64,000 nt of DNA, taken from contig NZ_CP033381.1 of assembly GCF_016865255.1 (NCBI RefSeq), positions 3,782,001 to 3,846,000 of the forward strand. The letters are read 5' to 3'. The notes under the pieces were generated by a model. The model had not been told where the DNA came from. It saw only the letters and a program-made list of their open reading frames with translations, and searched no databases. This document shows positions 1-64,000 of the stretch, piece by piece. Origin of the DNA: Methylomonas sp. LW13 (GTDB taxonomy: Bacteria > Pseudomonadota > Gammaproteobacteria > Methylococcales > Methylomonadaceae). Made by a program: the position numbers and the translations under genes. The first letter of the stretch is position 1. Each line of letters opens with the position of its first letter.

Positions 1-188
1 CACTGAGCGCATCTAACGTCCCAGCACTGGATATGCCGGTCAATCGCAACTATAGACCAGATACCAAGTCTTGCCGGATGCGCGTTGTTCGTTGATTTTG
101 GTGATTACAGCATTCCGGAAGGGAAGGCTCTGAAAGCCCGGTGTAGATTATTCCTAACCGTGGAGTTTGCAGCGGCCGCATGAAGAAT

Positions 189-222
189 GGGACTCCCGCC
201 TGCGCGGGAGCGACGATGTTTG
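189..222. repeat. Dispersed palindromic element, CTCCCGCC family, copy 1
   Basis: An 18-base near-perfect palindrome (CTCCCGCCTGCGCGGGAG, 193-210) is followed by CGACGATGTTT. The same core and CGACGAT tail recur at 10073-10100, with decayed copies near 48763 and 55487. All copies are intergenic, as expected for a REP-like dispersed element. The rest of bases 1-242 shows no gene. Confidence 0.65.
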
Positions 223-242
223 ACGGCCGAATTAATTAGCGA

Positions 243-644
243 TTAATGAATGCGAATCAGATAGCCGTCGGTTTTTTCACAACCAGGTTTGCTGTGGGCG
301 GTAATACTCAAGCGCGCAAATCCACCTTCTATAGGTCTATCCACTTTGCCCTTTATCTCCAAGCGGCCGCTAGGTTGTTGGGTGATTTGCAGTTGCTTTG
401 AGGTGAAATGGTATTTGGTTTCGCCGGCACTCACGTTAACCACCACCGATGTCAGTGTGGTGTTCGCGGAAGCCATCAACGAAAACTCGCTGAACGATTG
501 CAAATATTTATTGGTTGCCGGCTGAAACTCCGAAAACACCGGTTTATCGCAGTGCTGAGAACTCTGGCTGCTGCCGTAGGCATGTGCCGCAGTGCCGCTC
601 AAACTCAACAAAGTGGCAGCAGCAATTTTTAATACCATGATCAT
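243..644 (-). CDS. Small secreted protein of unknown function
   Basis: A 133-residue protein. The ATG at 644 follows a GGAG Shine-Dalgarno 7 bases upstream. An N-terminal Sec signal peptide with a hydrophobic stretch (residues 4-18) probably ends after AHA at residue 22, so the protein should be exported to the periplasm or outside. The mature part is about 110 residues with a serine/glutamine-rich start, two cysteines (C32 and C122) that could form a disulfide, and alternating polar/hydrophobic stretches suggesting beta strands. I do not recognise the family. It stands alone; the next gene lies 445 bases away on the other strand. Confidence 0.7.
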   Translation of the reverse strand: MIMVLKIAAATLLSLSGTAAHAYGSSQSSQHCDKPVFSEFQPATNKYLQSFSEFSLMASANTTLTSVVVNVSAGETKYHFTSKQLQITQQPSGRLEIKGKVDRPIEGGFARLSITAHSKPGCEKTDGYLIRIH

Positions 645-811
645 TATTTTCTCCGAGGCGTGGTTATAAGAATAGTTATACCCTTAGCTTACCAATAAAA
701 CCGCACATTGCTGGCGTTCAATTCAATCAAGCAAACGCCAGTGCCCCCTTTACGGCTGGCAAGCTTATGCATACTCAATTATAAACCCGGCCCTATTTCA
801 CACGGGTACAC

Positions 812-872
812 CGTTCAGACTGAGCGCGTCGAAGCCTTATGCCGAGCGTCCTTCGACACACTCAGCCCGAAC
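812..872. repeat. Inverted-repeat dispersed element (GTTCAGACTGAGC...GCTCAGCCCGAAC type)
   Basis: Two arms of about 24 bases (GTTCAGACTGAGCGCGTCGAAG and the imperfect reverse complement ending CTCAGCCCGAAC) flank a short loop. This matches the common intergenic palindrome family built on GAGC..GTCGAAGG that occurs in many proteobacterial genomes. A badly decayed relative (GAGTGTGGCGAAG) is at about 10147-10190. Imperfections in both arms suggest an old copy. Confidence 0.6.
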
Positions 873-922
873 AATATTTAAGGTCCGGGCCAATAAAAAG
901 TGTGACGAAAAGCACACATATA

Positions 923-957
923 GTTCTTATGAAAACAAATTAAGTTCTAATAAGAAC
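923..957. promoter_or_regulatory. Putative operator: GTTCT palindrome with an extra half-site
   Basis: The palindrome GTTCT-AATA-AGAAC (944-957) has a further copy of its half-site, GTTCTTAT, at 923-930, two helical turns upstream. An AT-rich stretch with a possible -10 element (GATAAACT, near 965) follows, and the next gene starts at 1090. This looks like a dimeric regulator site controlling that gene. The regulator is unknown. Confidence 0.35.
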
Positions 958-1089
958 CATAGTCTGATAAACTTTACCCACACTATCAATTGAAACGAAG
1001 CTTTCGAAACATAAGTTCGTTTTGATCCTGAAGTGCCGAGGCGCAAGCCGCTATCGATTTATTTTTTCTGGTTTACCGAGGCTAACATC

Positions 1090-1476
1090 ATGATTTCATG
1101 CAAAAAATTCATAACTTTTTCTATCGCAATCTCACTTATCAGCGCGCTGAGTTTTCCGGTCTCCGCGGCGACTTTTAGCCACGAAGAAGTAAGAGCCGCT
1201 CTGGAAAGCACCATTTCCAAAGTCAAAGCGTCCATCTCCGCAGTAGAAAACGGCGCAGACAAAGAAACCGTAGCCGAGCTGGTCAGCCATGCCAAGCAAC
1301 AGCAAAAAGACATCGAGAACAACGATCTCGAAGTCAAACGCCAGCATGCCGGCAAACGCCTGAATACCGCATGGAAAGCAGCCCGCGGCGGCGATTTGCA
1401 ATTGGCCGGCGAATCCTTGAAAGACGCTTTAAGTCGCTACGAGGAAATGCACACGCTTTATATTTCCAGCCATTAA
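1090..1476 (+). CDS. Small secreted alpha-helical protein, unknown function
   Basis: A 128-residue protein. I place the start at the ATG at 1090, which has GAGG 8 bases upstream and begins a clear Sec signal (MISCKKFITF..., cleavage after VSA near residue 26); an in-frame start at 1033 would hide the signal peptide. The mature protein is charged and probably all helical, rich in Ala, Lys, Glu and Gln, with spaced histidines, and resembles small periplasmic helical-bundle proteins. No family can be named with confidence. The palindromic site at 944-957 lies within its upstream region. Confidence 0.7.
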   Translation: MISCKKFITFSIAISLISALSFPVSAATFSHEEVRAALESTISKVKASISAVENGADKETVAELVSHAKQQQKDIENNDLEVKRQHAGKRLNTAWKAARGGDLQLAGESLKDALSRYEEMHTLYISSH

Positions 1477-1911
1477 GCCGCGTAAAACCGCCGGTTGAGC
1501 CACGCCTCAAAGGGCCGAGCGGCGCACAAAATCGGGGCGTTTTGTGTACAAATTGGACACAGGCTAGAGCATTGTAGGGCTAAAGCTGTATGTAAAGACT
1601 GCCATTTACGACCCGCATTGCGGATAACGCCGGCGCATTTGATGCGCGTGCGTCGGCCTTGGACCTATGGACCAAGCGTTTTCTTACCTCCGAAAAGAAA
1701 AACGTGACAGTTAACTTGTTCGCCAACTGGCGAAGCGGTGATGCGGGTCTTTTTTATATCGAATTAATGGCGCAAAAGTTGCTGATTTTTTTATGTCGAA
1801 CCAGGGTTCTCTATTCTCGCCTGGCTCGATGCGGCAAACGTCCGTGCACCAACCCAAGTCTTGCCGAAGCGTATCACTTGAACCTTGCATCCTAAACAGG
1901 AGATCGCAATC
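1477..1911. other. Intergenic region upstream of ftsH with small hairpins
   Basis: No convincing gene in these 435 bases. It holds a CACAAAA/TTTTGTG stem-loop (1525-1546) that could end transcription of the upstream gene, a GCGCAT-TTG-ATGCGC palindrome (1633-1647), and a TTCGCC-AACT-GGCGAA hairpin (1719-1734) followed about 15 bases later by a T-run. The ftsH promoter should be in the last 200 bases. I see no good match to the heat-shock sigma-32 consensus. Confidence 0.4.
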
Positions 1912-3807
1912 ATGAAAAAGCTCTTCATCGCCCTGTCCATAACCGTTGGCATTGCTATCTTGATGTTCGCGGTATTCAATCCCAGACTGTCTTCCTACAA
2001 TTCGCAAAACGACATTTCCTATTCCGATTTCATCAAGGATGTGCGCAGCAAATCCGTTGCCGAAGTAGTGATCGACGGCAGATCCATCGACGGCCGCCGC
2101 CATAACGGCACCCGCTTTGCCACTTACAACCCTGGTGATGCGCGGATCATAGACGATCTTTTGGAATATGACGTCAAGATCAAAGTCGAGCGGCCTGAGA
2201 CGCAGTCCACCCTGACGCAACTGTTATTCTCTTGGGCCCCCACTTTGCTGCTGATCGGGGTATTGATCTATTTCATGCGTAAGCAGCAACAGGGTGCCGG
2301 CGCGCAAAACGGCTTTGGTAAAAGTCGGGCCAAATTGATGACTGAAGATCAAGTTAAGATACGTTTCAATGATGTGGCCGGCGCCGAGGAAGCCAAACAG
2401 GACGTGGCTGAAATGGTCGATTTCCTGAAAGATCCGGGCAAATACGAAGCTTTGGGCGGCAAAATTCCGCGCGGCGTGTTGATGGTGGGCCCTCCCGGTA
2501 CCGGTAAAACCCTACTGGCTCGAGCGATTGCCGGCGAGGCTGGCGTACCGTTCTTTTCCATCTCGGGTTCCGACTTCGTGGAAATGTTCGTCGGTGTCGG
2601 CGCCTCCAGGGTGCGCGACATGTTTGAGCAAGCTAAAAAGCGCGCGCCCTGCATTATCTTTATCGATGAAATCGACGCCGTCGGTCGCCAGCGCAGTAGC
2701 GGCGGTAATATCGGCGGCGGCGAAGAACGCGAACAAACTCTTAACCAGTTATTAGTGGAAATGGACGGCTTCAGCGGCAACGAAGGGATTATCGTCATCG
2801 CCGCGACCAACCGGGTCGATGTGCTGGACAAAGCTTTGCTGAGGCCGGGCCGTTTTGATCGCCAAGTGCAAATCGGCTTGCCCGACATCAAAGGCCGCGA
2901 ACAAATTCTCAAAGTCCACGCCACCCGCGTTCCCTTGGCGGACGATGTGAATATCACCGACCTGGCGCGCGGCACACCGGGTTTTTCTGGCGCCGAACTG
3001 GCCAATCTGATTAACGAAGGCGCCTTGTTCGCTGCCCGTAACAACCAACGGGAAGTGACGATGCACAACCTGGACAGCGCCCGCGACAAAGCCATCATGG
3101 GTGCCGAGAAACGCACCATGATCATGAGTCGCGAGGATTTGCTGATGACGGCCTACCATGAAGCCGGCCACGCCATCGTCGGCCGCTTGATGCCGGAACA
3201 CGACCCGGTTTATAAGGTCAGTATCATGCCGCGCGGCGGCGCTTTGGGCATCACCATGTTCCTGCCGGAACACGACCAATACAGCGCCTGCAAAGATAAA
3301 CTGGAGGGCCAGATTTCCAGCCTGTTCGGCGGCCGGATTGCCGAGGCTCTGATTTACGGCAAAAACAAAGTTACCACCGGCGCCTCAAACGACATTCAGC
3401 GTGCTACTCAATTGGCCCGGAATATGGTGACCAAGTGGGGCTTATCCGATCGCCTGGGCCCCATGGATTGCGGCGACAACGACAGCGGATTTATGGGTTC
3501 AACCAAACCGATGTCCGAGCAAATGGCCCGCCTGATCGATCATGAAATCAGACAAACCCTGGCGAATAACTACAGACGCGCCGAAGCCATCCTGAAATCG
3601 CATATGGATATTCTGCACAATATGGCGCAAGCCTTGCTGGATTGGGAGACGCTGGACAAATATCAGATCGACGAATTAATGCAGGGCCGCAAGATCGCAC
3701 CGCCCAAGGCAGCCCAGCCGGCAAAACGGCACTCCGACAACGGCAAATTGCCCAGGCCGACGACTGAAACGGTAGCTCCTATCGGCAAAATAGCGGCTTT
3801 GTCGTGA
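1912..3807 (+). CDS. ftsH: ATP-dependent zinc metalloprotease FtsH
   Basis: Membrane-anchored AAA+ protease that unfolds and degrades membrane and short-lived cytosolic proteins, acting as a hexamer facing the cytosol. The ATG at 1912 has AGGAGA 9 bases upstream and gives 631 residues, close to the usual 640. Visible parts: TM1 (about 4-22), a periplasmic domain (24-105), TM2 (about 108-122), Walker A GPPGTGKT (193-200), Walker B IIFIDEID, the second region of homology, and the zinc site HEAGH (H416, E417, H420). Unlike the common arrangement, no rlmE/ftsJ or folP gene is beside it. It appears to be a single-gene unit, so it may be a second ftsH paralogue; that is inference from context only. 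Confidence 0.96.
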
Positions 3808-3849
3808 TCTCAAGATCTGACATACCCTTCGCACAGCAAATTTCGGCAG

Positions 3850-3890
3850 ATTCTCTCCCTCCCCGCCGGCAGGGGGTGGGCGAGGGATTA
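3850..3890. repeat. GC-rich palindromic element (CTCTCCCTCCCC...GGGGGTGGGCGAGGG)
   Basis: An imperfect hairpin with a CTCTCCCTCCCCGCC arm and a GGCAGGGGGTGGGCGAGGG arm, 45 bases after ftsH. It belongs to the same family as the paired elements at 6240-6333. The rest of the 219-base gap before the next gene shows nothing else. Confidence 0.5.
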
Positions 3891-4026
3891 AAAAGCCGAA
3901 ATTTGACGTGCGACGACTTTATAAAACTTAACTAAACAAATGAACTGTTTCTCGCCGGCCCCCAATAAATGATAGAGTCGGGTTTAAAGAATACAGCAAT
4001 GGCCAGGGGATTTTTTCCAAATTAGA

Positions 4027-5565
4027 GTGATTCGACAACCCAATAAACGCTTGAAAAAATTCGTTTCCAATTCGGCAATATTGGCGTACTTAGCGCCAAG
4101 CTATCGCAACGCGGCGATTGCAACATTGACAGTGTTGACAGCCTGCAGCGTGCCGACGCCGCTACCGCATGCAGAAAACACTCCGCCAGTCCCTGCCCAG
4201 TCGGCTGTATCTTGGCGCGCTTATCAAACCCAAAACCGGCCGCCAGCACCTGATACATCCAGTCCCAGCGCTGTGGACGCCGGAATCGATACCCAACAAA
4301 CCTACGATTTACCGGCCTTGGTGGATTTGGCTTTACGCACCCATCCGGAAACCCGGATTAGCTGGGAGGAAGCAAAAGCCGCTGCCGCGCGCCTGGAAAG
4401 AAATCGCAGTACCTGGTATCCAACGCTAACGGCAATGGCCTTTGGTCAGCATTTTACCAGCAGCTTTCCCATCCCCGGCAGCGCGCTGGTCAGCAACGGC
4501 TACGCGGCTCTCGCCAGCCTGGATTTGGCATGGACCTTATTCGATTTCGGGCGCCGGGAGGCACTGGTCGATGCCGGTACGGAGCGTCTGAGCGCGGCGA
4601 ATTTTGCCTTCGACCGTAAACACCAGGAAATTGCCTATCGGGTGGCCAGCAGTTTTTTTGCCTATCAGGCCGCCTTGGCCAAGGTGACGGCGGCGCAGCA
4701 AACGTTCGAGTCGGCCAAGACCAACGCCGATTCAGTGCAAGCCAAACTCAAACAAGGCCTGGCCACCAAACCCGATCTGTTGTTGGCCTTACAAGAGCAG
4801 GCAAAATCCAGTTATGACTTGCAAGATGCGCGCGGCTCGGTGACTCAGGCACGCGCCGATTTGACCAATAATTTGGGTATTTCGCCGGCATACAGCCTGC
4901 ATCTGGTTGACCTGAGCCAGTTGCCCTTACCCGCCGAACTGGCGCAATCGGTGGAAAAAATCGTCGATCAGGCCTTGGAACAGCGTCCGGATTTGCTGGC
5001 GCGCCTCGCCGAATTGCGCGCTCGCGAAGCGGAAGTTAAAAAAGCCAGAGCGGAATTCTGGCCGAAAATATCGTTACGCGGCATGGTCGGTAATCAATAT
5101 TGGGGCGACGTGCATACCAAGCCGAGCGGCGGAGAGAATTATTCCGCCAACGCCATGGTCGATACGGCCATGTTGAATGTGGAATGGACCTTGTTCGACG
5201 GTTTTGAACGCAGCAATGCGGTGCGGGAAGCCGAGGCCAAAAGGTCGGCATCCCAAGCCCAGTTGGAGGCCTTGCGTCTGGAAATCATGCGCGACATCTG
5301 GAAAGCCTACGCCGACACCAAAACCGCGCTGGAAAAGCGCGAGTTTGCGTTGGCGCTGTTGAAAGCCGCCAAAGAGTCCTATGCCGCCACCCAGGAATCC
5401 TATACACACGGCTTTTCGACGGTAATCGAACTGTTATCGGCGCAAAAAGATCTGGCGCGGGCCCGCTTTACCGAAATCGACAGTCGTGCGGGCTTATTGC
5501 GGTCCGCCGCGACACTGGTTTATGTGTCAGGCAAGCAAAACCAGGACGTGTCAAATGAGCCTTAA
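4027..5565 (+). CDS. TolC-family outer-membrane efflux lipoprotein (MdtP-like)
   Basis: Outer-membrane channel of a tripartite efflux pump; two outer-membrane-efflux-protein repeats form a trimeric barrel plus periplasmic tunnel. 512 residues from a GTG at 4027, the only plausible start found; its ribosome site is weak, and a TTG at 4081 is an alternative. The lipobox LTAC at C40 suggests lipid anchoring, as in NodT/OprM/MdtP proteins. Long heptad-rich helices and repeated NxGxxxxxDLL-type segments fit the family. It heads a rightward cluster with a MarR regulator, a YtcA-like protein, a membrane-fusion protein and a FUSC pump, matching the parts list of E. coli ytcA-mdtNOP although the channel comes first here. 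Confidence 0.88.
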   Translation: MIRQPNKRLKKFVSNSAILAYLAPSYRNAAIATLTVLTACSVPTPLPHAENTPPVPAQSAVSWRAYQTQNRPPAPDTSSPSAVDAGIDTQQTYDLPALVDLALRTHPETRISWEEAKAAAARLERNRSTWYPTLTAMAFGQHFTSSFPIPGSALVSNGYAALASLDLAWTLFDFGRREALVDAGTERLSAANFAFDRKHQEIAYRVASSFFAYQAALAKVTAAQQTFESAKTNADSVQAKLKQGLATKPDLLLALQEQAKSSYDLQDARGSVTQARADLTNNLGISPAYSLHLVDLSQLPLPAELAQSVEKIVDQALEQRPDLLARLAELRAREAEVKKARAEFWPKISLRGMVGNQYWGDVHTKPSGGENYSANAMVDTAMLNVEWTLFDGFERSNAVREAEAKRSASQAQLEALRLEIMRDIWKAYADTKTALEKREFALALLKAAKESYAATQESYTHGFSTVIELLSAQKDLARARFTEIDSRAGLLRSAATLVYVSGKQNQDVSNEP

Positions 5566-5659
5566 ACGGCCGTCTTTCATGACCACACAGCCAGTAACCC
5601 CAAACCCATGCGCCGGGATGGTCTTGAGCATGAATGAGCTTACGGTTATCATCGAATCC

Positions 5660-5674
5660 TAATTAGAACAATTA
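5660..5674. promoter_or_regulatory. Putative MarR operator (TAATT-N5-AATTA)
   Basis: Perfect inverted repeat TAATT-AGAAC-AATTA, ending 11 bases before the marR-like start codon. MarR proteins bind AT-rich palindromes of this size and usually repress their own operon, so this is a reasonable autoregulatory site. There is no direct proof in the sequence. Confidence 0.4.
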
Positions 5675-5684
5675 TTTTCACATT

Positions 5685-6155
5685 ATGTCCTCCGACTCTA
5701 CCTTTCCAACCGTTTTGCGCCAGTTACTCCGCACCCACCAGGCCTTTTTGTCTTATGCGGCCCGCCACGTTCACCGGCTCGAATTAACCTTGCCGCAATA
5801 CGATGTCATCATCACGCTAGGCAAAACCGCCGGCATGCAGCCCAAGAAACTTGGCGAAGAAACCTTGATTACCAAAGGCACCCTCACCGGCGTGGTCAGC
5901 CGCTTAGAGGACAAGGGCCTGGTGGAAAGGTCGGCGTCAAAAAAAGACGGCCGCAGCCAGATCATCCGCCTGACCGATGCGGGCCGCGCCGTCTACGAAC
6001 AGACTTTCCCCGAGCATCTGGCCCATATCGGTCGCCTGTTCGACGATTATGCGCCCGAGGAAATCTCGAAGCTGGAGGCGGATTTACATAGACTGCATGA
6101 AGCGGTCATCACCGCGCGCGGCAATCATATTGAACAAGTCGATGATGAATTCTAG
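5685..6155 (+). CDS. MarR-family transcriptional regulator
   Basis: Winged-helix dimeric DNA-binding protein of 156 residues, a normal MarR length. The recognition helix lies around TLITKGTLTGVVSRLEDKG (residues 64-82), followed by the wing SKKDGRSQIIRLT. Helices at both ends form the dimer interface. It sits between the TolC-like gene and the rest of the efflux operon, so the most likely role is ligand-responsive repression of this pump; the ligand cannot be deduced. No clear Shine-Dalgarno precedes the ATG, so the start is less certain than the family. Confidence 0.9.
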   Translation: MSSDSTFPTVLRQLLRTHQAFLSYAARHVHRLELTLPQYDVIITLGKTAGMQPKKLGEETLITKGTLTGVVSRLEDKGLVERSASKKDGRSQIIRLTDAGRAVYEQTFPEHLAHIGRLFDDYAPEEISKLEADLHRLHEAVITARGNHIEQVDDEF

Positions 6156-6239
6156 CGAGTGCCGAAATATTCATACGTTTGAGGTGAAGCGCACAATGAT
6201 CTCCGGGCGATTACTTAAGTGGGCCTCTAAAAATAAAAA

Positions 6240-6333
6240 CACCTCCTTCTCCTCACGGGAGAAGGTTGGGATGAGGGAATTAAAATCAATTACTTACCCC
6301 CCTCACCCTAGCCCTCTCCCTGACGGCGAGGGA
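6240..6333. repeat. Paired inverted REP-like elements (REPIN-like)
   Basis: Two copies of one palindromic element face each other: a copy ending GGGAGAAGGTTGGGATGAGGG (about 6259-6279) and the opposite copy starting CCCTCACCCTAGCCCTCTCCC (about 6300-6320), separated by an AT-rich spacer. The two arms can pair into one long hairpin, and each copy also holds a small internal stem (CTTCTCC-TCAC-GGGAGAAG). A single relative is at 3850-3890. This doublet organisation is typical of REPINs mobilised by RAYT transposases, none of which is in the window. It abuts the start of the YtcA-like gene. Confidence 0.6.
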
Positions 6334-6597
6334 ATGTTTAGAGGTTCCCTTAAAACGTTTTTCCCGGCGAGTCTTTCGATTTTCCTGACCGCGTGCGATC
6401 CGCTGCTCAGTCTGCAAGGTTCTTTCTGGCCGGCCTGGATCATCTGCATCCTCGGCGGGCTGGCAACCAGCATGCTGCTGATGTGGCAACTGGTGCGCTA
6501 CCGGCTGGCGCCCCATTTGGGACCGCCGCTGTTGATCGCGCCCAGCCTTTGGGCCTTATGCACCTTTGTCATCTGGTTGGTGTTTTATGCAGCATGA
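6334..6597 (+). CDS. YtcA-like small inner-membrane lipoprotein
   Basis: An 87-residue protein from the ATG at 6334. It has a lipobox LTAC with C21, followed by Asp-Pro; Asp after the lipidated Cys favours inner-membrane retention. Two transmembrane helices follow (about 29-50 and 62-84). Size, lipobox, helix pattern and position just before a membrane-fusion protein and a FUSC pump match E. coli YtcA of the ytcA-mdtNOP operon. The gene starts at the edge of the REP-like doublet, and the reading frame is open through the repeat, so an earlier in-frame ATG at 6271 exists but would translate repeat DNA (PHPSPLPDGEG) and is unlikely. Confidence 0.7.
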   Translation: MFRGSLKTFFPASLSIFLTACDPLLSLQGSFWPAWIICILGGLATSMLLMWQLVRYRLAPHLGPPLLIAPSLWALCTFVIWLVFYAA

Positions 6598-6612
6598 AAA
6601 CGGCGAAGCCTG

Positions 6613-7770
6613 ATGGAAAACAGTCAAAACGATAGCCCAGGGTTAAGCCTGAAAAACCGGATATTGCTCGGCCGCATCATTGGCATAGCCATCGTGCTGG
6701 GTGCGGCGGCGACCGGCGCGCTGGTTTGGCATATCAATTATCAAAATCCGCGCACCAACGACGCGATGGTGCGGGCCAATATCGTCGGCATCGCCCCGGA
6801 AGTCAGCGGCCGTATAGTGGAATTGCATGTCGAGGATAACCAATACGTCAAACAGGGCGACTTGCTGTATGTGATCGACCCGCGCCCGTATCAGGCCAGA
6901 CTGGACAAAGCCAAGGCCGAATTGCTGCTGGCGGAAAAAGACGTGGATTCCCGGCGCGCCTCCAGCGGTTCCGCGGAAATGGCTATCGAACGCCTGGAAC
7001 ACCAGCGCGCTGCCGCCAGTGCCGAAGTGAAAAAAATCGAGGCGGAAGACGAATATCTGCATAACTATCTGGAACGGCTGGAACCGTTGGCGGATAAGCA
7101 ATACGTCACCGCCGACCAGCTCAAACAGGCGCGCTCGCGTTATGCGGCTTCGCGCGCCGAACTGGCGGATGCGAAAGCTAAAGAACTGTCGGCTCGCAGT
7201 GCCATCGAGGAAGCCAAGAGCGATAGCCGGCGAGCGGTATCGTTAGTCGCCCAGGTCGGCGACGTCAATGCCCGTATCGAAGCCGCCAGCGCCCTGGTCA
7301 CCGCCGCCGAGCTCGATCTGGAATACTGTTACGTGCGAGCGCCTTTCAATGCCTACGTCACCAATTTGAATACCCGCGAAGGCGAATACGCCAAGGCCGG
7401 TACGCAAATGTTCGCTTTGGTCGATGACCGCCAGTGGTATGTGATCGCCGACTTCAAGGAAACTTATTTGCAGTCGATCAAACCCGGCCAGGAAGCCGAG
7501 GTGTTTCTGGTTGCTTATCCGGGCAAGCGCTTTCGCGGCGTGGTGACCGGGATCGGCTGGGCCAATTCGCCCGACAATATCAAACAGCATGGCGTGTTGC
7601 CGGAGATAGATCGCACGCTGAACTGGGTCATTCTGGCTTCGCGTTTTCCGGTAAGAATCGAGATTAAACAGCATGACCCCGCGCATCCGCTCCGTATGGG
7701 CATGACCGCGTTTGTGACGGTACGGAAAGTCACTGCCGACGCAACCGGTACAGCTCTGCCGCCGTCATGA
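6613..7770 (+). CDS. HlyD-family membrane-fusion protein (MdtN/EmrA-like)
   Basis: Periplasmic adaptor linking the inner-membrane pump to the TolC-like channel. 385 residues: short cytosolic N-terminus, one transmembrane helix (about 20-42), lipoyl half-motifs (IAPEVSGRIVELHVEDNQYVKQGDLLYVID, split across positions near 57-86), a long coiled-coil hairpin (about 90-215), the second lipoyl half (YCYVRAPFNAYV) and a beta-barrel domain. The gene starts 15 bases after the YtcA-like gene and overlaps the FUSC gene by 4 bases, so the three are translationally linked. Confidence 0.92.
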   Translation: MENSQNDSPGLSLKNRILLGRIIGIAIVLGAAATGALVWHINYQNPRTNDAMVRANIVGIAPEVSGRIVELHVEDNQYVKQGDLLYVIDPRPYQARLDKAKAELLLAEKDVDSRRASSGSAEMAIERLEHQRAAASAEVKKIEAEDEYLHNYLERLEPLADKQYVTADQLKQARSRYAASRAELADAKAKELSARSAIEEAKSDSRRAVSLVAQVGDVNARIEAASALVTAAELDLEYCYVRAPFNAYVTNLNTREGEYAKAGTQMFALVDDRQWYVIADFKETYLQSIKPGQEAEVFLVAYPGKRFRGVVTGIGWANSPDNIKQHGVLPEIDRTLNWVILASRFPVRIEIKQHDPAHPLRMGMTAFVTVRKVTADATGTALPPS

Positions 7771-10040
7771 CCCGAGGCGACAGCCGGACTGGTTCAAGCA
7801 CACAGTCAAAACCCAACCGGCTTTGGTTTGGCACCAGCCTGGGGCAATTCCTAACCGCCGAACTCAAAGATACACCGGCACGGCGCGTCGCCGCCCTGCG
7901 TTTATTCGTCGTCACCCTGACAATCGCACTCGTCAGCCAAACCTTGCATATCCCGCCGCTAGGGGCAATTTCCATCTTGATTTGCCTAAGCTACGACGCT
8001 TACGCCAACGCCGGCCAATCCCTGGCGTTTGGAATACGCCAGCTCGGTTACCTGATGGTCACGACCTTGGTATCGGTATTGACGCTGATGCTGGCCGGCA
8101 ACGACCCTTGGTTACTGCTGCCGCTATCGTTCGTCATCTTGGCCTTGTCCCTGTTTCACGCCCGCCTGATCGCCTGGCCCACGGGCATTGCTTTATGGTA
8201 TTCGGTGGCGGTGCTGTACAGCCCCAGCACGCCCGATGAAAACATTTACCATGCCTTATGGAACATCCCCATTATTGGCGTACTGGCGCTGGGAACATGG
8301 ACGGTAGTGCATTTAACCATCAAACCGCAAGATCCGCTAAAACTGTTAAAAGCGGAGATCGCCATGCAATTGGCGACGGTGGAATACATTTTCAGCGCGC
8401 GTCTGGCCGATGCCGGTGCGTATAGCCCCAGACCTGAAGCAGCCATGCACGCCGCTGCCGGCAGCCTTGGCAAACTGCTGGGTTTACTGGCCAACGCCGA
8501 ATTGATCCATCCTGCTTTACACGAACGCCACCTGACTTATCGGGCGCTGTTGCTGGAAATAGACGGTTTGCGCCAGTTGGCGGACTGGCTTAATCAAGTG
8601 TTGGCTGCGGAATATAGGGCCCAGCCGCTGACGCCGGAAAAACTGCATGTATATCGGGCTTTACAAAGCGCCTGTGCCAGATTACGGCAAGGCGTGGCGG
8701 AATCGCGCGACGTGTCCGTAGAAATCACCAGCTTGCTAAGCGATGAGGTATTGCAAAACTATGCGCGGGAAGCTAATCCCTCGCTGTTAACCGCCTTGTG
8801 GCGGGCTCTGCAACGCATTGCCGGCTTGATGCATGATTTGCATCAACCGATAGCCGCCAAAGACAGTAAAAACATCAACGCTGAATCCGACGACAACCCT
8901 GAACATGGCTGGCTGCCAGCCTGGTTTGCTTACGAGTTTTGGGCAAGCTATGCCGACAGTTTGCAATTCGGCATTAAATTTTCCCTGGGCGCGATCCTGT
9001 GCATGCTGATCGTGGAAAGCCTGGGCTGGCCGGACATCAACACCGCGATTCCCACCTGTCTGGTCGCGGCACAAACCAGTCTCGGCGCCGACTACCGGCT
9101 CTCGCTGTTACGGGTGTCGGGCGCCGCCGTCGGCGGGATCTGCGCTTATTTTTACGTATTGGTCTTTCAATCTCAGCTCGATACCATCGTCGGCTTTGCG
9201 TTTGCCACAGCGCCATTCTGGGCGCTGGCAGCCTGGATTACCGCCGGCAGCGAACGCATCGCTTATCTGGGCCGGCAACTTGGTTTTTCATTTGCGTTGT
9301 TTGTGCTGCATGATTTTGGTCAAGTCACCGACCTATATCTGCCGCGCGACCGGGTCATAGGTATTTTGCTCGGACTTATCGTGATGGGCGTTATCGATTA
9401 CGCGCTGTGGCCGCGGCGCTCGATTGCACTGGCCCGCCACCACAGCGTAGCGGCGTTGCGCACACTCGCTAACTTCACTAGCCGCTTACCCGATGTCAGC
9501 CACTTGCTGACTTACACCTTACCGCTGCGTTTGTCGGCGGAAAAAGAGCTGGCCGCCGCTCAAGACTTGTTGGCACACGCGGTATTGGAACCCGATGCGC
9601 GCTTGGCCGAGAAAGTGCATGAACGAGCGGCGCTGCGGACGATTGTGAAGGACGCCGGCCATTTATCCGGCTTGTTACAAGTCCGCAAACGCTATCGCTT
9701 ACTCAGCGGCCAGCGCTTCAGCCACTTTCCTGATGAATTGCAACAGCTCAGCCGGGCGTTCGATGCCGAGCTGGCAACCGCCCTGGAATATGCCGCCAGC
9801 CTCCTGCAAGGCAAACAAGCCGGCAACCGGATCGAGCTTGCCAATCATCAAGCGCGTCTAAAGCAAAGTTATATCGATCATCATCGTATCGACAATCTGG
9901 CCGACGATTTGGCCGTAGAGTGGGAGCTACGCTTTATGCTGGACCAACAAATTGTGGAGCTGATAGCCCACATCGAAAAAGCAGTGCTGGCTGCCAGGTC
10001 ATATCCGCAACAATCCGGCCCGGACCTTGATCTGCAATAA
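7767..10040 (+). CDS. FUSC-family inner-membrane efflux protein (MdtO/AaeB-like)
   Basis: 757 residues with two repeated halves, each a bundle of transmembrane helices followed by a cytosolic helical domain: helices at about 38-155 and again at about 405-540, cytosolic regions at about 175-390 and 550-757. This is the fusaric-acid-resistance/aromatic-acid-exporter architecture. It should power export of small, probably aromatic or weakly acidic, compounds together with the fusion protein and TolC-like channel encoded upstream. Its ATG overlaps the previous stop (ATGA). The MarR gene in the cluster suggests substrate induction; the substrate is unknown. Confidence 0.9.
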   Translation: MTRGDSRTGSSTQSKPNRLWFGTSLGQFLTAELKDTPARRVAALRLFVVTLTIALVSQTLHIPPLGAISILICLSYDAYANAGQSLAFGIRQLGYLMVTTLVSVLTLMLAGNDPWLLLPLSFVILALSLFHARLIAWPTGIALWYSVAVLYSPSTPDENIYHALWNIPIIGVLALGTWTVVHLTIKPQDPLKLLKAEIAMQLATVEYIFSARLADAGAYSPRPEAAMHAAAGSLGKLLGLLANAELIHPALHERHLTYRALLLEIDGLRQLADWLNQVLAAEYRAQPLTPEKLHVYRALQSACARLRQGVAESRDVSVEITSLLSDEVLQNYAREANPSLLTALWRALQRIAGLMHDLHQPIAAKDSKNINAESDDNPEHGWLPAWFAYEFWASYADSLQFGIKFSLGAILCMLIVESLGWPDINTAIPTCLVAAQTSLGADYRLSLLRVSGAAVGGICAYFYVLVFQSQLDTIVGFAFATAPFWALAAWITAGSERIAYLGRQLGFSFALFVLHDFGQVTDLYLPRDRVIGILLGLIVMGVIDYALWPRRSIALARHHSVAALRTLANFTSRLPDVSHLLTYTLPLRLSAEKELAAAQDLLAHAVLEPDARLAEKVHERAALRTIVKDAGHLSGLLQVRKRYRLLSGQRFSHFPDELQQLSRAFDAELATALEYAASLLQGKQAGNRIELANHQARLKQSYIDHHRIDNLADDLAVEWELRFMLDQQIVELIAHIEKAVLAARSYPQQSGPDLDLQ

Positions 10041-10072
10041 GGCCGCGCAGTGCATCCAATATAGCCCCTGGG

Positions 10073-10100
10073 CTCCCGCCGGCGCGGGAGCGACGATATT
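10073..10100. repeat. Dispersed palindromic element, CTCCCGCC family, copy 2
   Basis: CTCCCGCCGGCGCGGGAG followed by CGACGATATTT, nearly identical to 193-221. It lies 32 bases after the FUSC stop, where its stem could also act as a weak terminator. The next 140 bases contain a decayed relative of the 812-872 element and no gene. Confidence 0.65.
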
Positions 10101-10243
10101 TACTAATCCGGCCTGTTTATCACTGGCATTCCGTTGAGGTTGAGGTTGAGTGTGGCGAAGCCCAGGCTGGTGTGCCCTTAGACAGGCGAAGGGTAGTTAA
10201 GGGCCGGGTTAATAATCAGCAGCACCGATATACGCCAAGTTGC

Positions 10244-11374
10244 TCAAAATATGTTCATCTGAAAATCCAGACTTCGTTCCGCTAACCAGACTAAAGCCAC
10301 GGCGACGATGGATGCTGAGCCGGTTTTCATCACGACTAGCGGATAATAGCGATAGCGGCTAAAGCCGACTATCAACGGTAAAACCGCACCGACAATCGCC
10401 AACTGCCCTGCTTCCACACCCAAATTAAAGCCCAATAGTGGTAACAGCCGCTGCGTGTCCGGCAAGCCCATGTCCAACAACACACTGGCGATGCCCATGC
10501 CGTGGATCAAGCCGAAAGCAAAGGCAAACCAGGTGCGGCGTTTTACCAACACCGGATAAATATTGTTCAACGCTGCCAACACCACGGACACGGCAATGGC
10601 CGATTCTACCCAGCGGGACGGCAGACAAATGTATTGCAGCACCGTAAGGCTCAGGGTGAATGAATGTGCCAACGTGAAGGCGGTAACCACACCTAGCACG
10701 TCGAAAAATACCGGTCTAAAGCCTGGTTTTGGCTGCCAAGCACCCCGCTCCCACGCCAAAGCCGCCGGCAGCAACAGACTTAACAAAAATAGAATATGGT
10801 CAAAGCCGATCCAGATATGCCATAGCCCGGCGTAGCCGAATCGCGCCACGGTCCGCCACCCGGAATAATCAGCGTCCCGCACAAATTCGCTACGTTGGTG
10901 GTCAGGACTAAAGATCGCGGTATCGGTTTTAGCGGCATGAATGACGCTTATCAGCCCGCGATGCTGCGGGTCGAGATCGAAAAGCAAGCGATAATCTATC
11001 GACAACGGCGCGGACGCGGACGGACAAATCGCCTGGAAATCTAATACGGCATAATGGCCATCGCTGTGTTCGTCCACCCGTAAATCTCCTGCTTGCAGCG
11101 AACAGACTTGCTTAGCCGTCGTCATTTGCAAACGGCTCAGCGCATAGGCATACACAACATCCCGACTATTTCGCAACTCGGCCCAGGTAATATTACCGTC
11201 GTCGTTGCCATCCAAACCCAAGGCATAATCCAGGTCGCGCAAGGCAATATCCCATTGCCCGGAGATTTGCTGCCCGTCAACCTGCACCGTCATGTAACTA
11301 TCGCTGGCCTTATGGGCAAAAGCGCTAAAACTTGCTGTCAGCAGCAAGACCATGATCAAACCGGCCCAAATCAT
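10244..11374 (-). CDS. HupE/UreJ-like membrane protein with periplasmic EF-hand loop
   Basis: I prefer the ATG at 11374 (376 residues) because it begins a clean signal peptide (residues 1-20, cleavage after FAHK/SAFA). A longer form starts at 11500, overlaps the upstream stop (ATGA) and has a GGGGG ribosome site, but adds 42 residues that look non-coding. The periplasmic part (about 20-185) contains DGNDDGNITWAE (D55-E66), a perfect 12-residue EF-hand loop. The C-terminal half has six or seven transmembrane helices with the HupE/UreJ motifs HIWIGFDHILFLL, HSFTLS and GLIHGMGIA, including conserved histidines. HupE/UreJ proteins are nickel/cobalt-permease relatives. It is the last gene of the PEP-CTERM/DUF4331/TPR set, suggesting metal- or calcium-related work at the envelope. 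Confidence 0.85.
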   Translation of the reverse strand: MIWAGLIMVLLLTASFSAFAHKASDSYMTVQVDGQQISGQWDIALRDLDYALGLDGNDDGNITWAELRNSRDVVYAYALSRLQMTTAKQVCSLQAGDLRVDEHSDGHYAVLDFQAICPSASAPLSIDYRLLFDLDPQHRGLISVIHAAKTDTAIFSPDHQRSEFVRDADYSGWRTVARFGYAGLWHIWIGFDHILFLLSLLLPAALAWERGAWQPKPGFRPVFFDVLGVVTAFTLAHSFTLSLTVLQYICLPSRWVESAIAVSVVLAALNNIYPVLVKRRTWFAFAFGLIHGMGIASVLLDMGLPDTQRLLPLLGFNLGVEAGQLAIVGAVLPLIVGFSRYRYYPLVVMKTGSASIVAVALVWLAERSLDFQMNIF

Positions 11375-11496
11375 CACGTTCGAGCTTAATCTTTCAAAGC
11401 TTGGCGGGGCCGAACCGTCGACGGGCCTGCCTTGAGTGCAGCCTGGAGATTCAGGGCAAAAAGTATCTAAAAGGGCGATGAATTTCGCTGATCCGT

Positions 11497-12666
11497 TCAT
11501 ATTCTGCCCCCGCCAATTTGCGCGAGCAGCGTTTGCAGTCGCGCATCTTGCAATTTGGACTCACTTAAAAAAGTCAGCAGCGGTTGAGGATTTTTGCCGG
11601 CTGCCAGCGCCGATTCCAAGATAATGCGCGCATCGCGCGGCTCGCGCTGCACGTCCCAATTTTTTTGCGCCAGCGCCAGCGCCGATTCAGGCTGATTAAG
11701 CACATGCAATAAAAAGCGCGCCTCATCGCCTTGATGACTGGTATCGCCGCGCATGCGGCTGGCGGCAAAGCGAGCGGTCAGCGCATCTTTATGCACAGCG
11801 GCAGCCGGCAGCCGCAGTGCTATTTCGGCAAAAGTCAGGCGCAGTAATAAGCCATCGGCGCGCGTATCGTTGGCTAATAATTCCACCACGTCTTGGAAAC
11901 GATTCCGGTCCAATAAATAATCGGCATAGGTAGCCAACAGATAACCATTTCGGCGCGGTATGTGTAGCGCCTGCCGGTAATAACGGTCGGCCGCATCGGT
12001 ATTACCCATACGCTCGGCCATTTCCGCCAGCGTGGTCAAGGCCCATTGTTGATCTGCCGGTGCGGGACTGTGCGCAGTGCTTACTGCGCGCGCCAACTGG
12101 TGATAAGCAGCGTCGAGCTGGCCGGAAACACTCAGAATGGAATTGAGGCAAACTTGGCCAATCAGCGGCTCGGCTAATTTCAACAAAGGTAAACAACTAT
12201 TCAGAGCATCGGCATACTGGCCTTGCACTTCCAAAATGGCCGCCCGCGTCAACCAGGCTTGCGCCAAGCGCGGCTGACGCGCCAAAGCCCGATGCAAATA
12301 GTCCAGGGCCGCCGGAAATTCGTGGCGATTTTGAAACAAGGTCGCCCGTAAGGTCAGGACCTCGGCACTCGGTTGCGCGACTGCCAGCCAAGGTGTTAGC
12401 GCCGCTTCGGCATAACCGAAATAGCGCGGATCCGATTCGGCACGGCCCAATTCGATATAACGCCGCACCAAAGCTAAGGCTGGTTCCAAATTATTCGGTT
12501 GGGCCGCGACTTGTTTGCGCAAATAACGAATTTCCAGCCAGCTTTCACCTCTGGCAGGCAATACTTCGACGATTTCGTCATCGGACTTGGGTAAATAAGC
12601 TTGCGCGCCAGCGTTACTGAACATAGCAACAGACATTACCAAACCTAATGTAAGCCAGTGCTTCAT
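11497..12666 (-). CDS. Periplasmic TPR-repeat protein
   Basis: 389 residues. The ATG at 12666 has GGAGGAG 6 bases upstream. A signal peptide (about 1-22) precedes a solenoid of degenerate tetratricopeptide repeats: LRATLFQNRHEFPAALDYLHRAL, LTRAAILEVQGQYADALN, TTLAEMAERMGNTDAADRYYRQAL and others. TPR proteins are scaffolds, so it probably holds together the products of neighbouring genes in the periplasm. It lies 60 bases after the DUF4331 gene and just before the HupE-like gene. The combination DUF4331, TPR, HupE in one operon implies a shared complex, but that is inference. Confidence 0.85.
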   Translation of the reverse strand: MKHWLTLGLVMSVAMFSNAGAQAYLPKSDDEIVEVLPARGESWLEIRYLRKQVAAQPNNLEPALALVRRYIELGRAESDPRYFGYAEAALTPWLAVAQPSAEVLTLRATLFQNRHEFPAALDYLHRALARQPRLAQAWLTRAAILEVQGQYADALNSCLPLLKLAEPLIGQVCLNSILSVSGQLDAAYHQLARAVSTAHSPAPADQQWALTTLAEMAERMGNTDAADRYYRQALHIPRRNGYLLATYADYLLDRNRFQDVVELLANDTRADGLLLRLTFAEIALRLPAAAVHKDALTARFAASRMRGDTSHQGDEARFLLHVLNQPESALALAQKNWDVQREPRDARIILESALAAGKNPQPLLTFLSESKLQDARLQTLLAQIGGGRI

Positions 12667-12726
12667 TGGCTCCTCCTGCGGATATTTATAGATCAGGGGG
12701 CAAGCGTCGCCGCCCCCTCCTGTCTT

Positions 12727-14367
12727 CTAATTGTTTGGACAACTCCCCACAGCCAGTGAAACTGCATCGAAGCAGCCAGCTTCACCAGGATCGACATGGC
12801 GGCTTTGCCGGCCACTATTGGCAAAGGCCACGTACGGAAATACTTCCTGATAGCTTCTGTCGTTGGTGTTGACACCGTCGGCGACCCGGTTATTCGGGAA
12901 GCTGTTGAATGCCGGATTCAACACCCCAACCACCGCTTGCGCGGCAATATCGGTCACATCATCGGACACGCGCCGCCCGTTCGGAAAGCCGGCGCTATCG
13001 CCCGCCAGAAATGCCATGCGTTTGCGGGCGCTGACAGGCGCGGGGCCGATGCCGGTATTCAAGCGCAGCAAATCCGCCACCGGTCCACGTTGCGTGAGCG
13101 AACAACCAGGGCAAATGGGCGCCGCATAAAACACCAAGGGGCCCAGGTCAAAACTGGGGTTGGCCGGATTTACCCTGGGCGGCGCCGGAATCGGCACCGC
13201 ACCGCCGTATGCGGCGTTGACGACTCTGGCCAATAACGGATCCAACACATAACCGGCAAAACTAGCGTCGTCCTTGGGTTCGCTCATACTGAACCGGTCT
13301 TTGTCGCCGGTACCGATTAACACCTCATTGACCAAGGGATTACCCATGCGCTGAATCTGCACATAGGCATTGGCGAGTTTAGGCTTGCCGCCGGGTCTGT
13401 CGGCATAAGCTTTGGTGCGCGGCCGCGAAGTGGTGGCATAAGTGCCGATCACCGCCAAGGCTTCGCCGGCGCTATGTTGCTTGCCGTCCTGGGTGAGCAT
13501 GGCGATAGGCAATTCGATAGCGATGGAATTGACGTTGTAACCGGCCACATCGTCGGACGCGAAGTTTTGGTTTTCCGCGTCATTTTGGTTCTCGGCAAAC
13601 ACGCCCGGCACACCGGCGCCGGACGCGCCGGACCGGAAATTAAAGGTATCGAAAGTCGCGCCCAAATCGATGTAAAACGGATCGTCGACGGTACCGGCAA
13701 ACACGCTAACCCCGCCTCCTAAATCGTAAATCCCTTGGCTGGCCAGATTTTGGTAGTTAGGCATGGTGCGCGGTCCGACGTTGGATGGCACCGCAAAGAG
13801 CTTCTGCTGATTGGTTAGATCGATGACTTGGCGGTTGGCGCCCTTGCCCTTGATCAGCGTCACCGTGTAACTCTGCCGCAAACCCAATCCTTCCGAGCCA
13901 GGGCCATCCAACGCGGTAATCGCCGGCGGCACGATCAAACTGCCCGGCGCGACCGGAGTTGGCGAATTGGCTGGCGCGACAATGCCGTTGCCGGCACCGA
14001 CAAAACCTGTAAACACGCTGGGCAAGCGGGTTTCGGTTTTAAACCTGAACTGCAAGGTAATGTCTTCATCTGCGTCGAAATTGTTATCCACCTTCATTTC
14101 ATAAAGAACTTCCGGATCGAACGGAAAATAATTCGGGCCGTTGCTGGGTTCCAGCAAGGGATCGACATTCAGAATCATCGTCACCTTGCTGGGATCGTTA
14201 TAACTGACAAAAGCGTACCAATCGGTGATGTCGGCCTTGGTATCCAATGCGGTTAACGGTGCTTCGCGGTGATTGGCAGCATCAACGGACGGTAGGCCGC
14301 CCATCAACAATAAAGCGCTGGCGAACATGGTCAGCGGCCAACGGCTGTAGTGGTGTAAGTCTTTCAT
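12727..14367 (-). CDS. DUF4331-family secreted protein
   Basis: 546 residues from the ATG at 14367, preceded by AGAGG 9 bases upstream (a TTG six bases earlier is less likely). Signal peptide about 1-32, cleavage after VDA. The mature N-terminus NHREAPLTA is the hallmark of DUF4331, followed by the family block ADITDWYAFVSYND and an acidic FDADEDITLQFRF segment. Two Cys pairs (CPGC near 425, and Cys near the C-terminus) suggest disulfides. The family has no established function. Here it is the central gene of an operon with a PEP-CTERM protein upstream and TPR and HupE-like genes downstream, opposite an ECF sigma/ChrR-like pair. Confidence 0.9.
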   Translation of the reverse strand: MKDLHHYSRWPLTMFASALLLMGGLPSVDAANHREAPLTALDTKADITDWYAFVSYNDPSKVTMILNVDPLLEPSNGPNYFPFDPEVLYEMKVDNNFDADEDITLQFRFKTETRLPSVFTGFVGAGNGIVAPANSPTPVAPGSLIVPPAITALDGPGSEGLGLRQSYTVTLIKGKGANRQVIDLTNQQKLFAVPSNVGPRTMPNYQNLASQGIYDLGGGVSVFAGTVDDPFYIDLGATFDTFNFRSGASGAGVPGVFAENQNDAENQNFASDDVAGYNVNSIAIELPIAMLTQDGKQHSAGEALAVIGTYATTSRPRTKAYADRPGGKPKLANAYVQIQRMGNPLVNEVLIGTGDKDRFSMSEPKDDASFAGYVLDPLLARVVNAAYGGAVPIPAPPRVNPANPSFDLGPLVFYAAPICPGCSLTQRGPVADLLRLNTGIGPAPVSARKRMAFLAGDSAGFPNGRRVSDDVTDIAAQAVVGVLNPAFNSFPNNRVADGVNTNDRSYQEVFPYVAFANSGRQSRHVDPGEAGCFDAVSLAVGSCPNN

Positions 14368-14459
14368 AATCAAATTCCTCTTTAGTTAATGTCACAGCTT
14401 CAGCCAGCTGCGTTAGGGAATACGCGGAAAATCGGCAAACGGATGCCGGAAAATGGAAT

Positions 14460-15149
14460 TTATGCCAAACGCACCGGACTGGCCGCTTCCGCGTCGGTTC
14501 GCGCTGTGGATCTAGCCTTGCCCAGCCGGCCTCCAAGCAAAAACAAGCCGGATAAACTCAGCAGCATCAGCGTGGGCGGTTCCGGCACACTGGCGATCTG
14601 GGCATTGGCGACGTTGAGAATGTGTAGATCCCAAGCCGCCGTGCGATTCGGTTCCACCGGATCGCCATGGCTATCGGTTAACGAACCTTCGCAAAACCGG
14701 CCATTGGAACAACCGAAGGCGGCGGTAAATTGCGGATCGGCATCCCGCAAGAAGCCGTCGGCCAGCGACGTGCTGACCGAAAAGTTGTCGTATTGGGTCA
14801 AGGTTGCCAGATAATTCCCGGCCACAAGATTGATAGCTAAATAACTGTCGAATTCGCCGTAATTGAAATTAACCCCGTTCGACAATTGGTTACCACCCAA
14901 GCCGCCGTCATCCTGCTCGGCCAGTTGGTTGCCTAAGCCGTCCCACAGCGTCAAAATCGGATCGAAACCGCCGCCCAGCCAGGATGAGGTAAACAAGGTT
15001 ACCGTACCCGGCGAACCGAGTGAAAAGGCAAAGCTCAACTTATCGTTATCGTTGGCAAAGTTGCCGTTAAAATCAAAGTCAGCGGCCTCAACCGCCGTCG
15101 CTACGGTCAGGCAGGCGCCCAACAACGCAACCGGAAATAGCTTTTTCAT
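14460..15149 (-). CDS. PEP-CTERM sorted exoprotein, DVUA0089-like
   Basis: 229 residues; ATG at 15149 with AGAGGAA 6 bases upstream. Signal peptide 1-22. The mature part has a pre-peptidase/DVUA0089-like beta fold (DFNGNFANDNDKLSFAFSL..., DPILTLWDGLGNQLAEQDDGG). At the C-terminus, VPEPPTL is followed by a hydrophobic helix (LMLLSLSGLFLLGG) and a basic tail (RLGKARSTAR), the three-part PEP-CTERM sorting signal cut by an exosortase. An unusually long tail of about 15 residues follows the basic cluster. It implies an exosortase elsewhere in the genome and an exopolysaccharide-associated surface location. It is the first gene of the leftward DUF4331 operon. Confidence 0.88.
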   Translation of the reverse strand: MKKLFPVALLGACLTVATAVEAADFDFNGNFANDNDKLSFAFSLGSPGTVTLFTSSWLGGGFDPILTLWDGLGNQLAEQDDGGLGGNQLSNGVNFNYGEFDSYLAINLVAGNYLATLTQYDNFSVSTSLADGFLRDADPQFTAAFGCSNGRFCEGSLTDSHGDPVEPNRTAAWDLHILNVANAQIASVPEPPTLMLLSLSGLFLLGGRLGKARSTARTDAEAASPVRLA

Positions 15150-15609
15150 CGTGGTTTCCTCTCAGTCTGTGGTTAGAAATGGCAAGCCGGCGACGGATTC
15201 CAGATGCGGATGGCGATACTCGGCATTCGCGCCGGCTTGCGATGACTGATACGCGGCCAATTCGGCAATGGATGCAAAATAGGTAAAAAATATTGGTGGC
15301 AGTGTTTGTACAACGGGCTTGGTTCGTACTTGGCACATCAGCATCTTTCGATAGCGAACCACACGGTTATTAACCCCGGACAAAATCGGCCGCTTGACTA
15401 TTTGCCACGTGCAAAAGGCTGTTTTATAGTGGTTCAACCCCCAACTCTTAGTCTCTATCCTCTTGAATGCGGCTACCAAATCTCGGCAAACCAAGAAAAG
15501 TCACTATGCCTTATGTCGCTTGATTCACACTTTAAGCGTTATCCCCCACACCGCCGTGCATCCAAACCAGCCGATGCCGCGTATAGCTTTCTAAAGGGAC
15601 ACGAGAGCG
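15150..15609. promoter_or_regulatory. Divergent control region between the DUF4331 operon and the ECF sigma gene
   Basis: 460 bases without a convincing gene. It must contain promoters for both directions. I see a perfect inverted repeat TTTGC-CACGT-GCAAA (15401-15415) and a longer-spaced GGTTCG...CGAACC pair (15321-15360). No clear TGATC-type RpoE/ChrR promoter is visible on either strand. The 110-codon leftward frame inside it (15162-15494) has no recognisable protein character. Confidence 0.4.
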
Positions 15610-16227
15610 ATGGCGGATAGCGATTTGAACGACGACGAGAACCGACAACCAACAACACCTGCCGACGAAGCCTTATTGCGGGAATGGCTTGGCCGCGTCG
15701 TGGACCAGGATCAAGCCGCGTTGGGCAAGTTGTACGACACCTTGGTCGATCAGGTCTACGGTCTGGCGTTGCGGATCACCCGGCGGGCGCAGTGTGCTGA
15801 GGAAGTGGTACAAGATACGTTCTGGCAGATCTGGCGGCAGGCGCCGCGCTTCGATGCCGAACGCGGTTCGGTAAAAGCCTGGGTAATGACGATGGCTCGC
15901 AGCCGGGCACTGGACGCCTTGCGGCAGTTGGACGGCAATCTAAGCGAGCTTGAACCGGAGGCTCTGGTGTTGATTGAAGCCCCAGCCGACCAAATGCCGC
16001 CGGATTTACTATCAGCAATGCAGCAAGGCCATCGCTTGCAAACGGCCCTGGCGGCTTTGGACCCATTGCCCCGGCAATTGCTGTCGTTGGCGTTTTTCCG
16101 GGGTTTGAGCCACGACGAAATCGCCGTCTGCAGCGGTTTGCCCTTGGGTACCGTGAAGTCGCATATCCGTCGGGCCCTACAGACGATGCAGCAATTTTTG
16201 ACAGCCGATACCGGCGAGGTTAACTAA
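15610..16227 (+). CDS. ECF-family RNA polymerase sigma factor
   Basis: 205 residues with the two essential sigma-70 domains: region 2 (DTLVDQVYGLALRITR...AEEVVQDTFWQIWRQAPRFD, about 40-85, then KAWVMTMARSRALDALR) and region 4 helix-turn-helix (LSHDEIAVCSGLPLGTVKSHIRRAL, about 165-190). Both core-binding and promoter-binding residues look intact. It is followed 5 bases later by a ChrR-like cupin protein, the usual order for the RpoE-ChrR type (ECF11/ECF12-related) where the second protein is the anti-sigma factor. The divergent DUF4331 operon is the obvious candidate target. Confidence 0.93.
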   Translation: MADSDLNDDENRQPTTPADEALLREWLGRVVDQDQAALGKLYDTLVDQVYGLALRITRRAQCAEEVVQDTFWQIWRQAPRFDAERGSVKAWVMTMARSRALDALRQLDGNLSELEPEALVLIEAPADQMPPDLLSAMQQGHRLQTALAALDPLPRQLLSLAFFRGLSHDEIAVCSGLPLGTVKSHIRRALQTMQQFLTADTGEVN

Positions 16228-16232
16228 GCAAT

Positions 16233-17072
16233 ATGACAGACAAATTCCCGCCTTTGGATAGCGCAGATGCCAACGATTTGCAGCAACTCGAAACGCTGCT
16301 GGCCGACGGTTTGGCACCGATTCCGGTTGCCGGCGCACGCCGCAATTCGTTACGCCAAGGCCTGATGAAGCAAGTCACGGCCAGCCTTGCCAAACAGGCC
16401 GGCTTACTCACCGTGCGCGCCGGACACGGCACCTGGCAAGCCCTGAAAACCGGCATCCGCGTCAAACCACTCTGGGACGGCGGCCTGCAAGGCCATTCGG
16501 TATTGATCGAATTCGCTCCCAGCGCCAGCCTGATAGCGCATCGGCACAACTGTCTGGAAGAAGGCATCGTCTTGCACGGCGATTTGCAAATGGGCGACTT
16601 GCGGCTAGGCCCCTTGGATTACCATGCAGCGCCGGCCGGCAGCCGGCACGGCGGGATAAGTTCGACGAATGGCGCCCTGGCCTATTTGCGCGGTACATCG
16701 CTGGGCGATAACCGTGAGGTATTGCGGGAAGTGTTGGGTGGTCTGCTGCCGTTTGGCAAGGCTGAGTCGTGTAGCGTGTTTACCAAGCAAATAGACGACT
16801 GGCAGGAAATAGCCCCCGGCGTTTGGAAAAAACCACTGTGGCAGGACGGGGAACGCGAATCCAGTTTTTATCGCCTGGAAGCCGGCGCCAAATGCCCGGC
16901 ACACGGCCATCGCCTGGAAGAGGAATGCATGATGCTGGACGGCGATTTGTTTATCGACGACCTCTTGCTGCGCGCCGGCGACTACCAACTGGCGCCGGCC
17001 GGCAGCGCGCACCGCGAAGTCTATACCGACGTTGGTGCGACGCTGTTCGTGCGCGGCGGCAGAGATTACTGA
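16233..17072 (+). CDS. ChrR-like double-cupin protein, putative anti-sigma factor
   Basis: 279 residues. Two cupin repeats are visible: NCLEEGIVLHGDLQMGD...DYHAAPAGSRH (about 108-140) and HRLEEECMMLDGDLFIDD...DYQLAPAGSAH (about 229-262), each with the conserved E and H positions of a ChrR-type metal-binding barrel. The N-terminal 60 residues lack the HxxxCxxC zinc anti-sigma motif of Rhodobacter ChrR, so if it inhibits the sigma factor it must do so differently, or it may only be a sensor. It starts 5 bases after the ECF sigma gene and is surely co-expressed with it. Confidence 0.85.
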   Translation: MTDKFPPLDSADANDLQQLETLLADGLAPIPVAGARRNSLRQGLMKQVTASLAKQAGLLTVRAGHGTWQALKTGIRVKPLWDGGLQGHSVLIEFAPSASLIAHRHNCLEEGIVLHGDLQMGDLRLGPLDYHAAPAGSRHGGISSTNGALAYLRGTSLGDNREVLREVLGGLLPFGKAESCSVFTKQIDDWQEIAPGVWKKPLWQDGERESSFYRLEAGAKCPAHGHRLEEECMMLDGDLFIDDLLLRAGDYQLAPAGSAHREVYTDVGATLFVRGGRDY

Positions 17073-17110
17073 CCGGTTTATCCGCGCCGGAATACCCTGG
17101 CAGCTTAGCC

Positions 17111-18703
17111 TTAGTTGATGTCTTGACTGTTTAAATAGTCTTCGTAATTACCGCTGAAATCGACGATGCCGTTCGGGGTCAATTCGATGATGCGGGTCGC
17201 CAGTGAGGACACAAACTCGCGGTCGTGGCTGACGAAAATCAAGGTGCCGGGATAAGTTTCCAATGCCGCGTTCAACGACTCAATCGATTCCATATCCAAA
17301 TGGTTGGTGGGTTCGTCCAACACCATCACGTTGTTTTTTTGCAGAATCAATTTACCGAACAACATCCGGCCTTGCTCGCCACCGGATATGACTTTGACGG
17401 ATTTGTTAATTTCGTCATTGGAAAACAGCAACCGTCCCAGCGTGCCGCGAATGGTTTGGTCGTCGTCCGATTCTTTGCGCCATTGGCCCATCCATTCGAT
17501 CAGCGACATGTCTTCGGCAAAATCCTCGGCGTGATCCTGGGCAAAATAGCCGACATCGGCATTCTCCGCCCATTTCACTTCGCCGCTGTCCGGCGTCAAA
17601 TCGCCGACCAGGGTTTTTAATAAAGTCGATTTACCGATACCGTTAGGGCCGATCACCGCCACCCGCTCGCCGACCGCGATCATCATGTTCAAGTTCTTGA
17701 ACAAGGGTTCCGCACCGTAGCCTTTGGCCAAATCTTTAGCTTCCACCGCCAAACGGTACAGTTTTTTAGCTTGGTCGAAACGAATAAACGGATTGACCCG
17801 GCTGGACGGCTTGACTTCGTCGAGCTTGATTTTCTCCAACTGCCGCGCCCTCGATGTAGCCTGTTTGGCCTTGGAAGCGTTAGCGGAAAAGCGCGCCACG
17901 AAGGTTTGCAATTCGGCAATCTGGGCTTTTTTCTTGGCGTTGCCGGCGAGTAACTGCTCGCGCACTTGGGTCACGGCGGTCATGTAATCGTCGTAATTGC
18001 CCGGATACACACGCAATTCGCCGTAATCCAGATCGGCCATGTGGGTGCAGACGCTGTTCAGGAAGTGCCGGTCATGCGAGATGATCACCATCGTCGAATT
18101 GCGCTCGTTAAGGACGTTTTCCAGCCAACGGATGGTGTTGATGTCCAGGTTGTTGGTGGGCTCGTCGAGCAGCATGATGTCGGGATTGGAAAACAAAGCC
18201 TGTGCAAGTAACACCCGCAGTTTCCAACCAGGAGCCACTGCGCTCATTGGCCCATTATGTTGTTCCAGCGGGATGTCCAAACCCAGCAATAATTCGCCAG
18301 CCCGGGCTTCCGCAGTGTAGCCGCCGAATTCAGCGAACACTGTTTCCAGATCGGCGGCGCGCATGTAATCGTCTTCGCTGGCTTCCATATTGGCGTAGAT
18401 GGCGTCGCGTTCCGACATCGCCGCCCACATTTCGGCGTGGCCCATCATCACCACGTCCAGCACTCTTTGCTCTTCGTAGGCAAATTGGTTTTGGCGCAAG
18501 ATACCCACGCGCTCGTTGGCGTCGATGCTGACATTGCCCGAGGTGGGCTCCAGGTCGCCGCTGAGGATTTTCATGAAGGTGGATTTGCCGCAGCCGTTAG
18601 CGCCGATCAGGCCGTAACGGTTGCCGTTGCCGAATTTGACGGAAACGTTTTCAAACAGGGGCTTAGCCCCGAATTGCATGGTGATATTGGCGGTAGAAAT
18701 CAA
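17111..18703 (-). CDS. ABC-F family ATPase (YbiT-like)
   Basis: 530 residues with two soluble ABC ATPase domains and no membrane part. Walker A motifs are GANGCGKST (about 36-44) and GPNGIGKST (about 354-362); signature and Walker B segments are [12 protein letters not shown] and [13 protein letters not shown] long charged linker (about 235-300) separates them. ABC-F proteins act on ribosomes in translation control or antibiotic protection; the N-terminal sequence [19 protein letters not shown] is closest to the YbiT group. The start codon appears to be TTG at 18703; the next ATG in frame (18679) would cut into the first beta strand. It stands alone, facing the GST gene. Confidence 0.92.
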
Positions 18704-18848
18704 GAGAGTGTCCGAAGATTAAGAGTAAAAAGAGCGTCGCCGCCGCTTGAAGCTTGTGACGAAATAAATGAGTTGGCGCGAAAATCGGTTATTTTACCAG
18801 ACTTTAATCGACGATCATTTACAGTAATGTGTCACTGACTATCCCCAC

Positions 18849-19538
18849 ATGAACACACCGCCTGCCACCACAGAACAAATTTACCCGATCTTGTATAGTT
18901 TCCGCCGCTGTCCCTATGCGATGCGGGCACGTTTGGCCATTGCCGTATCGGGAGTAAGCGTCGCGCTCAGAGAAATCGAACTCAGCAATAAACCTGAAGC
19001 AATGTTAGCTATTTCGCCGAAAGGCACGGTGCCGCTGCTGTTGTTGCCCGACGGCCGAGTCATCGAACAAAGTCTGGATATTATGCTGTGGGCCTTGGCG
19101 CAACACGATCCGCAAAACTGGCTAAACCAAGCGCCGGAAGATACGCAGCGATTAATCGACTGGAACGACGGCGATTTCAAATACTATTTAGACCGTTACA
19201 AATACGCGGACCGCTATCCGGAACAAACACCAGCCGATTATCGTCAACAAGGCGAGGTGTTTTTAGCCGAGCTGGAAACCCGTTTGCAGCGGCACAAATT
19301 CTTATGCGGCGATAATTTCAGCCTGGCAGATGCCGCCACGCTACCATTTATCCGCCAGTTCGCCGCAGTGGATAATGCGTGGTTTGAAAATTCGCCGTAT
19401 CCAGCCCTGCAACAATGGCTGAACACTTTTTTAAGGTCCAATCTGTTTGCAGCGGTTATGCAAAAATACCCGCCCTGGAACGTTGACGACCCGCTAGTCC
19501 TTTTCAGGTACGAGACCGGCCTCGTCCCATTTCAATAG
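18849..19538 (+). CDS. Glutathione S-transferase family protein
   Basis: 229 residues. N-terminal thioredoxin-fold domain with a CPYA motif (RRCPYAMRARLAI, about 20-32), as in glutaredoxin-like cysteine GSTs, and a cis-proline site KGTVPLLLL; all-helical C-terminal domain (about 90-225) with the N-capping motif FSLADAATLPFIRQF. It may use glutathione to reduce or conjugate small molecules in the cytosol. The downstream small membrane protein starts within 10 bases of its stop, so the two are probably co-transcribed. No ribosome site is obvious before the ATG. Confidence 0.88.
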   Translation: MNTPPATTEQIYPILYSFRRCPYAMRARLAIAVSGVSVALREIELSNKPEAMLAISPKGTVPLLLLPDGRVIEQSLDIMLWALAQHDPQNWLNQAPEDTQRLIDWNDGDFKYYLDRYKYADRYPEQTPADYRQQGEVFLAELETRLQRHKFLCGDNFSLADAATLPFIRQFAAVDNAWFENSPYPALQQWLNTFLRSNLFAAVMQKYPPWNVDDPLVLFRYETGLVPFQ

Positions 19539-19547
19539 GTGCCCGAC

Positions 19548-19850
19548 ATGTTAAAAATTTACAGAAAAACCATCCGCATCGACGGTTCCGGCGCACATCC
19601 CCGCCTCGAGTCACCGCCGCAGAGCAAGCTATACAATCTGCTGAGCATTCCGGCAATGATCGCCGGCGCGATATTGGGCACCGTGGTGTTTTCGGCGTTT
19701 TTTGCCTTACTGCTGATTCCGGTAGCGATAATCGGCATCAGAGGCTGGTGGTTGCTGCGAAAGCTGAAAAATGCCCAGGTTGACGGACAAAGTCTGGAAG
19801 CTGAATATACCGTGGTGTCAGACCCGGCAAAAACCTCCAAGTCGGACTGA
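19548..19850 (+). CDS. Small membrane protein of unknown function
   Basis: 100 residues from the ATG at 19548 (GGTG 6 bases upstream); an in-frame GTG at 19539 directly follows the GST stop. A hydrophobic region at about 32-66 forms one long or two short transmembrane helices (IPAMIAGAILGTVVFSAFF, ALLLIPVAIIGIRGWWLL) with basic residues after it, leaving soluble tails of about 30 residues on each side. No family recognised. Position suggests it is expressed with the GST. Confidence 0.7.
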   Translation: MLKIYRKTIRIDGSGAHPRLESPPQSKLYNLLSIPAMIAGAILGTVVFSAFFALLLIPVAIIGIRGWWLLRKLKNAQVDGQSLEAEYTVVSDPAKTSKSD

Positions 19851-19870
19851 GAAATCGCCTGCTTAGGTAC

Positions 19871-19904
19871 AAAAAAAGCCCCCACCTTGAGCAGGGTGGA
19901 GGCT
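19871..19904 (-). terminator. Rho-independent terminator for the 53-residue protein gene
   Basis: On the minus strand, AGCCTCCACC pairs with GGTGGGGGCT (one mismatch, 7-base loop) and is followed by seven T. It sits 44 bases downstream of the small leftward gene ending at 19948. Confidence 0.75.
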
Positions 19905-19947
19905 GTGGAATGTGTAGCTTTACAACGAGGAGGTACTACGAAAAAAC

Positions 19948-20109
19948 TTAAAATCGGACCGGTTTAGCCGCTTCGATATTGCTAAACAGCGAAGCAGCGC
20001 CAAAAAACAGAGTGGAAAGAACAAACTGACCGGACAGGAAGCTGAACATACCGGTTGCAAAAAACAATCCGGTGACAATGTCTTTATACAGATTGCTTGA
20101 CTTGTTCAT
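19948..20109 (-). CDS. 53-residue membrane protein, unknown function
   Basis: A short gene that is easy to miss. The ATG at 20109 has AAGGTGG 6 bases upstream, and a good terminator follows at 19871-19904, so this is a complete transcription unit. The product has a short polar N-terminus (MNKSSNLYKD), one hydrophobic helix (about 11-42, with Gly/Phe/Ser) and a tail SNIEAAKPVRF. I do not recognise it. It is divergent from the HicA-like gene. Confidence 0.65.
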   Translation of the reverse strand: MNKSSNLYKDIVTGLFFATGMFSFLSGQFVLSTLFFGAASLFSNIEAAKPVRF

Positions 20110-20315
20110 TTTTTCCACCTTGACTGGGTTTCAGTCGATTCATTGAAGACGGTTTAACTATAAACCTCTGCTGTTTATTTACAATAAGGCATTTATTGCA
20201 TGATTTGTTTCTTATTTTGAAACAAATTTAGTTACACACCACCCTTCACCAGCCAAATTGAACCTCAACTCGGTTCAAACTTAAGCTACCGATATTGATG
20301 CAGGAGGATGTAGTC

Positions 20316-20600
20316 ATGAGCCACCATTTAAATCTACTGCGCGCCATATTCCAGGATCCGCTTAGCGGTAACATCCATTGGCGGGAAATAGAATCGCTGT
20401 TGCATCACCTGGGCGCCAACCTGCAACCCAGCCATGGTGTGCGCTTTCGCGTGATGCTGAATAATGTCGAAGGCGTGTTGCATCATCCAAACCACAGCGG
20501 CATATGCACTAAACAGGAAATCAAACATCTGCGCGAATATCTGGCAAGCGCCGGCGTCAGTCCTTCCGCGTATGAAGAACAGCGCAACAAACCACATTAG
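20316..20600 (+). CDS. HicA-family-like protein (solitary)
   Basis: 94 residues from the ATG at 20316, which has a perfect AGGAGG 8 bases upstream. The sequence HWREIESLLHHLGANLQPSHGVRFRVMLNN, read in segments, matches the dsRBD-like fold of HicA mRNA-interferase toxins: first helix, then a Gly-Ala/Ser-His region holding the catalytic histidine, then beta strands and the tail KHLREYLASAGV. No HicB antitoxin follows or precedes it; the next gene is an unrelated hypothetical 74 bases on. It may be a domesticated or orphan HicA rather than an active toxin. Confidence 0.7.
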   Translation: MSHHLNLLRAIFQDPLSGNIHWREIESLLHHLGANLQPSHGVRFRVMLNNVEGVLHHPNHSGICTKQEIKHLREYLASAGVSPSAYEEQRNKPH

Positions 20601-20674
20601 CCCAACGCCTGCCCTAAGGTTTTTAAGCATTTAACACGACCATGGTCCACAGCAAGGATTGAACAGAACGCCCG

Positions 20675-21928
20675 ATGAAATGGATTACAAAAAGCGTATT
20701 GCTGGCGGTGTTGCTATTACCTGTATTGTCGGGAATGGCGCTATGGCTGGCAATTGATGACAAGCCAAAATTACAAACCCGAGCCGACCTGACACCGGAA
20801 CAAATTGCCCGCGGCAAATTGATTTTTCGGCAAAACGATCCGCGCCGTCTAAAATCCGGCGCGATCGCCCGAGTGGCACTGGATCAACAGGAATTGGACC
20901 TGGCGATCAATTATCTTGCCAATCAATACGCTAACGGCGTAGCGGGTTTACGGCTCTATCAAGGCCGCGCCCACATCGACGCCAGCTTGCCTTTACCACG
21001 AAATCCTGTAGGCCAATATCTGAATTTGACGTTGGCGCTGAAGCAAACCAGCGACTTACCGGAAGTGGACCACCTGTCTTTGGGACAACTCCGGCTGCCC
21101 TGCATGCTAGCCAAACCCTTGGTAAAATGGGCACTCAACACTTTGCAACCGGCAGCGGATCGGCAAGCCTTCGCCGATATTGTCAAGCATGTGCTGTTTC
21201 AACCCCAGCGCCTGACGCTAACCTATCGTTGGCAAGCTGACTTGCCCGGCAAATTGCGCGGCGCCTTGCTAACGCCTGATGATCAGCAGCGTCTGCAGGC
21301 TTATCAGCGACATTTAGCGGAACTAAGCCGGACAGATAACAAAAGCCTCAGTCTCACTGATTTCAGCAAGCCGCTGTTTCAGCTGGCCGCACAACGAAGC
21401 GCCAGCAACGACCCGATTCAGGAAAACCGGGCATTGATTCTGATATTGACACTTTATGCCAATCAACAGCGCCTGACGAAAATTCTCCCGGAATCCAGAC
21501 TTTGGCCCCGCCCGATTTGGCGCCAAATAACGCTGAACGGCCGCGACGACCTGACGAAACATTACCTGGTTTCGGCGATGCTGGCGGCCTATTCCGGCAC
21601 CCCGTTGGCCGATGCGGTGGGTTTGTTTAAGGAAATAGAAGATTCGCGCGGCGGCAGCGGCTTTTCGTTTAACGACCTCGCCGCTGACCGGGCCGGCACG
21701 CGCATGGGCGAACAAGCTGTCGCCAGTCCGGCGCTGGCACGGAAAATCCAATCAATATTAGCCAACGCCGATGAAAATCAAATGATGCCGGCTACCGCCG
21801 ATTTACCGGAATCACTAAGCGAAGCCGAGTTTATCCGCCGCTTTGGCGGTACCGACGGCGAAGCGTACAAACAACTGATGCAAGACATAGAACAGCGTAT
21901 CGCGGCCTTGCCGGTGAATCGGGAATGA
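20675..21928 (+). CDS. Conserved hypothetical protein with N-terminal membrane anchor
   Basis: 417 residues. One transmembrane helix or uncleaved signal (about 5-25), then a large periplasmic part. Residues 40-60 (LTPEQIARGKLIFRQNDPRRL) and a long helical region resemble no enzyme I can name. The C-terminal third contains GRDDLTKHYLVSAMLAAYSGTPLADAVGLFKE and GGSGFSFNDLAADRAG, read here as separate motifs typical of a conserved hypothetical family in gammaproteobacteria. It ends 52 bases before the convergent sensor-kinase gene. Function unknown. Confidence 0.75.
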   Translation: MKWITKSVLLAVLLLPVLSGMALWLAIDDKPKLQTRADLTPEQIARGKLIFRQNDPRRLKSGAIARVALDQQELDLAINYLANQYANGVAGLRLYQGRAHIDASLPLPRNPVGQYLNLTLALKQTSDLPEVDHLSLGQLRLPCMLAKPLVKWALNTLQPAADRQAFADIVKHVLFQPQRLTLTYRWQADLPGKLRGALLTPDDQQRLQAYQRHLAELSRTDNKSLSLTDFSKPLFQLAAQRSASNDPIQENRALILILTLYANQQRLTKILPESRLWPRPIWRQITLNGRDDLTKHYLVSAMLAAYSGTPLADAVGLFKEIEDSRGGSGFSFNDLAADRAGTRMGEQAVASPALARKIQSILANADENQMMPATADLPESLSEAEFIRRFGGTDGEAYKQLMQDIEQRIAALPVNRE

Positions 21929-21980
21929 TGGGTGAGCGAAAATCTGGCTGGCCGGCGAAGCCACCGCAAACGGTTGGTGA

Positions 21981-24900
21981 CTAACCCACGGCCACTTTTG
22001 CTCGCGCCAACAAGGCCGTAAACTCGTCGGCGGCCATCGGCTTGCCAAACAGATAACCCTGCGCCTCATCGCAGTCGTTTCGCAACAAGTATTGCGCCTG
22101 CTGCTCGGTCTCCACGCCTTCGGCTATCACCTTGAATTTCAGAATCTTGGCGATGGAAATAATCACCATCACAATCGCGGCGGCGTCTGCGTCGTCGGGT
22201 ATGTTCGCCACAAATGAGCGGTCGATTTTCAGCTTGTCGAAGGCAAACTGCTTGAGTTGGTTCAAACTGGAATAGCCGGTGCCGAAATCGTCTATCGAAA
22301 TTTGCAAGCCGGCTTCCCTGAGCTTGGCCAATATAGCCCGCTTCCGTCCCGGATTGCGGATGAACAAACTTTCCGTCAGCTCCAACTCCAGGTATTCGGC
22401 GGGGAAGCCGGTTTCATTGACGATGTCGATAACCTGCGCGACAAAATCTTCCTGATCCAATTGCCGCGCCGACACGTTGACCGCCATCGTGAACGGCGGA
22501 TAGCCGCTTTGCCGCCAAATTTGGCTCTGCCGGCACGCCTCGCCCAACACCCACGTACCTATCGCCTCGATCAGGCCGATTTCTTCGGCGACCGGGATGA
22601 ACTGATCGGGCGGAATCAAGCCCAATTCGGGATGTCGCCAGCGAATCAGCGCCTCGGCGCCGACGATCCGCCCGGAATCCAGATCGATTTGCGGCTGGTA
22701 GTGAAGAAAAAATTCGTCGCGTTGCAGCGCCCGGCGTAAATCGCTTTCCAGGCGCAGCTTGGTCGACACGACAAATTCCATATTATCTTCATAAAAACAA
22801 TAGGTATTGCCCTGCTCCTTGGCGCGGTACATCGCGGTATCGGCGTGTTTGATCAGCAAACCGCTGTCGGCGCCGTCGGCGGGATACAGCGAAATGCCGA
22901 TACTGGAGCTGACGTAAAACTCTTGCTCCATTAACGCGAATGGCTGGGCGATAGCGATACGGATCTTGTCGGCGACGGCAGCGGCGACTTGCGGATTGCT
23001 GATATTTTCCAACAGCAGCGTAAATTCGTCGCCGCCAAACCGGGACACCATGTCTTCCCGCCGCACACAGCCTTGAATCCGCTCTGCCGCGGCTTTCAAC
23101 AACTGGTCGCCGACATCATGCCCCAAGGTGTCGTTAGTCAGCTTGAACCTATCCAAATCCAGAAACAGCACGGCATGCAGCTGATTTTGATCAGCGCTGA
23201 CGGCGATCACCGAGTTCAGCCGGTCGATGAATTGCGTGCGATTGGCCAGATTGGTCAAGGGATCGTGGTAAGCCAGGCGATTCAAGGTCCGCTGGGTCAG
23301 GCTGGCTTCCAACAAATGCGCGATACGTTTACGCAATACCGCGAAATGAATCGGTTTGGGAATGTAATCGTTAGCCCCTATCGAAAAAGCCAATTCCACC
23401 GAATGGTCGTTTTCCAAAGCGGTAATCATCAGTATCGGCACCTCCGCCCCATGGGGCAGCGCGCGAATTTTGCGGCAGGCCTCGAAACCGTCCATTTCCG
23501 GCATCATCGCGTCCATCAAGATCAAATCCGCCATTTGCCGCTGGCACAACGCCAGCGCCTGCCGGCCGGTGCCGGCCAAATCCACCCGGTAGCCGTCCTT
23601 CTCCAAAACATCTTGCAAGGCAAACCGCATGGCTCTGTCGTCGTCCGCCACCAGAATTCTGGGGCCGGCCTGCGGGAGCGGATCAGCAGCCGTTTCCGCG
23701 CCCATTTCCAAACTCAACAGTTGTTCGATGAACCGGTATTCGTCGCGCAATTGCTGCAGTAAGGCCTCGCCGTTTTCAATCTGCGCTTCAGCCGCCTGCT
23801 CTTCCAGTTGCCGGGCGATCAGCGCCAGCTTTTCTGCGCCCAGGTTGCGGCTGGCACCTTTCAGGCCATGGGCCGATTCGCGTAATTGCGCGTGATTGTC
23901 CGTCGCCAGCGCCTGGGCGATTTGCTCGATTTGCGCCGGCGCGTCTTCCAGATAATAGCCCACCATCTTCACAAAACCCTGGCCGATTTCCTCGCGCAAT
24001 TGGCGTAAAACCGCGTGATCCAGCGCCTCCAGCGACGGCTCCGGCGAGAGCGGATCGGCGGTCAGGCACGGCCTGCCCTCGAACCAACTCAGCAGTTTTT
24101 CCCGCAACGGCTTCAGCTTGATCGGTTTGGCCAGATAATCGTCCATCCCGGCCGCCAGACACAAATCGCTATCGCCTTGCTGAGCGTTGGCGGTCATCGC
24201 CACGATGGGCAGACGGCCCACGGGCTCGGGCAGCAGCCTGATGCGTCGAGTCGCCTCAAAGCCGTCCATAGTCGGCATGTGGCAGTCCATCAGGATCAAA
24301 TCGAAAGCCTGATGCGCCAGCCAGGACAAGGCCTCGACGCCGGAGCCGGCGATTTCGTAGCGGCAACCCAGCCGCTCCAGCATGCCCGCCGCCACCATTT
24401 GGCTGGCGCGGTTGTCTTCGACGATCAATATGCGCCGCCGGAGCACGACGCTTTGCTCGACCTCGGGCGCCAAGTCGGCCGCGGGTTCCTGATAATCCTG
24501 ACCGGCGGTTAATATGAAATCGTACAGTTTGGAAACCTGTACCGGTTTCGCCAACTGCGCGGCCACGTTTGGCAAGCGCGGCAGATTGACGGCATTAACG
24601 GGGTCGGACAGCAACACGATTTTGACATCGGCCAGCGCCGGATCGTCAACGATCATATCCACCCAAGTGGCATCGCCGGCATCTTTCAGATCGATGATGA
24701 CAAAATGATACGCCTGGTCCTGATCATTGGCGGAACGCAACATATCTACGGCTTTGATGCCGTAGCCGCTATGCCGGTAGTGAATTTTCCAACGCGCCAG
24801 ACTTTGCGCCAAAAACTGGCGCATTTTGTCGTTCTCGGTCACGACCAATATCCGCAGATTGGCGAAATAGGCTTGCCGAGCCTCAGAGATGCCCTCGGTA

Positions 24901-26405
24901 CCGCGCGGCGGATTGAAGGGTACGGTAAACCAGAACGAACTACCTTGCCCTTCCCGGCTTTGGACGCCGATTTGCCCCCCCATCAGTTGCACCAACTGCC
25001 GGCAAATCGCCAATCCCAGGCCGGCGCCTTCGTAATGACGGGTCCTGGAGCCGTCGGCCTGGACAAAGGCATCAAAAATACTGGTTTGCGCCGCCTCGGA
25101 TATGCCCATCCCGGTGTCGGTCACGCAAAACCGCAACGGGATGGTATCGCTCTCCGCCGCTTCGGTGTGCACATCAATGGTGATGCCGCCTTGTTCGGTA
25201 AACTTCAGCGCGTTGCCTACCAGATTAATCAGCACCTGCCGCACCCTGGATGCTTCGCCGTTCAACACCAGCGGTATATCGTCGGCTAGCGAGTAGGTGA
25301 GCTGCAGATTTTTTCGGTGCGCCTGCGCAGACATCAATTCCACGACTTCGTCCAAGGTTTCGTAAAGCACGAAGTCGACCGGCTGCCGCTTCATCATGCC
25401 GGATTCAATGCGCGAGAAATCCAGAATATCTTCGATTAACTTCAACAGTGCTTCGCCGGCGTTGCGGGCTACCATCGAGTATTCCAGCTGCTTGGGCGTC
25501 AACCCCATGTCCTGCAGCAACTCCAGCATACCCAGTACCGCATTCAGCGGCGTGCGCAGTTCGTGGCTGACATTGGCGGCAAACTCGCCCTTCAGGCGCG
25601 CCGATTCCAGCGCGGTGTCACGAGCTCGCTCCAACTGCTTTTCCCGGGTTTCCAACACCGCCATCATGGTGTTGAAGGCTTCACCCATTTCGATGATGTC
25701 GCGCGACCCGCTCAAGCGGGCCCGCACGTTTTTCGCGCCCGCCGAGGCCTTGCGCATCCTCAGCGCCAGTTGTTGAATCGGCAAAGTCAAGCGCCGCGAC
25801 ATCGCCAATAAAAACAGCAGAAACACCGTGGCCGAGCCGCTGGACGCCATCAAAGTGGTCCAGCGAATTTTTTCTTTCATGACATTCAGCGATTGCTTGC
25901 CCATCACCAAGCGCACATAGCCGACCAATTCCGGCGTCGGCGTTTGCGCCTCGAACGGTGACGCCTCTTGCTCAGCGGTGTTACGCGCGTATACCGGCGC
26001 GGCAAAATACCAGGCTTGTTCGTTCTCATGCACCAAGGCCAGAGATTCCGGCCAGCGCGCCGCGTCGGCAGCGGGCATGGCAGGTTCGCCGCGTTCGAAT
26101 AAGGGCTCCAGGGCGTTGTTATAAATGGCTACGCCGTGCACATCGGGAAACGCCAGGAAGCGTCGGGCCGGCTCCTCGGCGTTCTCCCGGCTGGCATACA
26201 GCAAAGCCAGCGTGCTCTGTGCCGCAAAGGCTTCCGTGGATTGGAGGCCTTGAGCGACCCATTTATCGCGGACGATGTAGTAAGACAGCGTGGAAATGCC
26301 GAATGCCGACAGTATCGAGATCACTACCAGACCGAAACAAAAGGTCACGGCCAGCTGTTGCAGGAAGCTCGCCCGCTTGAACCTGGGCCATCGCAAACGC
26401 TTCAT
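21981..26405 (-). CDS. Hybrid sensor histidine kinase with three REC domains, Hpt, GGDEF and EAL
   Basis: A 1474-residue signalling protein. TM helices at about 17-44 and 184-205 enclose a periplasmic sensor; then HAMP (about 206-258), HisKA with phospho-His H281, HATPase (to about 505), a degenerate REC (D572), a canonical REC (D707), an Hpt domain (H846), a third REC (D965), GGDEF (1124-1128) and EAL (1251-1253). It therefore joins a full BarA-type phosphorelay to both synthesis and breakdown motifs for cyclic di-GMP in one chain. Both GGDEF and EAL signature residues are intact. Its ATG lies 5 bases after the stop of the periplasmic binding protein gene, which strongly suggests that protein delivers the signal. 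Confidence 0.95.
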   Translation of the reverse strand: MKRLRWPRFKRASFLQQLAVTFCFGLVVISILSAFGISTLSYYIVRDKWVAQGLQSTEAFAAQSTLALLYASRENAEEPARRFLAFPDVHGVAIYNNALEPLFERGEPAMPAADAARWPESLALVHENEQAWYFAAPVYARNTAEQEASPFEAQTPTPELVGYVRLVMGKQSLNVMKEKIRWTTLMASSGSATVFLLFLLAMSRRLTLPIQQLALRMRKASAGAKNVRARLSGSRDIIEMGEAFNTMMAVLETREKQLERARDTALESARLKGEFAANVSHELRTPLNAVLGMLELLQDMGLTPKQLEYSMVARNAGEALLKLIEDILDFSRIESGMMKRQPVDFVLYETLDEVVELMSAQAHRKNLQLTYSLADDIPLVLNGEASRVRQVLINLVGNALKFTEQGGITIDVHTEAAESDTIPLRFCVTDTGMGISEAAQTSIFDAFVQADGSRTRHYEGAGLGLAICRQLVQLMGGQIGVQSREGQGSSFWFTVPFNPPRGTEGISEARQAYFANLRILVVTENDKMRQFLAQSLARWKIHYRHSGYGIKAVDMLRSANDQDQAYHFVIIDLKDAGDATWVDMIVDDPALADVKIVLLSDPVNAVNLPRLPNVAAQLAKPVQVSKLYDFILTAGQDYQEPAADLAPEVEQSVVLRRRILIVEDNRASQMVAAGMLERLGCRYEIAGSGVEALSWLAHQAFDLILMDCHMPTMDGFEATRRIRLLPEPVGRLPIVAMTANAQQGDSDLCLAAGMDDYLAKPIKLKPLREKLLSWFEGRPCLTADPLSPEPSLEALDHAVLRQLREEIGQGFVKMVGYYLEDAPAQIEQIAQALATDNHAQLRESAHGLKGASRNLGAEKLALIARQLEEQAAEAQIENGEALLQQLRDEYRFIEQLLSLEMGAETAADPLPQAGPRILVADDDRAMRFALQDVLEKDGYRVDLAGTGRQALALCQRQMADLILMDAMMPEMDGFEACRKIRALPHGAEVPILMITALENDHSVELAFSIGANDYIPKPIHFAVLRKRIAHLLEASLTQRTLNRLAYHDPLTNLANRTQFIDRLNSVIAVSADQNQLHAVLFLDLDRFKLTNDTLGHDVGDQLLKAAAERIQGCVRREDMVSRFGGDEFTLLLENISNPQVAAAVADKIRIAIAQPFALMEQEFYVSSSIGISLYPADGADSGLLIKHADTAMYRAKEQGNTYCFYEDNMEFVVSTKLRLESDLRRALQRDEFFLHYQPQIDLDSGRIVGAEALIRWRHPELGLIPPDQFIPVAEEIGLIEAIGTWVLGEACRQSQIWRQSGYPPFTMAVNVSARQLDQEDFVAQVIDIVNETGFPAEYLELELTESLFIRNPGRKRAILAKLREAGLQISIDDFGTGYSSLNQLKQFAFDKLKIDRSFVANIPDDADAAAIVMVIISIAKILKFKVIAEGVETEQQAQYLLRNDCDEAQGYLFGKPMAADEFTALLARAKVAVG

Positions 26406-26410
26406 TGCGT

Positions 26411-27355
26411 TTAAGGGACCGGGAAAACCATCGCGAATTCGCGGCGTGTCTGACTGGAAAAACGCAAACCCAGATGTTCCGCGGTTCGTAAATTGACAGC
26501 CACCAGCAAATCCCGCAGCAATTCGACCGATTCAAACTTGCCGCCCGCCTGTACTTGCTGGACGGCCAGACCGGCCAAACTGCGGCCCATGCTGAAATTG
26601 TCCGGGTATAAGGAAAATAATGCCCCTTTGCGCACATGGTCGAGATTGCTGGAAAACACCACGAAATTTTTCTCCCAGGCTTCGCGCAGTACTTCCGGTA
26701 ACAAGGATTGCTCGTCCATGGCGGCGTTTTCGCGCGGCAGCCAGAGGGCAATGGAGTTGTCTTTAATCTCCAGCAAAATCTGCCGGAACTGATCCGAGGA
26801 ATCGTGTAAATTGCCGGTCGGTTGCGCCACCAGCGTCAAGCCACGTTCCAGAGCCGCCCGTCCGGCACGCTCGATCTCCCAGGCGGTTTGCCGAGGATCG
26901 TAGATCACGGTAATTTTTTTCACCTCCGGCACCAATTTTTTCAAATGGTCGAACATCGCTTCCGGGGCCGGCGTCAGACTGATACCGGCCAAACCTTGCA
27001 CCTCATCCGGCCGGATCATGGTCGCGCCGATCACCACCGGAAATTGGGAAGATACCGATTTGGCGACCGCCAAACCGGCGCGGCCCAAAGTCACGACCAC
27101 ATCGATCCTGTCGTTTTTCAGGTCCTGAATCAATTTTTCGACGGACTTGTCGCGCTCACTCAGCAGGTAATGCCCAACCGGCTTACCCAGCTCCTGTTCC
27201 ATACCGCGCGCGATCTCCATGAACACCGAGCGGTAGGGCTCGCGCACATCGGGATAAACGATGGCAACGGTCGGCGCTTGCGCCCAGGCGCCGCCGCAAA
27301 AAGGCCACAGCAGACATAAGGCCAATCCGAGCTGAAAAAATAGTCTATAGAACAA
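26411..27355 (-). CDS. Orphan periplasmic substrate-binding protein
   Basis: About 315 residues from a TTG at 27355 with GGGAG 5-6 bases upstream; a TTG at 27394 is a longer alternative. A signal sequence (LFYRLFFQLGLALCLLWPF, cleavage after AWA) precedes a two-lobed binding fold of the ABC transporter substrate-binding type (VAIVYPDVREPYRSVF..., VVVTLGRAGLAVAKS, KKITVIYDPRQTAWEIERAG). No ABC permease or ATPase gene is near. It is sandwiched between a TonB receptor gene (50 bases upstream) and the hybrid kinase gene (5 bases downstream), so it is more likely a ligand sensor partner of the kinase than a transporter subunit. Confidence 0.85.
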   Translation of the reverse strand: MFYRLFFQLGLALCLLWPFCGGAWAQAPTVAIVYPDVREPYRSVFMEIARGMEQELGKPVGHYLLSERDKSVEKLIQDLKNDRIDVVVTLGRAGLAVAKSVSSQFPVVIGATMIRPDEVQGLAGISLTPAPEAMFDHLKKLVPEVKKITVIYDPRQTAWEIERAGRAALERGLTLVAQPTGNLHDSSDQFRQILLEIKDNSIALWLPRENAAMDEQSLLPEVLREAWEKNFVVFSSNLDHVRKGALFSLYPDNFSMGRSLAGLAVQQVQAGGKFESVELLRDLLVAVNLRTAEHLGLRFSSQTRREFAMVFPVP

Positions 27356-27405
27356 AATGACTCCCGAACTACGGTGTAAACAAGACCCAAGCAACGGCGC
27401 CTCGG

Positions 27406-29556
27406 CTAAAAATGAAGACTGATTTCGCCGTAAAAACTGCGCGGCGCCAATGGTAAATCGTTAGGAATGGCGGCCGGATTGCCGGCCAGACTGGGTTCCC
27501 GGGCACTGACATCAAACAGATTACGCACCGAAAACGCCACTTCCAGATGCTTGGCCAAATTCTGCCGGCGTAGCGTCACATCCACCCAAGTATAATCCGC
27601 GACCGGTTTGCGCGTATCGCCGAAACTACGGTCGCGCCCCACTATCCATTTGGCTTGCGGACTGAGTTGCCAATCGGGCAAAAATTCCCAATTCAGACGC
27701 AGATAGATCTGATGATGCGGCGCATACCCGCTATCGCGGTCCAGAGCCTGGTCACGGCTACGTTGATAGGCGTAGTTGCCGATAATTTTCAAAGTGTCGG
27801 CGGCCTGCCATTCCGCCTCCAGTTCGGTGCCGTAACCTTGCTGGACACCGGTATTTTGCGCGGTCGAGGTGGTGGCATTGGCATCCGGTACAAAACGGAT
27901 GATGTCCTTCCACCAAAAGTTAAAGAAATTCAAACCCAGGCGCAGGCTGTCCGTCGGCCGATAGTCGAAACCCAGTTCGACGTTTTCCATGGTTTCCGGG
28001 CGTAAGGCGGCATTACCGAGTTGCGCCGGGTTGTTGATGATATACATTTCCTGAAACGACGGCGCCCGAAACGCCGAACCGTACATCAGCTTTGCCGTTA
28101 AATCGTAGCGGGCTTCCCAGATCAAGGCCGCGCGCGGATTGAAGGTGTTGCCAAAGTCCGAATAGCGGTCGTAACGAGCACCGGCGGTCAAACTCCAGTC
28201 GTTGGCAAAATTCCATTGGTCTTGTAAAAACAGGTATGCCACTTTCCGGTCCACTTCCGGAATGAAGGTCGCGGAGGTGCCGGAAACGTCGGTCAGCGGA
28301 ATCCCCGGCAGCGACGGTATCGGCGCGCCGGTGGCGGGATCGATACCAAAATTCTGACTGACCCGTGCCTTGAACAGGCTGTCGTAATTAAAACCGATGC
28401 CGCTGCGTAACTGATGCCCCTGAAAGCCGCCGTAAGCAAAGGTCTGGCTGATGCGGACATGGCGTTCCCACACCTCAGGGTTGCCGATGTAACCGTTCGG
28501 AAAGGTGACCGGCGCGCCGGCGCCGATCTGGCCGTTGGCACCGATAGGCAAGGTAGTGCCGGCCGGAAATAGCGTCAGATTGCGCTCGATTTCCTGACTG
28601 GTTTCGAAATAGCTGGCTTGCGTCGTCAAATCCCAGTTTTCGATGTCGGCGTTATGGTAAGTGACGTCGGCGTTCCAACGGTCGCTGGCATAACGGTTGA
28701 CCGGGTCCAGGGCTTGCGCGATACCGGAGCCGTTGCCGAAATCGCTGCGGTGTTGCAGCCCGCCGCGAAACCGCCAATGGCCGCGCGACAAATCCAATCG
28801 GGCGTCGAGATTGTCGCGCGACATGTTCAACGGCCCCGGCGCCAGCGAAGCGCGGGTTCCCAACAAGCTATCAAACTGGCTTTGCAGATCGGCATCGACC
28901 ATAGCGTTTTGTCCCGCAGTCTTGTGGTATTCAAAAGCCAAGGCAACGTCAAAGCCGGCCCATTCGCCGCCATGCAAGGCCCAGCCGTCGTAAGTATCGA
29001 AGCTGCCGACCCGGCCGCCGACCTCAGTACCTTCAATGTCCTGTTTAGTTTTGGTGATGACGTTGATTACCCCGGCGAAGGCATCGGCACCGTATACCGC
29101 CGATCCCGGCCCGCGCACAATTTCGATACGGGCGATGTCGCGGATCGGCATGCCGCCCCACACCTCGCTGCGGCTGCCGGTATAGGAGTTGCTGATCGGG
29201 ATGCCGTTAATCATCATCAGCACTTGCTGATTGAACTGCGAATAAATGCCGCGAAACGTGTAAATCGGGTTATAGCCTATCGTGTTGCGTTCGACGTGTA
29301 GGCCGGGCACGCTTTCCAACGCTTCGTCTATGTCGGTGGCGCCTATTTGTTTGATGTCGTCGGCCGTGATAACGGTGGCAATCGACGGGGCTTTGGAAAT
29401 CGGTTGTTTGTAACCGCTGGCGATACTGACCATATCCTCGGTGCCGTAGATTTGCGACAAAGCTCTTTCTTCCTCTTCCGTGGAAACCGGTTGCGCATGC
29501 GTGGACACACTGATCAGGCAAGCGCAACAAGTGACAAACAGCGGGCGGACCAACAT
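27406..29556 (-). CDS. TonB-dependent outer-membrane receptor
   Basis: 716 residues; ATG at 29556 with GGAGTTA upstream. Signal peptide 1-21, plug domain (about 50-165, with SKAPSIATVITADDIKQIG and the VRGPGSAVYGADAFAGVINVITK block) and a 22-strand beta-barrel ending in a terminal Phe (ISLHF). It imports a bulky ligand across the outer membrane using TonB energy. First gene of an operon with an orphan binding protein and the 1474-residue hybrid kinase. No Fur box is visible upstream, so the ligand need not be an iron chelate; vitamin, metal complex or other ligands are all open. Confidence 0.92.
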   Translation of the reverse strand: MLVRPLFVTCCACLISVSTHAQPVSTEEEERALSQIYGTEDMVSIASGYKQPISKAPSIATVITADDIKQIGATDIDEALESVPGLHVERNTIGYNPIYTFRGIYSQFNQQVLMMINGIPISNSYTGSRSEVWGGMPIRDIARIEIVRGPGSAVYGADAFAGVINVITKTKQDIEGTEVGGRVGSFDTYDGWALHGGEWAGFDVALAFEYHKTAGQNAMVDADLQSQFDSLLGTRASLAPGPLNMSRDNLDARLDLSRGHWRFRGGLQHRSDFGNGSGIAQALDPVNRYASDRWNADVTYHNADIENWDLTTQASYFETSQEIERNLTLFPAGTTLPIGANGQIGAGAPVTFPNGYIGNPEVWERHVRISQTFAYGGFQGHQLRSGIGFNYDSLFKARVSQNFGIDPATGAPIPSLPGIPLTDVSGTSATFIPEVDRKVAYLFLQDQWNFANDWSLTAGARYDRYSDFGNTFNPRAALIWEARYDLTAKLMYGSAFRAPSFQEMYIINNPAQLGNAALRPETMENVELGFDYRPTDSLRLGLNFFNFWWKDIIRFVPDANATTSTAQNTGVQQGYGTELEAEWQAADTLKIIGNYAYQRSRDQALDRDSGYAPHHQIYLRLNWEFLPDWQLSPQAKWIVGRDRSFGDTRKPVADYTWVDVTLRRQNLAKHLEVAFSVRNLFDVSAREPSLAGNPAAIPNDLPLAPRSFYGEISLHF

Positions 29557-29761
29557 GGCTAACTCCAGTTTGGAATTCTAGTTATTTCGGAAGTTATGCA
29601 TTAACACTGGGGCTAATTTTGCCGAAGGATACCAAGGAGCGGGCGATGTTTGTTAATTTTCAGCCTATCGATTAACTCAGATCAATTCTTCCAGGTTTTC
29701 CGGCACAGCCGAAAGGATAGCAGAGACAATCAAATTCGGGCCGGCGATACCGATGGGCAGG

Positions 29762-31600
29762 CTAGCGATTGTGGGGTGACCCGGCCCTGTTTGCCGCAGG
29801 CGCGGGGGACCGACCACCCTCTTCCACCCGGCTGTTCCGGGCGCAGCTAACAGACGCGGGGTGATCGGTATTTGCGGATTGGCTGATTAACAAGGCCGCG
29901 ATAATCCCCGCCAAAATGCCGGACACGCCCTTCCAGAACGCCGCCGGGTTACGTTCCAGCAATGCCGGACCGGTTTTGGTCAAAAACGCCGGATTGGGAT
30001 GGCGTAAGTCAAAAATGAATTCGGATAAATCTTCGTAGCGCTTATACGGATCGGGATACGCGGCCTTGCGGATCGCATCATCCACCCAGCTCGGAATATC
30101 CCGGTTGCGATACAAAGTAGCGTCGTAATTGAGTTTGTTTTGGGCGGCCCTGGATTTGCATTTGGCCACTTCCACGCCATAAGGCAATTTGCCGGTCAGC
30201 ATTTGATAGGTAATCACCGCCAGGGAAAACTGCTCCGAGCGCACCGTGCCCGGCTCGCCGAGGAAATACTCGGGTGCGGTATATTGCGCGGTACCGAGAA
30301 TAGCATTGCCGCCGATGGGTGCGCCCATCTCCATGACGCCGGCTACCCTAGTTGAACCAAAGTCGATGATTTTCACGGTGCCGGTGCTGTCGATCATTAT
30401 GTTGTCCGGCCGCAAATCCTGATGCAGCATTTCCAGCCTATGAAAGCCGCGCAAGCCCTTGGCGATCTGTTCGATGATGCCGCGCACGGTTTCCAGATCC
30501 GGTTGCGGATGATCGATCATCCATTGCTTCAGGGTCTGGCCGTCGATAAATTCCGTCGCCACATAAAGAAAATTGCGCTTGCGCGTTTGCGCACAGGGCT
30601 TCAATACATGGGCGTTTTTGATGCGCCGGGCAATCCAGTCTTCCATCAAAAAGCGCTCCAGATAAGCCGGATCGCCGCGCAAGTCGATAGACGGGGTTTT
30701 AATCACTACCGGTGCCTGAGTTTCGCCGTCCACCGCCAAATAAATATGGCTGCGGCTGCTGGCGTGCAACTGCCGGACGATGATGTAACCGTCGAATTCC
30801 ATCCTGGCTTCCAAAGACGGCGGAAACGGCAAGTCGGTCAAGGATTGATAAAGCTCGTTGGCGCTGGGCAAAGGCAATTGATCGATCCGCACAATCTGCA
30901 CGGTCAGATTGTCGCCGCTACCATTTGCGTAGGCTGCCTGGACGATGGCTTGGGCCGCAGCGTCCAAATCGTCACCTGCTTGGCCGATGGTTTGGGTAAC
31001 GAAACGCGGGGCGACGTATTCGTAAACGCCGTCGGTCGCCAGCACAAATATATCGCCCAAACTGACGGTCAGCGTCTGATAGTCGATTTCCAAATGCGAA
31101 TCCATGCCCATGGCCCGGCTCAGGTAACTTTTTTCCTGAGACAGCCACAAACGGTGGTCCTGGGTCAGCTGTTCCAGTTCGTCGCCGCTTACCCGATAAA
31201 TCCGCGTGTCGCCCACAGAAAACAGATGCGCGGTGGTGGATTTGATCACCAGCGCGCTCAAGGTGCAGACATAGCCGCGATCCATGTCATAGCAATCGCG
31301 GCTTTGCCGGGTTTGCGCATACAGCCAGGAATTGGTGGCCGTCAGCACCCGTTGCACCGACTTCTTCACCGACCAAGCTTCCGAGGTGCAAAAATAATCC
31401 GCCAAAAACCCGGTCACCGCCGCCTGACTGGCGATGTGGCTAACCTCGCTGCTGCTGATGCCGTCAGCCAAGGCGATGGCAATGCCTTTGGCGCTTAACT
31501 GCGGTTCCTTGGCGATATACACGCCATGAAAATCCTGATTCAGCGGTTTACGGCCCTTGTCGGAAAATTGGCCGACGGTGATGCTTAATTTCCCAGACAT
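29762..31600 (-). CDS. Fused PP2C-type phosphatase and Ser/Thr protein kinase
   Basis: 612 residues. Residues 1-245 are a PP2C phosphatase (GRKPLNQDFHG, ALADGISSSE, VGDTRIYRV, ATDGVYEYV, GSGDNLTV, with the metal-binding Asp residues). Residues about 270-540 are a eukaryotic-like kinase: LHQDLRPDN (HQD replaces HRD; catalytic D395), IDFGS (D413), TAPEY. A transmembrane helix follows (about 560-580) with a short variable tail. The catalytic Asp residues are present, so both halves may work. It starts 19 bases after cyanase and is the last gene of a nitrite-channel/cyanase operon; similar fusions accompany nitrate-assimilation genes in other proteobacteria, suggesting it tunes nitrogen uptake. 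Confidence 0.92.
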   Translation of the reverse strand: MSGKLSITVGQFSDKGRKPLNQDFHGVYIAKEPQLSAKGIAIALADGISSSEVSHIASQAAVTGFLADYFCTSEAWSVKKSVQRVLTATNSWLYAQTRQSRDCYDMDRGYVCTLSALVIKSTTAHLFSVGDTRIYRVSGDELEQLTQDHRLWLSQEKSYLSRAMGMDSHLEIDYQTLTVSLGDIFVLATDGVYEYVAPRFVTQTIGQAGDDLDAAAQAIVQAAYANGSGDNLTVQIVRIDQLPLPSANELYQSLTDLPFPPSLEARMEFDGYIIVRQLHASSRSHIYLAVDGETQAPVVIKTPSIDLRGDPAYLERFLMEDWIARRIKNAHVLKPCAQTRKRNFLYVATEFIDGQTLKQWMIDHPQPDLETVRGIIEQIAKGLRGFHRLEMLHQDLRPDNIMIDSTGTVKIIDFGSTRVAGVMEMGAPIGGNAILGTAQYTAPEYFLGEPGTVRSEQFSLAVITYQMLTGKLPYGVEVAKCKSRAAQNKLNYDATLYRNRDIPSWVDDAIRKAAYPDPYKRYEDLSEFIFDLRHPNPAFLTKTGPALLERNPAAFWKGVSGILAGIIAALLISQSANTDHPASVSCARNSRVEEGGRSPAPAANRAGSPHNR

Positions 31601-31619
31601 GGCTTACAGCAAAACAGCC

Positions 31620-32063
31620 TCAATAACTCTTGTAAGGCAGAAATTTCCCGCTCATGACGATCTTGACCCGGTCGCCTTTCGGATCGGGTTCACGCTGCAA
31701 ATCCATACTAAAGTCAATGGCGCTCATGATGCCGTCACCAAACTCTTCATGGATCAAAGCCTTAAACGTGGTGCCGTAGACATTCACCAGTTCGTAGAAA
31801 CGGTAAATCAGCGGGTCGGTCGGCACCGCGCTGGGTAGCGAACCTTTGTAAGGCACCACTTGCAGCTGCGCAATAGCCTCCGACGGCAAATCCAGCAGCG
31901 CTCCGACAGTAGCGGCTTGTGCGGCGTTCAAGGTCATCTGCCCCAGCAATGCGGCGGTGGTCCATTCCTTACTTAAACCAATCGCTTCAGCCAGTTGCGT
32001 CCAGCTCAATTGCTTGGCCAGCTTTTGCGTGACGACCAATTCGGTCACTTCGTTGCGTGTCAT
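31620..32063 (-). CDS. cynS: Cyanate hydratase (cyanase)
   Basis: Converts cyanate plus bicarbonate to ammonia and CO2, giving nitrogen and detoxification. The ATG at 32063 has AAGGAGTT 4 bases upstream and gives 147 residues; an upstream in-frame start at 32117 would run into the terminator hairpin region. The catalytic triad R88, E91 and S114 (YRFYE and IMSAI) corresponds to E. coli R96, E99 and S122, with a constant offset of 8. It lies between a nitrite/formate channel gene and the phosphatase-kinase gene, all leftward. Confidence 0.95.
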   Translation of the reverse strand: MTRNEVTELVVTQKLAKQLSWTQLAEAIGLSKEWTTAALLGQMTLNAAQAATVGALLDLPSEAIAQLQVVPYKGSLPSAVPTDPLIYRFYELVNVYGTTFKALIHEEFGDGIMSAIDFSMDLQREPDPKGDRVKIVMSGKFLPYKSY

Positions 32064-32093
32064 GTTTAACTCCTTAGCTTGGTTAACAGCGAG

Positions 32094-32123
32094 AAAAAGC
32101 CCCGTGCTCAGCGGCATCGGGGC
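32094..32123 (-). terminator. Rho-independent terminator after the nitrite/formate channel gene
   Basis: On the minus strand GCCCCGATGC pairs with GCACGGGGC (one bulge), followed by TTTTT. It lies between the channel gene and cynS. Since no separate promoter for cynS is evident, it may act as a partial terminator that lowers cynS and kinase expression. Confidence 0.7.
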
Positions 32124-32138
32124 CGGATCGCTTGGCGC

Positions 32139-32951
32139 TTAGTTGAAAGAGCGCTTCGGCGCAGTTTTGACATGCGTGGAATACAGCGTCAAACCGGTAA
32201 ACGCCAAACCGCCGACCAGATTACCCAACACGGTGGGGATCTCGTTCCAGACAAAATAATCCATGATCGAAAAATTGCCGCCCATGATCAAACCGGAGGG
32301 GAACAAAAACATGTTCACCACCGAGTGTTCGAAGGTCATACCAAAGAACAGCATGATAGGCATCCACATTGCGATCACCTTACCGCTGACCGAGGTGGAA
32401 ATCATCGCCCCGACCACGCCGGTGGATACCATCCAGTTACACAGCATGCCGCGGATAAAAATGGTCAGCCAGCCGGCAATGCCGTATTTGGCATAGCCCA
32501 GGGTTCGCGCTTCGCCGATGCCGGCGAGTTTTTTACCGACGGCGTCCGGTTCCACGGAGAAGCCATAAGTAAAGACCACCGACATCATCACCGCCACTGT
32601 CAACGCGCCGAGAAAATTGCCTAAAAACACCAAGCCCCAGTTTCTGAGCACGCCGCTCAACGTCACCCCGGCGCGCTTGTCTAACCAGGCCAGCGGCGTT
32701 AATACGAACACGCCGGTCAGCAAATCGAAACCCAATAAATACAACATGCAAAAACCGACCGGGAACAAAATCGCCCCAAAGATCGGCGAGTTGGTTTGCA
32801 CGGTAATCGACACGGCAAATACCGCCGCCAACGCCAGGATCGCCCCGGCCATGTAAGCGCGAATTAACGTGTCGCGGGTAGACATGAAGATTTTGGATTC
32901 ACCGGCATCGACCATCTTTGTAACGAATTCCGAAGGGATCAGATAGGACAT
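32139..32951 (-). CDS. Formate/nitrite transporter family channel
   Basis: 270 residues, six transmembrane helices, belonging to the FocA/NirC pentameric channel family. The family segments LGNFLGAL, GIAGWLTIFIRGMLCNWMV and ...EHSVVNMFLFPSG with the conserved pore histidine/asparagine region are visible. The start at 32951 has AGGTGAG upstream. Next to cyanase and the phosphatase-kinase fusion, nitrite rather than formate is the more likely substrate. It is the first gene of the operon read from the sigma-54-like promoter at 33201-33216. Confidence 0.92.
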   Translation of the reverse strand: MSYLIPSEFVTKMVDAGESKIFMSTRDTLIRAYMAGAILALAAVFAVSITVQTNSPIFGAILFPVGFCMLYLLGFDLLTGVFVLTPLAWLDKRAGVTLSGVLRNWGLVFLGNFLGALTVAVMMSVVFTYGFSVEPDAVGKKLAGIGEARTLGYAKYGIAGWLTIFIRGMLCNWMVSTGVVGAMISTSVSGKVIAMWMPIMLFFGMTFEHSVVNMFLFPSGLIMGGNFSIMDYFVWNEIPTVLGNLVGGLAFTGLTLYSTHVKTAPKRSFN

Positions 32952-33200
32952 AACTCACCTTTAAATTGTGGGAACGACTTGAATGTCGGTGGTTATCAAG
33001 CACCGCCATTCGTTTGATTAAGCCTGTATGCGCAAGCTAAAGTTCCCTTGGAAACGGCGTGTTTGTGATCAGCGAAAGTCCTGAAGGGATAAAAGCAGGA
33101 CAACGGCCGAGCAAACAGTATTGCGGGTTATAAAACCAGCAACGTTTCAACGCCGTTGTTGAAGGGAACCGAGGGTGCGCCATTGCACCGGGGAAATTGC

Positions 33201-33216
33201 AGCACGGATTGTGCCA
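33201..33216 (-). promoter_or_regulatory. Putative sigma-54 (RpoN) promoter
   Basis: Read on the minus strand: TGGCAC-AATCC-GTGCT. The -24 GG and -12 GC doublets are exactly 10 bases apart and only one base of the TGGCAC/TTGC core differs. It points at the nitrite/formate channel gene, giving a leader of about 240 bases. The rest of the 510-base gap (32952-33461) has no convincing gene. Confidence 0.55.
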
Positions 33217-33280
33217 GCGTTTTGAATCCAGCCCAACCAAGCTTTGCGCTGCCAACCTCAGCAAGCCAAACCCGCATCAC

Positions 33281-33311
33281 GCACCAAAACGGACTGCCAC
33301 CGCACCAAAAC
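33281..33311. promoter_or_regulatory. Two phased NtrC-like sites
   Basis: GCACCAAAAC occurs at 33281-33290 and again at 33302-33311, exactly 21 bases (two helical turns) apart. The first matches 11 of 17 positions of the NtrC consensus TGCACCAAAATGGTGCA. They lie about 96 and 117 bases upstream of the predicted sigma-54 start, a normal enhancer distance for NtrC. Confidence 0.45.
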
Positions 33312-33461
33312 AGGAAAACACCAATCTGAGACAAGTCCGGAGACAGATACGAAGCCATTATCAGCAATCAGCTTCCGGCAACCGGCCCCTTGCGGCTATT
33401 TTCAGCAAAAACATCGAGTAGCGGCTATGCTTCGCCGACATTTATCCAGTAACCGTTTCTA

Positions 33462-34691
33462 ATGCCACCGCCCTATGTAGCCGAGCCTATGCCATCGTCG
33501 TCGCTTAATAAAAAACTGGTTCTTACTTACAGTCTATGGAAAAAACTACTGGCCCTATTGGGATTAGCACTAGCCTTACGAATAGGTTGGGCGGGATTTC
33601 TGAGCAATTTCTTCATCCTCGAAGTTAGTTTTATTTTGTTGGGCATTTATTGGGCATGGGTGATTCTTGGCATCGTCTCGACTATATCGATTACTTTTTA
33701 TCCAGATAAAATCGTCAAACGCATGTGGTTCGGTCAAATCACAATCCCTACTCACGCATTGATGGACGTTATATCCCGAAGCCCAAGTAGCGGCGAATCA
33801 TTGCGATTTTTTCACGGATCGAGCAAAAACATCCGCGAGTCTATTCAGGTGGCGGGCTATTTTTTATCTCCAGAGCTGCGACTATGGCTGGACTCCTATC
33901 GCCGCAACATCTATCGACTAGGTGGCTTTTCCAGCCGCCCGTTGAGCAGCAACAGCGCTGTCTGCGTGGAGTTCGATAAAGCCGTGTCGTCTTTCCGTTT
34001 CATGGCCGTGCTGACCGGCGTCTATCTGCTGGTGTACGTGATTTATGCAACGATGCTGTACTGGCAATATCCGCTGTTTACCGGTTACGCGCCTCAATTG
34101 CCGGCCTGGCCGGTGCGCTTGTTGTTTGTTGCCATCGCCTTGGCGGCCTATCCGCTATTGCAAACGCTGGTCAAGCCACCCATCGGCGTTTCGAACTATA
34201 CGGTGCGCGTGGCGCTGGCCCAGCAACGAGCCTTCCGCTCAACATTGATCGCCAATGGCGTGGCCTGGTTGGGCTTACCGCTGTTTCTGTTGTGCGGTAA
34301 CAGGCTGGATTTTTATCTGCTGTTGTCGATAGGCGCGCTTTATCACTACGACTTCTATCCCCGGCTATCCACCTGGGAAAGCGTGTTGCAAGCCGCACCG
34401 GAAACCCGGCCGGTGCAAGCGGCAGTCCCTCGGCGTTCCATGCAGGTGTCACTGGCTTTGTTGGGCGGCTTATCGCTAGCCAATTATCACGGCAACCCCG
34501 ACGATTTTCGGATCCGCCAACAAGATTGCGTCGACGACCAGGGCAACCCGATTGAATGCCGAAGCAGCGGTGGCCACGGCGGCGGCTCGAGCTCCCGTTA
34601 TAGCGGCAATGGCAGCGCGGACAGCCATAGTTCGGTCAGGCGCGGCGGCTTTGGCTTCTTCGGCGGTTCGCATAGTTCTTTCGGCGGCTAA
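33462..34691 (+). CDS. Multi-span membrane protein with Gly/Ser-rich DUF1190-like tail
   Basis: 409 residues (an ATG at 33489 is an alternative start). Membrane helices at about 28-48, 50-75, then a soluble part, then helices at about 185-207, 220-245, 265-290 and 325-345. The C-terminal 70 residues include DCVDDQGNPIECRSSGGHGG and end GGFGFFGGSHSSFGG. That Gly/Ser tail resembles the end of DUF1190 proteins (YgiB, YjfM), which are encoded beside YgiC/YjfC ligases in E. coli; here it appears on a membrane protein directly before such a ligase. First gene of a five-gene operon; the next ATG is 2 bases after its stop. Confidence 0.7.
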   Translation: MPPPYVAEPMPSSSLNKKLVLTYSLWKKLLALLGLALALRIGWAGFLSNFFILEVSFILLGIYWAWVILGIVSTISITFYPDKIVKRMWFGQITIPTHALMDVISRSPSSGESLRFFHGSSKNIRESIQVAGYFLSPELRLWLDSYRRNIYRLGGFSSRPLSSNSAVCVEFDKAVSSFRFMAVLTGVYLLVYVIYATMLYWQYPLFTGYAPQLPAWPVRLLFVAIALAAYPLLQTLVKPPIGVSNYTVRVALAQQRAFRSTLIANGVAWLGLPLFLLCGNRLDFYLLLSIGALYHYDFYPRLSTWESVLQAAPETRPVQAAVPRRSMQVSLALLGGLSLANYHGNPDDFRIRQQDCVDDQGNPIECRSSGGHGGGSSSRYSGNGSADSHSSVRRGGFGFFGGSHSSFGG

Positions 34692-34693
34692 GT

Positions 34694-35824
34694 ATGCAAC
34701 GGATCGAACTAAGGCCCCGCGCCGATTGGCAGCAGCGGGTCGAAGCCGTGGGGATGAATTATCACACCCTGGACGGCGATGTTTATTGGGACGAATCAGC
34801 CTGCTATCGCTTCACGGCCAGCCAGATCGATATTCTCGACGATGCCACCGCCGAATTGCATGCATTGTGTCTAAAAGCCGTTCAGGCCATCATCGACCGC
34901 AAGTTGTTCAAGCAATTGTTGATTCCGGATTGGGCCGTGCCCTATATTGTCGACTCTTGGGAACGCCGCGAACCCAGCGTTTACGGCCGCTTCGATTTGG
35001 CCTGGGACGGCAGCGGCCAACCCAAACTGCTGGAATACAACGCCGACACACCCACCGCGTTGCTGGAAGCCGGCGTGGTGCAATGGTTCTGGTTGCGGGA
35101 TTGCTATCCGGACGCCGATCAATTTAATTCGATACACGAAAAACTGCTGGTCTTTTGGCAAGATTACCGGCAACGCCAGCCCAGCCTGCATTTTGCCGGC
35201 GTCGACAGCAGCGACGAAGACAGCGGCAATCTGGAATATCTGCGCGACACTGCCGTGCAGGCCGGCCTGCAAACCCATCGTCTGGCTATCGACCAAATCG
35301 GCTGGGACGCCAACCGGCAACGCTTTGTCGATCTGCGCAATAACCCCATTGATGCGCTATTCAAACTGTATCCCTGGGAATGGCTGTTACAAGAAGAGTT
35401 TGGACCTTACTTGCCGCAAGCCCAACCGGCGATGCTGGAACCGCCCTGGAAACTACTGCTCAGCAACAAAGGCCTGTTGCCTATTTTGTGGGAGCTGTTT
35501 CCCGGCCACCCCAATCTGCTGGAGGCCAGTTTCGCCGACCGACCGCTACTGGGCGATTATGTACGCAAGCCGCTGTATTCCCGGGAAGGCGCCAATATCC
35601 AGATTCGCCGGGGCGCCAGCCTCGTCGAAACCGGCGGCAGTTACGGGGGCGAGTCCTGCATTTATCAACGCTATACCCCGCTGCCCGAGTTTGGCGGCAA
35701 TTTCCCGGTGATCGGCTCCTGGATCATCGCCGATCAACCCGCCGGCATCGGCATCCGTGAAGACAAAACCGAAATCACCGGCAACAATAGCCGCTTCATC
35801 CCGCATTATTTCGTCGAGAATTGA
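34694..35824 (+). CDS. ATP-grasp ligase of the glutathionylspermidine-synthase family (YgiC/YjfC-like)
   Basis: 376 residues, the length of YgiC/YjfC, which are the ligase half of glutathionylspermidine synthetase without the amidase domain. Visible motifs: WDEXACYRF-like start (YWDESACYRF), GRFDLAWDGSGQPKLLEYNADTPT in segments, KPLYSREGANI for ATP binding (about 292-304), and GGSYGGE. The reaction should join a carboxylate to an amine using ATP; the E. coli homologues have no confirmed substrate, so I do not name one. It sits between the membrane protein and the DUF350 gene, in the same company as in the E. coli yjf cluster, but here linked to CreB/CreC. Confidence 0.88.
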   Translation: MQRIELRPRADWQQRVEAVGMNYHTLDGDVYWDESACYRFTASQIDILDDATAELHALCLKAVQAIIDRKLFKQLLIPDWAVPYIVDSWERREPSVYGRFDLAWDGSGQPKLLEYNADTPTALLEAGVVQWFWLRDCYPDADQFNSIHEKLLVFWQDYRQRQPSLHFAGVDSSDEDSGNLEYLRDTAVQAGLQTHRLAIDQIGWDANRQRFVDLRNNPIDALFKLYPWEWLLQEEFGPYLPQAQPAMLEPPWKLLLSNKGLLPILWELFPGHPNLLEASFADRPLLGDYVRKPLYSREGANIQIRRGASLVETGGSYGGESCIYQRYTPLPEFGGNFPVIGSWIIADQPAGIGIREDKTEITGNNSRFIPHYFVEN

Positions 35825-35826
35825 CT

Positions 35827-36243
35827 ATGGAATCGCTAGACCTCTCTCACATCCTGGCCGGCGCCAACGGCTTTTTTCTGCATTTCATCGCGGCCGCCGC
35901 GCTAACCGGCGCGTTTGCTTTTTGTTATCTGTGGATTACGCCGTACGCGGAATTTAAACTAATCCGCGAGGGTAAAACCGCGCCGGCCGTGGCGTTTAGC
36001 GCCGCGCTGCTGGGCTTTGTGTTGGCGCTGTCCGGCGCCGTCGCCAACAGCGTGTCGTTTATCGATATGTTGATTTGGGCCGGTATTGCTTTATTTTTGC
36101 AAGTGCTGGTATTTGTTGGACTGCGGCTGGCTTTCGCGGACCTGTGCAAACGCATTGCCGACGACGAACTGGGACCCGCCATCGTCCTGGCCGGCTTCGC
36201 GCTCGCGGCGGGCTTATTAAGCGCGGCCTGCATGACTTATTAA
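35827..36243 (+). CDS. DUF350 inner-membrane protein (YjfL-like)
   Basis: 138 residues from the ATG at 35827, two bases after the ligase stop. Four transmembrane helices (about 15-35, 50-72, 78-100, 115-135) and the DUF350 pattern EFKLIREGKTAPAVAFSAALLG in two parts. DUF350 genes are repeatedly found with YjfC-type ligases, as here. Function unknown. The CreB gene begins 4 bases after its stop. Confidence 0.88.
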   Translation: MESLDLSHILAGANGFFLHFIAAAALTGAFAFCYLWITPYAEFKLIREGKTAPAVAFSAALLGFVLALSGAVANSVSFIDMLIWAGIALFLQVLVFVGLRLAFADLCKRIADDELGPAIVLAGFALAAGLLSAACMTY

Positions 36244-36247
36244 CGCC

Positions 36248-36940
36248 GTGACTGCCAGCAAACGCATCTTAATCGTCGAAGACGAACCGGCGATTGCCGA
36301 CACCTTGATTTATGTGCTGAACAGCAGCGGTTACCGAACCGAGCACGTCGGATTACTGCAAACCGCCTTGGTCAGATTGCAATCCACCGAGTTCTCTTTG
36401 GTGATTCTCGATGTCGGCCTGCCGGACGGTAACGGCTTTGACTTGTGCCGGCAGTTGCGTCGATTTTCGGATATTCCGGTGATTTTTCTGACCGCGCACG
36501 GCGACGAAATCGACCGTATCGTCGGCTTGGAAATCGGTGCCGACGACTATGTGACCAAGCCGTTTAGTCCGCGCGAAGTGGCGGCCAGAGTTGGCGTAAT
36601 TCTGCGCCGACTTGGTACAGCGGATACTAATAAGCCAGCAGCGCCGCCTAACGCCCAGTTTGATTTGGATAGCCAAGCCGGCCGCATCGGCTATTACGGG
36701 CAATTGCTGGATTTGACCCGTTACGAATTTTTGTTGCTGAAACTATTCATCGAACACCCCGAGCGGATTTTCTCCCGCGAACAACTGTTGGAAAGAATCT
36801 GGCAAGACCCCGGCGATGTGTTCGACCGCACCGTCGATACCCACATCAAAACCCTGCGTGCCAAACTGCGCTTGGCCGCCGCCAACCAAGATCCGATACG
36901 CACGCATCGCGGCCTGGGTTATAGCTTGCAAAGCCGATGA
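36248..36940 (+). CDS. creB: Response regulator CreB
   Basis: 230 residues from a GTG at 36248. Receiver domain with phospho-acceptor D55 (VILDVGLPDG), acidic pocket ED, T (FLTAHG) and K (TKPFS), then an OmpR/PhoB winged-helix domain (about 130-228, with TRYEFLLLKLFIEHP and FDRTVDTHIKTLRAKL). The sequence is CreB-like. In E. coli CreBC responds to carbon/growth conditions and controls creD and other genes; no creD is here. It overlaps the kinase gene by 4 bases and is fused into the ligase/DUF350 operon. Confidence 0.9.
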   Translation: MTASKRILIVEDEPAIADTLIYVLNSSGYRTEHVGLLQTALVRLQSTEFSLVILDVGLPDGNGFDLCRQLRRFSDIPVIFLTAHGDEIDRIVGLEIGADDYVTKPFSPREVAARVGVILRRLGTADTNKPAAPPNAQFDLDSQAGRIGYYGQLLDLTRYEFLLLKLFIEHPERIFSREQLLERIWQDPGDVFDRTVDTHIKTLRAKLRLAAANQDPIRTHRGLGYSLQSR

Positions 36941-38367
36941 AGTTATCGGTACGGCTGTTTTTAGGTTATTTCCTGCTGGTGGCCGTGACCGGGCAACTGG
37001 TGCTGTTACTGGTGGTGAAGCAGATCGACCCCGGCGTGCGCACCGCGCTGGAAGCCAGTTTGGTCGATACCGCCAACCTGCTGGCCGAACTGGCCGCGCC
37101 GGATTTGCGGCAAGGCAGCATCGCCGACGGCCATTTCGCTCAAGCGGTCAAGCGCTACAGCAAGCGGCCGGTATCCGCGACCATCTTCGGCTTTCCGAAA
37201 CAAACGCTGGATTACCGGGTTTACGTCACCGACGCGGCCGGCATCGTCCAATTTGATTCGGCGGGAACGGCAATCGGCGAAAACTACTCGCGCTGGAACG
37301 ATGTGTATCTAACCCTGCAAGGCCAATACGGCGCGCGTTCCTCGCAGGCCAATCCCGGCGATAAGGCCAGCTCGACCATGCATGTCGCGGCGCCGGTGCG
37401 CTACGGCGATAAATTGATAGGTGTGGTTACCGTCGCCTACCCCACCGCCCTGCTGCAACCCATTGTCGACGCCAGCAAGCATGCCATACAACGCGGGGCC
37501 TTCTGGTTGTTCGGCGGCGCTTTACTATTCGGCGCGGTTTTCAACTGGCGCTTGACCCGCGCCATCGAGCTATTGGTCCGTTATGCGCGCAGCATCGCGT
37601 CCGGCGGCAAAGCCAGCCCGCCCAAATTGCGCAGCGTCGAATTGTCCACACTGGCACACGCCTTGGAAAGCATGCGCCAGGAACTGGAAGGCAAACAATA
37701 CGTCGAACGATACGTACAAACCTTGACTCATGAAATGAAAAGCCCGCTGGCCGCCATTCGTGGCGCGGCCGAATTGCTGGAAGAACCGCTGCCGGATGCC
37801 AACCGCCGCCGCTTCGCCGCCAATGCCCGCGAACAAGCCGAGCGCCTGGACCAGTTAATCGAACGGCTATTGGGGCTGGCGGAGTTAGAGCAGCGCCAGC
37901 AATTATCCGATCCACAACTATTGGATTTAGGTGAGATGGTCAATAGTGTCCTGGCGGAAAAAGCCCCGCAATTGCTGCAACTGCATTTGCAAACCGCCGT
38001 GTCGCTAGACGAACCGCTACCAGTGCTGGCGGAAGAGTTTTTATTGCGGCAGGCCATCTCCAATCTTTTGGATAACGCCTTGGCCTTTGCCCCTGCCGAG
38101 TCCACAATCGAAATCGACGGCCGCCGCGACGGCAAACAAATCATCTTGCGCATCCGCGACCACGGCCCAGGCATTCCTGACTACGCGCTGGCGCGAGTGT
38201 TCGAACGCTTCTACTCCCTGCCCCGCCCCAACAATGGCCGTAAGAGCACCGGCCTGGGACTGGCTTTCGTTCGAGAAGTGGCTGCGCTACATGGCGGCGA
38301 GATCAAGGTCGGCAATGCAGAGGGCGGCGGGGCGATGGCAGCGTTGAATTTGCCGGAAAGTGATTGA
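36937..38367 (+). CDS. creC: Sensor histidine kinase CreC
   Basis: 476 residues. TM1 about 7-27, a periplasmic CreC-type sensor domain (about 28-185), TM2 about 186-205, HAMP-like linker, HisKA with H265 (LTHEMKSPLAAIRG) and HATPase with N, G1 and G2 boxes (NLLDNALAFAP, DHGPGIPD, STGLGLAFVREV). Length and order match CreC. It is the last gene of the operon that begins at 33462, so signal sensing by CreC probably feeds back on the ligase genes. Confidence 0.9.
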   Translation: MKLSVRLFLGYFLLVAVTGQLVLLLVVKQIDPGVRTALEASLVDTANLLAELAAPDLRQGSIADGHFAQAVKRYSKRPVSATIFGFPKQTLDYRVYVTDAAGIVQFDSAGTAIGENYSRWNDVYLTLQGQYGARSSQANPGDKASSTMHVAAPVRYGDKLIGVVTVAYPTALLQPIVDASKHAIQRGAFWLFGGALLFGAVFNWRLTRAIELLVRYARSIASGGKASPPKLRSVELSTLAHALESMRQELEGKQYVERYVQTLTHEMKSPLAAIRGAAELLEEPLPDANRRRFAANAREQAERLDQLIERLLGLAELEQRQQLSDPQLLDLGEMVNSVLAEKAPQLLQLHLQTAVSLDEPLPVLAEEFLLRQAISNLLDNALAFAPAESTIEIDGRRDGKQIILRIRDHGPGIPDYALARVFERFYSLPRPNNGRKSTGLGLAFVREVAALHGGEIKVGNAEGGGAMAALNLPESD

Positions 38368-38450
38368 GAAACAGTGCAATCGACGATCAATTTACCTTTG
38401 TCTGATCATCATTCCAAACTCCTGAATTCTGACTAGCCAAAGGAAGAAAA

Positions 38451-38540
38451 ATGAAAACATCGATAATTGCAGTCGTCAATTTCAATGTCCGTATTCTCAA
38501 AACCAGCCAAGCGTGGCAAGCTGGCAAATATGATCTTTAA
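38451..38540 (+). CDS. Short upstream ORF, possible leader peptide or frameshift remnant
   Basis: 29 codons with a strong AGGAAG ribosome site just before the ATG. It ends at TAA 38538-38540, overlapping the ATG (38530) of the large downstream gene in another frame. That downstream ATG has no ribosome site of its own, so either translation is coupled through this ORF or an ancient indel has split off the original start. Confidence 0.45.
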   Translation: MKTSIIAVVNFNVRILKTSQAWQAGKYDL

Positions 38541-40401
38541 GGTCATAGTTTTCTGCTTGGCTGTATTGCCGATACAGGTATTTGCTTGCAGTTGTTGGGA
38601 TCCAGAGCCGGAAGAGTATCTTCAAGCCAGCACATTGATTTTCAAAGGTATTGTTGAATCGGTTGAAAAAATTGTGCCGACATCCGTAGCGGACAAATAT
38701 AGCATTGCCACAATACCCGATGAACTCGCATCAAGCCGCGCTAAATTTAAACTGACAACCTCCTATAAAGGACCGGAATCCAAAGAGATCGATATCGAAT
38801 TTCATAACAATAGCGCGAGTTGCGGATGGGATTTTTCTGTTGGCAAGGAGGTAACCGTGTTTGCTGACGGCAATGCTCGGAATGGTTTCAAAACTAGCAT
38901 GTGCATGATGTTCCCTTATGTATATTCTATTGAGCACGGCGATAATCGATATCAAAAAGCCATTGATGCTTACCGAAAAAAACGGAATTCCTTATTCTCC
39001 CTGTTACGAAACACACGTAAAAACCAAGTGTTATTACGAGAACCAGCCACCTTTTTCGTTCGAAATCAGGACTATGCTGCGGCAGAACTGGCGTTTAACC
39101 AAATACTTAAACTACGACTCAAAGACCTATCAGCCTTGGTAGGCCGGGCCGACGCCCGATACAAACAAGGCGCCTATGAACTTGCTTTGGCAGACTATCA
39201 GGCTATCCAAAAACTGGATATACAGAATAGTACTGCTCGACATGGAAAAACTTTTGCTTTGTTAAAACTTGGAAGAATTCAAGAACTTGGGGACGACAGA
39301 GACTTTAGCGGTTACGAAAATGATTTGGATCATTCGTCTTTCGCCGGCCTGAATTTGGCTGGTGCCAATTTCCGGGGCGCCAAACTTAGCAATACGGATT
39401 TCTCCGGAGCCGATTTGAGTAATGCCGATTTCTCTGAATCCGATATACATAGCTCTAATTTCAAGGGAGCGAAACTCAGTCATGCGAAATTTCGTAATCT
39501 AAAAAGCGCATCCGAAACACAATTCAATCACGCTGATCTTCGACACGCCGACTTTGGTGACACCGTTTTGTTTGCCACAAACTTCGACAACGCGATACTC
39601 GATGATGCCGATTTTTCTAGAGCCGACATGAGGCTCGCTTCCTTTGAGGGAGCTTCGATCAACAACACTAAATTGCACGGCAAACGTATGGTTTCAGCCA
39701 ATCTACGCGGTTTGAAATTCGTTGATCAGGATTTATCTGGCGCGGACTTTCGAGGTGCCGATTTACGCGGCACGATCTTTCAATCCACGAATCTTAAGGG
39801 AGCTATTTTTGGCGTAGCAGAAGGGAAAATTACTAATCTACAAGACTCTGACTTGTCCAAGGCCAATCTCACCGATGTTGATTGGGGTCCCGTTATTGTC
39901 GACTGCCATACTAAGTTGCCGTATAACTTGGATATAGCAAAATTACTGGTCTTTCGTATATGGACTGGTTGCAAGGAAAATCCCCCGCGAACCGCTCCAC
40001 CAACTACGTATCGCTTTCCATGGGGAATAGTACTGCAAGGTATAGATGCTTCGAATTCCTACTATGTTGACGGAGACTTGTCGAGATTTAGATTTCAGCA
40101 CTCCAATTTCGACAACAGCGATTTTTCGCATGCCACGCTGATCGGTTTGGATATTCAAGGCGGAAGCTATCAAAAAGCTAACTTCGAATACGCCAATCTC
40201 ACCAATGCTCATTTTACGGCAGTAAGCTTTAGCGAAGCTTCGTTTGCCCACGCCAATTTATCCAACGTCAAGTTAAGAGATGTGAATTTTTCCACAGCGA
40301 ATCTGGAGGATGCGCAGCTTACAGGCCTGTGTTTCGACGTTAAGAGTAAATGGCCGGAAGGATTCGATCCGCTTGCCGCTGGCGCTAAGTTGTGCGAATA
40401 A
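38530..40401 (+). CDS. Secreted NTR-like/TPR/pentapeptide-repeat protein
   Basis: 623 residues from the ATG at 38530, which begins a signal peptide (MIFKVIVFCLAVLPIQVFA); in-frame starts at 38467 (TTG) and 38485 (ATG) would place it inside. The mature end CSCWDPEPEEYLQASTLIFK resembles the N-terminus of netrin/TIMP-like (NTR) domains, with further Cys at about 100 and 125. A TPR-like pair follows (about 190-265), then long pentapeptide-repeat runs of the A(D/N)LxX type (about 275-455 and 500-605) broken by a Cys-containing insert. The gene is visibly richer in A and T than its neighbours, a hint of horizontal transfer. Function unknown; pentapeptide helices usually bind proteins or DNA. Confidence 0.85.
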   Translation: MIFKVIVFCLAVLPIQVFACSCWDPEPEEYLQASTLIFKGIVESVEKIVPTSVADKYSIATIPDELASSRAKFKLTTSYKGPESKEIDIEFHNNSASCGWDFSVGKEVTVFADGNARNGFKTSMCMMFPYVYSIEHGDNRYQKAIDAYRKKRNSLFSLLRNTRKNQVLLREPATFFVRNQDYAAAELAFNQILKLRLKDLSALVGRADARYKQGAYELALADYQAIQKLDIQNSTARHGKTFALLKLGRIQELGDDRDFSGYENDLDHSSFAGLNLAGANFRGAKLSNTDFSGADLSNADFSESDIHSSNFKGAKLSHAKFRNLKSASETQFNHADLRHADFGDTVLFATNFDNAILDDADFSRADMRLASFEGASINNTKLHGKRMVSANLRGLKFVDQDLSGADFRGADLRGTIFQSTNLKGAIFGVAEGKITNLQDSDLSKANLTDVDWGPVIVDCHTKLPYNLDIAKLLVFRIWTGCKENPPRTAPPTTYRFPWGIVLQGIDASNSYYVDGDLSRFRFQHSNFDNSDFSHATLIGLDIQGGSYQKANFEYANLTNAHFTAVSFSEASFAHANLSNVKLRDVNFSTANLEDAQLTGLCFDVKSKWPEGFDPLAAGAKLCE

Positions 40402-40518
40402 GCTGCCGTGACCCACAACTGAGCAAAAGCCATCCGCAGTTAACGCCCCCAACGAATCCAATTCATCAAACAAACGCTCGATGCTCGCTTAGGTCCCCTC
40501 ACAGCCTTTTAGGCTAGA

Positions 40519-40868
40519 GTGCGCGAAGTGTTCCCTAACAATTTAGCTTCTATTTGTCACGCAACCACTATCGCCAACCAGCCCTAAACATCACTTGTTT
40601 CCAGTCAGCAACAATCAAGTTTTTAACGTATATTTTCCGCATATTTGCAAAACCGGCGATCACTATCGATGGAAGACAATTACGCGATTTCCAGCCCAAA
40701 ACACATGATCAATTACCTAACGGGAATCCCGCGGCGTCATTGCATTTTGTCCGCTCGCTATGCGGTTAATGATCAAGCGGTTTTAACCGTAATGTTACAA
40801 ATTGACCTTAAGCAGAATGCTTTGGCGATAGACGCTCGAAAAATTAATAACACGATGGTTTGCGAGCT
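40519..40868. repeat. Duplicated copy A of the ycgR promoter and 5' region
   Basis: 40519-40560 matches 42112-42154, and 35 bases around TTTTAACGTATATTTTCCGC (40620-40655) are identical to 42258-42292. Similarity continues into the coding part to about 40850. The two copies flank the protoglobin/roadblock genes. Confidence 0.85.
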
Positions 40869-40890
40869 AATTCTCATAAGCCACAAATAA
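40669..40890 (+). pseudogene. Truncated ycgR copy (N-terminal YcgR domain only)
   Basis: 73 codons. Residues 1-55 (MEDNYAISSPKHMINYL..., HCILSARYAVND) align with residues 1-58 of the full YcgR-like protein encoded at 42307, mostly by conservative changes. Then the sequence diverges (DARKINNTMVC...) and stops before the PilZ domain. Its upstream region is also duplicated, so it is a decayed partial duplicate that may still be transcribed. Whether it makes a short stable protein cannot be told. Confidence 0.8.
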
Positions 40891-41028
40891 GCCGTGCAAA
40901 AAAATACCTAACAAAAAACCTGGTATATGCTTTCCTCGCTGAGTCTAACTAGCAAGACCATGCGGCCGCACTAAAAACACCCCCACAAAGTCGGCTGCAA
41001 TTTTTTTAGTTCACGAGGAGAGTTTTTA

Positions 41029-41592
41029 ATGTCATTGGATTTCGAAAAGCTGACCGTATACGGCAAATCGTTTAGCGGGTTTACCCCCGATAAGGAAGCT
41101 TTGTTGTTAGAGGTTGGGTCGCAAATTAAGCCGTATCTGGCGGCGGTAACCGACGAATTTTATCAACAGTTGAGCACCATACCGGAAACGGCTTCGTTTC
41201 TGGAAGGCCGAGTCGAGGGTTTGAAAAATACCCACCGCCTATGGATGGAAGGGCTATTCACAGGCCCCTATGATAAAGACTTTACCGCACAGATGTTCAA
41301 GGTCGGTGATGTGCATGTCAAGGTTAAGTTGCCTGTCGAATTCATGGCCGGAGCGATGACTTTGATCAATAACCGTCTTTTCACACTGATAGTTGAAACC
41401 TTTGGTGACGATAAGCAATATTGCGCTCGGACGATTGCCGCGGTTAACTCGGTAACCGGCTTTTCATTGCTGGTGATGCAGCAATCCTATCAAGCCTCGA
41501 GCCTGGCGGAAGAACTGGAAAAGTTTTTGAAAATTTCCGGCATGAGCCGCACGTTATTCACCAATCTGGCCTTGGCCTACAGAGACAAATAA
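41029..41592 (+). CDS. Protoglobin-like heme-sensor protein
   Basis: 187 residues; GAGGAGA ribosome site. This is the globin domain found in globin-coupled sensors and protoglobins: FTPDKEALLLEVGSQIKPYL (pre-A/A/B helices), then GDVHVKVKLP with the proximal heme ligand H96, then helices G-H (TLINNRLFTLIVE, YQASSLAEELEKFL). It has no output domain, so it should bind O2, NO or CO and pass the signal to a partner. The best partner candidate is the roadblock protein encoded 10 bases downstream; the YcgR and LuxR-type genes further on suggest motility or gene control as the output. Confidence 0.88.
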   Translation: MSLDFEKLTVYGKSFSGFTPDKEALLLEVGSQIKPYLAAVTDEFYQQLSTIPETASFLEGRVEGLKNTHRLWMEGLFTGPYDKDFTAQMFKVGDVHVKVKLPVEFMAGAMTLINNRLFTLIVETFGDDKQYCARTIAAVNSVTGFSLLVMQQSYQASSLAEELEKFLKISGMSRTLFTNLALAYRDK

Positions 41593-41602
41593 GGAGATCA
41601 CT

Positions 41603-41965
41603 ATGCGCGCGGATTTATTAATATCTGTTTTGACGGAATTGAATGGTTCGTCGGCCGACATCGAAGCCAGTGGCGTGATATCGACTGATGGTTTAATGAT
41701 GGCCTCGGTATTACCGGCTTCCATGGACGAAGACCGGGTAGGCGCGATGAGCGCCGCCATGTTGTCATTGGGTGACCGGACTGCGCAAGAGCTGGCGAGA
41801 GGCGAGTTGGAGCAAGTGCTGATCAAAGGCAAGGCCGGCTATGTGTTAATGACCTATGCCGGTTCTGAGGGTGTTCTCACCGTTTTAACCAAGTCATCGG
41901 CCAAATTGGGCTTGATATTTCTTGATGTTAAGCGAGCGGCGGTTCAGATCGCGGAGATGCTGTAA
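41603..41965 (+). CDS. Roadblock/LC7-domain protein
   Basis: 120 residues, the whole protein being one roadblock/LC7 domain (ELNGSSADIEASGVISTDGLMMAS, a beta-meander, then LVKGK-type YVLMTYAGSEGVLTVLTKSSAKLGLIFLD in two pieces and a final helix). AAGGAGA precedes the ATG. Bacterial roadblock proteins often regulate small GTPases such as MglA or act as dimeric adaptors; no GTPase is nearby. It starts 10 bases after the protoglobin gene and is clearly co-transcribed with it. Confidence 0.9.
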   Translation: MRADLLISVLTELNGSSADIEASGVISTDGLMMASVLPASMDEDRVGAMSAAMLSLGDRTAQELARGELEQVLIKGKAGYVLMTYAGSEGVLTVLTKSSAKLGLIFLDVKRAAVQIAEML

Positions 41966-41978
41966 AGATTGAATTGGA

Positions 41979-42000
41979 GTGACGGGATTACGCCCGTCAC
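41979..42000. other. Stem-loop after the roadblock gene, and 306 further bases without a gene
   Basis: GTGACGGG-ATTACG-CCCGTCAC is a perfect 8-bp stem, 14 bases after the roadblock stop. It lacks a T-run, so it may be a weak terminator or mRNA end. The rest of 41966-42306 holds the duplicated ycgR upstream copy B (42112-42292) and an anonymous 64-codon leftward frame with no recognisable similarity. Confidence 0.5.
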
Positions 42001-42111
42001 CTCGATCTTACCACCGGTCAGACTGTTTTCCGCATCAGGCGGTCGATCCCCGCCTTCAAATACCTTTACCGCTCCCAGGGGGATGTCAATACCAAAGCTA
42101 GACAGATCAAG

Positions 42112-42305
42112 GTGCGCGCTATGCTTCCCTGACAACTTAGCCTGAATTTGTCACATCGGCACTCGCTCGTTGCTCCAGTGTCGCACCCACTAGACCTAAA
42201 CGTCCCCGCCCTAAAAAGCTTAAGCCCCTACTTATTTCCAACAAGGCAACAATCCGGTTTTTAACGTATATTTTCCGCATATTTGCAAAACCGATGATCA
42301 CTAGC
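42112..42305. repeat. Duplicated copy B of the ycgR upstream region
   Basis: Partner of 40519-40668. The identical block at 42258-42292 lies 14 to 48 bases before the ycgR start codon and probably contains the promoter, which would explain why it stayed conserved in both copies. Confidence 0.85.
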
Positions 42306-42306
42306 A

Positions 42307-43056
42307 ATGGAAAACGACTACGCGATTTTTAGCCCGAAACAGATTGTCAATTATTTAACGGAGATCCAGCAGCGTAATTGCATTTTGTCGGCTCGCTATG
42401 GCGCGGATAATCAGGCGTTTTTAACTGCGATTGTGCAAATCGACCCTAAACACAATACCTTGGCGATAGACATTGCGCCCACCCAGGAATTGACAGACCG
42501 TTTGTTACTGAGCAAGCGCGCGCATTTCTTCACACAGGTGGATGGGATTGATGCGGCTTTTCAAGGGGTGAACATCAAACTGGCGCAAAGCACGCATGGT
42601 GCGGTACTGACCATGCCCTTGCCCGATAGACTGTACTGGCGGCAACGGCGTAATTATTACCGGGTGAAAGTGCCGCAGTCGCATGCCGGCACGTATTGCC
42701 AATTCGGTTTTAAGCTAAGCGGTGCGGATGGCGAACAAATATCTGTCGTTAAAACCTTCAAACTGATCGATATTGGCTTGTGCGGACTGGCTTTATTGAA
42801 TCCGGACCATGATTTGCAACAGGAATTGCTTAGTGTTGAAGTCGTCAGTTGCACCTTATTTCTGCAAGACCACGAACACCACCACGCCGACGTTGCGATG
42901 CGCGCCAAATACAGTATCGACGTCAAAACCAATACGATAAGCACTGCGCATCGCATAGGTTTTCAATTTACCGCCATTTCGCCGGCTTTTGAGAGTAGTG
43001 TGCAGATCTACATGCAATCTATCGAACGGATGCTGAAAAACATCGAGAGTCATTGA
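42307..43056 (+). CDS. ycgR: YcgR-like flagellar brake protein
   Basis: 249 residues: an N-terminal YcgR domain (about 5-115) and a C-terminal PilZ domain (about 120-240). The cyclic-di-GMP contacts are RRNYYR (RxxxR motif, about 118-123) and DIGLCG (about 155-160), the latter in place of D/NxSxxG, with Gly replacing the Ser. YcgR slows the flagellar motor when it binds cyclic di-GMP. With two giant GGDEF-EAL proteins in the same window, it is a plausible receiver. No flagellar gene is nearby. Confidence 0.88.
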   Translation: MENDYAIFSPKQIVNYLTEIQQRNCILSARYGADNQAFLTAIVQIDPKHNTLAIDIAPTQELTDRLLLSKRAHFFTQVDGIDAAFQGVNIKLAQSTHGAVLTMPLPDRLYWRQRRNYYRVKVPQSHAGTYCQFGFKLSGADGEQISVVKTFKLIDIGLCGLALLNPDHDLQQELLSVEVVSCTLFLQDHEHHHADVAMRAKYSIDVKTNTISTAHRIGFQFTAISPAFESSVQIYMQSIERMLKNIESH

Positions 43057-43187
43057 ATCGGCGCTAACTCGCGCTGTTTCCGTTAATCTCCAAGTTTAGC
43101 TGGGCTCAAACTAAAAACGGCAATACCTTATTTACCAAAAGGTCCTAGGTTTGCCATTCCACCCGTTTAGACAATAGGCAATATATC

Positions 43188-43820
43188 GTGTCAGTCATCA
43201 GGTTATTGCTACCCGCGCAAGGGTTTGCAGAAATTAGCCTTAATCCGAAAGAATTGGAAAACCAAGGCATTGCCGTCATCACAATCGAGCCAAACACTAC
43301 GGAACCGATGAATTTGTTGGCTTTAGACGTCGTCCTGATCGATGGTGACGCGGCGTTGCTAGACAATCTGGATCTGATCGATCAAATAAAAGGCATTACA
43401 CCCACCTGTAAGTTTGTAGCCTTGCTTAGCCATTCCAGCGCCCATGCCCTGACGTATTTGCAGGTCGGAGTGACCGGGTTGCTGAGATGGTTTCCCGACG
43501 CGGCCAAGTTGGCTGAGATCATCCGCACGATTGTGCAGGGTGAATATTACCTGGACCAAGAGATTGCCCAATTGCTGGCCATGCGGCAAATCAAACAACA
43601 GTTAGAACCCTTTGTTTCTCTGAGCTCCCGCGAGTTTGATGTGTTTTGCCTATTAGCCGAAGGTTGTTCGTTGCAAACGGTAGCCGCGCAACTCGGTATC
43701 AGCAGTAAAACGGTCTCCAATTGCCAAACTCAAATCAAGCTGAAACTGGTTATCGACAGTCGGGACACACTGACAAAATTTGCCAATAGCCATGGCTTGA
43801 TTATGCATAAAGGCGTATGA
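43188..43820 (+). CDS. LuxR/NarL-type response regulator
   Basis: 210 residues from a GTG at 43188. The N-terminal receiver is degenerate (DVVLIDGDAALLD holds the candidate Asp, but the usual acidic pair at the start is missing), and the C-terminal LuxR helix-turn-helix is clear (LSSREFDVFCLLAEGCSLQTVAAQLGISSKTVSN in two parts, about 140-172). The lack of acidic pocket residues suggests phosphorylation-independent action. It follows the YcgR gene by 131 bases and ends at a good terminator. Confidence 0.85.
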   Translation: MSVIRLLLPAQGFAEISLNPKELENQGIAVITIEPNTTEPMNLLALDVVLIDGDAALLDNLDLIDQIKGITPTCKFVALLSHSSAHALTYLQVGVTGLLRWFPDAAKLAEIIRTIVQGEYYLDQEIAQLLAMRQIKQQLEPFVSLSSREFDVFCLLAEGCSLQTVAAQLGISSKTVSNCQTQIKLKLVIDSRDTLTKFANSHGLIMHKGV

Positions 43821-43842
43821 TTCCCGATATTCGGGAATTTTT
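43820..43842 (+). terminator. Rho-independent terminator after the LuxR-type gene
   Basis: ATTCCCGA-TAT-TCGGGAAT stem, followed by four to five T. Overlaps the final base of the LuxR-type gene's stop. Confidence 0.8.
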
Positions 43843-43863
43843 CCTATTTTTGCGAGGTGGTTT

Positions 43864-44388
43864 ATGAAAAAGTCAGTGTTAGCATTATCTGTATTAGCCG
43901 GTTTTGGCATGTTGTCCGCTAATGCCTTAGCAGCCGATCAAGGCTTGGAAAATTGCATCCAAGCCGTCAAAAAAGAAAAAGCGGGTGAGCTGGTCAAACT
44001 GGAAAAGCTCAACGTAGCCGGTAAAGGCGCCTATGAACTGGAACTGCGCGACAACAACCGCCAGGAATGGGAATACATGTGCGATGCCGACAGCGGCAAG
44101 CTGACTGAAAAAGAAGCTGAAGTAGCCGACCCCAATAGCCAGGCATTCAAAAAGAATGTCAAAATCACCGAGGAAGATGCCGCGGCAATTGCGTTAAAAG
44201 CCAACCCCGGCAAGATTGAGGAAGTCGAATACGAAGTGGAGGAAAACGGCGGCTCGTCTTACGAATTCGACATCGTGAATGACAAAGGCTTAGAAACCAA
44301 AATCGAAGTGGATGCCGCCAGCGGCAAAATCATCGAAACCGCCACCGAGGAATGGGAAATCGGCGAAGAGGCTGACGAAAAACGTTAA
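43864..44388 (+). CDS. Secreted protein with two PepSY domains
   Basis: 174 residues. Signal peptide 1-23 (cleavage after ALA). Two PepSY repeats: about 30-85 (CIQAVKKEKAGELVKLEKL, with DADSGKL) and about 100-160 (ITEEDAAAIALKANPG, with VDAASGKI). The tail is strongly acidic. PepSY domains often inhibit or handle periplasmic proteases or cytochromes; specific function unknown. The terminator at 43820 separates it from the LuxR-type gene, so it has its own promoter or relies on read-through. Confidence 0.88.
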   Translation: MKKSVLALSVLAGFGMLSANALAADQGLENCIQAVKKEKAGELVKLEKLNVAGKGAYELELRDNNRQEWEYMCDADSGKLTEKEAEVADPNSQAFKKNVKITEEDAAAIALKANPGKIEEVEYEVEENGGSSYEFDIVNDKGLETKIEVDAASGKIIETATEEWEIGEEADEKR

Positions 44389-44425
44389 TTCCGGGGCCAG
44401 CAACTTCCACAACCCTGGCAGTTTT

Positions 44426-44448
44426 GGGGCTCTCACTATTAGAGCCCC
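44426..44448. terminator. Stem-loop between convergent genes
   Basis: GGGGCTCT-CACTATT-AGAGCCCC, a perfect 8-bp stem, between the PepSY gene and the convergent ligase-like gene. No T-run on either side, so its strength as a terminator is uncertain. Confidence 0.5.
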
Positions 44449-44472
44449 AGCACCCGCCGCCGAATATACCAA

Positions 44473-45996
44473 TTAACGCCGGGTATACCGGTGTTTTACC
44501 CCAACGGGGAAATAATCCGCATCCGCAAAGTTATGAAGGCTAATCATCGGCAGTTGTTTTTCGGCTGGGGTGTAATGGGCAAACTCGCTGTTCAGACGCA
44601 GTAGTTGTGCGCGGATAGAGGCGGCTATCGTCGGCGCCATCGCCGGTTCGGGCGCCACGCCAGGCAATAATTCCACGGCAATCTGCAGATACTTATCGCC
44701 CTCCGCATTTTCCTGAGTTTGCAATACAAACTTACCGGTCACCCAGGCCATGATCTCCGGCTGTTCCAGACCTACCGTGACGTTTTCCGGATAGATATTG
44801 GCGCCGTAGTAGGACACGGTAAAATCGGCGCGGCCGAACACATACACAAACGGCAAATTACGCGCTTGAAAACTGCTAGCCAAACCTAAATCCTCGACCG
44901 ACTGCACGCCGTGCTGCCGCAAAAAATCCCACAGTTGCTCATAGCTCAGCACCCCGCCCTTGTCGGCGATGTGATAGCGCAGTAAAGGTACGCTGTTTTC
45001 GCCTGAAACCACCAGCGTTCCATCGTGTACTTCAAAGAATCGGCTATACGGATCGTATTGCACCAGGGTGGGCAGCCGCGATTCGCCGAACAAAGCTCGG
45101 GCCGCTTCCGGTCGTTGCGCCAGCCAACGGCGAATGGCAATGCTAAGCGGCGTTTCGTTACCCAGCACGCCGCCGTCGGCGGTACCGTATAACGATGCGG
45201 AATCGAAACAAACCGACTGCGAGCCGATACGCTCGGACAGTAAGCTGCGCCATTCTTCACTGAATACTTCACCGGCAAACACAAGTTTGGGCTTGAATTG
45301 CGCCCAATTTATACCCTCGGCGGCACCGGCATCGATCACGTCTTTGACAAACGGCGGATACCCCAACAGCACGGTTTGCTCAAAGTGCGGCGCCAACTCG
45401 CGGACCACCCTAAAAATCTCGGCTTTATTATTGCCCGGCGTTGCCACCAGCAAGGGATAGCCCTTCTGCGCCAGATGCCAGCAGCAGGATGTGGTAAACA
45501 AGCCGCCCACCCAATTGCCCAAGGCAAAACACACCACCGCCAGCGTACTGCGTTTATCGGCCTGAAAACTGTCCTTGAACACTTGCTCGAAGCGCACCGC
45601 CACATCCAACTCATATGCCGCCGAACGCGGCCAGAAGGTCGGCACGCCGGTGGAGCCGGACGACACCGCAACCCTATCCACACCGATTAAACTACCGCCG
45701 AAGCAACGCGCCGGCAACGGGTAGGCTTGCATGTAGTTAGCTTTGCTGATTAACGGTAGCTTTTGAAAATCCGCGTAAGTATTAATCTGCCCTGGATCGA
45801 TTTGCTGGGCTTGTAAAAACTGCCGATAAGCGGGAACCTCTGCCGCACAACGCTGAAATAGAGCCAGCATTTTTTGCTGCGGATTAAGCGCTTGATGCTT
45901 GGTAAGCTTGGTAAGCTTGGTAAGCAAGGTATCCAATGGCGTGGCCAGAAAATGTTGAAATGCTGCCGCAGAAGACGTCGTCGGTAAATCGCTCAT
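44473..45996 (-). CDS. Phenylacetate-CoA-ligase-like adenylate-forming enzyme
   Basis: 507 residues of the PaaK/CapK/coenzyme-F390-synthetase branch of adenylate-forming enzymes. Seen: SSGSTGVPTFW (P-loop-like, about 112-122), CFDSASLYGTADGG (about 266-279), and VFGRADFTVSYYGANIYPENV (about 395-415, read in segments). The reaction is presumably ATP-dependent activation of a carboxylic acid, to CoA or another acceptor; the substrate cannot be read. Near the N-terminus a 9-base tandem repeat encodes LTKLTKLTK. It diverges from a zinc dehydrogenase gene across only 54 bases, so the two are probably co-regulated. Confidence 0.85.
   Translation of the reverse strand: MSDLPTTSSAAAFQHFLATPLDTLLTKLTKLTKHQALNPQQKMLALFQRCAAEVPAYRQFLQAQQIDPGQINTYADFQKLPLISKANYMQAYPLPARCFGGSLIGVDRVAVSSGSTGVPTFWPRSAAYELDVAVRFEQVFKDSFQADKRSTLAVVCFALGNWVGGLFTTSCCWHLAQKGYPLLVATPGNNKAEIFRVVRELAPHFEQTVLLGYPPFVKDVIDAGAAEGINWAQFKPKLVFAGEVFSEEWRSLLSERIGSQSVCFDSASLYGTADGGVLGNETPLSIAIRRWLAQRPEAARALFGESRLPTLVQYDPYSRFFEVHDGTLVVSGENSVPLLRYHIADKGGVLSYEQLWDFLRQHGVQSVEDLGLASSFQARNLPFVYVFGRADFTVSYYGANIYPENVTVGLEQPEIMAWVTGKFVLQTQENAEGDKYLQIAVELLPGVAPEPAMAPTIAASIRAQLLRLNSEFAHYTPAEKQLPMISLHNFADADYFPVGVKHRYTRR
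45901..45927. repeat. Tandem 9-base repeat inside the ligase-like gene
   Basis: GGTAAGCTT occurs twice in tandem, followed by a third partial copy (GGTAAGC). It keeps the frame and adds Leu-Thr-Lys units; copy-number change by slippage would not break the gene. Confidence 0.8.
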
Positions 45997-46050
45997 TGCA
46001 AACCACCTGAAAAATGCTGGAAAAACCCTAAAGATATATTCTTGGATTGA

Positions 46051-47073
46051 ATGTTTGGTAAAACGTTAATTCTGCACAACACCATGCCCATACCGATGCA
46101 AGCATTGAGATTAGACAAATCATTATCCTACCGCAACGATATGCCGATACCCGAATTAGCTGCCGGCGAAGCTTTGATTGCACTGCGCCTGGCCGGCATC
46201 TGCGCCACCGACCTGGAACTGGTGAAGGGTTATGCCGGTTTTTCCGGCATCCTCGGCCATGAATTTGTCGGTACGGTCATCGCCGTTGCCGATGACAAAC
46301 ACAGAGATTGGCTGAACCGGCGCGTGGTTGGTTCCATCAATATCGGCTGCAACGCCTGCGAGGTGTGCCAGCGCGACGGCCCCGAGCATTGCCTGAATCG
46401 TAAAGTGCTGGGAATACGCGGCAAAGACGGGGTATTCGCCGATTATTTCAGCCTGTCGATTGCCAACTTGTACACCGTGCCCGACGCTGTGACTGACCAA
46501 GCCGCCGTGTTTACCGAGCCGCTGGCCGCTGCTTTGCGCGTAGTAAAACAAATAGCCGCACTGCCCATCACCGACATCGCGGTCGTCGGCCCCGGCCGCT
46601 TGGGTTTGTTGATCGCCAAGGTGTTAAGTCTGGCCGGCTACCAGATCACGGTGTTGGGCCGGTCGGCGGCATCCTTGGCATTACCTAAACAGTGGCAACT
46701 GGCGACCGGCTTGACTAACGAGATTCCAGACAACAGCTTCGACTGCGTCGTCGACGCCAGCGGTCAGACCTCAGGCTTTACGCAAGCCTTGCGCATCGTC
46801 AAACCGCGCGGCACCTTGGTGTTGAAAAGCACCTTCGCGGCCGACGCGGCACTGGATTTAAGCAAAGTGGTGGTTTACGAAATCAACATCATCGGCTCCC
46901 GCTGCGGCCCCTTCGCGGACGCATTAGCGCTTCTGGCGGAAAACAAGCTGCCCGTGGAAACCATGATAGACGGCCAATACCCACTGAGCGATGGACTTGC
47001 CGCGTTCAATCACGCCGCCCAAGCCGGCGTCAGAAAAATTCTGTTACAGCCCGCACTGAATTCAGATTATTAA
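46051..47073 (+). CDS. Zinc-dependent alcohol dehydrogenase family protein
   Basis: 340 residues (or 329 from the ATG at 46084). Medium-chain dehydrogenase fold: catalytic zinc ligands in GICATD (Cys) and GHEFVG (His, Glu), structural zinc ligands CNACEVCQRDGPEHC, then a Rossmann domain with VVGPGRLGLLIAKV (Gly-rich, about 187-200) for NAD(P). The substrate is unknown. It is transcribed away from the ligase-like gene with 54 bases between the start codons, suggesting one shared pathway such as acid activation followed by alcohol/aldehyde redox steps; that is inference. Confidence 0.88.
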   Translation: MFGKTLILHNTMPIPMQALRLDKSLSYRNDMPIPELAAGEALIALRLAGICATDLELVKGYAGFSGILGHEFVGTVIAVADDKHRDWLNRRVVGSINIGCNACEVCQRDGPEHCLNRKVLGIRGKDGVFADYFSLSIANLYTVPDAVTDQAAVFTEPLAAALRVVKQIAALPITDIAVVGPGRLGLLIAKVLSLAGYQITVLGRSAASLALPKQWQLATGLTNEIPDNSFDCVVDASGQTSGFTQALRIVKPRGTLVLKSTFAADAALDLSKVVVYEINIIGSRCGPFADALALLAENKLPVETMIDGQYPLSDGLAAFNHAAQAGVRKILLQPALNSDY

Positions 47074-47121
47074 CCCGCTTGAACTCACCAACACCGCCAG
47101 CGAGCGCAAGCTTAGAAGGCG

Positions 47122-48216
47122 TTAAGACGCCAGCAGCATATTATCCAAAGTCTTTTTCGCCAGCGCCGCCTGCTCGGCAGGCACGGAGACTTGGTTGACC
47201 ACATGCCCGGCCGCCAGATTTTCCAGCACCCAACACAGATGCTGCGGGTCAGTGCGGAACATCGTCGAGCACATGCTTAAAGTGGGCGCCATGAAATGCA
47301 CGCTTTTGCCTTGGGCTTTGCATTCCTGGTTCAGGCGATTAACCAGATTCAGTTCTGTCGCTACCAACCAACGGGTATTGGCTTCGGCTTCGCGGACGAT
47401 TTTCAAAATCATTTCAGTGGAACCGATGTAATCGGATTTTTCGCACACTTCAAAACAGGCTTCCGGGTGAGATATGACGATGGTTTCCGGGTGTTTTTCC
47501 TTGAAGGCGTCGATTTGCTCCGGCTGGAAAGCTTGATGTACGGAACAATGCCCCTTCCAAAGAATAATCTTGGCATCGCGGATTTGCTGCTCGGTCAAAC
47601 CGCCCTGCGGTTTGTTGAAATCCCAGGTCACCATGTGTTCCAGCGGGATGCCCATCCGGTAGCCGGTATTGCGGCCCAAATGCTGATCGGGGAAGAACAA
47701 TACTTTTTCGCGTTTGGCAAAGCTCCATTTCAGGATTTTTTCGGCATTGGAAGAGGTACAGACAATACCGTCATGCTGGCCGCAAAACGCTTTTAAGTCG
47801 GCGGCGGAATTGATGTAAGTCACCGGGGTGACGGTGTTTTCCACGTCAATCACTTTCGCCAATTCGTCCCAGCATTGTTGGACTTTGACCTTATTGGCCA
47901 TGTCGGCCATGGAACAACCAGCCGCCAAATCCGGCAAAATCGCGATTTGCTCCGGCCGCGACAAAATATCCGCCACTTCCGCCATGAAATGCACGCCACA
48001 AAAGACGATGTATTCGGCTTCCGATTGCGCCGCTTCCCGCGATAATTTCAATGAGTCGCCGAATATATCCGCATGTTTGAATACTTCGTCGCGTTGGTAA
48101 TGATGGCCCAGAATAATGCAGCGTTTGCCGAGTTTGGTTTTGGCGGCTTCTATGCGCGCGGCACATTCGGCATCATCGAGCAGGGCGTAATCATGGATAG
48201 GTAAGGCTGCAGTCAT
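47122..48216 (-). CDS. nadA: Quinolinate synthase NadA
   Basis: 364 residues; condenses iminoaspartate with dihydroxyacetone phosphate to quinolinate in NAD synthesis, using a [4Fe-4S] cluster. Family motifs: ILGHHYQRDEV, DSLKLSREAA, CGVHFMAEVADIL, LAAGCSMADM, SHPEACFEV, MAPTLSMCSTM. The three cluster cysteines lie in the CGVHFM, HPEAC and SMCSTM regions. Length is typical (E. coli 347). No nadB or nadC beside it. Confidence 0.95.
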   Translation of the reverse strand: MTAALPIHDYALLDDAECAARIEAAKTKLGKRCIILGHHYQRDEVFKHADIFGDSLKLSREAAQSEAEYIVFCGVHFMAEVADILSRPEQIAILPDLAAGCSMADMANKVKVQQCWDELAKVIDVENTVTPVTYINSAADLKAFCGQHDGIVCTSSNAEKILKWSFAKREKVLFFPDQHLGRNTGYRMGIPLEHMVTWDFNKPQGGLTEQQIRDAKIILWKGHCSVHQAFQPEQIDAFKEKHPETIVISHPEACFEVCEKSDYIGSTEMILKIVREAEANTRWLVATELNLVNRLNQECKAQGKSVHFMAPTLSMCSTMFRTDPQHLCWVLENLAAGHVVNQVSVPAEQAALAKKTLDNMLLAS

Positions 48217-48260
48217 TTTTTAACCTGAAAACAAAAAGCGAGAATTTCGAAAACTTAGGC

Positions 48261-48277
48261 CCGGCTTTTACAGCCGG
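48261..48277 (-). terminator. Possible stem-loop terminator (weak)
   Basis: CCGGCT-TTTAC-AGCCGG, six-bp stem, just downstream of the next leftward gene's stop at 48287. A short T-run follows after about eight bases. Low strength. Confidence 0.35.
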
Positions 48278-48286
48278 TTCCATGGG

Positions 48287-48682
48287 TCATGCCGACAAAG
48301 CATGATTGAGTAAAGTGAGGCCAATCCAGCCAAAACCAAGGGTGGTGACGACAAAACTCAAAGCGGAATAGATCCGCCATATCGGCTTGGTCCAAAAATC
48401 CGGATCGAATGCCGCCACCACAAACACACCGGGATTGGTCAAGCCACCGATCACGACCAACCAACAAGCGGTGACCGGCAGCGGAACTTTTGTGCCGTAA
48501 AAGCCCAGGCAAAACAGCGCCATCAACGCAAAGTCCACATGCGCCCGAATCAGGGTTTTGTAGTCTTTTAAAAACTCGCCGTCTATGCCTTTGATCGGAA
48601 ACCATTTGGCAAAAGTCATCAGCCATGCGGATAACAATATGGCGAAGATCATCAAAACGGCGCCTATCAATAATATTTCCAT
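48287..48682 (-). CDS. Four-helix membrane protein, unknown function
   Basis: 131 residues with four transmembrane helices (about 2-24, 45-63, 67-90, 103-126). Between them are RAHVDFALMALFC (Arg-His at a helix start) and GGLTNPGVFVVAAFDP. I do not recognise the family with confidence. The ATG at 48682 has no obvious ribosome site. It is 70 bases upstream of nadA in the same direction, so it may be the first gene of a nadA transcript. Confidence 0.65.
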   Translation of the reverse strand: MEILLIGAVLMIFAILLSAWLMTFAKWFPIKGIDGEFLKDYKTLIRAHVDFALMALFCLGFYGTKVPLPVTACWLVVIGGLTNPGVFVVAAFDPDFWTKPIWRIYSALSFVVTTLGFGWIGLTLLNHALSA

Positions 48683-48762
48683 GATTTTTTAGTCTGTGAT
48701 TGTAAAAATTAGATTGAGGTCCACGCCATTTCATTCACCAGGCCCTTATATCTTCTGGTGTC

Positions 48763-48796
48763 GTCAATCCCGCCTGAGCGCAAACGACGATATTCG
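48763..48796. repeat. Decayed CTCCCGCC-family element, copy 3
   Basis: TCAATCCCGCCTGAGCGCAAACGACGATATTCG keeps the CCCGCCTG core and the CGACGATATT tail of the copies at 193 and 10073 in the same orientation, but the right arm of the palindrome has decayed. Confidence 0.45.
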
Positions 48797-48839
48797 CGGG
48801 CGGAGAAGCGGGGCCCAAACCGAAAAGTGGGCGCGCAGT

Positions 48840-49388
48840 TCAATATAAAGCGTGCTGAAGCAAACTCATAGCCCCAGCACCGCTTTGGTTTTGTACATAT
48901 TGTAAAACCACCGGCACAAACTGGCTGACCATGGACGGATTCATACCCAAAGATTGAAACGATCCGGCTAAATTCGCCAGACTGCCGAGTTGCCCGCCCA
49001 TTAACCCGCCCGCAGCGCCCAGCAACGATTGCGAGCCGGAAGCAGAAACCTGTTGCGGTACCGAGGACAAATAGCGGTCCATATCCGGTACGGCATTGCT
49101 CAATTGCGAAAAGTCACCGGGATTCATGCGTTGCTGCGCCACTGAAAAAATAGAACCCACGCCACCCAGCGCTTGCTGCGGGCTGATGCCCAATTGCCCA
49201 ACCAGAATATCGATTAACCCTAATTGGTTGGCCTGCCCCACCGCACCGGCGATAGAACCTGCTGCACCATAGACGGCTGGCGACCCGCCCAAGGCAAAAG
49301 TCTGATCTGAAACCTGCTGTTGCACCGGTGCGCAAGCGCTGATGACCGCGAGAACACCGACTGCTGTAAAACCTTGCAAAACCTTCAT
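48840..49388 (-). CDS. DUF2780 lipoprotein (VcgC/VcgE-like)
   Basis: 182 residues from the ATG at 49388 (AGGAG 9 bases upstream); a longer frame from 49427 would bury the signal peptide. Lipobox VISAC with C19. The mature protein is rich in Gly, Ala, Ser and Gln and carries the DUF2780 block LGISPQQALGGVGSIFSVAQ...MNPGDFSQLSNAVPDMD (in parts, about 60-105). Probably lipid-anchored in the envelope; function unknown for the family. Confidence 0.85.
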   Translation of the reverse strand: MKVLQGFTAVGVLAVISACAPVQQQVSDQTFALGGSPAVYGAAGSIAGAVGQANQLGLIDILVGQLGISPQQALGGVGSIFSVAQQRMNPGDFSQLSNAVPDMDRYLSSVPQQVSASGSQSLLGAAGGLMGGQLGSLANLAGSFQSLGMNPSMVSQFVPVVLQYVQNQSGAGAMSLLQHALY

Positions 49389-49654
49389 TCTGTCGAACTC
49401 CTGAAAAACGCCGAAATACCGGACCAAGCCACATCATGGCCGCCAAAACCGGCACTGTAAATCGAAACCTGCCCAGGATACAACCTGGGCTCTTTTATCG
49501 CCGCAGGCGGACAGCCGCGGCGTCCTGTGCAAAGACGGCGTGTTATCTACCGATAACCGAGAAACTCCCCGCAAACATTGTGGGTAAAAATCGGCAATTC
49601 GCATGAATTCAGTATAATCCTGGCTTTAGCCACAAGAACAATAAAGGTAAAAAT

Positions 49655-50584
49655 ATGCTGAATATTCAAAAAACGCTCGAAGACTATTATCTTCGCTTGC
49701 AAGCCCATCCTAAATACCTGCATGTGATGACCTTGCCGCTGATGCAACGCTGGGGCGTGTTTATCGGCTTGTTTTTGCTCTCGCAAATCCTGGTATTCGG
49801 CAGCCTGTACCTTATTTTTGACAAAGTGGTGGTGATCGGCTTTCTAGCCAGCGTCCTGGCTGGATTAGCTACCGGCATCGGCGCCTTGCCGGCCTTGTTC
49901 TTTAAAAATATTTCCGACCGGCTATTCAACGGCTTGCTGGGCGCCGCAGCGGGCGTAATGCTGGCGGCCACCGCGTTTTCGCTACTGGTGCCCGGCTTGG
50001 ATTACGGCGAACAAATCTGGCCCGGCAAAGGCTTGTGGATCGTATCGGCCGGCATGCTGATCGGCGCGCTGTTTTTACATTTTGCCGACAGCCGATTGCC
50101 GCATCTGCATTTTGATTCAGTCAGCGATCATTCCCTGGATTCGCTGCAAAAAATCTCTTTATTCATCATCGCCATCACCATCCATAACTTCCCGGAAGGC
50201 ATGTCGGTCGGCGTCAGCTTTGGCTCCGGCGATATGAACAATGGCTTGGTGTTGTCTATTGCCATTGCATTGCAAAATTTGCCGGAAGGCCTGGCAGTCG
50301 CCCTGCCCCTAGTCGGCCTGGGTTACAACAAATGGAAAGCCGTCGCCATCGCTACGTTGACAGGTTTGGTGGAACCGGTAGGCGGTCTGTTGGGCATTAC
50401 CATGGTCACGGTATTTTCGTCGATATTGCCGATTGCAATGGGGTTTGCAGCCGGTGCGATGTTGTTCGTCATCAGCGAAGAAATCATCCCGGAGACGCAC
50501 GCCAAAGGCCGCTCGCGCATCGCTACATTTTCATTAATGGCCGGTTTCATCATCATGATGATCCTGGACAAAATACTGACATAA
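49655..50584 (+). CDS. ZIP-family divalent metal transporter
   Basis: 309 residues, about eight transmembrane helices. The metal-path motifs are HNFPEG (helix IV, about 177-182) and QNLPEG (helix V, about 208-213), the ZIP signature with His/Asn/Glu ligands, the second having Gln in place of His. Such ZIP proteins carry zinc or related metals into the cytosol. Extra N-terminal helices (about 30-80) and a basic start are visible. AAAGG precedes the ATG; a strong terminator follows. Confidence 0.9.
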   Translation: MLNIQKTLEDYYLRLQAHPKYLHVMTLPLMQRWGVFIGLFLLSQILVFGSLYLIFDKVVVIGFLASVLAGLATGIGALPALFFKNISDRLFNGLLGAAAGVMLAATAFSLLVPGLDYGEQIWPGKGLWIVSAGMLIGALFLHFADSRLPHLHFDSVSDHSLDSLQKISLFIIAITIHNFPEGMSVGVSFGSGDMNNGLVLSIAIALQNLPEGLAVALPLVGLGYNKWKAVAIATLTGLVEPVGGLLGITMVTVFSSILPIAMGFAAGAMLFVISEEIIPETHAKGRSRIATFSLMAGFIIMMILDKILT

Positions 50585-50607
50585 ACACCGCCTAAACCAA
50601 GCGCGCC

Positions 50608-50638
50608 ACCCAAAAAGCAGCAGCTTTTTGGGTGTTTT
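50608..50638 (+). terminator. Rho-independent terminator after the ZIP transporter gene
   Basis: ACCCAAAAAGC-AGCA-GCTTTTTGGGT stem followed by GTTTTAT, 24 bases after the stop. Confidence 0.85.
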
Positions 50639-50666
50639 ATCTTCCGATCAAACTCCTCAGTGCCGA

Positions 50667-51323
50667 ATGGAATACCTAATCGCATTCATCACCCAAATAA
50701 GCACCTTAAACTTTGCGGAATTGCTCGCGACCGGCGGCACCAGCTTTGCACTGATAGCCGCCGCAGAAATCGGCGATAAAAGCCAACTGGTATGCATGAC
50801 TCTGGCCTCCAAGCACAGACCGACTCCGGTGTTATTAGGAGCGATTGCCGCGTTCGCGCTGCTGAACACTTTGGCGGTGGTTTTTGGTGCGGCGATTGCG
50901 ACATGGTTACCGGAATATCTGGTCGCAGCCACCGTCGCCCTGCTGTTTGCCGCATTCGGTCTGCATGCTTTGCTCAACCACGACGAAGACGATGACAACG
51001 AAGAAATCGTCGAGAAAAGCGGGCACGGCATTTTCTTTACGACCTTTTTATTGATCACCGTCGCCGAATTTGGCGATAAAACTCAATTGGCTGTCGTTGC
51101 ATTCAGCAGTACCGCGCAACCGATTGCAGTGTGGCTGGGCTCGACGTTGGCGCTGGCGTTTACGTCCGCGCTGGGCGTGCTGGCTGGCCGCACCGTGTTG
51201 CAAAAAATCCCCTTGTCCTTGCTGCATAAAGCCAGCGGCGTGTTTTTCCTGATTTTATCGGCAGTTGCGGCTTATAAAGCTTACGAAAGCTTGCTGGCTG
51301 CGGGTTTGCTCCCCCAACTTTAG
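50667..51323 (+). CDS. TMEM165/GDT1-family cation transporter
   Basis: 218 residues from the ATG at 50667. Two inverted repeats of three helices, each with the family signature: EIGDKSQ (about 35-41) and EFGDKTQ (about 134-140). GDT1 proteins export Mn or Ca ions from the cytosol. An acidic-histidine loop (HDEDDDNEEIVEKSGHG) lies between the repeats, as is usual. Next to a ZIP importer, the pair could balance a divalent metal, although a terminator separates them. Confidence 0.9.
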   Translation: MEYLIAFITQISTLNFAELLATGGTSFALIAAAEIGDKSQLVCMTLASKHRPTPVLLGAIAAFALLNTLAVVFGAAIATWLPEYLVAATVALLFAAFGLHALLNHDEDDDNEEIVEKSGHGIFFTTFLLITVAEFGDKTQLAVVAFSSTAQPIAVWLGSTLALAFTSALGVLAGRTVLQKIPLSLLHKASGVFFLILSAVAAYKAYESLLAAGLLPQL

Positions 51324-51348
51324 CCAAACTCCAGACTCGCAGCGATTC

Positions 51349-54300
51349 ATGGCATTTCCCAATTACCGCTGGCTAGACGTTGCGGCAATACTCGGCTTGG
51401 CGGGGCTGTATTGCCTATTAGCCAAAATTGTACTGTCTTATTTCTCAGAGACCGGTAACATCACATTGGTGTGGTTTTCCGGCGGATTGGGATTGGCCGC
51501 CTTATTGCTGAAAGGCCTTCGCTATTGGCCGGGCATATTTCTGGGCGCGTTCGCCGCCGGCTTCATGGTAGACGACTCGCTCCCACTGTCTTTTGCCATT
51601 GCAACGGGCAACACACTGGAATCGGTGACAGCCGCCTACCTACTAAAACACCAACAGCGTTTTTCTTTAGACTTAACCGAGCCAGGCCACTTTATCTGGC
51701 TAACCCTAACCGGCGCCGCTTGCTCGTTGATCAGTGCAGGCATTGGCCCTTTGGCTTTACATCAGGCCGGCTTCATACCGCTAGCGGCTATGCCGCAAGC
51801 GATTTTACATTGGTGGATGGCGGATGCTTTCGGTATTGTCACGACTACGCCGATATTATTGGTTTGGCGAAATTGGCCAAAGCAATGGTTTGCTGAAAAG
51901 CGCGGCCTGGAAGCGTTGCTGCTGATCATTGTTGCCCTGTTCGCCGGCCAAGTAGTATTCCTCGAAGCTTTCCAGCCTGTCTTTGGCAAAATCGCCCGCG
52001 GTTACTGGATGTTTCTGTTTGCCATTTGGGCCGCCCTCCGTTTCAATCGTCATGGCGTGACCCTGATTTCCGGCTTGATTACCATCCAAGCGCTATTCGG
52101 TGCCGCACATCATCTAGGCTTTTTCGGCGACGATTTTGAGAAAAGCGAATTGCTGAATCTTTGGTTTTATATATTGGTACTGTCCTGGACCGGCACCACT
52201 TTGGCACTTACTCTGCACAAGCAGCAGCTGATTACCTCAGGACTGAGCGATAGCGAAAAACGTTTGAAGGCTATCATCGACTACTCGCCAGTACCCCAGG
52301 CCATTTACAACGCCGAAGGCAAGTTCACATTGCTAAATCCGGCTTTCAGCAAAGCTTTCGGTTACACCTTGGAAGACATTGAAACGCTTGACGAATGGTG
52401 GCCCAAAGCCTATCCCGACCCAGCCTACCGCCAGAACATTATGGAAACCTGGCTGGAGTTGACTGATAAATCCCGTCGAGTGCAAAGTTTCGAAACCCTC
52501 CAAGCGGAAATTCATTGCAAACACGGCGAACGGTGCACGGTGCTCGCCGGTTCGGTATCCCTGGGCGAATCGTATGTCGGAGACAATCTGGCCATTTTGT
52601 TCGATATTACCGAGCAACTAAAATCCGAAAAAGCGCTGACCGAATCCCATTTACTGTTGCAGACCATCCTGGAAACCTTACCAATCCGTGTATTCTGGAA
52701 AGACCTGAATTCTCGCTATTTGGGCTGTAACGCGCTATTTGCGGGGGATGCCGGACAATCCAGTTCCAGCGATTTAATCGGCAAGGACGACAGTCAACTG
52801 AATTGGCGAGATCAAGCCGCAAGTTACCAAGCAGATGATCGCCAGGTGATAACATCGGGGGTAGGCAAACTGGCGTATGAAGAACCCCAAACCACACCTG
52901 CCGGCAATACCATTTGGCTACGCACCTCGAAAATACCTTTGCGCAATTCCGATCATGCAATGATCGGCATTTTGGGGATCTACGAAGACATTACCGAAAA
53001 CAAAGTTCGCGAAGACGCTTTAGCCCAATCGGTTTCCTTGCTAAAGGCTACGCTGGAAGCCACGGCCGACGGCATTTTGGTGGTCAGCCTGCAAGGTCAG
53101 ATCGTTACTTACAATCAGCGTTTTTTTGAACTGTGGCAGCTGCCCAGCACGGCTGTTGGAGAAGATAAAGACGATATAAAACTTTTGCATTTAGCCGTTA
53201 AGCAGCTAAAAAATCCCGATGCGTTTTTCGACAAAGTTCAGGCTCTTTACAATCACCCCGCGGCAGAAAGCTACGATCTGATCGAGTTTACCGATGGCCG
53301 GATTTTTGAACGCTATTCCAAGCCACAAAGTATCGCCGACAAAATTGTCGGCCGCGTCTGGAGTTTTCGCGACATCAGTAATCAACATCGTACGGAACAA
53401 GCGCTGCAAAAGAAAGAATACTATCAACGCGCATTGCTGGATAACATTCCGCATGCGATTTGGCTAAAAGATACCGATAGCCGCCTGCTGGCCGTCAACC
53501 AGGAGTTCGCCAACGTATTTTCCGCCGTCAACCCGGAGGCGCTGGCGGGCAAAAACGATTTCGACATTGCCCCGCCGCAACTGGCCGAAAGCTACGTCGC
53601 CGATGACCGGCGCGTGATGGCTTTGCGAGACAAATTGATTGTCGAAGAGGAAATTGTCGATCGCGGCGTGCGCAAATGGTTCGAGACCTATAAAGCGCCT
53701 GTAATGGATGAGCAAGGTCAGTTACTGGGTACGGTTGGTTTTGCCCGCGACATCAGCGAGTTGCGCAAAACCGAAGAGAACCTGCGGCTGGCGGCCCTGG
53801 TTTATCACAACAGCAGTGAAGCGATGATAGTGGTGGATAGCGATAACACCATCCTCAGCGTCAACCCCGCATTTACCAAGATGACTGGGTATACGGAGGC
53901 TGAAGTTGTCGGTAAAAATCCCCATATTCTCAGTTCCGGCGAACATGATACGGGGTTTTACCGAGAATTATGGACCACGCTGCAAACGACCGGTGCGTGG
54001 CGCGGAGAAATAAAAAATCGCTGTAAGGATGGTCACTTGTTTGTCGAAGAGCTAGCCATCAACACCATTTATGATGCGGAAGGCAAGCCGCTACGCCGGG
54101 TCGCCCTGTTTTCCGACATCACTCAGCGTAAACAGTCCGAGGAACAAATTTGGCGACAAGCCAACTTCGACCCGCTCACCGGTCTGCCTAATCGGCGGAT
54201 GTTCCGCGACCGCCTGGAACTGGAAATCAAAAAAGCCCACCGCATGGGCCAATTGTTTGCACTGTTGTTTATCGACCTGGACCGCTTCAAGGAAATCAAC

Positions 54301-55446
54301 GATACGCTGGGCCACGATATGGGCGACAACTTACTGAAGGAAACCGCGCGGCGTTTACAGACCTGCGTGCGGGAGTCCGATACCGTGGCGCGCTTGGGGG
54401 GCGACGAATTCACAATTATCTTGAGCGAGTTGGACTGTATCGAAGTGTCCGAACCGATAGCTAAAAACCTGCTGCAAAAACTCAGTGCACCGTTTAGCTT
54501 GGACGGCGAACTGGCTTATGTCTCTGCGAGTATCGGCATCACGTTTTATCCAAACGACAGCACCGACTTAAGCCAATTACAAAAGAATGCCGATCAGGCC
54601 ATGTACGCTGCTAAAAACCAGGGCCGTAACAACTACCATTTCTTTACCCAAGCCTTACAGGACGCGCTGGAAGCCCGCGCCGCAATGCTCGGCGACTTAC
54701 GTACCGCGCTGGCCAATACGCAATTTTTGCTGTGCTATCAACCCATCGTCGACTTGCTGAGCGGCGAAGTGCATAAAGCGGAAGCCTTGCTGCGCTGGCA
54801 TCACCCAAAACGTGGCTTGATTAACCCGGCAGAATTTATACCGCTAGCGGAAGAAACCGGTCTAATCAGAGAAATTGGCGATTGGGTATTCGAAACCGCG
54901 GCACGGCAAGTACAAACCTGGCGTACCACTATCAATCCCGAATTTCAAATCAGCGTCAACAAATCGCCGGTACAATTTCAAAGCCCCGAGCATGCCCCTC
55001 AAGACTGGTTCAACTATTTGAATCGACTGGGATTGTCTGGCCAAAGTATTGTGGTGGAAATCACCGAAGGCTTGCTGTTGGACGCCAATCTGTCTGTACA
55101 CAATCATTTGATGGCGTTCCGCGACGCCGGCATGCAAGTCGCTATAGATGACTTCGGCACCGGGTATTCCGCATTGTCTTATCTGAAAAAATTCGACATT
55201 GATTATTTGAAAATAGACCAGTCGTTCGTGCGCAATTTAACGGAGGATTCGAACGACTTCGTACTTTGCGAAGCCATCATCGTGATGGCGCATAAATTGG
55301 GCTTGAAAGTCATCGCGGAAGGGGTGGAAACCGAGCAGCAACGCGATTTGCTGACCGCTATCGGCTGCGATTACGGTCAGGGTTATCTGTTTGCCAAACC
55401 GCTGCCGGCGGCAACATTTGAACAACAATTCGGTAAATCAGCATAG
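51349..55446 (+). CDS. MASE1-PAS(x5)-GGDEF-EAL membrane sensor for cyclic di-GMP
   Basis: 1365 residues from the ATG at 51349 (26 bases after the GDT1 stop). MASE1 membrane sensor with about eight helices (1-295), then five PAS-type domains starting near 300, 434, 563, 689 and 818, then GGDEF (GGDEF at 1017-1021) and EAL (EAL at 1145-1147). Both signatures are complete, so it may make and break cyclic di-GMP. PAS5 is the best conserved (MTGYTEAEVVGKNP). No Shine-Dalgarno is evident; expression may be coupled to the transporter gene before it. Confidence 0.94.
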   Translation: MAFPNYRWLDVAAILGLAGLYCLLAKIVLSYFSETGNITLVWFSGGLGLAALLLKGLRYWPGIFLGAFAAGFMVDDSLPLSFAIATGNTLESVTAAYLLKHQQRFSLDLTEPGHFIWLTLTGAACSLISAGIGPLALHQAGFIPLAAMPQAILHWWMADAFGIVTTTPILLVWRNWPKQWFAEKRGLEALLLIIVALFAGQVVFLEAFQPVFGKIARGYWMFLFAIWAALRFNRHGVTLISGLITIQALFGAAHHLGFFGDDFEKSELLNLWFYILVLSWTGTTLALTLHKQQLITSGLSDSEKRLKAIIDYSPVPQAIYNAEGKFTLLNPAFSKAFGYTLEDIETLDEWWPKAYPDPAYRQNIMETWLELTDKSRRVQSFETLQAEIHCKHGERCTVLAGSVSLGESYVGDNLAILFDITEQLKSEKALTESHLLLQTILETLPIRVFWKDLNSRYLGCNALFAGDAGQSSSSDLIGKDDSQLNWRDQAASYQADDRQVITSGVGKLAYEEPQTTPAGNTIWLRTSKIPLRNSDHAMIGILGIYEDITENKVREDALAQSVSLLKATLEATADGILVVSLQGQIVTYNQRFFELWQLPSTAVGEDKDDIKLLHLAVKQLKNPDAFFDKVQALYNHPAAESYDLIEFTDGRIFERYSKPQSIADKIVGRVWSFRDISNQHRTEQALQKKEYYQRALLDNIPHAIWLKDTDSRLLAVNQEFANVFSAVNPEALAGKNDFDIAPPQLAESYVADDRRVMALRDKLIVEEEIVDRGVRKWFETYKAPVMDEQGQLLGTVGFARDISELRKTEENLRLAALVYHNSSEAMIVVDSDNTILSVNPAFTKMTGYTEAEVVGKNPHILSSGEHDTGFYRELWTTLQTTGAWRGEIKNRCKDGHLFVEELAINTIYDAEGKPLRRVALFSDITQRKQSEEQIWRQANFDPLTGLPNRRMFRDRLELEIKKAHRMGQLFALLFIDLDRFKEINDTLGHDMGDNLLKETARRLQTCVRESDTVARLGGDEFTIILSELDCIEVSEPIAKNLLQKLSAPFSLDGELAYVSASIGITFYPNDSTDLSQLQKNADQAMYAAKNQGRNNYHFFTQALQDALEARAAMLGDLRTALANTQFLLCYQPIVDLLSGEVHKAEALLRWHHPKRGLINPAEFIPLAEETGLIREIGDWVFETAARQVQTWRTTINPEFQISVNKSPVQFQSPEHAPQDWFNYLNRLGLSGQSIVVEITEGLLLDANLSVHNHLMAFRDAGMQVAIDDFGTGYSALSYLKKFDIDYLKIDQSFVRNLTEDSNDFVLCEAIIVMAHKLGLKVIAEGVETEQQRDLLTAIGCDYGQGYLFAKPLPAATFEQQFGKSA

Positions 55447-55486
55447 CGGACTCTCCCGCGCCCCGCCGCCGATGCAGTTATCTTTG

Positions 55487-55520
55487 TTATCGCACTCGCT
55501 GCCGCACAGGCGGGAGCCCA
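55487..55520. repeat. Decayed CTCCCGCC-family element, copy 4 (reverse)
   Basis: CACAGGCGGGAGCCCAGTC, read in reverse, matches GGGCTCCCGCCTGTGCGG, similar to the element at 10073. It lies 40 bases after the MASE1 gene. The rest of the 183-base gap holds nothing recognisable. Confidence 0.4.
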
Positions 55521-55629
55521 GTCAATAAAAACGCCGCTATTCGATAGACCGGCTTATACGGAAAAGCCAGACACCGATACATTGGGGGATTAATAATTCA
55601 GCATTATGGCTATTGCAGGCCGCCGCATG

Positions 55630-56778
55630 CTAAACCGCACTAATCACCACACCATCCGGCTTCAAGCTCAAGGTTAAGTCACCGCGCAATAAGCCCTGCA
55701 ACTCCCGGCCGGCCATGTTGTAACGCCAGCCGTGCAACAACAAGCAATCCTCATCGCCGGACAGTAATTGCTCCAAATCCTTGCGGGTAGCCAAGATGAT
55801 GGGATTCAGCGAGTTTTCCTCAGCACGGATTCTGACCACCGCGCTGAGTACATCCAGTATCGCTTCGTGCTGTTGGGTTTTCTTGCCAGCTTGATCCTTT
55901 TCGGCCAAGGGTTTGGGCGGACGTTGTTTGGCACTGTCGATCAATTCGCAAATCGTTTTGCCGTAACGATTGACGGTACGGTCGTTGATGTTGCGGATCT
56001 TGGCTAGATCGGCCAATGTCACGGGTTGTAATTTGCCCAGTTCCAGCAGCAAATCATCCTGCAACAACCAACTGCGCGGTTTGTTTTCTTGCTGGGCGGT
56101 ACGTTCGCGCCATTCGGTAAGGCTTTGCATGATAGACAATTGCTTACCGGTCAGCTTGTTTTTGCCACGAATCTTCAACCAGGCATTTTCCGGCGAGAGT
56201 TGGTACAGCTCCGGATCGTTCAACAGCGCAAAATCACTCTCCAGCCAATTTGCACGCCCTAACTTATCCAATTGCTCGCACATGATTTTGTAAATCTTGC
56301 ACAGGTAAATCACATCGTCGGCGGCATACTGAATTTGGTCCTGGCTCAAGGGCCGCTCCGACCAGTCGGTACGAGTATGCGCCTTGCTGAGATTGACGTT
56401 TAAAAAGCTGGATACCAGCATCGCATAACCCGGATTTTCCTGAAAACCCAGCAGCGGCGCGGCAATCTGCGTATCGAAAATCGGGCCCGGAATTTTGCCG
56501 GTAATCTGGTAAAAAATTTCCAGATCCTGCCGGCAGGAATGCAACACTTTGACAATATTGGGATTGTAAATCGCCTCTAACAGCGGCGTTAAATTGGCAA
56601 TCGCTAACGGATCGACACAAGCCACCCAGCCCGGCGCGGCTATTTGCAGTAAACAAAACTTGGGGTAATAGGTTTTCTCGCGAAGAAATTCGGTATCCAG
56701 GGCGATCCAGGGCTCCTGGCTGATCAGTTGGCAAAGGCTATCGAGTTGATCCGGGCGGTTGATATATTGAATAGTCAT
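55630..56778 (-). CDS. rnd: Ribonuclease D
   Basis: 382 residues; 3'-to-5' exonuclease trimming tRNA 3' ends. DEDDy motifs: ALDTEFLREKTYYP (DxE, about 27-40), VLHSCRQDLEIF (about 79-90) and YAADDVIYL (Y and D, about 151-159). HRDC domains follow at about 210-290 and 300-375. Length matches E. coli RNase D (375). Stands alone on the minus strand. Confidence 0.95.
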   Translation of the reverse strand: MTIQYINRPDQLDSLCQLISQEPWIALDTEFLREKTYYPKFCLLQIAAPGWVACVDPLAIANLTPLLEAIYNPNIVKVLHSCRQDLEIFYQITGKIPGPIFDTQIAAPLLGFQENPGYAMLVSSFLNVNLSKAHTRTDWSERPLSQDQIQYAADDVIYLCKIYKIMCEQLDKLGRANWLESDFALLNDPELYQLSPENAWLKIRGKNKLTGKQLSIMQSLTEWRERTAQQENKPRSWLLQDDLLLELGKLQPVTLADLAKIRNINDRTVNRYGKTICELIDSAKQRPPKPLAEKDQAGKKTQQHEAILDVLSAVVRIRAEENSLNPIILATRKDLEQLLSGDEDCLLLHGWRYNMAGRELQGLLRGDLTLSLKPDGVVISAV

Positions 56779-56979
56779 AGTCGCTATGGCAATTAACAGG
56801 GCTTGCCGAAAAACGGCGTGACTGCGTATTTTACCCCGTCGGGGCGTGATTGACTGAAATATTCCGGCATTGGCCGACCCGATGCAAATCAGGAATTTTT
56901 CCTTTTTATTGCCGACAATGGAACCCCCGGCCCTGCTTGTTTACCATGCCGCTTTTGTTTTGTATTCTCAGGTAAATTT

Positions 56980-59310
56980 ATGAAAAAAGTTGCGCTCAGC
57001 ATGCTGCCATTATTCAGCATGCTGCCTTTAGCCGAAGCCATAGCCGCGGAAGTTGCGACCAATCTGGAAGAAGTGGAAGTTGTGGCGGTAACGCCTTTAC
57101 AATTCGGCGGCGTCGATATCAATAAAATTCCGGCGAATGTGCAAACAGTGTCAGCCGAGAAATTGCAGGAAGCCCAAGCCCTGTCTCTGGCGGACTACAT
57201 GAACCGCTATCTCGGCAGCGTCAACATCAACGATGCGCAAAACAACCCCTTGCAACCTGATGTGCAATACCGTGGCTTCAGCGCCTCACCGCTGATGGGC
57301 TTACCGCAAGGCTTGGCAACGTACGTCAACGGTATTCGTTTCAATGAACCGTTCGGCGATATGATCAACTGGGACTTAATTCCCAATGGCGCCATCGATA
57401 ATATGAGCCTGCAACCGGCATCGAACCCGGCGTTTGGTTTGAATGCGCTGGGCGGCTCGATCAACATCAACACCAAGACCGGTTTCTCGGCACCCGGCCA
57501 CAGTTTCGAAGCCCAAGGCGGCTCCTGGGACCGCCATTCCGAAGAACTCACCAGCGGTTGGAACAACGGCACCTGGGGCTATTTCCTGGATGCCAAATAT
57601 TTCAACGAAAAAGGCTGGCGCGCCCACTCCCCGAGCGAAGCCAAACAAGGCTTCGGCACCCTGAGTTGGCGCGGCGTCAAATCCGGCCTGGACTTAAGCA
57701 TCGCCGGCAGCGACAACACCTTGCGCGGCAACGGCGCCCTTCCTCAGGAAATGCTGGCATTCGGCCGCGATCAGGTATTTACGCATCCCGACATTACCCG
57801 CAACCGGATGATGCTGGTGTCGCTAGCCGGCGATACCTGGCTGAACGACCACAATCAATTATCCGGTACGATGTACTACCGCCGGAACAAGATCGGCACC
57901 TATAACGGCGATGGTAGCGAGTTTGGCGAATGTATTGATGAAGGCGCTGGCGAGGACAACTTTTTGTGCGCCGAATCCGGTGGCGAGTTGGACGATGAGG
58001 GCTTGTTCGATCTAGGCGGCAGTAATATAGCTGCCTCACCAGCGGTCGAGGGCGGCACCATCAACACTTCCAGCACGCTACAGCAATCGTTCGGCTTTGC
58101 CTTGCAAAATGCTTTCGACCAGAAAATATTCGGCCGTAACAACCATCTGGTAGGCGGGGCCAGTTTCGACCACGGCAACGCCCGCTATCAAGCCGACACC
58201 CAGCTGGGTTCGTTAACCGCTGATCGCGGGGTGTCAGGGGGCGGGGTATTGCTGCAAGACGCCCATGTCCGCCTGACTACGGAGACCGATCATTACGGCG
58301 TATTTTTAACCGACACCTATTCCTTGACCGACAAACTGGATCTGACCGTCTCCGGCCGTTACAACCAATCCCATATTAAACTGCGCGACCATGTCGGCGA
58401 CGACCTGAACGGCTCGCACTCATTCGATCGCTTCAATCCGGCGGCGGGTCTGACCTACGCCTTCATGCCGGAATTGACCTTTTTCGGTAACTACAGCGAA
58501 TCGTCGCGGGTGCCGACACCGATGGAGTTAAGCTGCGCCAACCCGGACGACCCTTGCCGTTTGCCGAATGCTTTCGTATCCGATCCGCCTCTCAAGCAAG
58601 TAGTCGCCAATACCTTCGAAACCGGGGTGCGCGGACGGTTGAAAAACTTGCTGCCGGGCTACATGGACTGGAATTTGGCTTTATTCCGCACCATCAACAA
58701 TAACGACATCATCTTCAAGAGCACCGGCGGTGTCGGCAGCAATGTCGGTTATTTCGACAATGTCGGCTCTACCTTACGCCAAGGTGTAGAGGTGGGATTG
58801 GCGGGTAATTTTTACGAGCGCTGGCGCTGGTCTAGCCATTACACCTATATCGATGCCAGCTTCGAAACGCCGTTTCTGGGCAGCAGCCCCAACAATCCGC
58901 TGGCGGATGGCGACGGCAATATTCAGGTACAGGCCGGCGACAAGCTACCCGGCATCCCAGCCCATCAGTTCAAGTTCAGCACCGACTTCGACATCGTCTC
59001 CGCCTGGACTCTGGGAATGGATATGAATTACAACAGCTCGCAATATCTGCGCGGCGACGAAGCCAATTTGACGGCCAAGCTGCCGGGATTCGTCGTATTT
59101 AATTTGCGTAGCGAATACCGCTTCAACAAAAACGTCGCGCTGTTCGGTAAAGTGAGCAACTTGTTCGACCGCCAATATGCCAATTTCGGCACCTGGGGCA
59201 ATACCGGCGATGTCCTCGATGGCGTGGGATTGCCTGGTGATCAACAAAGCCGCTTCGTTGGGGTCGGCGCGCCGCGCGCCGCTTGGATAGGCATTCGCCT
59301 GACGATGTAG
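56980..59310 (+). CDS. TonB-dependent receptor with an acidic loop
   Basis: 776 residues. Signal peptide about 1-23, plug (about 40-165, with VNGIRFNEPFGD, NPAFGLNALGGSININTKTG) and beta-barrel ending in ...GIRLTM. An unusually acidic, cysteine-containing loop (residues about 312-345: FGECIDEGAGEDNF, LDDEGLFDLGG) contains a Cys pair (C315 and C329 area) that could clamp it. Acidic loops of this kind could bind a hard cation. Followed by a bidirectional terminator. No Fur box seen. In methylotrophs some such receptors import rare-earth complexes, but nothing here proves that. Confidence 0.9.
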   Translation: MKKVALSMLPLFSMLPLAEAIAAEVATNLEEVEVVAVTPLQFGGVDINKIPANVQTVSAEKLQEAQALSLADYMNRYLGSVNINDAQNNPLQPDVQYRGFSASPLMGLPQGLATYVNGIRFNEPFGDMINWDLIPNGAIDNMSLQPASNPAFGLNALGGSININTKTGFSAPGHSFEAQGGSWDRHSEELTSGWNNGTWGYFLDAKYFNEKGWRAHSPSEAKQGFGTLSWRGVKSGLDLSIAGSDNTLRGNGALPQEMLAFGRDQVFTHPDITRNRMMLVSLAGDTWLNDHNQLSGTMYYRRNKIGTYNGDGSEFGECIDEGAGEDNFLCAESGGELDDEGLFDLGGSNIAASPAVEGGTINTSSTLQQSFGFALQNAFDQKIFGRNNHLVGGASFDHGNARYQADTQLGSLTADRGVSGGGVLLQDAHVRLTTETDHYGVFLTDTYSLTDKLDLTVSGRYNQSHIKLRDHVGDDLNGSHSFDRFNPAAGLTYAFMPELTFFGNYSESSRVPTPMELSCANPDDPCRLPNAFVSDPPLKQVVANTFETGVRGRLKNLLPGYMDWNLALFRTINNNDIIFKSTGGVGSNVGYFDNVGSTLRQGVEVGLAGNFYERWRWSSHYTYIDASFETPFLGSSPNNPLADGDGNIQVQAGDKLPGIPAHQFKFSTDFDIVSAWTLGMDMNYNSSQYLRGDEANLTAKLPGFVVFNLRSEYRFNKNVALFGKVSNLFDRQYANFGTWGNTGDVLDGVGLPGDQQSRFVGVGAPRAAWIGIRLTM

Positions 59311-59326
59311 TCCAAGCCTGGGCGCA

Positions 59327-59354
59327 GGAAAACGGCTGAAATTAGCCGTTTTCC
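59327..59354. terminator. Bidirectional terminator shared by convergent genes
   Basis: GGAAAACGGCT-GAAATT-AGCCGTTTTCC, a perfect 11-bp stem. Its right arm overlaps the last codons and stop (59342-59344) of the RNA-binding protein gene, and its left arm serves the TonB receptor gene. Confidence 0.85.
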
Positions 59355-59887
59355 TCGTCCAGCTGATTGTTGTTACGGGTTTGTCTGAATTTATTCGGCT
59401 TGATGCGTTTGATATTGAGGCGATGCGGTCCTATGGACGCTTCGGTCAATAACTGAAAAATATCCGCCGGCATGCCGTCCGGTAACTCCACCAACGTATA
59501 CGTATCGCGAATGTCGATCCTGCCAATGCGCTTTTTATCTACGCCAGACTCTTCGACCAATACCGCCTGAATATCGTCGCGACTGATTTGGTGCTGGCTG
59601 CCGACGGCCAGGCGATAACGCACCATTTTGCCGTTTGCATGCGGACCGCGACTGTGAGGTTGCGGTAGAGGAACCAACAATCTCGGCTGCTGAGTATGCG
59701 CGGGATACAGGTTGGGTTGGCTTAGGTAAACCAAGGCCGCGGCGCAAGTCAATAAGTCTATATCCAATTCGGCCGCTGTACGCTGAATCAGCTCCCGTTG
59801 CTGGGCCAGATCTTCTTCGCTGACTATGCGCTGCAAGCGCCTTTTAAACTTATCTTCCTTACGACTTTCGGCAGAGAAAGCGTTCAT
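59342..59887 (-). CDS. DbpA-type RNA-binding domain protein without a helicase core
   Basis: 181 residues. The C-terminal part (about 85-165) matches the DbpA/CsdA-type RNA-binding domain of DEAD-box helicases: MVRYRLAVGSQHQISRDDIQ, then IGRIDIRDTYTLVELPDGMP and the final LNIKR. The preceding stretch (about 20-60, ELIQRTAAELDIDLLTCAAALVYL) resembles the region next to it in DeaD. There is no helicase domain and no Walker motif. A basic tail follows. It starts 6 bases after surA, so it belongs to the lptD-surA operon. It probably binds structured RNA. Confidence 0.8.
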   Translation of the reverse strand: MNAFSAESRKEDKFKRRLQRIVSEEDLAQQRELIQRTAAELDIDLLTCAAALVYLSQPNLYPAHTQQPRLLVPLPQPHSRGPHANGKMVRYRLAVGSQHQISRDDIQAVLVEESGVDKKRIGRIDIRDTYTLVELPDGMPADIFQLLTEASIGPHRLNIKRIKPNKFRQTRNNNQLDEENG

Positions 59888-59893
59888 AGTGCC

Positions 59894-61180
59894 TTACAAT
59901 CTATCCAGATCGATTTCCACAAAAGCCTCGTCACGCAAGCGCCGCAACCATAATTCGGTTTCTTCCTCGATTTTACGCTTACGGATTTCCTCGCGAATCT
60001 TGTCTTTTTTGAATTGCTCGCTGTTGTCCTGATTTTCGCGACCCAAGACCTGGATCATGTGCCAACCGAACTGGGTTTGCACCGGCTGGCTAATCTCGTT
60101 AATCGCCAACTTGTTCATCGCTTCCTCAAAAGGCGGCACTAATGCGCCCGGACCCACCCAATCCAGCGAACCACCGTTAATCGCCGACCCTTTGTCGTCG
60201 GAATGCGCACGCGCCAAATTGGCAAAATCGTCACCGTCATTGATCCGTTCTCTCAGCGCTATCAAACGCTTCTGCGCTTCGGCGTCGTCCACCAATTCAT
60301 TGGTCTTGATCAGAATGTGCCTGACCTTGGTTTTGGTAACGATATGCTGTCCGGCACCCTCAGTTTCCAGCATTTTAATGATATGAAAACCGCTGGGACT
60401 GCGGATCGCTTCAGAGACATCGCCTTGATTCATCGTCGTCACGACTTCCGTAAACAGGGATGGAATCTGGCCGATGCTGCGCCAACCCAGATCGCCGCCC
60501 TTCAAGGCGTTATCGTCGTCGGAGACACTAACCGCAACTTGTTTGAAATCCTTGCCGCCGCGTAAATCGGCGATGACTTGATCGGCCTTGTCCTTGGCTT
60601 TTTGAATCGCGGTGGCCGAAGCAGCTTCCGACACCGCGATCAGAATATGCCCCAAATGATACTGGGAATTGCTCTGGCCGGCTTTGCTCTGCGTTTCCAT
60701 GTAATGCAACACTTCCGCATCGGTAACTTTGACCCGCGAACCGATTTCCCGACCGCGCAGCTGATTGATGATGATTTCGTTGCGCAGATTATCTTCGAAC
60801 GCTTTGTAGTCCATGCCTTGCTTGGCCAACTCGTTACGAAAACTTTCAACCGACAAGCCATTCCGGCTGGCTATATCAGCGACTGAAGCACTAAGCATTT
60901 CATCGCTGACCTGTACGCCCGATTTAGCCGCCAGTTGCCGTTGCAACTTGTCGACCACCATGCGTTCCAACACCTGTTTGCGCAGCACATATTCGGGTGG
61001 CATCGTTACGTTGTTACTCCGCAATTTACTGACGATAGCCCCGACTTCGTTATTCAGTTCGCGTTCCAGAATCACATCTTCTTCCACCACCGCCACTATC
61101 CGGTCCAACACCTGGGCCTGACCCGGAGCCATGAAAGCACACAGGAGCAAACAGAAAATCACTAACCATTTTTTTATCAT
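59894..61180 (-). CDS. surA: Periplasmic chaperone and peptidyl-prolyl isomerase SurA
   Basis: 428 residues from the ATG at 61180, which begins the signal peptide MIKKWLVIFCLLLCAFM; the upstream TTG at 61195 overlaps lptD and is less likely. SurA N-domain (about 25-165, ILERELNNEVGAIVSKL), two parvulin domains (about 170-270 with SQYHLGHILIAVSE, and 280-385 with KVRHILIKTNELV), and a C-terminal helix. SurA folds outer-membrane proteins, including LptD, whose gene lies 7 bases upstream. This is the conserved lptD-surA order. Confidence 0.95.
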   Translation of the reverse strand: MIKKWLVIFCLLLCAFMAPGQAQVLDRIVAVVEEDVILERELNNEVGAIVSKLRSNNVTMPPEYVLRKQVLERMVVDKLQRQLAAKSGVQVSDEMLSASVADIASRNGLSVESFRNELAKQGMDYKAFEDNLRNEIIINQLRGREIGSRVKVTDAEVLHYMETQSKAGQSNSQYHLGHILIAVSEAASATAIQKAKDKADQVIADLRGGKDFKQVAVSVSDDDNALKGGDLGWRSIGQIPSLFTEVVTTMNQGDVSEAIRSPSGFHIIKMLETEGAGQHIVTKTKVRHILIKTNELVDDAEAQKRLIALRERINDGDDFANLARAHSDDKGSAINGGSLDWVGPGALVPPFEEAMNKLAINEISQPVQTQFGWHMIQVLGRENQDNSEQFKKDKIREEIRKRKIEEETELWLRRLRDEAFVEIDLDRL

Positions 61181-61187
61181 GCGTTGC

Positions 61188-64000
61188 TTACTCAAAATAG
61201 CTGGCTTTGCGATAGCCTTTCAGGTTGGTTTGCAGGAAGGTATCGACATTGTCACCGAAGCTGGACAGACCTTTCAGTTCCAACTGTACGAAAAACGCCG
61301 TTTCCGGTTTGGTGCTAGGATCGATAAAGGCGATGGTATTGGCACCGTTGATAAAGCGCCTGCCCAGAATACGGAAGCGCCAGCAACAGTTTTCCCGCTC
61401 CACGCCAATGAAACTTTCCGTGGTTTTATCGAAATTCAAAGAGTATTGCCAACGACCGAAGCCGTACCATTCCCCAAACAAAGGCAAGCGGAACGATACG
61501 TCGGTTTGCGAGATGGTTTGTAAACTGTCCAAGGGATTACGGCGGTACCGATAGCCGAGATTCACAATCTGGTTCGGTTGCATATTGTATTTTAACGCCA
61601 CCTGACCGCGCGCGAAGCCGTTGGCTTCGGGATCCCACTGGGTACCGGTCATATACGACCAATGTTTGCTGAATTGGCCGCTCAGTTCTCCAACGAAATT
61701 GGAGCTATTACTGGTCTCAATCGGCTGTCCTGGCATCGTCACGGTTCTGTCCTGGAAATACATAATCTGTCCCAGACTGACTTTTAAAGGCTCCAAACCG
61801 GTATTGGAATCGATAAACCGGGAAACGGTGGCCAGCGTGACCTGATTGGCGTCCTGAATCCTGTCCCCACCGGCGAAACGGTTTTCCCGGAACAAGCTGT
61901 AAAAATTGGTATCGTACAGAGCGGTATCGAAGACCGGAATATTGCTTTGATCCTTGCGTGGGATGTACAGGTAGAAGGCCTGCGGCTCCAAGGTGTGCAG
62001 ATACTGCGAACCACCGAAATTAAGGTCTTTTTCGAAATTCATACCGCTGCTAACCGAGAAGATCGGCAAGGTCCGGCTGATAGTACTGGGCTGCCCGGCT
62101 AAGGTTTGGTTACTCAATTGATACTGCGTGTATTGGCCGGTGATTTTCGGGATGAAATACCCGGCGCTACTTTCCAATGGCAAGCTGAGTGACGGGGCAA
62201 TATTAATCCGCTGACCGTTAACCAAATCGGTGTGGTAGAAATGGGTGAACTCGTTATTCATCGCCAGCGTAACCGGCAAACCTTCAAACGCATGCGCCAC
62301 GTTGAAATTGACGCGAGGCAGCATATCGTAGGGCATCGCGGCATCGGGAATGGTTTTATCCACCGATTGGTAATGATATGCCCCTACCGACAAACCTAGA
62401 GCGGTGCCGGCAACAGCCCCGCCGTAACTCAGTAATGCGGTACTGGGCAAATAACTGGTATTTTGGAAACCCAAGGCATTGTTCAAGTCGTTGAAATAGG
62501 TTTTGTCGGACACATAATTCAAATCCAACAAGGAATTTAAACCCGGTAACAAGGTAGATTGATCCTTCCAGCTTGCCGAGTAACGGGCCTTGTTGACCAA
62601 TTGATCGTTGGGCATATATTCCGCAGAAAACGTACCTCTGGATATATCGGTCAGATAGCGGAATTTATTGCGTAACTGCTCACCACGCTTACTCATGTAA
62701 CGCGGCGTGACAATATCGTCGAAGTTGGGGGCGATATTCCAATAAAACGGCACGGAAACGTCAAAACCGTTCCGCTGCGTACTACCCCAAGTTGGCGCCA
62801 ACAGGCCCGACAGGCGGCGATTGTCGGTAGGGAAGGAAATATAAGGCGTGTACAACACCGGTACGCCTTTAAATTCCAGCCAAGCGTTTTTCGCTGAGCC
62901 TTGTCCGCTGTCCCGGTTAATTTTCATCCGCGAAGCATGCACAATCCAGTCCTGATTACCCGGCGCACAACTGGTAAACGCGGCATCGTTATAACGCGAC
63001 AAGCCTTTACTCTCGCGATAAACCACCCCGGCGTTGCCGCGAAACGGCGCCTCCGCGACGATAAATTGCGCCTTGCGCAAGCGTGCTTCGTCTTTACCCA
63101 GGCTCAACGAGGCGGTCTCGCTGGAAAAAGCCAGCTGGTCTTCGCTGTATAACACGCTACCTTGTGCGTCCAAGGTTTCGGCAACCGTATCGTAACTGGC
63201 CTTGTCGGCAACCAAATGCTGATCCGCGCGCACCATATCCACATTACCGGCAAAATTAAGCACTTCGCCGTCGAACACTTCCGAAAAATCGGCGTTAATA
63301 TCGGTAGTTGCTGCATCGCGGACTTCGGCGGAGGTGGCTCTGATTTTGCGTTTTTTAGCACCCCACACTTCGCAGCTTTGCCAAGGATCTTTATCAAACT
63401 CGGCCCGTAAGGTTTGAAAATCCCGCTCTTGTTTGCGATCAAAGGTCGGCGTAAGCCAAGACGAACCGGACTCTTCACTGCTGCCGCCTTCGGCTACGAC
63501 ATGGGCCTCGCCTTTCGGATCGGCACCCACCAGATTACAGTTCCAACCACTCTTATCATCACCGGTTTTGCAAGTCCAACCGGGCACTTTGCCGGTATTG
63601 GCATTGGCTGTCTCGGTTTTGGGCTCGACTTTTTCCAGCACCGGTTTTTGATTTTCAGTCACTTTAACCCGTAACTTTTGCGGCTCGGCAATAGCTTTTT
63701 CCACCGCCTTTTCGACCACCTTAACTTTTTCCGGCTCGGGTTCCGGTTTGACCGCTTGTTGAACGGGCGCGGGCACGACAGGAACAGGCGGCTGCGCGAC
63801 TGTTTCCGGCTGGGCAGGCTTGGTTTGGGCGGGCGGGGTGGGTTTAATCACTTGCGGCTGAGCAGTTGGCTCGTTGCCAGCAGGTGTTTGATTTAGACAA
63901 GTCCATTCGCCATTTTTGGTTTGCTCACAATTCCACGCCGCATTATTGGCAGCAGAGGCGACGCCCGTAAAAAACAATAATGCTGAAGAAATTGTATAAA
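61188..64000 (-). CDS. lptD: LPS-assembly protein LptD (5' end cut by window edge)
   Basis: The frame is open to base 64000, so the start codon lies beyond the window; 937 codons are visible. The visible start (...YTISSALLFFTGVASA) is a signal peptide. Then a long Pro/Lys/Glu-rich stretch, an N-terminal OstA beta-jellyroll (about residues 215-360, LPS transport) and a C-terminal barrel. Near the C-terminus ENCCWRF holds the adjacent Cys pair that forms disulfides in LptD. Unusually, the N-terminal region holds three W-x-C-type pairs (AWNC, WTC, WNC and others), making it longer than the 784-residue E. coli protein. Confidence 0.95.
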   Translation of the reverse strand, partial: YTISSALLFFTGVASAANNAAWNCEQTKNGEWTCLNQTPAGNEPTAQPQVIKPTPPAQTKPAQPETVAQPPVPVVPAPVQQAVKPEPEPEKVKVVEKAVEKAIAEPQKLRVKVTENQKPVLEKVEPKTETANANTGKVPGWTCKTGDDKSGWNCNLVGADPKGEAHVVAEGGSSEESGSSWLTPTFDRKQERDFQTLRAEFDKDPWQSCEVWGAKKRKIRATSAEVRDAATTDINADFSEVFDGEVLNFAGNVDMVRADQHLVADKASYDTVAETLDAQGSVLYSEDQLAFSSETASLSLGKDEARLRKAQFIVAEAPFRGNAGVVYRESKGLSRYNDAAFTSCAPGNQDWIVHASRMKINRDSGQGSAKNAWLEFKGVPVLYTPYISFPTDNRRLSGLLAPTWGSTQRNGFDVSVPFYWNIAPNFDDIVTPRYMSKRGEQLRNKFRYLTDISRGTFSAEYMPNDQLVNKARYSASWKDQSTLLPGLNSLLDLNYVSDKTYFNDLNNALGFQNTSYLPSTALLSYGGAVAGTALGLSVGAYHYQSVDKTIPDAAMPYDMLPRVNFNVAHAFEGLPVTLAMNNEFTHFYHTDLVNGQRINIAPSLSLPLESSAGYFIPKITGQYTQYQLSNQTLAGQPSTISRTLPIFSVSSGMNFEKDLNFGGSQYLHTLEPQAFYLYIPRKDQSNIPVFDTALYDTNFYSLFRENRFAGGDRIQDANQVTLATVSRFIDSNTGLEPLKVSLGQIMYFQDRTVTMPGQPIETSNSSNFVGELSGQFSKHWSYMTGTQWDPEANGFARGQVALKYNMQPNQIVNLGYRYRRNPLDSLQTISQTDVSFRLPLFGEWYGFGRWQYSLNFDKTTESFIGVERENCCWRFRILGRRFINGANTIAFIDPSTKPETAFFVQLELKGLSSFGDNVDTFLQTNLKGYRKASYFE

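Follow-up and report, generated by a model that had tools for sequence, protein, structure and literature searches.

Coupling of a globin to a roadblock domain is known from one methanotroph protein, HGbRL of Methylacidiphilum infernorum, published in 2015 by Teh et al., in which a globin is fused to a Roadblock/LC7 domain (PMC4476040). Its authors propose a relay from the haem pocket to the roadblock domain and point out that the genome also encodes an MglA-like GTPase; the protein is stated to be unique to Methylacidiphilum and its globin is assigned to the HMP and VsHb group (PMC4476040). Roadblock proteins are also regular members of Ras-like GTPase systems. In Group 3 MglA systems of beta- and gammaproteobacteria, the GTPase has DAR as its G5 motif and often a G4 motif without Lys, and it is accompanied by one or two MglB homologues and by a partner protein with a receiver-like N-terminus, a variable linker and a winged-helix-like C-terminus (Wuichet and Sogaard-Andersen 2014, PMC4316618). 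For these systems the available text of that survey names no sensor, and its main text contains 0 occurrences of globin and 0 of PAS. In Snodgrassella communis a Group 3 mgl locus is accompanied by an orphan mglB-3 far from the operon, the mutant forms soft-agar colony-edge flares ascribed to type IV pilus-dependent motility, and an orphan MglB may be without GAP activity; the accessible part of this account names no globin (PMC11112851). Actinobacterial conservons (CvnA-D) likewise combine a roadblock protein, a Ras-like GTPase and a sensory component in one operon (PMC4316618). For many bacterial Ras-like GTPase systems the inputs are not known.

The locus reported here lies in a 64,000-nucleotide stretch of the Methylomonas sp. 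LW13 genome (NZ_CP033381.1, positions 3,782,001 to 3,846,000; hereafter the window), where a protoglobin gene is followed by a roadblock gene. As in HGbRL, a globin is coupled to Roadblock/LC7 in a methanotroph; HGbRL, with a globin that we take to be of the M-family, is one fused chain, whereas here an S-family protoglobin has its own gene, in many genera and within a GTPase operon. This operon shares with Group 3 MglA systems the GTPase signature, the MglB homologues and a partner with a variable linker that appears receiver-like, but unlike those systems as the survey's main text describes them it includes a globin and an Aer-type PAS protein as recurrent members, and the orphan roadblock gene distant from the operon recalls Snodgrassella communis. 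The conservons resemble it in uniting roadblock, Ras-like GTPase and sensory component, but their sensor is a histidine kinase, whereas the seven operon proteins of one locus (L103) gave no kinase domain match. The GsGCS and AfGcHK globins (2w31, 5ohe) have the same fold, with His E11 common to GsGCS and the window globin, but they are domains of larger sensors, whereas the protein described here ends after a 30-residue tail. A preliminary description of this DNA had called the pairing unusual and possibly new, which has to be qualified, since the HGbRL fusion has been known since 2015 (PMC4476040); it was the only globin-roadblock link to come up in literature searches whose coverage of the term Roadblock/LC7 may be incomplete.

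Organization of the locus

All four reading frames that had been placed at this locus are present (Table 1). The globin stop and the roadblock start are separated by 10 bases, with AAGGAG overlapping the globin stop codon. The hairpin past the roadblock gene has no T run and was not picked up by the terminator scan; it offers weak evidence for a possible end of a two-gene transcript. Promoter and terminator scanning of the region gave nothing better than shuffled sequences.

Table 1. Features of the globin-roadblock locus and its surroundings (window coordinates)
Feature	Coordinates	Strand	Remarks
Degenerate ycgR copy (81%)	40608..40833	+	direct repeat; neighbour, outside the system
Protoglobin gene	41029..41592	+	187 aa, ATG start
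Globin C-terminal tail (residues 157-187)	41497..41589	+	extended H helix, then a break near GMS and a last helix
Roadblock/MglB-like gene	41603..41965	+	120 aa, ATG start
Hairpin past roadblock stop codon	41979..42000	+	fold z -1.93
YcgR-like PilZN gene	42307..43056	+	249 aa; neighbour, judged outside the system
LuxR-type (GerE) regulator gene	43188..43820	+	210 aa, GTG start; neighbour, judged outside the system

A sensor-type protoglobin and an orphan roadblock protein

The globin matches Pfam Protoglobin (PF11563; E 4.1e-22; 79.3 bits, cut-off 25), the sole other listed Pfam match, KdgT, lies under its cut-off, and by this domain content the protein is a single-domain protoglobin of the S-family sensor type. 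Its closest solved structures are the globin of GsGCS (2w31, 8.1e-16) and that of AfGcHK (5ohe, 1.7e-12), against which the model of a homologue (L050) reaches TM values, by target length, of 0.90 and 0.91, respectively. In the alignment, H69 falls on residue 66 of 2w31, named His66(E11) in the GsGCS globin (PMC4476040), and is the predicted distal ligand His E11. With a histidine at this position the protein carries the residue expected of a GsGCS-like bis-histidyl globin. Y45 (B10) and H96 (the proximal His F8) are each found in 46 of 46 aligned globins, and H69 in 44 of 46.

The globin had been described as lacking an output domain, which is right insofar as no second domain follows, but about 30 conserved residues (157-187) extend past the Pfam domain, whose match stops at residue 155. 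Within this tail, G171 and L176 are each retained in 44 of 46 aligned globins, neither being kept in the two tailless copies included, and the model of the L050 homologue shows helices at residues 130-171 and 175-195. The tail is a candidate output or docking element.

The roadblock protein matches Robl_LC7 (PF03259; E 1.9e-16, 60 bits against a cut-off of 23), and the fold of its L050 homologue corresponds to 9jue, 7f8m and MglB (3t1s). It is identical at 103 of 120 positions to the roadblock protein of the GTPase operon at 3.04 Mb in the same genome and is an orphan paralogue of it; in the tree it falls with other globin-linked roadblocks and not with L089.

Conservation of the globin-roadblock pair

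Among loci in named genomes, globin and roadblock genes adjoin at 18 of 26, one of the eight unpaired loci (L039) beginning within the globin. In the order sample, strong globins (matches over 170 bits) comprise 48 copies in 38 genomes, and a roadblock gene adjoins 30 of the 43 tailed copies, two of which are incomplete (that of G029 is truncated where its contig begins, and that of G247 is split in two), against 0 of the 5 tailless ones; it lies downstream of the globin in 22 linked copies and upstream in 8. Roadblock positions for this count were taken from the roadblock family alignment (30 genomes) or PF03259 (8 genomes), and GTPase matches were entered only over 270 bits, that is, for 36 of the 38 genomes, those of G297 and G312 being weaker. 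The globin-linked roadblock is a divergent one in G104 and G120. One interrupted globin (G235; 80 + 55 bits, with a stop inside) was left out of the strong set; its genome has the GTPase.

Within the genus, 7 of 36 genomes have the globin, and the same seven are those in which two roadblock matches reach E <= 1e-13, a cut picked after the list had been inspected (the second match of G016 is 1.3e-14); the chance of this coincidence is 1.2e-7 if kinship is ignored. In G029 the two roadblock matches lie on different contigs. In the trees of both proteins, a single clade unites the dispersed pairs found in Methylomonas, Methylobacter and G057 (10 rows, duplicate records such as L024/L033 and L028/L038 being used once), with values of 92/94 for the globin and 85/72 for the roadblock, both under the starred level, and the roadblock clade is separate from the roadblock of their own operon. 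Divergent globins that were aligned but left out of the trees (L127, L129, L019) also adjoin the same roadblock family.

Unlinked globins account for 13 of the 43 tailed copies and occur at L040, at all six loci of Thiothrix, Leucothrix and Thiotrichaceae (L051, L053-L057) and in two genomes of the class (G618 and G619; L124, L126, L128). Searches of viral contigs returned no such globin, and those of plasmids just one distant globin-coupled sensor. Globin and roadblock are encoded by separate genes at every linked locus inspected, with no fused chain; an apparent 969-aa fusion at L031 was rejected as another frame that runs into the globin start and contains no roadblock. The pair is not a product of chance: both it and its gene order recur in many genera. 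The lack of a conserved pairing, which the preliminary description listed among the observations that would count against its proposal, is not what was found; globin and roadblock form a genuine unit that has been conserved.

Association with the operon of a probable Group 3 MglA-type GTPase

In relatives, the operon encodes a receiver-like protein, the GTPase, a second roadblock-like protein, and the globin with its roadblock, and often continues with PhnD-like and PAS genes, the PAS protein of many operons being Aer-type (8dik, E 2.1e-37). Globin and roadblock are encoded within it in Thiodiazotropha and Methylobacter, as well as in several further families of the class. At nine of the 18 linked loci the pair lies inside the operon, with the roadblock first in six (L041, L042, L044, L045, L047, L049) and the globin first in three (L050, L052, L058); the fetched flanks of the other nine contain no operon family. 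Further cases are L120, L121, L122 and L129, together with L127 and L130, in which the GTPase was placed by separate searches. In Methylomonas the operon is without a globin where inspected, and the globin and a duplicated roadblock gene form a two-gene cassette; in LW13 the two lie 0.78 Mb apart.

In a sample of 301 genomes, the GTPase is present in 38 of 38 with the globin and in 100 of 263 without it (Fisher 5.5e-15, uncorrected for kinship); genomes with only weaker globin matches, taken as a control, have it in 21 of 39 cases, a slight enrichment over the 79 of 224 in the remainder (p 0.022). As 100 of the 138 GTPase-bearing genomes are without this globin, the globin would be an optional input. 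The GTPase, in turn, is not indispensable, since G416 and G631 keep opA, opB, opD, globin and roadblock with no GTPase match at E <= 1e-8.

In 10 of 10 rows the operon GTPase shows DAR as its G5 motif and a G4 motif without Lys, a signature given for Group 3 and Group 2 MglA alike (PMC4316618). The partner protein has a receiver-like N-terminus, its best fold matches being receiver domains (E 4.8e-3, TM by target 0.61), followed by a variable linker; a winged helix is absent among the 50 matches listed. We assign the pair to this operon, whose GTPase is probably of the Group 3 MglA type.

Proposed function and alternative explanations

As an explanation of the whole, we favor, with somewhat more confidence than doubt, globin and roadblock as the part that supplies the input to a Ras-like GTPase switch, the most likely role of the globin being to modulate the roadblock regulator of the switch by O2, NO or redox state. 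The globin would bind haem, His E11 and His F8 being the probable axial ligands, and shift its conformation with O2, NO, CO or redox state; the C-terminal helical tail may relay this shift to a roadblock (MglB-like) dimer, which, alone or with the main-operon roadblocks, would tune the nucleotide state of the GTPase and the receiver-like partner, as its family suggests. The Methylomonas cassette would act in trans on the operon, and the likeliest outputs, by analogy, are polarity or type IV pilus function, or transcription. A gas-sensing role, as proposed earlier for this locus, or a redox-sensing one fits these data, which suggest that the globin would feed an O2 or NO signal into a bacterial G-protein switch. 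A model of a globin-roadblock read-through fusion has good domains but, at pTM 0.60, no defined orientation, and yields no interface.

Methanotrophs and sulfur-oxidizing symbionts inhabit O2 gradients, and if the haem globin is a sensor, it would give them a direct route from dissolved gas to a G-protein switch, while unattached protoglobins gain a testable partner. In a broader form, to which we are evenly disposed, there would be a class of bacterial gas-sensing G-protein signalling in which single-domain haem globins, apparently of several diverged S-family lineages, were recruited by Gammaproteobacteria to serve their roadblock/Ras-like GTPase switches as sensory subunits, coupled by the conserved tail, often adjoined by an Aer-type PAS protein, and spread with the roadblock as a cassette that plugs into a resident GTPase system.

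The globin could instead act on another operon protein (opD, the receiver-like opB, the PAS protein or the GTPase), with the roadblock a mere neighbor. The unlinked globins of Thiothrix and Leucothrix, where the operon is present, the overlap of the L050 globin gene with opD (7989-7996), and the retention of opD and opB along with the globin in G416 and G631, the two genomes without the GTPase, all speak for such a partner, but we consider it unlikely, as the pair stays together in several unrelated genomic settings and the dispersed cassette consists of globin and roadblock alone: the flanks of the window pair, L024-L028 and the nine dispersed loci gave no match to opA, opB, the GTPase, opD or PhnD, and the window has a single PAS match, 9 kb from the pair. 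Also unlikely is a catalyst or buffer (NO/peroxynitrite detoxification, O2 handling) merely co-expressed with the GTPase system. Nitrite reductase and peroxynitrite isomerization activities are reported for an archaeal protoglobin (PMC4020757), and a haemerythrin-like gene, named by motif, adjoins the operon at three Methylobacter loci; this reading is, however, at odds with the adjacency to a regulatory protein in either gene order, both in the operon and as a cassette, with the conserved tail past the haem domain, and with the sensor globins that are its two best solved relatives. A mobile cassette that does little for its current host would account for settings that differ between genomes, the patchy occurrence in the genus (7/36), the copy in two pieces in G247 and the stop within that of G235, but is very improbable given haem residues and a roadblock core near-invariant over the compared set and inner stops in 0 of the 48 globin copies over 170 bits.

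Neighboring ycgR and luxR genes

The input-end reading leaves out the two genes downstream, which the preliminary description had joined to the pair in a four-gene module controlling motility or transcription. The LuxR-type regulator matches GerE (E 7e-11). The neighboring "cyclic-di-GMP brake" is weaker than was claimed: it matches PilZN (E 5.6e-21), but the PilZ domain is under the Pfam cut-off (15.4 against 22.5), the score with the NCBIfam YcgR model for the flagellar brake is 60 bits where the cut-off is 400, and DIGLCG stands where the PilZ motif D/NxSxxG is expected. The four genes are colinear in the window and in two close Methylomonas relatives (L024, the same record as L033, and L025), and among 36 sequences (the window and L024-L058) ycgR and luxR adjoin the pair only there. 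Their absence from the other inspected loci, the 341-base gap between roadblock and ycgR, a transposase-like gene inside this gap in L024, and a broken ycgR copy on the opposite side of the pair led us to reject YcgR and LuxR as parts of the system and leave the four-gene module scarcely credible; what endures of the earlier proposal is the conserved pair with a possible gas-sensing role.

The broken copy upstream of the globin repeats ycgR from its upstream region into its 5' end (second copy at 42246-42471) and contains a remnant PilZN reading frame (40669-40890, E 4.5e-6). Such remnants are found in L024 and L025 too, and the broken copy is a trace of rearrangement around the pair.

The protoglobin and its roadblock partner as a recurrent pair

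Conserved pairing in other genomes, on which the preliminary description had partly staked its proposal, is found: an adjacent roadblock gene accompanies the globin at 18 of 26 loci from named genomes, the exceptions being L039, whose contig begins within the globin gene, L040, L051 and L053-L057. In an order sample of 301 genomes, 48 globin copies scoring above 170 bits are spread over 38 genomes and 18 genera. A C-terminal tail past the Pfam domain (residues 157-187) is present in 43 of these copies, and 30 of the 43 have a roadblock gene no more than 700 bases away, on the downstream side in 22 and on the upstream side in 8; within the same distance, none was found for the five tailless copies. 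Both gene orders occur, which suggests that adjacency is favoured and not merely inherited from one event. Among 36 genomes of the genus, those carrying the globin, seven in all, coincide exactly with the seven in which two roadblock matches reach E <= 1e-13, a cut picked after the list was seen; in G029 the globin and the second roadblock lie on separate contigs. Tandem globins, one tailed and one tailless, occur in G145 with no roadblock nearby, and low-scoring matches similar to a third, distant roadblock gene of the own genome occur in 23 of the 36 genus members.

Coordinates and composition of the features discussed (window positions unless a locus, L, or own-genome contig, C1, is named)
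Feature	Location	Description
Pentapeptide-repeat protein	38467-40401	644 aa, weak TPR matches; directly upstream of region
Direct repeat, 81%	40608-40833 and 42246-42471	covers ycgR start and its upstream region
Protoglobin gene	41029-41592	ORF; family assignment secure
Roadblock gene	41603-41965	ORF, ten bases past globin; domain assignment secure
ycgR-like gene	42307-43056	ORF, 341-base gap past roadblock; PilZ half below Pfam cut-off
LuxR-type gene	43188-43820	ORF
Own-genome operon	C1:3039195-3044019	intergenic gaps -4 to 41 bases
opA		~240 aa, no function assigned
opB		~400 aa, receiver-like
Operon GTPase		~179 aa, Ras-like
opD		~215 aa; Robl_LC7 matched weakly, under the cut-off (E 0.0042)
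Operon roadblock		120 aa
PAS and PhnD-like proteins		in many of the operons
Third roadblock gene, own genome	L090 7428-8305 (C1:3626487 region)	23/119 identical; roadblock-like neighbour
Tandem globins (G145)	L133 7248-8444	
Globin at contig start (G029)	L029 1-8473	then opposite-strand genes presumably resembling MSHA/type IV pilus assembly
Haemerythrin-like genes	L041 3669-4109, L042 3683-4096, L044 3677-4138	just upstream of Methylobacter globin-bearing operon
Operon-neighbour protein, Thiothrix and Leucothrix relatives	L095 2046-3686, L096 4525-6177, L091 4889-6073, L098 9678-10913, L100 10026-11099	near or adjoining operon

The dispersed cassette and its changing neighbours

All four open reading frames of the originally proposed module lie where they had been placed, including the close globin-roadblock spacing, and the module nevertheless contracts to its first two genes: among the window and loci L024-L058, ycgR and luxR are neighbours of the pair nowhere but in the window, L024 (the same record as L033, Methylomonas fluvii, with a 97% identical globin) and L025. 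The close relatives are Methylomonas. The window ycgR-like protein scores far under the cut-off of the YcgR family model and is no evidence for motility. Since a degenerate ycgR start was found upstream of the globin, the pair sits between a broken copy and an intact one following the roadblock; remnants are also present in L024 and L025, and L024 carries between roadblock and ycgR a transposase-like gene, which by its motif we take to be IS110-like. Between 38 and 44 kb the G+C content falls to about 47%, the remaining 2-kb steps of the window ranging from 49 to 59%, and the own assembly is a single 5.23-Mb contig.

Different neighbours surround the pair in at least L026, L028, L034-L037, L046 and L048. 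In both trees a single clade unites the dispersed pairs of Methylomonas, Methylobacter and G057, with supports (globin 92/94, roadblock 85/72) under the tree program's starred level. The two genes are therefore passed on together as a cassette, in surroundings that vary. The own-genome operon roadblock (L089) falls outside this clade, and no opA, opB, GTPase, opD or PhnD matches were present in the fetched flanks of the window pair, of L024-L028 or of nine dispersed named-genome loci.

The globin in an operon of probable Group 3 MglA type

A roadblock search of 20 globin-bearing genomes gave matches in all 20. Nineteen stretches around further matches, drawn from 13 of these genomes, comprised 12 (one each from 12 genomes) in which a close roadblock relative lies within one conserved operon (opA, opB, the GTPase, opD and the 120-aa roadblock, joined in many by PAS and PhnD-like genes), and seven with other roadblock genes; at L101 and L107 the operon GTPase was placed by a separate GTPase search. 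The own-genome operon contains no globin. The globin stands within the operon, between opD and roadblock, in L050, L052 and L058 (Thiodiazotropha, a Stewartia symbiont) and in L120, L121, L122 and L130, and directly after the operon roadblock in Methylobacter and relatives (L041, L042, L044, L045, L047, L049) and, as more divergent globins, in L127 and L129, the GTPases of L127 and L130 being placed by separate searches. At L019 a roadblock gene that is not part of the operon is followed by a divergent globin (Pfam Protoglobin 1.6e-17), and the globins of G618 and G619 stand alone. PAS and PhnD genes were not seen in L095, L096, L121, L122, L123, L125 and L127.

In a profile search the GTPase hits Ras/Rab proteins (best 3.8e-7) as well as MglA (3t12, 2.3e-5). 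Group 2 of the MglA proteins is the actinobacterial conservon. DAR in G5 and the lack of lysine in G4, seen in 10 of 10 aligned rows, are traits of Groups 2 and 3 in PMC4316618, which also describes for Group 3 a neighbourhood of MglA, one or two MglBs and a protein whose N-terminus is receiver-like and whose C-terminus resembles a winged helix, the two joined by a variable linker. With conserved terminal parts and a variable linker, opB resembles this partner; its model (mean pLDDT 80.6, pTM 0.54) finds receiver domains as best structural matches at a modest E of 4.8e-3, with no winged helix among the best 50 matches listed. For the own-operon PAS protein, the nearest match is the aerotaxis-receptor PAS domain (8dik, 2.1e-37).

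Globin and GTPase also co-occur. A GTPase match at E <= 1e-8 is present in 38/38 globin-bearing genomes versus 100/263 others (Fisher 5.5e-15, genomes treated as independent despite kinship); two of the 38, the fragmented assemblies G297 and G312, have lower-scoring matches only. Genomes with weaker globin matches only show a slight excess (21/39 versus 79/224 without any globin match; p 0.022, kinship ignored), and these matches lie mostly in long frames, as expected for globin-coupled sensors. Further globin-bearing genomes, several of them Methylococcales reached via loci and two (G493, G626) with more distant globins only, carry the GTPase in 20 of 22 cases. Across the class, E <= 1e-15 is reached in 11 of 369 sampled genomes, one of them the own genome.

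A candidate gas sensor and its possible output

The best two solved relatives of the window globin are sensor globins, GsGCS (2w31) and AfGcHK (5ohe), and the modelled L050 homologue matches the two as well. Across 46 aligned globins, H96 (F8) and Y45 (B10) are invariant and H69 is retained in 44, the exceptions (L129, L019) keeping F8. By alignment count, H69 corresponds to residue 66 of 2w31; His66(E11) coordinates haem in GsGCS according to PMC4476040. The tail, in which a Gly and a Leu are almost invariant, is predicted to extend helix H and, after a break, to form a final helix. The aligned roadblock-linked globins retain some form of it, and the tailless copies are unlinked.

What the data show is the pair, its operon and cassette forms, the conserved haem residues and tail, and the association with the GTPase system. 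Beyond this, the globin would be expected to bind haem and gas, its tail to contact the roadblock dimer, and this contact to change the state of the GTPase or the receiver-like partner. A read-through fusion model of the L050 genes, in which the single domains folded well but pTM was 0.60, did not display a globin-roadblock contact. G416 (L125) and G631 (L123) possess operons with opA, opB, opD, globin and roadblock and no GTPase, nor was a GTPase match at E <= 1e-8 found elsewhere in these genomes (G631 is 79% complete); such operons point to the roadblock/opB part as a possible immediate target. As to output, PMC4316618 suggests transcription for Group 3, and PMC11112851 reports that in Snodgrassella, mutating an orphan mglB that belongs to a Group 3 system gives flares on soft agar, ascribed by its authors to type IV pili.

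Globin-roadblock signalling, presented in the preliminary description as potentially new, has a precedent as an idea, since a haem-to-roadblock relay was already proposed for HGbRL of Methylacidiphilum, which joins both domains in one protein (PMC4476040). What may be new is the arrangement: HGbRL has a globin of another class, whereas here protoglobin and roadblock are separate genes, and the open-access literature searched gave no record of such a pair, or of any Group 3 MglA operon that includes a globin. Different globin classes converge on one type of regulator, and no other argument for a functional link is as strong.

Two neighbours of the operon deserve mention. The gene upstream of the Methylobacter globin-bearing operon, which we take from its motif to be haemerythrin-like, possibly encodes another O2-binding partner. 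The protein found in Thiothrix and Leucothrix relatives, without a Pfam match in L095, presumably has a LysM/FimV-like look and might link the switch with pili or the cell pole.
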